Shown here: in pieces, positions 1-37,347 of the stretch
How positions within the stretch are numbered: the first letter of the stretch is position 1
How the letters are laid out: each line of letters begins with the position of its first letter
Assembly (NCBI GenBank): GCA_937944165.1
Contig: CALDZF010000167.1
Location: 1 to 37,347 of the forward strand
DNA: 37,347 nt
Origin: an uncultured Rhizobiaceae group bacterium
GTDB lineage: Bacteria > Pseudomonadota > Alphaproteobacteria > Rhizobiales > Rhizobiaceae
Direction: 5' to 3'
Notes under the pieces: model-generated
What the model was told of the DNA's origin: nothing
Seen by the model: only the letters and a program-made list of their open reading frames with translations
The model's database searches: none
Position numbers and translations under genes: made by a program

Positions 1-3000
1 GCCAGCTAACCGCCCTGCAGTTGCGCCATTTCTGACAGAAGTTTCAAATTCCGCATAAAGCTGTACGCGCATTTTTGTTAGCATTTCGCGATATTCATCC
101 AATGGGTGGGCACTAAGATAAAAACCAACTGCACCAAATTCGCGGTTGAGTTTTTCGCTGGCACTCCAAGCTTCGCAGAAAGGCATTTCGATTTTTGTTG
201 CTTCGCCACCTGAAGCCTCACCAAACATATCGTTTTGACCAGTTTCGCGATCACTTGCAGTTCTGTTTGCGTGTGCTACCAATCGCTCCAAACCAGCCAA
301 CATGCGCTCACGGGAATAATCAAAACAATCAAAAGCACCAGCACAAATCAGATTTTCAAGTGTGCGTTTATTGACCTGACGAATATTAATGCGCGAAAAG
401 AAATCTTCTATGGATTTATAGTCACCATTCTCGCAACGCTCGGAAACGATTTGTTCAACCGCCCCCTCACCAACACCTTTGATAGCTGCAAGAGCATAAA
501 GAATTTTACCATCCTTTACCTCAAAACCCACACCAGAAGTTTGAACAGAAGGTGGAACAACAGTAATTTCTTTCGCCTCCGCATCTTGATAAAAGATGCT
601 CAACTTATCCGTATTCCCCAAATCAAGCTGCATGGAACCTGCCAGAAATTCGACTGGGTAATTACACCGTAAATAAGCTGTTTGATAGGATACAAGCGCA
701 TAGGCTGCCGCGTGCGATTTGTTAAAGCCGTAATTGGCAAATTTCGCCAAAAGATCGAAGATTACGTTTGCTTCGCCTTTTTGAATGCCACGTTCAACTG
801 CACCATCAACAAAACGTACCCTTTGAGCTTCCATTTCTGAGGCAATTTTCTTACCCATAGCGCGGCGCAAGAGATCGGCTTCACCAAGCGAATATCCAGA
901 CAGGATTTGCGCGATTTGCATCACCTGCTCCTGATAAATGATAACGCCGTAGGTTTCCTTTAAAACACCTTCAATTTTTTCATGATAATAATCAGGCACT
1001 TCCTCGCCATGCTTACGGGCATTGTACGTTGGAATATTGTCCATTGGACCAGGGCGATAGAGCGCCACAAGCGCGATAATATCTTCAAAGCGGTCAGGTT
1101 TCATACCGATGAGGGCTTTACGCATGCCCTGACTTTCCAATTGGAAAACGCCAACGGTTTCACCGCGCGTCAACATTTCATAGGATTTTGCGTCATCAAT
1201 CGGGATATGAGCTAAATCAACGGTTATGCCGCTTTGAGCGATAAACTCGACTGCTTTTTCGAGTACCGTAAGGGTTTTCAAACCAAGGAAGTCAAACTTG
1301 ACCAGCCCCGCCTGCTCCACCCATTTCATGTTGTATTGAGTAACCGGCATCTCGGAACGCGGATCACGATAGAGTGGCACCAATTCATCGAGTTTACGGT
1401 CGCCAATTACGATGCCCGCAGCGTGGGTAGACGCGTGGCGATAAAGGCCTTCGAGACGTTTTGAAATATCAAAAAGCTTTGCGACGATTTCTTCTTCTTT
1501 TGCCGCTTCCTGCAAACGCGGCTCTCCGTCAATTGCTTCAGCAAGAGTCGTTGGATTTGCTGGGTTGTTCGGTACCATTTTGGTTAAACGGTCAACTTGA
1601 CCGTATGGCATTTGCAAAACGCGGCCGACATCACGCAAAACTGCTCGTGCTTGCAGCGTTCCGAAGGTAATGATTTGGGCTACCTGATCAGAACCGTATT
1701 TTGCTTGAACGTATTTGATAACCTCTTCGCGGCGCTCCTGACAAAAATCGATATCAAAGTCAGGCATGGAAACGCGTTCAGGGTTCAAGAAGCGCTCGAA
1801 AAGGAGCGAAAACTGCATTGGGTCAATGTCAGTTATCGTCAACGACCAGGCAACCAAAGACCCCGCACCTGAACCACGACCTGGCCCTACCGGAATGCCC
1901 TGCTCTTTTGCCCATTTGATAAAGTCGGCAACAATCAAAAAATAGCCAGGAAACCCCATTTGCTGAATTACGTCTAATTCAAATGCCAGACGGTCTTCAT
2001 AGTCTTTTCTTGTATAGCCTTCTGCAATTGGATATTTTTCCAATCTATCAACCAAACCAGCCTCGGACTGGCGGTGTAATTCATCATATTCGGCCTTGAG
2101 AGCTACCTCAGGTGCCGCATCTCCTTCAGTTTCAGTAAAACGAGGCAAAATGGGGTTTGTAGTTGTCTCTTTAAAGGCAATTCTTTTGGATATTAGAATT
2201 GTATTATCAATCGCTTCTGGAATTTCTTTAAATAATTGCTTCATCTCTGATTGAGACTTAAAATAATGATCGTGCGTTAACTTTCGACGCTCATCCATAT
2301 TGACCACAGCCCCTTCTGCGATACAGATGAGTGCATCGTGCGCTTCAAAGTCTTCACGCTTTGCAAAAAATGGCTGATTAGTAGCGACAAGGGCTATATT
2401 ATGTTGATAAGCGAGTTCAACCAAAGCCTGCTCGTTTTTACGGTCATAATTGGCATGGCGTTGTAATTCTATATATAGCCTGTCGCCATAGATTTCGTTT
2501 AGTTTTAATAATCGTTCCTCAGCATCCTGTTTTCGACCATCTTGTATCAACTTGTTGAGCGGGCCTTCAGAGGCACCCGTCAGGCAAATAATGCCTTCAT
2601 TATGTTTATTAAGCGCGTTGTAAGTAACATTAGGAAGATTACCCTCACCACAATCGATGTGAGCACTACTGACCAGTTTTTTAAGGTTGTCAAACCCCTT
2701 CTCATTCATGGCGAGGAATACAAGATAGGGAAATTCTATATGCCCTGAACGCGGTACATAATCCTTGTCATCTTGAAAATTAATCGCGAGTTTGCACCCC
2801 ATGATGGGTTGCAGTCCGTCTTTGGAAGCTTTTTCTGAAAACTCCAATGCACCAAACATGTTATTACGATCTGTAATCGCAAGTGCGGGCTGGTTATCAG
2901 CAATGGCAAGTTCCATTACTTTTTTGAGTTGCAATGCACCTTCAAGCAATGAGAAGGCAGAATGCACGTGAAGGTGAACAAACTCGGCAGTTTGATTATC

Positions 3001-3066
3001 GCCTTGTGTTGCATCTGTACCGCCTGCTAGCGCTACATTCATTTTTTGTACTGCTCTTGAAGCCAT
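1..3066 (-). CDS. dnaE: DNA polymerase III subunit alpha, replicative DnaE1 type (3' end truncated by window start)
   Basis: Not in the ORF track because it runs off the edge. Reverse-strand translation from ATG at 3066 gives MASRAVQKMNVALAGGTDATQGDNQTAEFVHLHVHSAFSLLEGALQLKKVMELAIADNQPALAITDRNNMFGALEF..., with PHP-domain HLHVHS, GPGRGSGAGSLVAW, PDFDIDFCQERREEVI, YRPGPMDNIP, and RRAMGKK. Confidence 0.97.
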   Translation of the reverse strand, partial: MASRAVQKMNVALAGGTDATQGDNQTAEFVHLHVHSAFSLLEGALQLKKVMELAIADNQPALAITDRNNMFGALEFSEKASKDGLQPIMGCKLAINFQDDKDYVPRSGHIEFPYLVFLAMNEKGFDNLKKLVSSAHIDCGEGNLPNVTYNALNKHNEGIICLTGASEGPLNKLIQDGRKQDAEERLLKLNEIYGDRLYIELQRHANYDRKNEQALVELAYQHNIALVATNQPFFAKREDFEAHDALICIAEGAVVNMDERRKLTHDHYFKSQSEMKQLFKEIPEAIDNTILISKRIAFKETTTNPILPRFTETEGDAAPEVALKAEYDELHRQSEAGLVDRLEKYPIAEGYTRKDYEDRLAFELDVIQQMGFPGYFLIVADFIKWAKEQGIPVGPGRGSGAGSLVAWSLTITDIDPMQFSLLFERFLNPERVSMPDFDIDFCQERREEVIKYVQAKYGSDQVAQIITFGTLQARAVLRDVGRVLQMPYGQVDRLTKMVPNNPANPTTLAEAIDGEPRLQEAAKEEEIVAKLFDISKRLEGLYRHASTHAAGIVIGDRKLDELVPLYRDPRSEMPVTQYNMKWVEQAGLVKFDFLGLKTLTVLEKAVEFIAQSGITVDLAHIPIDDAKSYEMLTRGETVGVFQLESQGMRKALIGMKPDRFEDIIALVALYRPGPMDNIPTYNARKHGEEVPDYYHEKIEGVLKETYGVIIYQEQVMQIAQILSGYSLGEADLLRRAMGKKIASEMEAQRVRFVDGAVERGIQKGEANVIFDLLAKFANYGFNKSHAAAYALVSYQTAYLRCNYPVEFLAGSMQLDLGNTDKLSIFYQDAEAKEITVVPPSVQTSGVGFEVKDGKILYALAAIKGVGEGAVEQIVSERCENGDYKSIEDFFSRINIRQVNKRTLENLICAGAFDCFDYSRERMLAGLERLVAHANRTASDRETGQNDMFGEASGGEATKIEMPFCEAWSASEKLNREFGAVGFYLSAHPLDEYREMLTKMRVQLYAEFETSVRNGATAGRLAG

Positions 3067-3176
3067 TGATATCTAACCCATTTAGACACAGCATGAATAC
3101 TGGAACTTCAATGTCTAAAATTAAGGCGTAATTTTCAAGGTAAAAGGCAGTTCACCCCCTGTTTATTAAAACAGCA

Positions 3177-3275
3177 CTAGGCAACAAACTTAAGAATTTC
3201 ACCCCATGTAAACATAGTAGTTAAAAATAGAGAAATGGTAGCTAATGAAGCAATGTCTTTAATGGATACATACAT
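3177..3275 (-). CDS. Small 32-aa single-TM protein MYVSIKDIASLATISLFLTTMFTWGEILKFVA, putatively SOS-induced
   Basis: ATG at 3275, TAG stop at 3177-3179. Strong SD AGGAG (3283-3287) 7 nt upstream. Hydrophobic core consistent with one membrane helix. Preceded by tandem LexA-type boxes. Too short for the ORF track. Confidence 0.6.
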   Translation of the reverse strand: MYVSIKDIASLATISLFLTTMFTWGEILKFVA

Positions 3276-3319
3276 GGAACAACTCCTAAAACAATTATGT
3301 TCTCACTACAAAGCGTAAT

Positions 3320-3345
3320 GTTCTTATAATGTTCCATTTTTGTTC
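3320..3345 (-). promoter_or_regulatory. Tandem alphaproteobacterial LexA boxes (GTTC-N7-GTTC-N7-GTTC) overlapping a promoter
   Basis: Plus-strand GTTC at 3320, 3331 and 3342, exactly 11 bp apart; an extra GTTC at 3299-3302. A minus-strand TTGACA -35 lies at 3351-3356, with an AT-rich -10-like CATTATAAG inside the array. Confidence 0.75.
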
Positions 3346-3388
3346 TTTTTTGTCAATAGAAATAGAACAAATTTATCAATATTATTTA

Positions 3389-4087
3389 TTATTTAGTAAT
3401 ATCAACAACTTGCCCAGAATCCAAAGTAACAGTTCTATCCATTTGAGCAGCTAATTCATGGTTATGAGTAGCAATTAATGCTGACAAACCTGTTTGACGC
3501 ACCAAAACATTCAATGTATCAAATACATGAGCCGACGTTTCAGGATCAAGATTGCCTGTAGGTTCATCAGCCAATAATAAAGATGGTGCATTGGCAACAG
3601 CCCTTGCAATCGCCACGCGTTGTTGTTCACCACCAGAAAGTTCTGAAGGACGATGTTTTGCACGCGGAGCAATTTTCATATATTCGAGAAGTTCGCTGGC
3701 ACGTTTGCGCGACGTTTCTTTATCACGGCCTCTTACCATCTGCGGTATCATGAGATTTTCTTCTGCGGTAAATTCTGGTAGGAGGTGATGAAACTGATAA
3801 ACAAACCCTATTGTAGTACGTCTCAAAGCTGTGCGAGACTTATCATCCATTTTAGCCGTTGAATGCCCATTGATTAATACATCTCCCTTATCGGGACGTT
3901 CTAGCAGCCCGGCCGAGTGAAGAAGTGTAGACTTGCCTGTGCCAGAAGGCGCAACGAGCGCTACCATTTCACCCTTTTGGATTTGAAAGTTAGCATCCTG
4001 TAGCACGGTAAGCGTATGCTCACCCTCACCATATGTGCGTTCTAATGCTGAGATATTAAGAACAATATCTCCCCCATGATTATTCAT
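3389..4087 (-). CDS. lolD: Lipoprotein-releasing ABC transporter ATP-binding protein
   Basis: ABC ATPase with Walker A-like [23 protein letters not shown] signature, Walker [13 protein letters not shown]; next to a LolC/E permease. Confidence 0.93.
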
Positions 4088-5420
4088 ATCGAAGTGCCTC
4101 TACAGGGTCTAGTTTTGCCGCACGCCAAGCAGGAAATAACGTCGCAAGGAAAGACAAGGCAAGCGCCATTACCAATATCCATAGCGTTTCATTCATATCC
4201 ATTCGGGCAGGAATATTACTTAAAAAGCGTGTAGTTGGATCCCATGGATTATTACCAGTAACCCAAGTTACAAAGTCCTGAATTTGTTTAATGTAAGCAC
4301 AAACCAATACGCCTAGTAAAAAGCCAACAAGAGTTCCGACAACACCAATGGCAGAACCAGTAATCATAAAGACACGCATTACTGCGCCACGTGTTGTGCC
4401 CATGGTGCGTAATATTGCAATATCGTGGGATTTATCTTTAACCAGCATGATTAGCCCTGAAATAATATTCAGAGCAGCCACCAATATGATTAGCGTTAAA
4501 ATCATAAACATTACATTGCGCTCAACATCCAATGCAGAAGTTAAAGACGAATTACGTTGACGCCAATCAGATAAAAACAACTGCCTTTCAGAAGCTTCAA
4601 TTATAGCATCACGATAATCATCTACTTTGTCAGGATCATCGACATATATATCTATGACATCAACCTCTCCTTCCTTATTGAAATAAAGTTGTGATTCTTC
4701 CAAAGGCATGAAAACAAACGAACTATCATATTCAGACATGCCAATATCAAATATGGCATTGACGGGGTATGACTTAATTCTAGGCGTGACACCAAAAGCA
4801 GTTACATCACCTTTGGGCGAAATTAGCGTAATATCATCGCCTAATTGAAGACCAAGATTAGCTGCTAATCTGTGACCAATCGCGACACCTTCCTTTGTAT
4901 CAAACCCATCAAGTGTTCCTCGTCCCTGACCTTCAGGATTGATGCTGCCATCTTTTACATTCGTGACGCCATCAGCAATGGTTGATACACGTTTCATGTC
5001 GGCTTCTCGCATACCGCGTACTAGCGCACCACTGCTGCTATTTTCTATGACCCCATCGACAAGTACCTGACCTTCGACCAGCGGAATTGCAAATTTTACG
5101 CCTGTAGCTTTTTCCAAGCGTTTTGAAAGTTCGTCATAATCATTCAAAGGCGCTCCAATTGGATTAACAATCAAGTGCCCATTAAGCCCCAAAATTCGAT
5201 CCAGTAGCTCGGTGCGAAAGCCATTCATGACAGCCATAACGATAATCAATGTAGCAACACCAAGCATAATGCCAAGAAACGAGAAACCAGCAATGACAGA
5301 GATAAATGCTTCCTTGCGACGAGAGCGCAAATAACGGCTTGCTAACATCCATTCAAAGGCTGAAAATACTGAAGTTCCTGATTTTTCATTCATTACAGGT
5401 GCGTTAGTAATATCTGTCAT
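4080..5420 (-). CDS. lolC: Lipoprotein-releasing ABC transporter permease (LolC/LolE family)
   Basis: [52 protein letters not shown]-terminus, C-terminal FtsX-like TM region ending [21 protein letters not shown]; overlaps lolD start. Confidence 0.92.
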
Positions 5421-5429
5421 GGATATGCC

Positions 5430-6752
5430 TTAGCTTATGAATTTATTGATTACTTCATCTGGAGACATTGATGTTTTTTCTGCCTCGCCTCTGCGTTTTA
5501 CTTCAACTTCATTTTTCTCGATACCGCGTGGACCAATTACAATTTGGTTAGGAATACCAATTAAGTCCATTGTCGCAAATTTTGCACCTGCGCGATTGTC
5601 TGTATCATCATATAAAACGTCTAATCCTGATGCAGTTAGTTGTTCATAAACCCCGGTACTGGCTTCATCACAAGCTTTATCACCCGCCTTCATATTGATA
5701 ATACCAACCTGGAATGGTGCAATGGATTCAGGCCATATGATACCATCATCATCATGTGATGCTTCAATGATTGCAGCAACTAATCTGCTTGGGCCAATGC
5801 CGTATGATCCCATATGCACATCATGATCTACGCCATCTGTGCCTTTGACTTTTGCGCCCATAACTTCTGAATATTTTGTTCCAAAATTAAAGATATGCCC
5901 TACTTCAATACCACGAGCATTCATGCGGTCAGTTTCAGCAACTTCACCCCATAAGGTTTCATCGTGTAGTTCGTCAGTTCTGGCGTAATTTGTCGTCCAG
6001 TCTTTTACGATACCTGCCATGATTTCATCGTTGTCATAATCAACATTTGCATCTGGTGTTTTTAATTTCATAACATCTGAATGACAAAAAACTTCGCTCT
6101 CGCCAGTCTCTGCAAGTATCAAAAATTCATGACTTAAGTCGCCACCAATTGGTCCTGTATCAGCACGCATTGGAATTGCCTTGACACCAAGACGTTCAAA
6201 CGTACGAAGATAAGATACGAACATCCTATAATAAGCAGCGCGAGAAGCATCAGCATCTAGGTCAAACGAATAGCCGTCTTTCATCAAGAATTCACGTCCG
6301 CGCATTACGCCAAAGCGTGGGCGCACTTCGTCGCGAAATTTCCATTGAATATGATACAGATTAAGCGGTAAATCTTTATAACTTTTCACGTAAGAGCGAA
6401 AAACATCCGTAACCATCTCTTCGTTTGTAGGACCGAAAAGCATATCGCGACCATGGCGGTCTTCGATGCGCAACATTTCTTTGCCATAGTCGTCATAACG
6501 ACCACTCTCACGCCATAAATCAGCGGATTGTATGGTTGGCATTAAAATTTCAATTGCACCTGCACGGTTTTGTTCTTCTCTAACAATATTAGAAATTTTG
6601 TTTAAAACCTTAAGCCCTAAAGGCAACCATGAATAAATGCCCGCAGATTGTTGGCGTATCATGCCAGCACGTAGCATTAAACGGTGGGAAACAATCTCAG
6701 CTTCTTTTGGATTTTCTTTAAGAACAGGAATAAAATATCGAGATAAACGCAT
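5430..6752 (-). CDS. proS: Prolyl-tRNA synthetase (short alphaproteobacterial form)
   Basis: [64 protein letters not shown], class II motifs. ORF track starts 12 nt upstream (6764); MRLSRYF judged the likelier start. Confidence 0.95.
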
Positions 6753-6926
6753 GAAGAAACCCAAGAATCAGTAGACTTATATTATCTTCGTTAAAGCCTT
6801 AATTGGTGGCCTATACAAGTCCTTATGATAACATTCGAATGTGGTTGGATATTCACAGGCAAGTAAGTAATTCATAAAAAGTGATTAAAGTATGGATTTT
6901 TTAAATGACATGGTCTCAAGTCTGTG

Positions 6927-6947
6927 CTTGTTATTTTCAATAACAAG
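6927..6947. other. Perfect 9-bp inverted repeat CTTGTTATT-TTC-AATAACAAG in the intergenic region upstream of proS
   Basis: Read directly from sequence. Confidence 0.6.
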
Positions 6948-7056
6948 TTTTGGACAAACCGAACGTTTATATGTCTAGTCTTGGGAGGATGGATCCTGGC
7001 GCATTTACTGCAGCCGCTGCAACAACAGAAATGGATCAATATAGACTAAAACTAAC

Positions 7057-7082
7057 AGGCAAGGCTTTCGCCTTGCCTTTTT
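7057..7082. terminator. Intrinsic terminator, possibly bidirectional
   Basis: AGGCAAGGC-TTTC-GCCTTGCCT followed by TTTTATTTT on plus. On minus the loop is GAAA with a weaker T-rich tail (TGTTAGTTTT), 40 nt past the DUF1467 gene stop. Confidence 0.75.
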
Positions 7083-7120
7083 ATTTTGCTTAATAAATTT
7101 GGCTTTTAATTTTTAGGTAA

Positions 7121-7402
7121 TCAATGGCTAGGGCGCAAATGCTGCGGGAATATACTGGGTATATCTGAAAACTCCCAATCAAAGTAAGCTGTTACTCCCC
7201 AATAGATTGAAAATATCACAAAGGCTATTATCGAATTCCATAATAATTTTTGCGGCAATCTTGATATGGTTGGTGCGCCAGGATCAGTACCTTGAATGAC
7301 TTCACCATCTTCTGCCTGAGAACGATTTCCATAGGGTAAAACAATAAATAGCGTTACCCACCAGATGATAAAATAAATTGCAAAGCCTGTAAAAATTTGC
7401 AT
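7121..7402 (-). CDS. DUF1467 family small membrane protein
   Basis: MQIFTGFAIYFIIWWVTLFIVLPYGNRSQAE...GTDPGAP typical of DUF1467. Start set to the TAATG overlap with the mce stop (ORF track start 7435). Confidence 0.8.
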   Translation of the reverse strand: MQIFTGFAIYFIIWWVTLFIVLPYGNRSQAEDGEVIQGTDPGAPTISRLPQKLLWNSIIAFVIFSIYWGVTAYFDWEFSDIPSIFPQHLRPSH

Positions 7403-7806
7403 TAGACTTGCTCCAATTCCACCAAAGTTCCGCAAAAGTCTTTTGGATGCAAGAAAAGCACAGGCTTGCCATGGGCGCCAATTCTTGGCTCTCCATCCCC
7501 AAGAACACGTGCGCCCTCTGCCTTTAGTTTTTCACGCGCAGCAATAATATCATCTACTTCATAACAGATATGGTGAATGCCGCCAGAAGGACTGCGCTCC
7601 ATGAAAGGCTCTATTGGTGATCCTTCACCCAGCACTTCCAGGAGTTCAATTTTAGTATTTGGCAATTCGACAAACACAACTGTTACACCATGCTCGGGCA
7701 AAGCTTGTGGTTCGCTTACTTTTGCTCCCAAAGTTAAGGCATAAGTATTAATACCAGATTGCAAATCCGGGACAGCAATTGCTACATGATTTAATCTTCC
7801 AATCAT
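7402..7806 (-). CDS. mce: Methylmalonyl-CoA epimerase
   Basis: MIGRLNHVAIAVPDLQ...GGIHHICYEVDDI...FLHPKDFCGTLVELEQV; glyoxalase/VOC fold motifs. Confidence 0.92.
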   Translation of the reverse strand: MIGRLNHVAIAVPDLQSGINTYALTLGAKVSEPQALPEHGVTVVFVELPNTKIELLEVLGEGSPIEPFMERSPSGGIHHICYEVDDIIAAREKLKAEGARVLGDGEPRIGAHGKPVLFLHPKDFCGTLVELEQV

Positions 7807-7816
7807 CTATATACTC

Positions 7817-9481
7817 CTATACTCGAGCAACAAATACAGTTGTCATTGGTTTTTTGCCCCATAAATTTCTGGTTTCTGATCTTACAGCTCGCGAAATTGC
7901 ATCGCGTATAAGATCGTCATCACGACGGCGTTTTTTGGGAATGCCAGAAAGTGCGCCTATTGCTGCCTTAAATAAGGCTTCATCAAATGAAACACCATCA
8001 TTGGTGATTTCTGGCAAGCCATGCAATGCGATGTCCAAATCATCGGCCATATCCCCGGCACGATCTAGCACAATCGAAACAGCAATATGCCCAGCATAGG
8101 ATAATCTACGGCGGTCTTTTACACCAGTTGAGGCTTCATCAGCAATAATATGACCATCTTTATAAATACGCCCATAAGGTACCTGATCAATAATTTCTGC
8201 AAGCCCTGGTGCAAGCCGAACCAGATCGCCATTGCGGATTGGAACAACTTGCGGAATACCCTCTTCGCCTCCAAGTTTTGCTTGTGCGTTAAGGTGGGCA
8301 GCTTCACCATGAACCGGAATTAAGATTTCAGGTTTCGTCCAAGCATACATTTGTTTTAATTCATGTCGTCGCGGATGACCTGATACATGAACAAGCTGTT
8401 TTCCGTCTTCGATTATTTCAATGCCCTGCTCGATCAGTTGATTTTTAATCTCGATTATTGGTTTTTCATTACCAGGAATTGTCCGTGATGAAAAAATAAC
8501 AGTATCGCCTGCTGCAAACGAAATATAACGGTGTTCCTGCCTTGCAATTTTTGCAAGTGCAGCGCGGTTTTCACCTTGGCTACCCGTTAAAATAATCACA
8601 AGTTGATTTCTATCGATATATTGAAAATCAATATCTTCCACAAAGTCCTGAATATCATCAAACATATTCAAGTCTGTTGAAACTTCAACAACACGGCGAA
8701 TAGAGCTACCCACGAGCATTACTTTACGCCCAGTTTTTTCAGCTGCTTGTGCAATTGATCGGATACGACCTACGTTTGAAGAGAAAGTTGTTATTGCAAC
8801 CCTGCCTGTCGCGGTTGAAATCAGATTAGCAAGACTGTCAGAGACTTCACGTTCAGTGGGTGATTCACCTTCACGCATGGCATTTGTTGAATCACAAATA
8901 AGCGCCAAAACACCATCATCTCCCAAACGCTTAAATGCATTTATATCCGTATTTTTTCCCAAGGTTGGATCATTATCCAATTTCCAGTCACCTGTATGAA
9001 TGACACGGCCAAGTGGACTTTTAATCGCTAATGAAACAGGCTCTGGAATAGAGTGCGTTACATATACAGGTTGTATTTCAAAAGGTTCTAAATCAATTAT
9101 GTCACCAGCTTTATATACCTCTAACGGCAGATTTGGCGGCTCACCTTCGTATTGCGCTTTTGCATCTAACATACCGGACGTAAAAGCTGTACAATATATT
9201 GGAGCGCCAAGACGCTGCCACAAGCTTAATACGGCACCATAATGGTCTTCATGTGCATGGGTAATTACAATTGCCAGCAGGTCTTTGCCAATCTCTTCTA
9301 CAAAACGAATATCAGGTAAAACCAGATCAACGCCTGGCAAATCAGGCCCAGGGAATGTTACTCCACAATCTACCATAATCCACTTGCGTTTTTTTTCATC
9401 GCCATAACCATATAGCGCAAGGTTCATGCCTATTTCACCCACACCACCAAGAGGCACAAATACCAAATCTTGCTTGCTCAA
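7817..9481 (-). CDS. rnj: Ribonuclease J
   Basis: Metallo-beta-lactamase ITHAHEDHYGA, PLGGVGEIGMN, beta-CASP region VHVSGHPRRHELKQM, PVHGEAAHL. Confidence 0.93.
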   Translation of the reverse strand: MSKQDLVFVPLGGVGEIGMNLALYGYGDEKKRKWIMVDCGVTFPGPDLPGVDLVLPDIRFVEEIGKDLLAIVITHAHEDHYGAVLSLWQRLGAPIYCTAFTSGMLDAKAQYEGEPPNLPLEVYKAGDIIDLEPFEIQPVYVTHSIPEPVSLAIKSPLGRVIHTGDWKLDNDPTLGKNTDINAFKRLGDDGVLALICDSTNAMREGESPTEREVSDSLANLISTATGRVAITTFSSNVGRIRSIAQAAEKTGRKVMLVGSSIRRVVEVSTDLNMFDDIQDFVEDIDFQYIDRNQLVIILTGSQGENRAALAKIARQEHRYISFAAGDTVIFSSRTIPGNEKPIIEIKNQLIEQGIEIIEDGKQLVHVSGHPRRHELKQMYAWTKPEILIPVHGEAAHLNAQAKLGGEEGIPQVVPIRNGDLVRLAPGLAEIIDQVPYGRIYKDGHIIADEASTGVKDRRRLSYAGHIAVSIVLDRAGDMADDLDIALHGLPEITNDGVSFDEALFKAAIGALSGIPKKRRRDDDLIRDAISRAVRSETRNLWGKKPMTTVFVARV

Positions 9482-9499
9482 ACTAATCCTTACTGCCCT

Positions 9500-10267
9500 C
9501 TATGGGTCTTGATTAAAAAATATATCGGCCGTTGAAACTTGTTTCGTTTCACCGGACTTTGTTTCAAGCAGCATATAACCGTTAGCATCAATTGAAATAA
9601 AATGCCCTATTTGCTCTGCTTGACCAGGAATTTTAACTGATACCTCACGTCCTAAACCATAAGCATTATCCAGCCACTTTTGTCTTATTGATGTAAAATT
9701 ATTTCCCTTATTCCAAAAAGAAATATTGTTTGCTACCGCATTTGCAAGTGACAAAAACAACGCACCTGCAGAAACTTCGATACCTTCAGCGAATAAGCTT
9801 GTTGCGGGGTGTAAAGTATTGGCTGGAAAATGCTGACAATTAATACCTATTCCCATAACCACATAATTGGCATCATTGTGAGTAACGCTTTCAAGTAATA
9901 TGCCACTGCATTTTTTACTATTTAACATTACATCATTAGGCCATTTAAGCTTAATCTCATTATTGCTCATTGAATAAGACTTAATAGCCTGTCTTACCGA
10001 GATTGCAGCAATAAATGTTAAATCGGCAAGACGTTTTTTTGGCGATGGATCGGTTAATAACAAAGACGCAAATAAATTACCTGTTTTGCCAGTCCATTCA
10101 CGCCCTCTACTGCCTTTGCCAGCAGTTTGGCGGTTAGCAGTTATCCAGAGATTTCCTTCTTCGCCTGCAGTCGCATAATCCATACAAAGCGTATTGGTAG
10201 AAGATGTTTCTTCAATAACAAGGTGTCGATACGCACCCAGTTTGGTTTTAATGGGGTCACCGATCAA
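9500..10267 (-). CDS. birA: Biotin--[acetyl-CoA-carboxylase] ligase
   Basis: [55 protein letters not shown]. Confidence 0.93.
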
Positions 10268-11715
10268 AAGAACGAAGCAGCAGCAAGAGATGTTGCATCT
10301 GAAACATAGCCTGCGATAAGGAAGTAAAATGTAACAAATACACCACTTGCCATCAGTACAACTTTCAACTCACCGTCCATTGGAACAAAGTTATCCGCTG
10401 GTTCATCAAACCACATTATTTTAATAATGCGTAGATAATAAAAAGCACCGATCACACTTGCTAATACGCCAATCACGGCAAGCGCATAAAGCTCTGCTTC
10501 GATAGCTGCTACAAACACGAAGTATTTGGCAAAGAAACCAGCCAGTGGCGGGATGCCTGCTAATGAGAACATCAAGATGGTAAGCACTAAAGCCATCATT
10601 GGATTTCTACTGCCAAGGCCAGAAAGATCTGCAATTTCTTCAACTGCGCCATCTTTTCTGCGCATTGCAATAATGCAGGCAAAAGTACCAACCGTCATGA
10701 CCATGTAAATCAGCATGTATAAAATAACGCCATTAACGCCAGATTGCGTGCCAGCCGCAAGGCCAACCAGTGCATAGCCCATATGACCAATTGAAGAATA
10801 CGCCATTAGCCGTTTGATATTGGTTTGTCCAATAGCCGCAAAAGCGCCAAGCACCATAGATGAGATTGCGATGAATGCGATAATTTGCTGCCAGTCAGAT
10901 GTTACAGGCTCAAACGCTTGAATGACTACTCGGATCAACATTGCCATTGCCGCAATCTTAGGCGCTGCAGCAAAAAATGCAGTTACTGGCGACGGAGAGC
11001 CTTCGTAGACATCTGGTGTCCACATATGAAATGGTACAGCTGAAATTTTAAAAGCAATGCCTGCCATTAAGAACACAAGACCAAAGACCAGTCCAAGTGA
11101 ACGTTCATTGCCTGCCATTGCCTCTGCAATACCAACAAAGTCTGTATGGCCAGTAAAGCCATAAATCAGCGATGCACCATAAAGCAGCATGCCAGATGAA
11201 AGTGCGCCCAACACAAAGTACTTCAATCCAGCCTCTGTTGAACGAACAGAATCGCGATTTATAGCCGCTAACACATAAAGTGATAGCGATTGCAGTTCTA
11301 ATCCAAGATAAAGCGCAATAAGATCATTGGCTGAAATCATGAGCATCATGCCTAATGTGGCTGTTAGAACAAGAATTGGATATTCAAAATTAATTACCCC
11401 TTCCCGCTTCATATAATTAACCGACATAATGATGGCCAAGGCAGAACCAAGAAGCGTAAGCAGTTTCATGAACCAGGCAAAATCATCCAAGATAAACGAA
11501 CCATTCATGGCAATGCCACGATCAGCGGTTAAGAACAGACCAATGCCAGCAGCAACAATTACTGCCAGTGATAATCCGGTAATTTGTGAAACAGAGTGTT
11601 CACCCGAAAAAACACCAACCATAAGCAAAACCATGATGCCCAATGCAAGCCAAAGCTCTGCACCTAAAAGACCGATGTTTTGTGTTTCAATTAATACCTG
11701 CAATGTTTCTTGCAT
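10264..11715 (-). CDS. nuoN: NADH-quinone oxidoreductase subunit N
   Basis: Multi-TM antiporter-like; [34 protein letters not shown]. Confidence 0.95.
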
Positions 11716-11732
11716 TGGAATTCTCTGCTTCG

Positions 11733-13262
11733 TTATTTCAGGCTTGCCTGAGCGGTTTCTTTTGCAGCTTCAATTGCTGATTCATAATTCAAGATAAGCG
11801 TATTTACAGACACTTCTGTTGCTTCAAATACTGGCATTGGATAAACACCATAAAATATTACCAGAACAACAAGCGGGTAAATTATAATTTTCTCCCGCGT
11901 ATCAAGATCAATAATTGCTTTCAGACTTTCTTTATCAAGACTACCCAATACGACACGTCGGTAGAGCCATAACGCATAAGCCGCAGACAAGATTACGCCA
12001 GTAGTCGCTAATAATGCAATCCAGGTATTAACCTGGAAAACACCCAATAGCACCAGGAATTCGCCTACAAATCCTGAAGTTCCAGGAAGGCCTACATTTG
12101 CCATGGTAAATATCAAAAAGACCACAGCGTACTTCGGCATGCGATTTACCAAGCCGCCATAAGCAGCAATTTCACGCGTATGCATACGGTCATAAACAAC
12201 GCCAACACACAAAAACAATGCGCCTGACACAAGACCATGCGAAAGCATTTGATATATGCCGCCTTGAATACCGTTAGCATTCATCGTGAAAATACCCATG
12301 GTTACATAACCCATATGTGCAACTGATGAATAAGCGATAAGTTTTTTTATATCTTCTTGCATTAAGGCAACAAGCGAAGTGTAGATAATTGCAATGGCTG
12401 AAAGCACAAATACAAATATTGCCAGTTCTTCACTTGCCACCGGGAACATTGGAATGGAAAAGCGCAAGAAGCCATACCCACCCATTTTCAACAATATTGC
12501 CGCAAGCACCACAGAACCCGCAGTTGGTGCTTCCACGTGTGCATCTGGTAGCCAGGTATGAACTGGCCACATCGGCATTTTCACCGCAAAAGAGGCAAAA
12601 AATGCAAGCCATAACCAAGTTTGCATTGATGCTGGTATTACTGATTCTGCACGTGATGGGTCGAGTAATAATACAATGTCTGTTGTGTTTGTCTGCCAGT
12701 AGATTGCCATAATCGCGAGCAACATCAGCACAGAGCCAAGCAGCGTATATAAGAAGAATTTAAAACTTGCATAAACGCGCCTTGCACCACCCCAAATACC
12801 AATAATGATAAACATCGGTATTAGACCAGCTTCAAAGAAAATATAGAAAAGCATAATATCTAAGGCGCAGAATACGCCAATCATGAATGTTTCCAGCAAT
12901 AGGAAAGCAATCATATATGATTTTATATCTTTCTTTACGCTTTTCCAACTTGCCAAGATACAAAACGGCATCAAGAATGTTGAAAGGATAACAAACAACA
13001 TCGAAATGCCATCTACACCCATGTGATAAGTCATAAATGAACCAATCCATTCATAACGTTCTACGAATTGGAAATTGGCAGTTGTGTTGTCAAAATTGAC
13101 CCAAATATAAAGCGAGGCGATAAATGTTATCACGGTTGTAAACAAGGCAACGTTTTTAATATTGCGTTCTGCAACAGCGTTATCAGTTGGAATAAGCATA
13201 ATCATCAGCGCGCCAACAAGCGGCATGAATGTTATCATTGTGAGAATTGGCCAGTCAGTCAT
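11733..13262 (-). CDS. nuoM: NADH-quinone oxidoreductase subunit M
   Basis: [40 protein letters not shown]. Start MTDWPILTM chosen (TAATG overlap with nuoL stop); ORF track start is 13289. Confidence 0.95.
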
Positions 13263-15256
13263 TAGCCTGCTCCTCCAAACATAGACCATGTAATCAAGGC
13301 AGCAATCCCTATCATCATTGCAAAGGCATAGTGATACAGATAGCCAGACTGAAGCTTTACAACCTTACCTGTTATACCCAGTACGCGCGCAGAAATTCCA
13401 TCCGGACCAAATCCATCAATCAACCAGCCATCACCTTTTTTCCAAAGAAAATGACCAATCCATTTTGCCGGACGTACAAAGATGAAATCATAAAGCTCAT
13501 CGAAGTACCATTTGTTCAAAAGGAATGCATAAAGACCTGGATGCTGTTTTGCCAATTCCTTTGGCAGTGATGGTGATTTAATATACATCCACCAAGCAAG
13601 TACGAAGCCGATTGCCATGACTATGGCGGGTGACCATTTTACGAGTTTTGGTACATCATGAAATGTTTCAAGAACTGTATTGGATGGTGAAGAATAAAGG
13701 GCTGTACGCCAGAATTCATTGTACCAGAATTCATGATCGCCCCCTGTAACATGCCCCACAAAAGCATTATGGAAAACAACCCCGGCAAACAAGGCACCAG
13801 CCGCCAGAATGTAAAGCGGGATTAGCATCACGTTTGGCGATTCATGCACATGGCTCATTACATCCACGGAAGCACGAGGTTTGCCGTGAAATGTCATAAA
13901 AATTAAACGCCATGAATAGAAGCTTGTGAAAAGCGCTGCGATTACAAGCAATATGAAGGCATACATTGCATAGGCGTTTTGTCCTACAAATGCACTTTCA
14001 ATTATCGCATCTTTTGAGAAGAAGCCTGCTGTGCCAATTATCGTTCCTGGAATACCAAGACCTGTAAGTGCCACAGTACCAATCATCATCATCCAATAGG
14101 TTTTTGGAATGTGCTTGCGAAGACCGCCCATTTTACGCATGTCTTGTTCATCTGACACGGCATGAATGACCGAACCAGCACCAAGGAACAAGAGCGCTTT
14201 AAAGAATGCGTGTGTGAAGAGGTGGAATATTGCCGCACCATAAGCACCGACACCCAATGCCACAAACATATAACCAAGCTGAGAACAGGTTGAATAAGCA
14301 ATCACGCGCTTTATATCGTTTTGTACCAAACCAATAGTTGCTGCAAAAAATGCTGTTGTAGCACCGATAAAAGTAACAAAAGTGAGTGCCGTTGTAGAAT
14401 ATTCAAACAATGGTGACATGCGAGCAACGAGGAATACGCCTGCGGTAACCATGGTAGCGGCGTGAATAAGCGCTGATACAGGTGTAGGCCCTTCCATGGC
14501 ATCTGGTAGCCAGGTATGCAGCAGGAACTGAGCTGATTTACCCATGGCACCCATGAACAGCAGCAAACAGGTAATCGTCAAGGCATCAGCGGCACCCAAT
14601 TCATATCCAAGAAAGCTCATTACAGTGCCTTCTGCCGTCGCAACGTTTTCTACATTTTGGAAGATCGTTGAAAACTCGATGGTGTTAAACATATAGAACA
14701 CGCCAAAGATACCAAGCGCGAAACCAAAGTCACCTACACGATTTACAACAAAAGCCTTCATAGCAGCTGCATTTGCTGAAGGTTTTTTAAACCAGAAGCC
14801 AATCAATAAGTATGACGCAAGGCCAACGCCCTCCCAACCAAAGAACATTTGAAGAAGGTTGTCAGAAGTAACCAACATCAACATGGCAAAAGTAAAGAGT
14901 GACAGATAGGCAAAGAAACGCGGACGATGCGGATCATGATGCATATAGCCCATGGAATACATGTGAACGAGGGATGAAACCGTATTGACCACAACCAGCA
15001 TAACGACAGTTAGTGTATCAATGCGCAGCGCCCAGCTTACATTCAGATCACCAGAGCTAATCCATTGCAGTACCGGAACTGTAAATGGTTCAACGTCAGA
15101 ATAGCCAACGGATATAAAAGCGACCCAAGACAAGATTGCTGAAATAATCATCAAGCCAGTTGTGATGTACTCACACCCTTTCGAGCCGATGGACTTTGCA
15201 AAAAGTCCGGCAATCAAGAAGCCGATGAGCGGGAGAAAGACAATTAAGTGATACAT
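13262..15256 (-). CDS. nuoL: NADH-quinone oxidoreductase subunit L
   Basis: [53 protein letters not shown]. Confidence 0.96.
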
Positions 15257-15258
15257 GG

Positions 15259-15567
15259 TCAGCCTTTCATCACGCTTACATCTTCAACGGCAATCGAACC
15301 TTTGTTGCGGAAGAAGACCACAAGAATGGCAAGACCAATAGCCGCTTCAGCAGCGGCAACCGTTAAAACGAATAAAGCAAACACTTGCCCCATCAAATCT
15401 CCCAGATGTTGAGAGAAGGCAACAAAATTCAGATTTACAGATAGAAGAATAAGCTCAATTGACATCAGGATAATTAGGATGTTTTTTCTGTTTAGAAAAA
15501 TCCCGAGCATGCCGATTGTGAATAATATGGCACTTACTGAGAGGTAATGTGAAATTCCGATTTCCAT
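15259..15567 (-). CDS. nuoK: NADH-quinone oxidoreductase subunit K
   Basis: [45 protein letters not shown]. Confidence 0.95.
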
Positions 15568-15568
15568 C

Positions 15569-16183
15569 TTATAGCCCCTTCCCGCTTTCTACATTTACAT
15601 TTCTAATTGCAGTTTTTGGATCACGACCGACCTGCGTTGCAATATCCTGTCTGCGAACGCTTGGCTTGTGGCGAAGTGTGAGCACAATCGCGCCAACCAT
15701 AGCAACTAGCAAAATCATGCCTGCAATCTGGAAGAAGAAAATATGATCTGTGTAAAGGATATTGCCCAAGGCTTCGATGTTGCGAACTTCGCTCACATCA
15801 GGCGTTGGTTGCGCAGTCGAACCAGACGCCACGGGAGCTGTTACCCAGCTACCCACAACAAGGATAAGTTCAACTAGGAAGATAATTCCAATTAGGGCGC
15901 CAATTGGCAGATATTGCAAAAATCCTTCACGCAACTCTGCAAAATCAACATCCAACATCATGACAACGAAGAGGAAGAGTACCGCAACCGCACCAACATA
16001 AACGACAATAAGTAGTAGACCCAAGAACTCTGCACCTGTCATAATAAAAAGACCAGAAGCATTTACGAATGCAAGGATCAGGAAAAGAACAGAATGCACA
16101 GGATTACGTGATGAAATCACCATAAAAGCCGATGCCAGCATAATGCCTGAGAACATGTAAAAGAATAAAATGGATGCGGTCAT
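15569..16183 (-). CDS. nuoJ: NADH-quinone oxidoreductase subunit J
   Basis: [51 protein letters not shown]. Confidence 0.95.
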
Positions 16184-16192
16184 GTCTGGTTC

Positions 16193-16684
16193 CTACCTGT
16201 ATGGCGCATCAATGTGCAGATTACGGGCAATTTCACGCTCCCAACGATCGCCGTTATCCAGCAATTTGTCTTTGTCATAGTAAAGCTCTTCGCGTGTTTC
16301 AGTTGCGAATTCGAAATTCGGACCTTCAACAATTGCATCAACCGGGCAAGCTTCCTGACAGAACCCACAGTAAATACATTTGACCATATCAATGTCATAA
16401 CGAACGGTACGACGTGTGCCGTCATTGCCACGAGGGCCTGCTTCAATGGTAATGGCTTGAGCCGGACAAATCGCTTCACACAACTTACAAGCGATACAGC
16501 GTTCTTCACCATTGGGATAACGCCGCAGCGCGTGTTCGCCACGAAAACGGGCTGACACAGGGCCTTTTTCAAACGGATAGTTAATCGTCGGCTTTGGCTT
16601 CCACATATAACGCAGCGCCAAACCAAGTGCTGAGAAAAACTCTTTTAAAAGAAGTGATTTTGCTGCTTGTGCTAGATTACTCAT
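16193..16684 (-). CDS. nuoI: NADH-quinone oxidoreductase subunit I
   Basis: Two 4Fe-4S motifs [12 protein letters not shown] and [28 protein letters not shown] taken as start because the upstream part of the ORF-track call (to 16765) overlaps nuoH. Confidence 0.95.
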
Positions 16685-17730
16685 GCTGCGACCCACCCTG
16701 TGATTTGTAAAACAAGTGCTGTTGCGAAAACCATAAAGAGTGAGATTGGCAGGAAGACTTTCCAACCCAAGCGCATCAATTGGTCATGGCGATAACGCGG
16801 CACAACGGCACGAACCATTGCCATGGCAAAGAAGACAAGAAGCATCTTCAAAACGAACCAGAATGTGCCCGGTATCCAGTTTAAGAACCAAACATCAAAT
16901 GGAGGCAACCAGCCACCAAGGAACAAGACTGTTGTCAACGCACACATCAAGATAATGGCAACAAATTCGCCCAAGAAGAATAACAAGAACAAGGTTGATG
17001 AATATTCAACCATGTGACCCGCAACCAGTTCTGATTCAGCTTCTGGCAAATCAAATGGGGGACGGTTTGTTTCAGCAATGGCTGAGATGAAGAAGATAAT
17101 GAACATGGGAAATAGCGGCAACCAATGCCAATCAAGGAAGGATGAACTCATACCAAGATAATTTGTTCCAAGACCCGTTTGCTGCGCAATAATAATATCA
17201 TCCATGCGAAGCGAGCCTACGCATAGAAGAACCGTAATAATCACAAAGCCGATTGAAACTTCATACGAGACCATTTGCGCCGCTGAACGAAGGGCTGCAA
17301 GAAAGGCGTATTTGGAGTTTGAAGCCCAACCGCCCATGATAACGCCGTAGACTTCTAGCGAAGAGACAGCAAAAACAAACAAAATACCCAGATTTAGATC
17401 AGCAATCGCCCAGCCCTTATCAAGTGGAATAACCGCCCAAGCTGCCATGGCTAGCACTGCGGATACGATAGGCGCAATGATAAAAACTGCCTTACTCGCA
17501 CTTGCGGGAATAATCGGTTCTTTAATAACAAATTTCAGTAAATCAGCGAAGGATTGCAACAATCCCCAAGGCCCAACCACATTTGGCCCTCTGCGCATTT
17601 GCACTGCGGCAAAGATTTTACGGTCAGCATAAAGAATGTAAGCAGTGAAAACCAAAAGTGCTACGAGCAACAAGAGGCTTTGCCCAAATATTACAATAAC
17701 AGGCCAAAGATAATTAAAGATAGCTTCCAT
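16681..17730 (-). CDS. nuoH: NADH-quinone oxidoreductase subunit H
   Basis: [60 protein letters not shown]. Confidence 0.96.
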
Positions 17731-17745
17731 TGTCTTGCGCCCCGC

Positions 17746-19839
17746 CTATTCCGCTGCCTGCTTCATGGCGCCAGCGCGAAGTGCAGAACATTCCGCCATC
17801 ACTTTGGAAGCACGTGCAATCGGGTTGGTCATGAAGTAATCCTTAATCGGACTTGTAAGAGGTTCGGATAAAGTCTTTCCAGTCTTGGAAGCACCCAATG
17901 ATTTCGTAATAGCATTTACATCAATATCCCTTGCTTCCGCAACCTCATCAAGGCGTGCAAATTGCGGAAATTGCAAATAAAGTGCTGAACGTAATTCTGC
18001 CAGGCTGTCAAATGGCAAGGTTACTTTCAAATACGCAGATAATGCACGGAAAACAGCCCAATCTTCTTTGGCATCTCCTGGTGCAAATGCAGCGCGGTTT
18101 GTCATTTGAACACGGCCTTCAGTGTTTACATAAGTGCCAGATTTTTCTGTGTAAGTTGAGGCAGGTAGAATCACATCCGCATGATGTGCGCCAACATCAC
18201 CATGACTACCGATATAGATTTTGAAGCCTTTGGCTTGGTTCATATCAAGCTCATCAGCGCCATGAACAAAAAGCACGTCCATGTTTTTCATCATGGAAGC
18301 TGTATCTTTGCCGCCAGTACCTGGTACAAAACCAAGATCCAGTCCCCCCACCTGTGAAGCATGCGTATGGAGCACGTTGTAGCCGTTCCAGTCTTTTGAA
18401 ATAACACCGGTTGTTTTTGCCAATTCACCGACCAGACCAATAACTACCTTGCTATCAGAGCGATTAAGCGCGCCCTGCCCGATGATAACCATCGGTTTTT
18501 TTGCTTTCATAAGCTTAGCAGAGAATTTATTTTTACCGGAGATTAACTCTTTAAGCGTATCGACACTTACACCCAAATGTTGATATCCATAACGAAGATC
18601 TCCAACTTCGCCAATAACACCGACTGGGAAATTACCCATTTTAACACGCTTCAAAATACGGCTATTTAAAACTGCTGCTTCAAAACGTGGGTTTGACCCC
18701 ACAATCAACAAGGCATCCGCTTCTTCAATACCTGCAATGGTTGAGTTAAACAAATAACTTTCACGACCATTCTTAGGGTCAAGCACACTGCCAGCCTCAC
18801 GACAATCCATATTGGTTGAACCCAAATTGCCAAGTAGAGTTTTTAGCGCAAACATATCTTCTACAGATGACATGACCCCGGCAATTGCACCAATTTTATC
18901 AGCTTTTATTGTTTTAACTTTACGTGCAATAGCAGCAAATGCAGCATCCCATGTTGTTGCTTGAAGTTTACCACCAACTTTTACATAAGGCTTGTCTAAG
19001 CGTTGGGACTTCAATCCATCCCAGATAAATCGTGATTTATCTGATAACCACTCTTCGTTCACGTCTTCATGCAGGCGCGGCATGATACGCATGACTTCGC
19101 GGCCACGTGCATCTACGCGAATGTTTGAACCAACCGCATCCATCACATCAATTGACTCTGTCTTACGTAATTCCCATGGGCGAGCTGTATCTTGATAAGG
19201 ACGCGATGTCAGTGCACCAACAGGACAAAGATCAATCACATTGCCCTGCATTTCGGATGTCATGGCCGTTTCAAGATAGGTTGTAATCTCAGCATCTTCA
19301 CCACGACCCAGCAGCCCCAGCTCAGAAATACCGGCAACTTCAGTGGTAAAACGCACACAACGCGTACAATGAATACAACGTGTCATCTTGGTGCGAACCA
19401 GTGGGCCAATGTACTTATCTTCAACAGCGCGTTTGTTTTCAGCAAAACGGTTTTTATCAACACCATAAGCCATCGCCTGATCTTGCAAATCACATTCGCC
19501 GCCCTGGTCACAAATCGGACAATCAAGTGGGTGATTGATGAGCAAAAACTCCATCACACCTTCACGTGCTTTTTTGACCATTGGTGATTTTGTTAAAATC
19601 TCTGGTGGCTCCCCATTCGGTCCAGGACGACAATCACGAACACCCAAGGCACAAGAAGCCTGTGGTTTTGGCGGGCCGCCTTTGACTTCAACCAGACACA
19701 TGCGGCAGTTGCCAGCTATAGAAAGACGCTCGTGGAAACAAAAACGCGGGATTTCCGCGCCCGCTTCTTCACAAGCCTGCAGGATCGTATAGTGATCCGG
19801 AACTTCTATTTCTTTGCCATCAATGATAAGTTTCGTCAT
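17746..19839 (-). CDS. nuoG: NADH-quinone oxidoreductase subunit G
   Basis: 2Fe-2S N-terminus, HPLDCPICDQGGECDLQDQ, CIHCTRCVRF, molybdopterin-type domain. Confidence 0.95.
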   Translation of the reverse strand: MTKLIIDGKEIEVPDHYTILQACEEAGAEIPRFCFHERLSIAGNCRMCLVEVKGGPPKPQASCALGVRDCRPGPNGEPPEILTKSPMVKKAREGVMEFLLINHPLDCPICDQGGECDLQDQAMAYGVDKNRFAENKRAVEDKYIGPLVRTKMTRCIHCTRCVRFTTEVAGISELGLLGRGEDAEITTYLETAMTSEMQGNVIDLCPVGALTSRPYQDTARPWELRKTESIDVMDAVGSNIRVDARGREVMRIMPRLHEDVNEEWLSDKSRFIWDGLKSQRLDKPYVKVGGKLQATTWDAAFAAIARKVKTIKADKIGAIAGVMSSVEDMFALKTLLGNLGSTNMDCREAGSVLDPKNGRESYLFNSTIAGIEEADALLIVGSNPRFEAAVLNSRILKRVKMGNFPVGVIGEVGDLRYGYQHLGVSVDTLKELISGKNKFSAKLMKAKKPMVIIGQGALNRSDSKVVIGLVGELAKTTGVISKDWNGYNVLHTHASQVGGLDLGFVPGTGGKDTASMMKNMDVLFVHGADELDMNQAKGFKIYIGSHGDVGAHHADVILPASTYTEKSGTYVNTEGRVQMTNRAAFAPGDAKEDWAVFRALSAYLKVTLPFDSLAELRSALYLQFPQFARLDEVAEARDIDVNAITKSLGASKTGKTLSEPLTSPIKDYFMTNPIARASKVMAECSALRAGAMKQAAE

Positions 19840-19867
19840 ATCAATTTTTTCCGTTTTTGGGACACGA

Positions 19868-20431
19868 TTAACGCGGTTCTTTCCCGAATACCTTCACATA
19901 CTCTTCATGCCCACCATTAGCGAGCGCTTTTGCTTGTTCAACCCAATTATCTCGAACAATTCTACCTGTAAAATTCAAATGTGCATCCATTTGCTCGATA
20001 TCATGTTCATTCCAATTGGCAATTTGTTCGTATTGATAGATACCTAATGAATTTAAAGTTTCAGCAAGTTTTGCACCTACACCAGCGATTAACTCCAAAT
20101 CATCATGCTCTGCTGTCGAAGTTTGTTCCAGTGTGTTTGTCAAACCCAATATATTCGTAAGCGATACTGTTTCGGTAGGCTTTTTTGAAGTTTGAGATTG
20201 CTTTTTAGACTTCTTTTGAGTTTTCTTTTTCTTTTTCTTTTTAATAGTACATTCACAGCCGTTAGCATCTTCAATAAGTGCCTCAAGCTCTAAAAGCGCA
20301 AGAATGGCTTTCTTTTCTTGTTTGGCTTGCTTTTTTGCAAATGCACGAGATTTTTCTAATGCATTCAATGCCTTATCAACACTTTTCAAAAAATCGGCGG
20401 ATAAGACAGATTTTTGTTTTTTAGACATCAT
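19868..20431 (-). CDS. Lys-rich protein with C-terminal H3TH/HhH (5' DNA nuclease-like, COG3743-type) domain
   Basis: IAGVGAKLAETLNSLGIYQYEQIANWNEHDIEQMDAHLNFTGRIVRDNWVEQAKALA; KKKKKKKTQKKSKK tract. Start at 20431/20428 is favoured by GGGAG SD and avoids overlap with DUF3291; ORF track start is 20467. Confidence 0.8.
   Translation of the reverse strand: MMSKKQKSVLSADFLKSVDKALNALEKSRAFAKKQAKQEKKAILALLELEALIEDANGCECTIKKKKKKKTQKKSKKQSQTSKKPTETVSLTNILGLTNTLEQTSTAEHDDLELIAGVGAKLAETLNSLGIYQYEQIANWNEHDIEQMDAHLNFTGRIVRDNWVEQAKALANGGHEEYVKVFGKEPR
20221..20243 (-). repeat. Imperfect (CTTTTT)n hexanucleotide tract encoding poly-Lys
   Basis: gttttctttttctttttctttttaa on plus strand. Confidence 0.6.
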
Positions 20432-20442
20432 CTTTACTCCCT

Positions 20443-20907
20443 TTATCCGCATCTTTGGTTTTGCCACAACTTCACATGTGAAAGGTATGACCAGCTAAAT
20501 GCAAAATCTGTGTCGCCATGAAAATCAATATGATCGAGGCGAGATTTTGCTTCCTCAAGATTTGGTTCATGTCCCTCTTCTACCCACCACATAACAAGTT
20601 GATGGCTATCAAGTGCGCCGAACCAGTCGTTCTTACCATTGTAGACTTTTTTGTGAACAGTATTCCAAACAAAATGCTCAAGTGTTTCAGCACTTTCCCA
20701 GACAGATAAAGTCATTTCTGTTTCAGGATCAGGACAAACTGCATTGGCTCCAAATTCATTGCGTTGCTCATCAAGCAATCGCCATACAAAACCTTCGCTT
20801 CGCTCCGCCAAAGCATTTATGCGCTCAACATTATCAGTAAAGCCACCAGCCAATTGTGATGTCTTGTCGATTTTCCATCGGGATATGTTGAGTTCAGCCA
20901 AGTGCAT
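20443..20907 (-). CDS. DUF3291 domain-containing protein
   Basis: MHLAELNISRWKI...VWESAETLEHFVWNTVHKKVY...DSHQLVMWWVEEGHEPNLEEAKSRLDHI. Confidence 0.85.
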   Translation of the reverse strand: MHLAELNISRWKIDKTSQLAGGFTDNVERINALAERSEGFVWRLLDEQRNEFGANAVCPDPETEMTLSVWESAETLEHFVWNTVHKKVYNGKNDWFGALDSHQLVMWWVEEGHEPNLEEAKSRLDHIDFHGDTDFAFSWSYLSHVKLWQNQRCG

Positions 20908-20911
20908 TTGA

Positions 20912-22237
20912 TTATTCAGCAGCCTCCAGATGTTTATCTGTTACTGTGTCATCTGCATCTGAGCGTGTTGTATAGCTATCAATGCGCGCCTCAATTTCGT
21001 GGCGGAAGTGTGTAATTAGCCCCTGCACTGGCCAAGCTGCAGCATCGCCTAGCGCACAAATGGTGTGGCCTTCAACTTGTTTTGTTACTTCAAGCAGCAT
21101 GTCGATTTCTTTTTTCTGGGCGCGACCTTCTGCCATGCGCATCAACACACGCCACATCCAGCCTGTGCCTTCACGACAAGGCGTACATTGACCACAAGAT
21201 TCGTGCTTGTAGAAATAAGCAAGTCTGGCAATTGCACGAATAATGTCTGTTTCTTTATTCATGACAATAACAGCTGCCGTACCTAAGCCTGATTGCAAGG
21301 CTGATAATGAATCAAAATCCATCGGCGTATCAATCATCTGATCGGCTGGCACACATCGCACAGATGAACCACCTGGAATAACCGCAAGAAGATTGTCCCA
21401 ACCGCCAAGAATGCCACCACAGTGACGTTCAATCAATTCCTTGAACGGAATGGACATTTCTTCTTCGACTGTACACGGACGCTCAACGTGACCTGAAATA
21501 CAGAAAAGCTTTGTGCCTGCATTGCGCTCTGCTCCAAAGCCTGCAAACCACTCTGGCCCACGGCGAAGAATGGTCGGGACTACCGCAACTGACTCCACAT
21601 TATTTACCGTTGTCGGACAGCCATAAAGACCTACATTTGCAGGAAACGGCGGCTTTAACCTTGGCTGGCCTTTCTTGCCTTCAAGTGATTCAAGCAGTGC
21701 AGTTTCCTCACCGCAGATATAAGCGCCTGCGCCATGGTGAACGAAGATATCAAAGTCCCAATCGTTCTTGTTGTTCTTGCCTAAGAGACCTGCATCGTAA
21801 CATTCGTCAATGGCTACTTGCAGTGCTTCACGTTCACGAATGTATTCACCGCGCACATAGATGTAGCAAGTATTGGAATTCATGGCACAACCGGCAATCA
21901 GACAGCCTTCAATCAGCGTATGCGGATCATGACGCATGATATCACGGTCTTTACAGGTTCCTGGCTCAGATTCATCTGCATTGATTACAAGATAAGAAGG
22001 CCGTCCGTCAGAACGTTCAGGTTTCGGCATGAAAGACCATTTAAGACCTGTCGGGAAGCCAGCACCACCACGTCCACGAAGGCCTGACGCTTTTACTTGC
22101 TCAACAATCCAGTCAGGGCCGTTTTTAATAAAACCCTTTGTTCCAGACCAATGCCCACGCTTCATTGCGCCCTTCAATGACTTATCATGAAGACCGTATA
22201 TATTCGTGAAAATTCTGTCTTTATCTTGTAATGCCAT
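20912..22237 (-). CDS. nuoF: NADH-quinone oxidoreductase subunit F
   Basis: [72 protein letters not shown]. Confidence 0.97.
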
Positions 22238-22258
22238 TATCGTACCTCGGCTTAGCCA

Positions 22259-23251
22259 TTAAGCCTTTTTCTTCGCTAAAACTTTTGCTTGTTTAATCCA
22301 GTCATCGCGCTCAATGCGTCCTTTGAAGGATAGTTCGTCATCGACAATAGCAACGTCGGCTTTTTTCCAACTTGCAATTTGCGAGAAATGCCAAAACCCT
22401 AGTTTATTGAGCGTTTTTTCAAGTTTAGGCCCAACACCAGATATCTCTTGTAAATTATCTGCCTTACCTTCAGCTTTTTTCAACCGTATTGGGCCAGCTG
22501 ATTTTGATACTGCTTTTTTAGGCGCTGCTTTGGTAGCTGATTTTGTAGTTGCAGCCTTGGGCATTGATTTCTTTGCAGGCGCTTTTTTGGGTGCAACTTT
22601 TTTAACAGTCAGTTTTGTCTTTGTAGCCATAACAGCAGCAGGTTCAGATTTCAACGAAGTCAAACCACCAACAGGGGCAGAGTAAATGCGATCTATTTGA
22701 GGACCAGCTTTTATACTATCCCCTTTGCCAGCTTCACAGGCATCAATGATTTCTTCAAGGCGTTCAGTCGTTAAGTCTTCGTAAGTGTCTTTGAAGATCA
22801 TAACCATCGGTGCGTTTACACACGCACCCTGACATTCAACCTCTTCCCAAGATAAAGTACCATCTGCATTGGTTTCAAATTGGTTCTGATTGATTTTTGA
22901 CTTACAGACTTTCATCAATTCTTCTGAGCCACGCAGCATACAGGGTGTTGTTCCGCAAACCTGAATATGAGCCTTTGTGCCAACAGGCTGAAGCATAAAT
23001 TGTGTGTAAAATGTTGCAACTTCAAGCACACGAATATAAGGCATTTCAAGCATTTCTGCGATATGTTCGATTGAAGCTTTTGTAACCCAACCGTCTTGCT
23101 CTTGAGCAATCATCAACAAAGGAATAACAGCAGAAGCTTTACGATCTTTAGGGTATTTTTTAATCCAACCTTTTACCACAGGCGTATTAGGACGACTGAA
23201 GGCAAATTTTGCTGGTTGCACACTATCATCAGCGAGACGACGAACGGACAT
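22259..23251 (-). CDS. nuoE: NADH-quinone oxidoreductase subunit E with C-terminal Ala/Lys linker and H3TH domain
   Basis: QVCGTTPCMLRGSEEL, ECQGACVNAPMV thioredoxin-like 2Fe-2S; then KKAPAKKSMPKAATTKSATKAAPKK linker and ISGVGPKLEKTLNKLGFWHFSQIASW. Confidence 0.95.
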   Translation of the reverse strand: MSVRRLADDSVQPAKFAFSRPNTPVVKGWIKKYPKDRKASAVIPLLMIAQEQDGWVTKASIEHIAEMLEMPYIRVLEVATFYTQFMLQPVGTKAHIQVCGTTPCMLRGSEELMKVCKSKINQNQFETNADGTLSWEEVECQGACVNAPMVMIFKDTYEDLTTERLEEIIDACEAGKGDSIKAGPQIDRIYSAPVGGLTSLKSEPAAVMATKTKLTVKKVAPKKAPAKKSMPKAATTKSATKAAPKKAVSKSAGPIRLKKAEGKADNLQEISGVGPKLEKTLNKLGFWHFSQIASWKKADVAIVDDELSFKGRIERDDWIKQAKVLAKKKA

Positions 23252-23254
23252 TTT

Positions 23255-23707
23255 TTATGAGCCTTCTGTTTCTGGTGTTAAGAAGCAAGATGAGTTTTCT
23301 TCTAACAAAGGTGGCGTACCTTTTAGAAGGTATGTTTGCCCTGCAAATTGAACATCACGAATTATAGTTATACTGCTTTCTAACGGCACCTTGCGACACT
23401 GTTTAATACTGGCTGCTGCTTCAACAATAAATTTTGTTGTTACGCGACGACCACGAATTTTATCACCTTCTGGCAATCCGCCTAAAGTTTCAGGCGAAAA
23501 TATACGGCCAAAAAGGATACGGTTTTCTATTAAATGCGCACAGGGAGATTGCTTACCCTCAGGATGAGGCTCAAACGCACACATTATATTTTGAGCAGCC
23601 AACTGCTCATTGGCTTTTAACTGCTGTGCTTCAAACCTTGGCCCTGCTGTTGGAGAACAAGCCACAAGTACGGTTGCTATGGATAAGGATAGCAAAGGCT
23701 TTTTCAC
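23255..23707 (-). CDS. Putative small lipoprotein
   Basis: [25 protein letters not shown]; signal peptide with lipobox LVAC; no recognised domain. Confidence 0.7.
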
Positions 23708-24894
23708 CGATCTACCTCACCAAATACAATATCCAAAGAACCCAAAATAGCAGAAACATCTGCTAATAAGTGTCCACGACACATAAAGTCCATTGCTTGC
23801 AAATGTGCATAGCCTGGTGCGCGAAGTTTACAGCGATAAGGCTTATTAGAACCATCTGACACAAGAAATACACCAAATTCACCTTTAGGCGCTTCAACGG
23901 CACAGTAGGTTTCGCCTTCTGGTACGCTATAGCCTTCAGTATAGAGTTTAAAGTGGTGAATAAGTGCTTCCATTGAGCGTTTCATTTCATCACGTTTTGG
24001 TGGCACAACCTTGCCATCTGTTGAAGAAACAGGCCCCTGACCTTCTGGCTCACGCATCTTAGCAATACATTGCTTCATGATATGTACAGACTGACGCATT
24101 TCTTCCATACGAATGAGATAACGATCATAATTATCGCAATTCTTGCCAATCGGAATATCAAATTCCATTTCGTCATAACATTCATAAGGTTGAGACTTGC
24201 GCAAGTCCCAAGCGGCACCTGAGCCGCGAACCATAACGCCTGAAAAGCCCCAAGCCCATGCATCATCAAGGCTGACAATGCCAATATCAACATTGCGTTG
24301 TTTGAAAATACGGTTTGCTGTCAGCAGTTGATCAATATCATCGACAACCTTCAAAAATGGCTCACACCATTCATCAATATCATCCAATAGACCATCAGGC
24401 AGATCTTGATGTACGCCACCTGGACGAAAGTATGCGGCGTGCAATCTGGCACCACAAACACGCTCATAAAAAACCATAAGCTTTTCGCGCTCTTCAAAAC
24501 CCCAAAGCGGCGGCGTCAAAGCACCAACGTCCATGGCCTGTGTTGTGATGTTAAGCAGATGCGATAAAATTCGACCAATTTCTGAATACAAGACCCGGAT
24601 AAGCTGTCCACGACGAGGAACTGTGATGCCAGCCAGCTTTTCAACGGCAAGGGCAAAAGCATGCTCCTGATTCATCGGCGACACATAATCCAAACGGTCA
24701 AAATAGGGGATTGCCTGAAGATATGTCTTATATTCGATTAGTTTTTCTGTACCACGATGTAAAAGGCCAATATGCGGATCAACACGCTCTACAACCTCAC
24801 CATCCAATTCCAATACAAGACGTAAAACGCCGTGCGCAGCCGGGTGCTGGGGGCCAAAGTTAATATTGAAGTTTCTGACGTTATGCTCACCCAT
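23704..24894 (-). CDS. nuoD: NADH-quinone oxidoreductase subunit D
   Basis: [53 protein letters not shown]. Confidence 0.97.
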
Positions 24895-25520
24895 TATGAA
24901 CCAGCCTTTTCATCACCTGGAAGAATATAGTTTGCACCTTCCCATGGACTCTCATAGTCAAAATCACGGAATTCCTGTCTTAATTCTACAGGTTCGTAGA
25001 CAACACGCTTTGCTTCATCATCGTAACGAACTTCAACGTATCCTGTGAGCGGGAAGTCTTTTCTCAAGGGATGCCCATCAAAGCCATAGTCTGTTAAAAT
25101 TCTGCGCAAATCAGGATGGCCTGTAAACAAAATGCCGTACATGTCGTAAGCTTCGCGTTCAAACCAATCTGCCCCTGGATAAATGCCCGTAATACTTGGC
25201 ACTGGTGTTTCTTCATCTGTTAGAAGTTTTACACGAATACGCGTATTATGTTTTGGACTTAGCAAATGGTAGACGACTTCAAAACGCTTTTCATTTCCTG
25301 GATAATCGACGCCGCATATATCTATGAAAGATATAAATTGCGTACGATTGTCATCATGTAAAAAGCGCATTAGAGCTACAATGTCATCGCCAGTGGTATA
25401 AACTGTCAGCTCGCCAAACGCATTTGATATACTTTGGATATGATTGGAAACTTCAGTTGTAATAACGGATGCCAGCTCATCAAGCGGGTTTATTTCAACT
25501 TGTTCTACTGATTCACTCAT
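24894..25520 (-). CDS. nuoC: NADH-quinone oxidoreductase subunit C
   Basis: [52 protein letters not shown]. Confidence 0.96.
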
Positions 25521-25529
25521 TTACGCCCC

Positions 25530-26129
25530 CTATCGCTCTATTGTGCCAGTACGACGGATCTTCTTTTGTAAAAGCATAACACCATACAAAAGCGCTTCCG
25601 CAGTTGGTGGACAACCAGGAACGTAAATATCAACAGGTACAATTCGATCACACCCACGCACGACTGAATATGAATAATGGTAGTAACCACCCCCATTTGC
25701 ACATGACCCCATGGAGATAACATAACGAGGCTCTGGCATTTGGTCGTAAACCTTACGCAGAGCTGGTGCCATTTTATTTGTTAGCGTTCCCGCAACAATC
25801 ATTACATCTGATTGACGTGGCGAAGCACGCGGTGCAATTCCAAAGCGCTCCGCATCATAACGAGGCATAGCCATATGCATCATTTCAACAGCACAGCACG
25901 CGAGACCAAAAGTCATCCACATTAAAGAACCTGTACGTGCCCAGTTAATCAGGTCGTCTGTAGAAGTAACAATAAAGCCTTTATCCGCCAACTCATTGTT
26001 AATATCCATAAAGTAAGGATTATCACTACCAATTGGCTGACCTGTATTGGGGTCAAGAATACCTTTAGGTTGGGGTGCAATCAGTGTTGTATTTCCGTTG
26101 CTCATATAATTATCCGTATCTAATGCCAA
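25530..26129 (-). CDS. nuoB: NADH-quinone oxidoreductase subunit B
   Basis: [78 protein letters not shown]. Confidence 0.97.
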
Positions 26130-26144
26130 GCTTGATCATTGGGA

Positions 26145-26510
26145 TTAATCCCACTCAAGCGCACCTTTCTTCCATTCGTAGATAAAACCAACTGTCAAAA
26201 TGCCCAAGAAAAGCATCATTGAGAAAAAGCCTAACCAGCCCAAGCTTCCAAAGCTAACAGCCCATGGAAACAAGAAAGCTACTTCTAAATCAAAAATAAT
26301 AAAGAGAATCGCCACGAGATAGAAGCGAACATCAAATTTCATGCGAGAATCATCAAAAGCATTAAAGCCACACTCATAAGCGGACAGTTTTTCTGCATCA
26401 GGCGCCTGGTAAGCTACTAAAAAAGGCGCTACAGCCAAAGAAACACCAATTACGAGGCATAATCCCATGAAAATAATGACGGGTAGATATTCCTGTAAAA
26501 TCAGTTCCAT
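26145..26510 (-). CDS. nuoA: NADH-quinone oxidoreductase subunit A
   Basis: [50 protein letters not shown] upstream. Confidence 0.97.
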
Positions 26511-26742
26511 GGAATTTGCCTCCTGTTTTTAAGTTTAGCAAAAATAATCACTTAAACGAAACGTAATTAATCTAAGGCTTGAGGTATCGCACATCAGCCA
26601 AAATCGCAAGTCCAAACCCGCGTCATAATGGCTAGAATAACGATAGTATAATATTTTTACAAATAACGCATTATCACGCTTGACTTGCAGCTCGCTAAAC
26701 CGTAATTCATTCGAACGTTATGCATTGATTTGCAAAACACAC

Positions 26743-26819
26743 GCGGGTGTAGCTCAGTTGGTTAGAGTATCGGCCTGTCACGCCGAGGGTCGCGAGTTCA
26801 AGTCTCGTCACTCGCGCCA
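26743..26819 (+). tRNA. tRNA-Asp (GTC)
   Basis: GCGGGTGTAGCTCAGTTGGTTAGAGTATCGGCCTGTCACGCCGAGGGTCGCGAGTTCAAGTCTCGTCACTCGCGCCA; 7-bp acceptor stem, anticodon GTC, encoded CCA. Confidence 0.96.
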
Positions 26820-26892
26820 TTTCTTCCTACCAGAGGTTGAAATGGATGACACATAAACAAAAAAGTGCTTCGGTGCTGTTTATCGCTATAAT

Positions 26893-26968
26893 GGGTGATT
26901 AGCTCAGCTGGGAGAGCAACTCGTTTACACCGAGTAGGTCGGCGGTTCGATCCCGTCATCACCCACCA
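26893..26968 (+). tRNA. tRNA-Val (TAC)
   Basis: GGGTGATTAGCTCAGCTGGGAGAGCAACTCGTTTACACCGAGTAGGTCGGCGGTTCGATCCCGTCATCACCCACCA; anticodon TAC, encoded CCA. Confidence 0.96.
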
Positions 26969-27081
26969 TTCACGTTCTATCAAAATTTAAATTTAAAATC
27001 TGAACTAGGTAATGCTTCTCGACATTTTTGCTTACGCAAAATTGTCTGCCAGCATCTGCGTTGTTTTTATGAAACAACTTG

Positions 27082-27114
27082 GGTCGGCGGTTCGATCCCG
27101 TCATCACCCACCAT
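27082..27114 (+). repeat. Duplicated tRNA-Val 3' end (T-arm, acceptor 3' strand, CCA)
   Basis: ggtcggcggttcgatcccgtcatcacccaccat is identical over 33 nt to 26937..26969, with no matching 5' tRNA half upstream. Confidence 0.9.
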
Positions 27115-27241
27115 AGACAAGTTTATAAAGTAATCATGTACGTATCAGCGGCAGGCAATTGTAAAACAACTGACAAGAGCTGAAGTCAAAAAATCAAACG
27201 AATTTATTTAAACAAAATTGAATAATACTTCTCGACTTTTT

Positions 27242-28069
27242 TTATCCACCAACCTGCTCAATCACAGCTTTCGCCAAATCTTTTTTACGCAATTCAAAAA
27301 ACTTTCGTGCGGCATCTAGGTTTGGGTGGTGTACGTCTGTTACTTCGCCTGCATCATTGGTTTTAAAGAAGTCTTTATTACCTTGTGCTGCTGCTATGGT
27401 TTCTTGCGTAAAGCCTGATACGAAACTGCAGCGACTACCTGCTTCTTTGAAAGCTTGTTTTATATTTGCCTGGGCTTTCCATCTGGTTTGATTAATATCT
27501 TCAAGATATGAAGGGGATGTTGTCAAAAAAATACAAGGTATATCTTGCGGTATTTGACTCATAGTTGCCTTGACATCTGCCAGTGCTTTTTCTGGTTGCG
27601 TCGCCCAACGGTCAGCAGAGTTGCCCAAGAATGCCAGAATGAGAAGTTGTGGCCTATAATAACCATTTTCAAACATGGCTTCAAAAGCTGATTGGTTTGG
27701 TTTGCAGAATTGATAAGCCTCCCCCTGCCCGATATTTACATATTTACGTTTCTTGTTGCCTTGAATTCCATAGACGCCTGCATTTACACCCCAGCGTTTG
27801 TCTATTTCACAAATAACGTCTTTTATTTTGCCTTCTTCGCGCGTTATCCAATTTTGCAGCGAGGTTGATCTTACACCTATGGCCGCTGCTTCTATGTGAG
27901 ATAGTTCTGGTATTTCACTTTTAAGCGCATCAAAAAGCTCCAGATAAACCTTACCTGCGCCGAAGGAAATCTGACTATCGCCAATCACTAAAACTTCTGG
28001 TGAATAATTCTTCTGCGTAAACATCATCGTTATAAACCACACAAACGCTGCAAGCATTAAAAGTAGCAA
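27242..28069 (-). CDS. Membrane-anchored SGNH/GDSL hydrolase-like protein
   Basis: N-terminal TM; block I-like VIGDSQISFGAGK; block V-like DVHHPNLDAARKFFE. Confidence 0.55.
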   Translation of the reverse strand: MLLLMLAAFVWFITMMFTQKNYSPEVLVIGDSQISFGAGKVYLELFDALKSEIPELSHIEAAAIGVRSTSLQNWITREEGKIKDVICEIDKRWGVNAGVYGIQGNKKRKYVNIGQGEAYQFCKPNQSAFEAMFENGYYRPQLLILAFLGNSADRWATQPEKALADVKATMSQIPQDIPCIFLTTSPSYLEDINQTRWKAQANIKQAFKEAGSRCSFVSGFTQETIAAAQGNKDFFKTNDAGEVTDVHHPNLDAARKFFELRKKDLAKAVIEQVGG

Positions 28070-28118
28070 TAGTTTATGTAGTTTTCTTGATTTTAGCGAT
28101 ATTGGCGAGGCTTAAATC

Positions 28119-30773
28119 CTAAAAGTTTAATGAAACATCTCTATGGCCAGAATTACAGCTTGCAATAAACACTCCCAGAGGATGCGGCATGTTATCTTGT
28201 TGGCGCAAGCCAATTGTACCACTAATTGCCGCTTCATAAGATTGAACCTTGGGTAATAAATCCTGACTTGCAGCTTCCGAACGCCATTCAACTTCTTCAT
28301 CATAAGCGGAAGTTGCTTTGTCCAATTCCTTAAGAGCCTTTTCCTTGTCTGGCGTTTTTGCTTTTAATGCGCGCCTAACTTTTGAAAGCGCCTTTTTAAC
28401 ATCACTGGGGCCGGCAATATCACCAAAAGTTTTTTCCAAAGCTTGCACAACAGGTACCATGGATAATGCTTCTTCAGCTTCTATACGCGCAGCTAAGCCT
28501 TTCAAGCTTTCACCTTGCTCGACGAATGCACCAGTGCTCGCCAAAGTATCCATTACCTCTCTCACAGGCTCATAAGCATTGTCCGCTGCTCTTCTATATT
28601 GTGTTCTAAGTTTTGATTCCACTTTTAAAATCTCAACAAACTTTTTACGTTCATCTTGCCATTCACTCGGTATTAATGCACGAAGTTCTTCTTGCTCGGC
28701 TTTTATACCTTCAATGGTTTTGGTAATCCTGTCACGCCTTGAAGCATTTTCCTCACCACGCAGTTTACTTGAACGTTCTTCAAGGTCTTTAATTTCAGCA
28801 TCCAGAATACGAATGTCTCTTTGTAAGGCACGCACTTTAATGTGTAGCGGACGGTATTCAATTGAGGCTTCTTCAACAACCATCTCCGCCTTAAATGCCT
28901 CATTCAAAATACTAATCGTACTTCCTGCGTCTTCAAGGCTGTCTGAGAAATCTTTGGATAGTTTTTTAGGAAGACTGCTAACATCAATTGAACCAGCAAG
29001 ATTAATAGCATTGGTAATTTGGCTACCATTTTCGGCAAATTGCTGGCCAACATATTTCTCAACGCAATATTGCAGTTGTGGGTTTCTTGGCGGCGGCGCT
29101 GTTTCAGATAAAAGCAGTGAGCGGTTTGGTAAATAATTTACAAGGCTTGGATAGAGCCCGACAATTACAAGCGCTGTCAGCTGCAAACCAATAAATGCAA
29201 TTACACCTTTATACATCGCAAGTGTCTTAACTGTAGCAGGTGCAACACCCCTTAAATAAAACAACGCGAAACCAAAAGGTGGCGTTAAGAAAGAAGTTTG
29301 AATATTCAAACCAATCATTACACCCAACCAAACAGCGGTAATATTAGCGGATGGGTCAGAAAGTAAAATTGGTGCAACGATAGGCACAACAACAACGGCA
29401 ATCTCAATAAAATCGAGGAAGAAGCCCAGTATAAAGATAACGGCCATGACAATTATAAATTTAGTCCAAAAGCCGCCAGGCAATCCATCAAGGAAATGCT
29501 TGATAAGTTCTTCACCACCAAATGCACGGAAAGCTGCGGTAAGCATTGCAGCACCTAACAGAATAATAAAAACCAACGAGGTTGTTTTGGCAGTCTCAAC
29601 CATAACACTACGCAAAGTGTCTTCTACTTTATAAACACGCCACCCACTCCAGGCCAAGGATAACAACAACGCGGCAACAGCAGTTATTGCAATTGCAATA
29701 CCTGTCTTACTTGCCGCAACGCTTTTTATATTTGTGTCAAAGTTTGAGACAGTAAAACCAATCACAATCATTGATATGATTGCAATTAAGGCAGGCCAAT
29801 AAGCTGTTTTATTACCTTCATGAAGACGATATCCAGCCATTATCAATGCACCAGCAGCACCAATAGCGCCCGCTTGATTTACCGTTGCAACGCCTGATAA
29901 AATTGAACCCAGCACAAGGAAAATCAAAGCAAGCGGCGGAATGAGTATTATAAAAACTTTGCCCCAAAAAGCTGCATTAAAACTGCCCTCATAACGAACC
30001 GCAGGTGCAGACTTGGGATTAAAGAAAGCATAAACCAAAATATAAAGCATGTATAAGATAACAAGCACGATACCAGGTACAAAAGCACCCAAGAACATTT
30101 CGCCTGCACTGGTAGAGCCTACATCAAATGCAGATGGCATTGAAAGTTCGCCAGTATTTTCTTTGAACAAATTCTTACGCGCAGTACCAGCCTGATCCGC
30201 AGCACTGGAAAGCTGATCGGCCAGAATAATCAAAACAATCGAAGGCGGGATAATTTGCCCCAAGGTACCTGATGCAGCAATTGTACCCGTTGCCAAGGAA
30301 GGTGAATAATTATTGCGCAACATGGCGGGCAATGAAATCAGCCCCATGGCCACAACGGTTGCACCCACAATACCCGTCGTAGCTGCTAATAATGCGCCCA
30401 CGAAGATAACAGAAATACCAAGTCCACCTGGCACAGGACCAAATAGCTGAGCCATGGTAATTAACAAGTCTTCGGCAATCTTTGAACGTTGAAGCATAAT
30501 GCCCATAAAAATAAACAACGGAATTGCAATGAGCGTGTCTCGTTCGGGTTCCCAATACACCCCACGCAAGTTTGTAACCCCTGCACTCAGCCATTGAGCC
30601 GGTCCGCCTTGCGCAAAATAAGCATCAACGTCTCCAGCAAAAAGATACCCGCATAAAGCTGCAGAAGAAATTGAAATGATTGCAGCACCCGGTAGAGAAA
30701 ACGCGACTGGATAGCCTGCCCCCAATGCAAACGCCATTGTTAGAACTAGAACAAGAAGAAAGACCAATTCCAT
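28119..30773 (-). CDS. dctM: TRAP transporter large permease (DctM family) with long C-terminal extension
   Basis: AIPLFIFMGIMLQRS, GATVVAMGLISLPAMLRNNYSPSLATGTIAASGTLGQIIPPSIVLIILAD, FLTPPFGFALFYLRG; then ~330 aa of charged, coiled-coil-like sequence. Confidence 0.9.
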   Translation of the reverse strand: MELVFLLVLVLTMAFALGAGYPVAFSLPGAAIISISSAALCGYLFAGDVDAYFAQGGPAQWLSAGVTNLRGVYWEPERDTLIAIPLFIFMGIMLQRSKIAEDLLITMAQLFGPVPGGLGISVIFVGALLAATTGIVGATVVAMGLISLPAMLRNNYSPSLATGTIAASGTLGQIIPPSIVLIILADQLSSAADQAGTARKNLFKENTGELSMPSAFDVGSTSAGEMFLGAFVPGIVLVILYMLYILVYAFFNPKSAPAVRYEGSFNAAFWGKVFIILIPPLALIFLVLGSILSGVATVNQAGAIGAAGALIMAGYRLHEGNKTAYWPALIAIISMIVIGFTVSNFDTNIKSVAASKTGIAIAITAVAALLLSLAWSGWRVYKVEDTLRSVMVETAKTTSLVFIILLGAAMLTAAFRAFGGEELIKHFLDGLPGGFWTKFIIVMAVIFILGFFLDFIEIAVVVVPIVAPILLSDPSANITAVWLGVMIGLNIQTSFLTPPFGFALFYLRGVAPATVKTLAMYKGVIAFIGLQLTALVIVGLYPSLVNYLPNRSLLLSETAPPPRNPQLQYCVEKYVGQQFAENGSQITNAINLAGSIDVSSLPKKLSKDFSDSLEDAGSTISILNEAFKAEMVVEEASIEYRPLHIKVRALQRDIRILDAEIKDLEERSSKLRGEENASRRDRITKTIEGIKAEQEELRALIPSEWQDERKKFVEILKVESKLRTQYRRAADNAYEPVREVMDTLASTGAFVEQGESLKGLAARIEAEEALSMVPVVQALEKTFGDIAGPSDVKKALSKVRRALKAKTPDKEKALKELDKATSAYDEEVEWRSEAASQDLLPKVQSYEAAISGTIGLRQQDNMPHPLGVFIASCNSGHRDVSLNF

Positions 30774-30774
30774 G

Positions 30775-31800
30775 TTAGTGCGCCCCCGGAGCAGCAGGTG
30801 TTATTTTATCTGGATCATCTCGGTAATCCGCCATGGCATCCATCAAATAAGCAACAAATTGGATCATCATTGAAATTGCAAAAACGCCTAGAAACCCCGC
30901 CATCATGTATTTGACATACATACCAAATCCTGACTGGGTTACTTCAAAATTGAATACTGGACTATTGATAACAGAAGACTTGCTGCCCATGCCAACGATA
31001 AGAATAGTCCAGCAAAGTGTCAGCCCAAGGAAGATCGTACCAACTGCATTGACCATGCCTTTTTTCTTGCTGTTAAAGCCAGCATAAAAGACATCCACAC
31101 GGACATGGCCTTCTTCTAGTAATGTATAAGCACTGGCAAATAGAAATAAAGCGCCATACCAAAAACGAACCAGGTCAGCCATGAAAGCCTGTTCATAAGA
31201 AAAAATAAAACGCGTTATTACAATTAAAAGCTCAGCAAGCACTATCAATAATGTGAGCCAGGTAAAGCCTAGTGTACGGGTAATAAATCCCAAGATAATA
31301 CCAAAAAACATTAATGGCAGGTGCACATAGACACCTCTAAATTGTGATTTTCCTAGTTCACGCGTAAGCTCTTCGCCAACAAAACTTTCAAGAAAACCTT
31401 CAACTCTAAGGAATGAAATAATCATATCGGCCATGCCTACAATCAGGACAATCCAAAAAGCACACCGGATAAAAACTGTATTAAAATTCGAGATAATCAA
31501 ACTATCTTCGCGCAGAGTATTATTGCTTCTCTTACGCACTAACATAAATGCCAAAACAGCCATAACTACGTAAGACAATGCCTGCAACCATGATAGAATA
31601 CCTGCATTACCTTTAAATATTTGATTTGCGCCTGGAAAATCTGCAGCACCATATGTCAGAAAATTATTGACGACATATACAGCCATTACTGAAAGCATTA
31701 TCCATCCAAACAACCTTATAAATAGTGTTGATGTCATACCCTGCGAGGGTACTTTAGACGCTATATCAGCTGACAATGCTCTCTCTCCCCAAAGAACCAA
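30775..31800 (-). CDS. dctQ: TRAP transporter small permease (DctQ-like, unusually long)
   Basis: YTLLEEGHVRVDVFYAGFNSKKKGMVNAVGTIFLGL is a DctQ-type motif; adjacent to dctM and dctP. Confidence 0.8.
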   Translation of the reverse strand: MVLWGERALSADIASKVPSQGMTSTLFIRLFGWIMLSVMAVYVVNNFLTYGAADFPGANQIFKGNAGILSWLQALSYVVMAVLAFMLVRKRSNNTLREDSLIISNFNTVFIRCAFWIVLIVGMADMIISFLRVEGFLESFVGEELTRELGKSQFRGVYVHLPLMFFGIILGFITRTLGFTWLTLLIVLAELLIVITRFIFSYEQAFMADLVRFWYGALFLFASAYTLLEEGHVRVDVFYAGFNSKKKGMVNAVGTIFLGLTLCWTILIVGMGSKSSVINSPVFNFEVTQSGFGMYVKYMMAGFLGVFAISMMIQFVAYLMDAMADYRDDPDKITPAAPGAH

Positions 31801-31832
31801 TTTTTATATCAAATATAAGTATTATGGCAAAA

Positions 31833-31850
31833 CGGGGCAATGATGCCCCG
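31833..31850 (-). terminator. Intercistronic hairpin between dctP and dctQ
   Basis: CGGGGCA-TCAT-TGCCCCG followed by TTTTGCC on minus strand. Confidence 0.6.
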
Positions 31851-31871
31851 CTAAGTTTTTGTGCTTAGGTT

Positions 31872-32957
31872 TTATATTCCCAAAACACGATTTCGTTTGA
31901 TGGTATAAGCCACATCGGCTGATGCGCTCCACTTACCAATCTCAGCACGTTTTTCAATGACGCTATCATAAATTTTCTTTGATAGAGCTGAATGATCACG
32001 CGCTTCTTCAAGTACTTCCTCAGCTGCTTCACCAAATGAATCATAAACATCATCGTTAAATTCACGCAGTTCAACACCATGGTCTTTAACAAGACGACCA
32101 AGGTAATCACCATTAAACGCATTTGTTTCTGCCATCGTACGAGCATTTTCTTCGTTACATGCAGCTTGGATAATTGCTTGATCTGTTTTGGATAATGAAC
32201 CCCAGAACTCGCCATTCATACCAAATGCAATTTGTGCGCCTGGCTCATGCATACCTGGGAAGTAGTAGTATTTAGCCGCCTCATAGAACTTCATGAAGAA
32301 GTCATTATATGGGCCAACCCACTCCGTTGCATCAATAGCACCAGAAACAAGGTTTTCATAAATCTGCCCACCAGGGAGTGAAACAGGCGAAGCACCCAGT
32401 TTTGACATAACGTCGCCACCAAGACCTGGAATACGCATTTTCAGACCTTTAAGGTCATCAGCAGATTCGATTTCCTTGTTGAACCAACCGCCCATTTGAG
32501 TGCCCGTATTACCACAAGCAAAGTTTTTAAGGCCGAACTCGCCAGCGATTTCATCCCAAAGTTCCTGACCACCAGCAAACTTAATCCACGCATCCATTTC
32601 AGTATAAGTGAAACCGAATGGAATAGCTGTAAATGCAGCCCAACCTGGATGCTTGCCTTTCCAGTAATAATCAGCGGCGATGTAGGCTTGTGCGTTACCT
32701 GATGCAACTTCATCAAATGAGTCAAATGCACCAACACGTTCACCAGCAGCGAAATACTGAACATTCAAACGACCTTCAGTTAATTCACCGATGCGTGCTG
32801 CAAGACGTTGCGCAGGCAGACCAAGACCTGGGAAATCACGTGGCCATGTTGATACAATCACCATGTCTTTTGATGCTTGAGCTATCGCTGGAGCTGCCAG
32901 TGTAGCTGTTGCTGCACCCGCTACTGCGGTACCTGTTAAAAATTTACGACGATCCAT
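31872..32957 (-). CDS. dctP: TRAP transporter substrate-binding protein (DctP family), Tat-exported
   Basis: MDRRKFLTGTAVAGAATATLAAPAIAQA Tat signal; YFAAGERVGAFDSFDEVASGNAQAY..., LKGLKMRIPGLGGDVMSKLGASPVSLPGGQIYENLVSGAIDATEWVGP. Confidence 0.93.
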   Translation of the reverse strand: MDRRKFLTGTAVAGAATATLAAPAIAQASKDMVIVSTWPRDFPGLGLPAQRLAARIGELTEGRLNVQYFAAGERVGAFDSFDEVASGNAQAYIAADYYWKGKHPGWAAFTAIPFGFTYTEMDAWIKFAGGQELWDEIAGEFGLKNFACGNTGTQMGGWFNKEIESADDLKGLKMRIPGLGGDVMSKLGASPVSLPGGQIYENLVSGAIDATEWVGPYNDFFMKFYEAAKYYYFPGMHEPGAQIAFGMNGEFWGSLSKTDQAIIQAACNEENARTMAETNAFNGDYLGRLVKDHGVELREFNDDVYDSFGEAAEEVLEEARDHSALSKKIYDSVIEKRAEIGKWSASADVAYTIKRNRVLGI

Positions 32958-33156
32958 ATGGATACTCCTCCTGATTTTCAGATATCAACCACTTTAAATT
33001 AAGTGACTATAATTATTAAGGGTCTTTATTATTATGTGCAATCTCCCACCCTCAGGGAGACTTGATGTACAATAGACAAGTTTTTATCAATCAGCGCAAG
33101 TACCCAATTCATACAATTAAAAACTTAAATGAGTTAGGTTTTTAGCCTCTGCCTTG

Positions 33157-35832
33157 TTAGCTGGTTTTGGTTTTGTTTCTGATTGCAGATTGCGCTGCTG
33201 CCAGACGTGCAATTGGCACTCTAAAGGGCGAACACGAAACATAATCAAGTTTTACGCTTTCGCAGAACTCGATTGAATCTGGATCGCCACCATGTTCTCC
33301 ACAAATACCAAGCTTGATATTACCGCGTGTTGATCGACCTTTTTCAGTAGCAATTTTAACAAGTTCGCCAACACCATCCACATCAAGCGATACAAATGGA
33401 TCACGTTTGATGATGCCTTTTGCCTCATAGGTTGTAAGGAACATTTGCGCATCATCGCGTGAAATGCCGAAGGTTGTTTGCGTTAGGTCATTTGTACCAA
33501 ATGAGAAGAATTCGGCTGACTTGGCAATCTCTTGCGCACGAAGCGCTGCACGTGGCAGCTCAATCATCGTACCGACCATATATTCAACGCTCTCGCCTGT
33601 TTCTTCCTCAATGCTTTTGACAACCGCATCTATACGTTCTTTCACATATTGAAGCTCGGCAGTCATACCGACAAGTGGTACCATAATTTCTGGTACAACG
33701 GCTTTACCTGCTTTTTTGCCAGCTTCGATCGCAGCCTCAATGATTGCCCTAACCTGCATTTCAGCGATTTCAGGATAAGAAACTGCAAGACGACAACCAC
33801 GATGCCCAAGCATTGGATTTGATTCCTGAAGTGCAACATTACGACGCCGCAGAATTTCTGCGTCTACGCCCATGGCTCTTGCGACTTCTTCAATATCTTT
33901 GTCCGTATGGGGCAAGAACTCATGCAATGGCGGGTCAAGCAGACGAATGGTTACTGGCAGTCCAGCCATAATCTCAAACAATTCGATAAAGTCTGAGCGC
34001 TGCATTGGAAGCAGTTTAGCAAGTGCTTTACGACGATCTTCTTCTGTCTCGGACAAGATCATTTCGCGAGCCGCAATAATACGTTCACCATCAAAAAACA
34101 TATGTTCTGTTCGGCAAAGCCCAATTCCTTCTGCACCAAAGGATCGCGCAGATTTTGCGTCTGCTGGCGTTTCAGCATTGGTACGCACATCCATACGGCG
34201 CAATTCATCCGCCCACTTCATTAAGTCACCAAAGGAGCCAGAAAGTTCCGGACGCTGCATGGCAACGGCACCAAGCAACACTTGCCCAGTTGAGCCATCA
34301 ATGGTGATGATATCACCTTTTTTAAAGGTACGTCCTGGAACACGCAATTCACCCGTCGCATAATCAATACGGATACCGCCTGCTCCAGAGACACAAGGCT
34401 TGCCCATGCCACGCGCCACAACGGCCGCATGAGATGTCATACCACCACGAGCAGTCAAAATGCCTTCAGCAGCATGCATGCCATGGATGTCTTCCGGGCT
34501 GGTTTCTGTGCGCACAAGAATGGTTGGCGTTCCTTCATTCTTTGCTTTTTCTGCATCTTCTGAATTAAATACGATCTGCCCTGTCGCAGCACCAGGAGAT
34601 GCTGGAAGACCATTTCCGATAATCGTCTTTTCGGCATTTGGATCAATTGTTGGGTGCAGAAGCTGATCAAGTGAAGATGGTTGAACACGAAGGATTGCTT
34701 CTTCTTTTGTAACCAGACCTTCATTGCACATCTCAACGGCAGTACGAAGTGCCGCTTTTGCCGTGCGTTTACCTGCGCGCGTTTGCAACATCCAGAGCTT
34801 GCCTTTTTCGATCGTAAACTCAAGATCCTGCATATCGTGGTAATGTTGTTCAAGCTTATTCGCCGTTTCAACAAATTCAGCAAATGCTTCTGGCATAATC
34901 GCCTCTAGTGAAGGCATTTCAGAGCCTGCAGCAATGCGTGCTTCCTCTGTCAGATCTTGCGGTGTTCTGATACCCGCCACCACATCTTCACCCTGTGCAT
35001 TTACTAGGAATTCGCCGTAAAGTTTATTCTCGCCAGTTGATGGATTACGCGTAAAGGCAACGCCTGTTGCTGAACTTTCACCCATGTTGCCGAAAACCAT
35101 GGCTTGCACATTTACGGCCGTTCCCCATTCCACCGGGATGTTATGTAACTTGCGATAAGTATTCGCACGCGCATTCATCCATGAGGCAAATACTGCCCCT
35201 ACGGCACCCCAAAGTTGTTCTTGCGGGTCTTGCGGGAAAGGTTTACCAAGTTCTTGCTCAACACTTTTTAAGTAGCTTTTTACGACTTCTTTCCAGTCTT
35301 GCGCTGTTAAATCAGTATCTTGGCTGTAGCCATTTGCATCCTTTACATCTTCAAGGATATCTTCGAAAACACCATAATCAACGCCTAAAACCACATCAGA
35401 ATACATCTGAATAAATCGACGGTAGCTATCATAAGCAAAGCGTGCATCACCCGCCTCTACAGCCATGGCCTCAACCGTTTGATCGTTAAGACCAAGGTTT
35501 AAAACGGTGTCCATCATGCCAGGCATAGAGGCTCTTGCGCCAGAACGAACGGATACCAATAGCGGGCTTGTCTCATCGCCAAATTTACGACCCGTTGCGG
35601 CTTCAATCGTGCCGAGTGCAGCAATCATTTGGTCGTTTAATTCTTTGGGGTATTCCTCGCCATTTGCATAATACCAATTACAAGCTTCAGTCGTAATCGT
35701 AAATCCTGGAGGAACCGGCAATCCTAGTGAACTCATTTCAGCTAGGTTTGCACCCTTCCCGCCCAAAAGTTCTTTCATGCTTGATTCACCTTCAGCATTT
35801 CCATTGCCAAAGGTATAAATCCATTTGCTCAT
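33157..35832 (-). CDS. ppdK: Pyruvate, phosphate dikinase
   Basis: KELLGGKGANLAEMSSLGLPVPPGFTITTEAC, GGMTSHAAVVARGMGKPCVSG, GTNDLTQTTFGISRDDA, ICGEHGGDPDSI. Confidence 0.97.
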   Translation of the reverse strand: MSKWIYTFGNGNAEGESSMKELLGGKGANLAEMSSLGLPVPPGFTITTEACNWYYANGEEYPKELNDQMIAALGTIEAATGRKFGDETSPLLVSVRSGARASMPGMMDTVLNLGLNDQTVEAMAVEAGDARFAYDSYRRFIQMYSDVVLGVDYGVFEDILEDVKDANGYSQDTDLTAQDWKEVVKSYLKSVEQELGKPFPQDPQEQLWGAVGAVFASWMNARANTYRKLHNIPVEWGTAVNVQAMVFGNMGESSATGVAFTRNPSTGENKLYGEFLVNAQGEDVVAGIRTPQDLTEEARIAAGSEMPSLEAIMPEAFAEFVETANKLEQHYHDMQDLEFTIEKGKLWMLQTRAGKRTAKAALRTAVEMCNEGLVTKEEAILRVQPSSLDQLLHPTIDPNAEKTIIGNGLPASPGAATGQIVFNSEDAEKAKNEGTPTILVRTETSPEDIHGMHAAEGILTARGGMTSHAAVVARGMGKPCVSGAGGIRIDYATGELRVPGRTFKKGDIITIDGSTGQVLLGAVAMQRPELSGSFGDLMKWADELRRMDVRTNAETPADAKSARSFGAEGIGLCRTEHMFFDGERIIAAREMILSETEEDRRKALAKLLPMQRSDFIELFEIMAGLPVTIRLLDPPLHEFLPHTDKDIEEVARAMGVDAEILRRRNVALQESNPMLGHRGCRLAVSYPEIAEMQVRAIIEAAIEAGKKAGKAVVPEIMVPLVGMTAELQYVKERIDAVVKSIEEETGESVEYMVGTMIELPRAALRAQEIAKSAEFFSFGTNDLTQTTFGISRDDAQMFLTTYEAKGIIKRDPFVSLDVDGVGELVKIATEKGRSTRGNIKLGICGEHGGDPDSIEFCESVKLDYVSCSPFRVPIARLAAAQSAIRNKTKTS

Positions 35833-35890
35833 GACTTATCGTCTCCGCTAATTTTAAGCTAGTGATAGCGGTGTATTAGTAGACTGACCG

Positions 35891-35940
35891 ATACAGTGCA
35901 ACCCGTTAAACAATTAGATTAACGGGTTGCTGTATTTTTA
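35891..35940. terminator. Hairpin downstream of sucD, possible terminator
   Basis: GCAACCCGTTAA-N9-TTAACGGGTTGC (35898-35930), extendable by ATACA/TGTAT with a 2-nt bulge; T-rich tail on plus side. Confidence 0.5.
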
Positions 35941-35970
35941 TTGATTTTCAGTAGGTGTTTTTGAGTATTT

Positions 35971-36873
35971 CTACTTACCCAAAGCTGTCAATAGTGTCTC
36001 ACCGAGCTTGGCAGGTGATGGCGATACTTTAATACCAGCTGCTTCCATCGCTTCGATTTTGTCTTCTGCGCCACCCTTACCACCAGAAATAACGGCACCA
36101 GCGTGCCCCATGGTACGACCTGGAGGTGCAGTGCGCCCTGCAATAAAGCCTGCCATTGGTTTTGAACGCCCTTTTTTTGCTTCATCAGCTATGAATTGCG
36201 CAGCTTCTTCTTCTGCAGAACCACCGATTTCACCAATCATGATGATGCTTTCGGTTTCATCATCTGCAAGGAACATCTCAAGCATGTCGATGAACTCTGT
36301 CCCTTTCACAGGATCACCACCAATACCAACAGCTGTTGTTTGGCCAAGACCTGCATTTGAGGTTTGGAATACGGCTTCATAGGTCAATGTGCCTGAACGC
36401 GAAACAACACCTACAGAGCCCTTTTTGAAGATTGAGCCTGGCATGATGCCGATTTTACATTGTTCTGGGGTCAATACACCTGGGCAGTTAGGCCCGATCA
36501 AACGTGACTTTGATTTATCAAGCTTTGCCTTTACCTTCACCATATCCATAACCGGAACACCTTCCGTGATACAGATAATCAGCGGAATTTCAGCTTCAAT
36601 CGCTTCCAATATTGCACCTGCGGCACCTGCCGGTGGCACATAGACAACAGAAGCATTTGCGCCTGTACGTTCCTTGCCTTCAGCGACAGTTGCAAATATC
36701 GGCAAGCTTTCACCATTGGAGCCCGTCCAGTCTTCACCACCTTTTTTCGGGTGAGTACCGCCAACCATTTGTGTTCCGTAATAGGCAAGCGCCTGTTCGG
36801 TATGAAATGAACCTGTCTTACCTGTAAGGCCTTGGACAAGAATTTTGGTATCGCGGTCAATTAGAATAGACAT
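35971..36873 (-). CDS. sucD: Succinate--CoA ligase subunit alpha
   Basis: [34 protein letters not shown]-type N-terminus, [60 protein letters not shown]. Confidence 0.96.
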
Positions 36874-36903
36874 TTAGTGTTCCCTAAGTGGAATAGTTAA
36901 GTG

Positions 36904-37347
36904 TTAAATTCGTTCTTTTGAAAGAATGGTTACGTTTAAAAGGTTAGCTCGGTTTTGTTTGTCAGACTTAAAGAATACAAAGACCTTAAAGTCTTCATTG
37001 CCACCAGCCCAGGTTGTTGTCAGCAATTCACCATCTGGCACATCAGAACTAACAGGCTCTTTACCAACAAGCGTATTCATGCGTCCAAGAATAATATCCG
37101 CATCATCTTCACCATCCAACACGATAGTGCATGCGGTAGCAGTTCCATCTTTAAACTCAGGGAAGTTTTTATTGAACTGCTCACTTGGTGGGGATTGCAC
37201 AACGCCAAGGCGGTAAATGCGCTGTGACAAGCGCACATCCCAACCTTCAAGGTAGTCAGGCTTTTCAAGCGAAGTAAACTGCTTCAAATCCTCACCACCC
37301 ATACGCTCCCAAGCAAAGCGGGTAGACATGTCTTCAATATTTTTGAC
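36904..37347 (-). CDS. Hypothetical protein, 5' end probably beyond window
   Basis: ORF open to the window edge (VKNIED precedes the ORF-track Met at 37329); ends ...NRANLLNVTILSKERI just before sucD. No family recognised. Confidence 0.6.
   Translation of the reverse strand, partial: VKNIEDMSTRFAWERMGGEDLKQFTSLEKPDYLEGWDVRLSQRIYRLGVVQSPPSEQFNKNFPEFKDGTATACTIVLDGEDDADIILGRMNTLVGKEPVSSDVPDGELLTTTWAGGNEDFKVFVFFKSDKQNRANLLNVTILSKERI

Follow-up and report, generated by a model that had tools for sequence, protein, structure and literature searches.

A LexA-type operator in front of dnaE and a putative SidA-family microprotein in a Rhizobiaceae bacterium and its relatives

Introduction

Which gene is served by a LexA-type operator that lies in front of dnaE, and what is the very small putative membrane protein that is encoded between the two? 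The question is raised by a stretch of 37,347 nucleotides from an uncultured Rhizobiaceae bacterium (the window, by which we mean the whole stretch of DNA that was analysed), in which a 32-codon open reading frame (ORF) is found at this position. In Caulobacter, the SOS-induced protein SidA, with a length of 29 aa, acts on FtsW/FtsN (PMC4211646). In the open literature that we searched, no recognised SOS division inhibitor was found described for alphaproteobacteria outside Caulobacter, and no SidA homologues outside Caulobacter were found either, an earlier mention in the original SidA paper being possible. As a SidA-type microprotein is already known from Caulobacter, it is the class-wide extent that makes the locus interesting.

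Results and Discussion

Read on the reverse strand from lolD towards dnaE, the locus shows TTGACA, three GAAC half-sites, AGGAG and the 32-codon ORF in this order. Its features are:

1..3066, reverse strand: dnaE (DNA polymerase III alpha), downstream of the ORF and cut by the window end; aligned to the dnaE of relatives
3177..3275, reverse strand: ORF of a putative 32-aa single-TM SidA-family microprotein; conserved, under purifying selection, a member of the family profile, one confidently predicted helix
3283..3287, reverse strand: Shine-Dalgarno sequence AGGAG, read directly, 7 nt 5' of the ATG; conserved in the genus copies
3320..3345, reverse strand: LexA-type operator of three GAAC half-sites (two overlapping GAAC-N7-GAAC boxes); N7-specific enrichment upstream of dnaE class-wide
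3351..3356, reverse strand: -35-like TTGACA, immediately upstream of the operator; TTGAC conserved beside the box in relatives
3389..4087, reverse strand: lolD (lipoprotein-export ABC ATPase), upstream; Pfam ABC_tran, named from its order with lolC
4080..5420, reverse strand: lolC/E-like permease (FtsX and MacB_PCD domain matches), upstream of lolD

The ORF encodes MYVSIKDIASLATISLFLTTMFTWGEILKFVA, with the ATG at 3275 and the stop codon ending at 3177, and is separated from the dnaE start at 3066 by 110 nt, one less than the 111 nt given in a preliminary description of the locus. The other elements named there, an ORF with AGGAG at 7-nt spacing, three GTTC half-sites at exact 11-bp intervals and a TTGACA element, are all present on the reverse strand and could be read directly.

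The half-sites are located at 3345-3342, 3334-3331 and 3323-3320, in steps of exactly 11 bp, and are followed on the upstream side by TTGACA at 3356-3351. A single GTTC-N7-GTTC pair is unremarkable, with 0.96 expected in the window; the triple array did not appear in any of 100 window shuffles and occurs once in the 2.8-Mb genome. Genome-wide, 47 GTTC-N7-GTTC pairs compare with 179 for the reversed pattern, a raw count that is uninformative, and LexA sites in this genome are meaningful only if they are AT-rich and located before SOS genes. GAAC-(A/T-rich 7)-GAAC precedes recA (L006), lexA (L386, around 1436) and ssb (L002) of the source genome, in which one LexA is encoded. In a sigma-70 scan no -10 hexamer was found 16-18 nt from TTGACA and a promoter was not called, so that the promoter reading rests on the conserved TTGAC element. 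Like SidA, the window ORF appears to carry a GTTC-N7-GTTC operator in its promoter, which is conserved in relatives, and its LexA-type control is, as far as sequence can tell, well supported.

The preliminary description had named conservation of the ORF with a non-random pattern of synonymous and non-synonymous changes as a check. This pattern is present. Among the five closest copies pN/pS is 0.06 (pS 0.63, pN 0.04) and the pairwise differences by codon position amount to 30/8/131, while pN/pS is 0.24 for ten genus copies, in which the variable columns are clustered at third codon positions (p about 1e-4); the other two frames of the genus alignment are free of this third-position pattern. 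Judged by these substitutions, the window ORF is therefore a translated gene under strong purifying selection. Of the 101 related genomes covered by a protein search, 12 belong to the genus of the window, and 10 of these have the ORF, as do members of other genera; a position-independent profile search of the window's family gave a family copy in 68 of the 81 genomes sampled. Neither Pfam nor NCBIfam gave a match to the ORF at E <= 10.

To place the protein, we turn to Caulobacter. An ORF that is 29 aa long, or 30 aa in C. segnis, and follows the pattern M[IV]R[IL]ARESLA[LF]xSVAxFVWMMCxVAQLVA is present in the dnaE flank of 16 named Caulobacter and Phenylobacterium genomes, with a LexA box that is exact in 11 of the 16 regions and has one mismatch in the other five. 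In C. vibrioides OR37 it is located exactly between a gene with the Pfam domain IU_nuc_hydro and dnaE. Published assignments (see also PMC12700426) give sidA as CCNA_02004 (PMC10769358), CCNA_02005 as an inosine-uridine nucleoside hydrolase (PMC3667746) and the Caulobacter dnaE as CC1926 (PMC1839093). Given the order of nucleoside hydrolase and dnaE, the length of 29 aa and the LexA box, the ORF in the dnaE flank of Caulobacter and Phenylobacterium is therefore sidA.

A profile was seeded from other families and iterated with Caulobacter and Phenylobacterium excluded, and it detects the Caulobacter ORF in 15 of the 16 genomes at E values of 6e-7 to 1.4e-4, whereas none of 1,232 decoy ORFs from the reverse strand scored better than E 7.8. 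A typical ORF of the SidA type scores 21.0 bits and its 500 shuffled versions at most 12.6 bits, showing that the order of residues matters. A profile from the window's own order alone gives the Caulobacter ORF E values of 0.7-13 and is too narrow for SidA, so that intermediate families are needed as a bridge. From the start methionine onwards the alignment is ungapped (consensus MtdllrDiAALvSlslFvasvavWl, window MYVSIKDIASLATISLFLTTMFTWG, Caulobacter MIRIARESLALVSVASFVWMMC). In common are a pair of one basic and one acidic residue close to the start and an A-[AS]-L stretch of small residues with Phe behind it. Pairwise identity between the window protein and the Caulobacter SidA-type ORFs is 10-17%, and what supports the proposed link is the profile, together with synteny and an ungapped alignment anchored at the start. 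SidA (CCNA_02004) and the window protein share the locus (LexA box, ORF, dnaE), the size class, a predicted single helix and the LexA-type control; they differ in that the window protein, of 32 aa, extends further at the C-terminus (tail WGEILKFVA) and has a triple half-site operator and the 110-nt gap to dnaE. Homology to SidA, which the preliminary description had suggested as one reading, is thus well supported by sequence comparison through the shared locus, the profile and the identification of the Caulobacter ORF as sidA, and the comparison of synteny and alignment that had been proposed there gave the same dnaE-upstream position and an alignment free of gaps.

The dnaE 5' flanks of 241 genomes were collected, and 96 of these flanks contain GAAC-N7-GAAC (spacers of 2-6 and 8-12 nt: 1-11 genomes each), in a sample that leans towards DnaE resembling that of the window. 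In 73 of the 96 boxed regions TTGAC lies no more than 30 nt upstream of the box, in 61 at a distance of 2-7 nt (background 2.7%), and therefore the layout itself, a predicted LexA operator pressed against a -35-like element, is conserved. An ORF of 22-60 aa preceded by a Shine-Dalgarno sequence, with a membrane-type hydrophobic stretch and within 250 nt, occurs in 88 of these 96 regions, compared with 1.3% at matched positions of unboxed regions and 2.5% on the opposite strand. Applied to 396 genomes sampled across the class, the profile gave 33 matches at E <= 0.05, the strong ones with a box directly upstream; as the profile is short, this figure is a lower bound that includes some false weak matches. 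Some boxed dnaE flanks beyond the reach of the profile (L073, L081, L120, L143 and similar) also encode a TM ORF preceded by a Shine-Dalgarno sequence, for example MSEWVKDTAALFVLGAVMWSGFALTAAAQAAG, so that the family or analogues of it extend further than the profile does. In the window's family, LexA and the microprotein are both missing from two small genomes; in several genomes LexA is present but no copy was detected, and two carriers of a copy gave no match to LexA, so the correlation is weak.

One could read the box as making dnaE itself SOS-inducible, and the ORF as tuning the expression of dnaE, either as a leader peptide or as an upstream ORF, and the preliminary description had similarly offered a replication modulator as an alternative. 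In most genomes the ORF is indeed adjacent to and co-directional with dnaE, in Caulobacter it abuts dnaE, and no terminator was found between the window ORF and dnaE. However, the distance between ORF and dnaE varies widely among genomes, and ORF copies apart from dnaE keep the box directly 5' (L057, L441, L442, L444, L445), with lolD beside them in L057, L441 and L444 and neither lolD nor dnaE in L442 and L445. Moreover, where the ORF is missing, at 33 dnaE loci in the window's family, the box is missing as well, and the peptide sequence is conserved beyond a mere open frame. As the box moves with the ORF away from dnaE and both are missing together, the putative operator before dnaE serves the microprotein and not dnaE. 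We therefore regard the leader reading as very improbable, and the replication-modulator alternative does not agree with a box that stays with the ORF when ORF and dnaE separate.

The protein could also be a membrane peptide without any effect on the divisome. TisB of E. coli is an SOS membrane peptide of 29 aa, and a TisB-like protein would depolarise the membrane and slow growth; size class, LexA control and a single hydrophobic helix are common to both. Yet TisB shows no similarity to the family profile (-0.7 bits), an R/K-D/E motif at the start of the helix is conserved in the family, and mutations in FtsW and FtsI suppress the lethality published for SidA (PMC4211646), making this reading very improbable. 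A microprotein that descended from SidA and stayed under LexA control might instead have acquired another partner here, such as the elongation machinery or the export complex of lolCD, as the low identity to SidA, the different C-terminal tail and the close neighbour lolCD could suggest. We consider this very unlikely, since the ORF occurs without lolD in L442 and L445 and no evidence points to another partner.

We favour, and hold to be highly probable, that the window protein is a LexA-repressed inner-membrane microprotein of the SidA family that blocks septal wall synthesis via FtsW/FtsN. Its predicted structure is one helix from residue 2 to 31 (mean pLDDT 93.4) of modest hydropathy (1.54 over 17 aa), consistent with a protein of about 29 aa and one membrane helix such as SidA, and with basic residues close to its N-terminus the helix would probably be oriented N-in. 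About half of the dnaE loci in the window's family have no microprotein gene alongside, which, like the low identity to SidA and the modest hydropathy of the helix, speaks against this reading. Following the example of Caulobacter SidA, it would be induced by damage and inserted into the membrane, and inhibition of division with FtsW/FtsN as target is most likely its role. DNA damage would inactivate LexA by cleavage and only then would the microprotein be made; its single helix would insert into the membrane and hold the septal wall-synthesis complex of FtsW, FtsI and FtsN inactive, and septation and division would be delayed until the DNA is repaired. As a LexA-controlled counterpart of SidA appears to be conserved before dnaE in many alphaproteobacteria, the microprotein is probably the means by which its carriers pause division upon DNA damage.

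Several other inhibitors are comparable. DidA of Caulobacter is a damage-induced single-TM inhibitor of division acting on the FtsW/I/N complex (PMC4211646), as proposed here for the window protein, but it has 71 aa, is SOS-independent (DriD) and is not located at dnaE. The SOS-controlled single-TM inhibitors YneA, ChiZ and SosA of Gram-positive bacteria are proposed to act on FtsW (PMC13396833); in contrast to the window protein they are longer and have extracellular domains or extensions, and they are not known to be homologous to it. SulA of E. coli has the same role as SOS division inhibitor but inhibits FtsZ polymerisation, and no PF03846 match was found in the source genome, a fragmented assembly of 84.69% completeness.

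It seems likely that SidA is not confined to Caulobacter and represents an ancestral SOS checkpoint of division, mostly without annotation, in much of the Alphaproteobacteria, with family members of 24-47 aa. If true, a LexA operator is hidden before dnaE that may be taken as a sign that the replicative polymerase is under SOS control, and assigning this box to the microprotein corrects a likely misreading. With candidate genes and their operators in dozens of families, the question can be tested in any genetically tractable carrier, and the variation within the family, with a largely kept helix core [RK][DE]-x-A-[AS]-L and a free C-terminal tail, offers natural material for mapping how a helix of 30 residues would stop FtsW/FtsN.

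In some relatives a family copy is located away from dnaE (G026:C27:37437-37520 and G637:C23:56580-56660), and the same contig encodes a short second LexA-like domain at a distance of 6-15 kb (G026:C27:31130, 112 aa; G637:C23:41718, 125 aa). Perhaps these are mobile elements with a SidA-like peptide of their own.

Elsewhere in the window, the nuo operon includes a gene for a DUF3291 protein (20443..20907, reverse strand), which directly follows a 441-aa nuoF-like ORF and overlaps the ORF that comes next. Pfam gave no match to a 199-aa ORF (19868..20467, reverse strand). Its final tail, GVGAKLAETLNSLGIYQYEQIANW..., is a close copy of the tail at the C-terminus of the nuoE-like ORF (22259..23251, reverse strand), GVGPKLEKTLNKLGFWHFSQIASW...; both tails follow a lysine-rich linker and form a helix-hairpin-helix-like repeat in the complex I operon. 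The TRAP DctM permease (28119..30773, reverse strand) is unusually long with 884 aa, is matched by DctM in three stretches and carries a charged, coiled-coil-like C-terminal extension.
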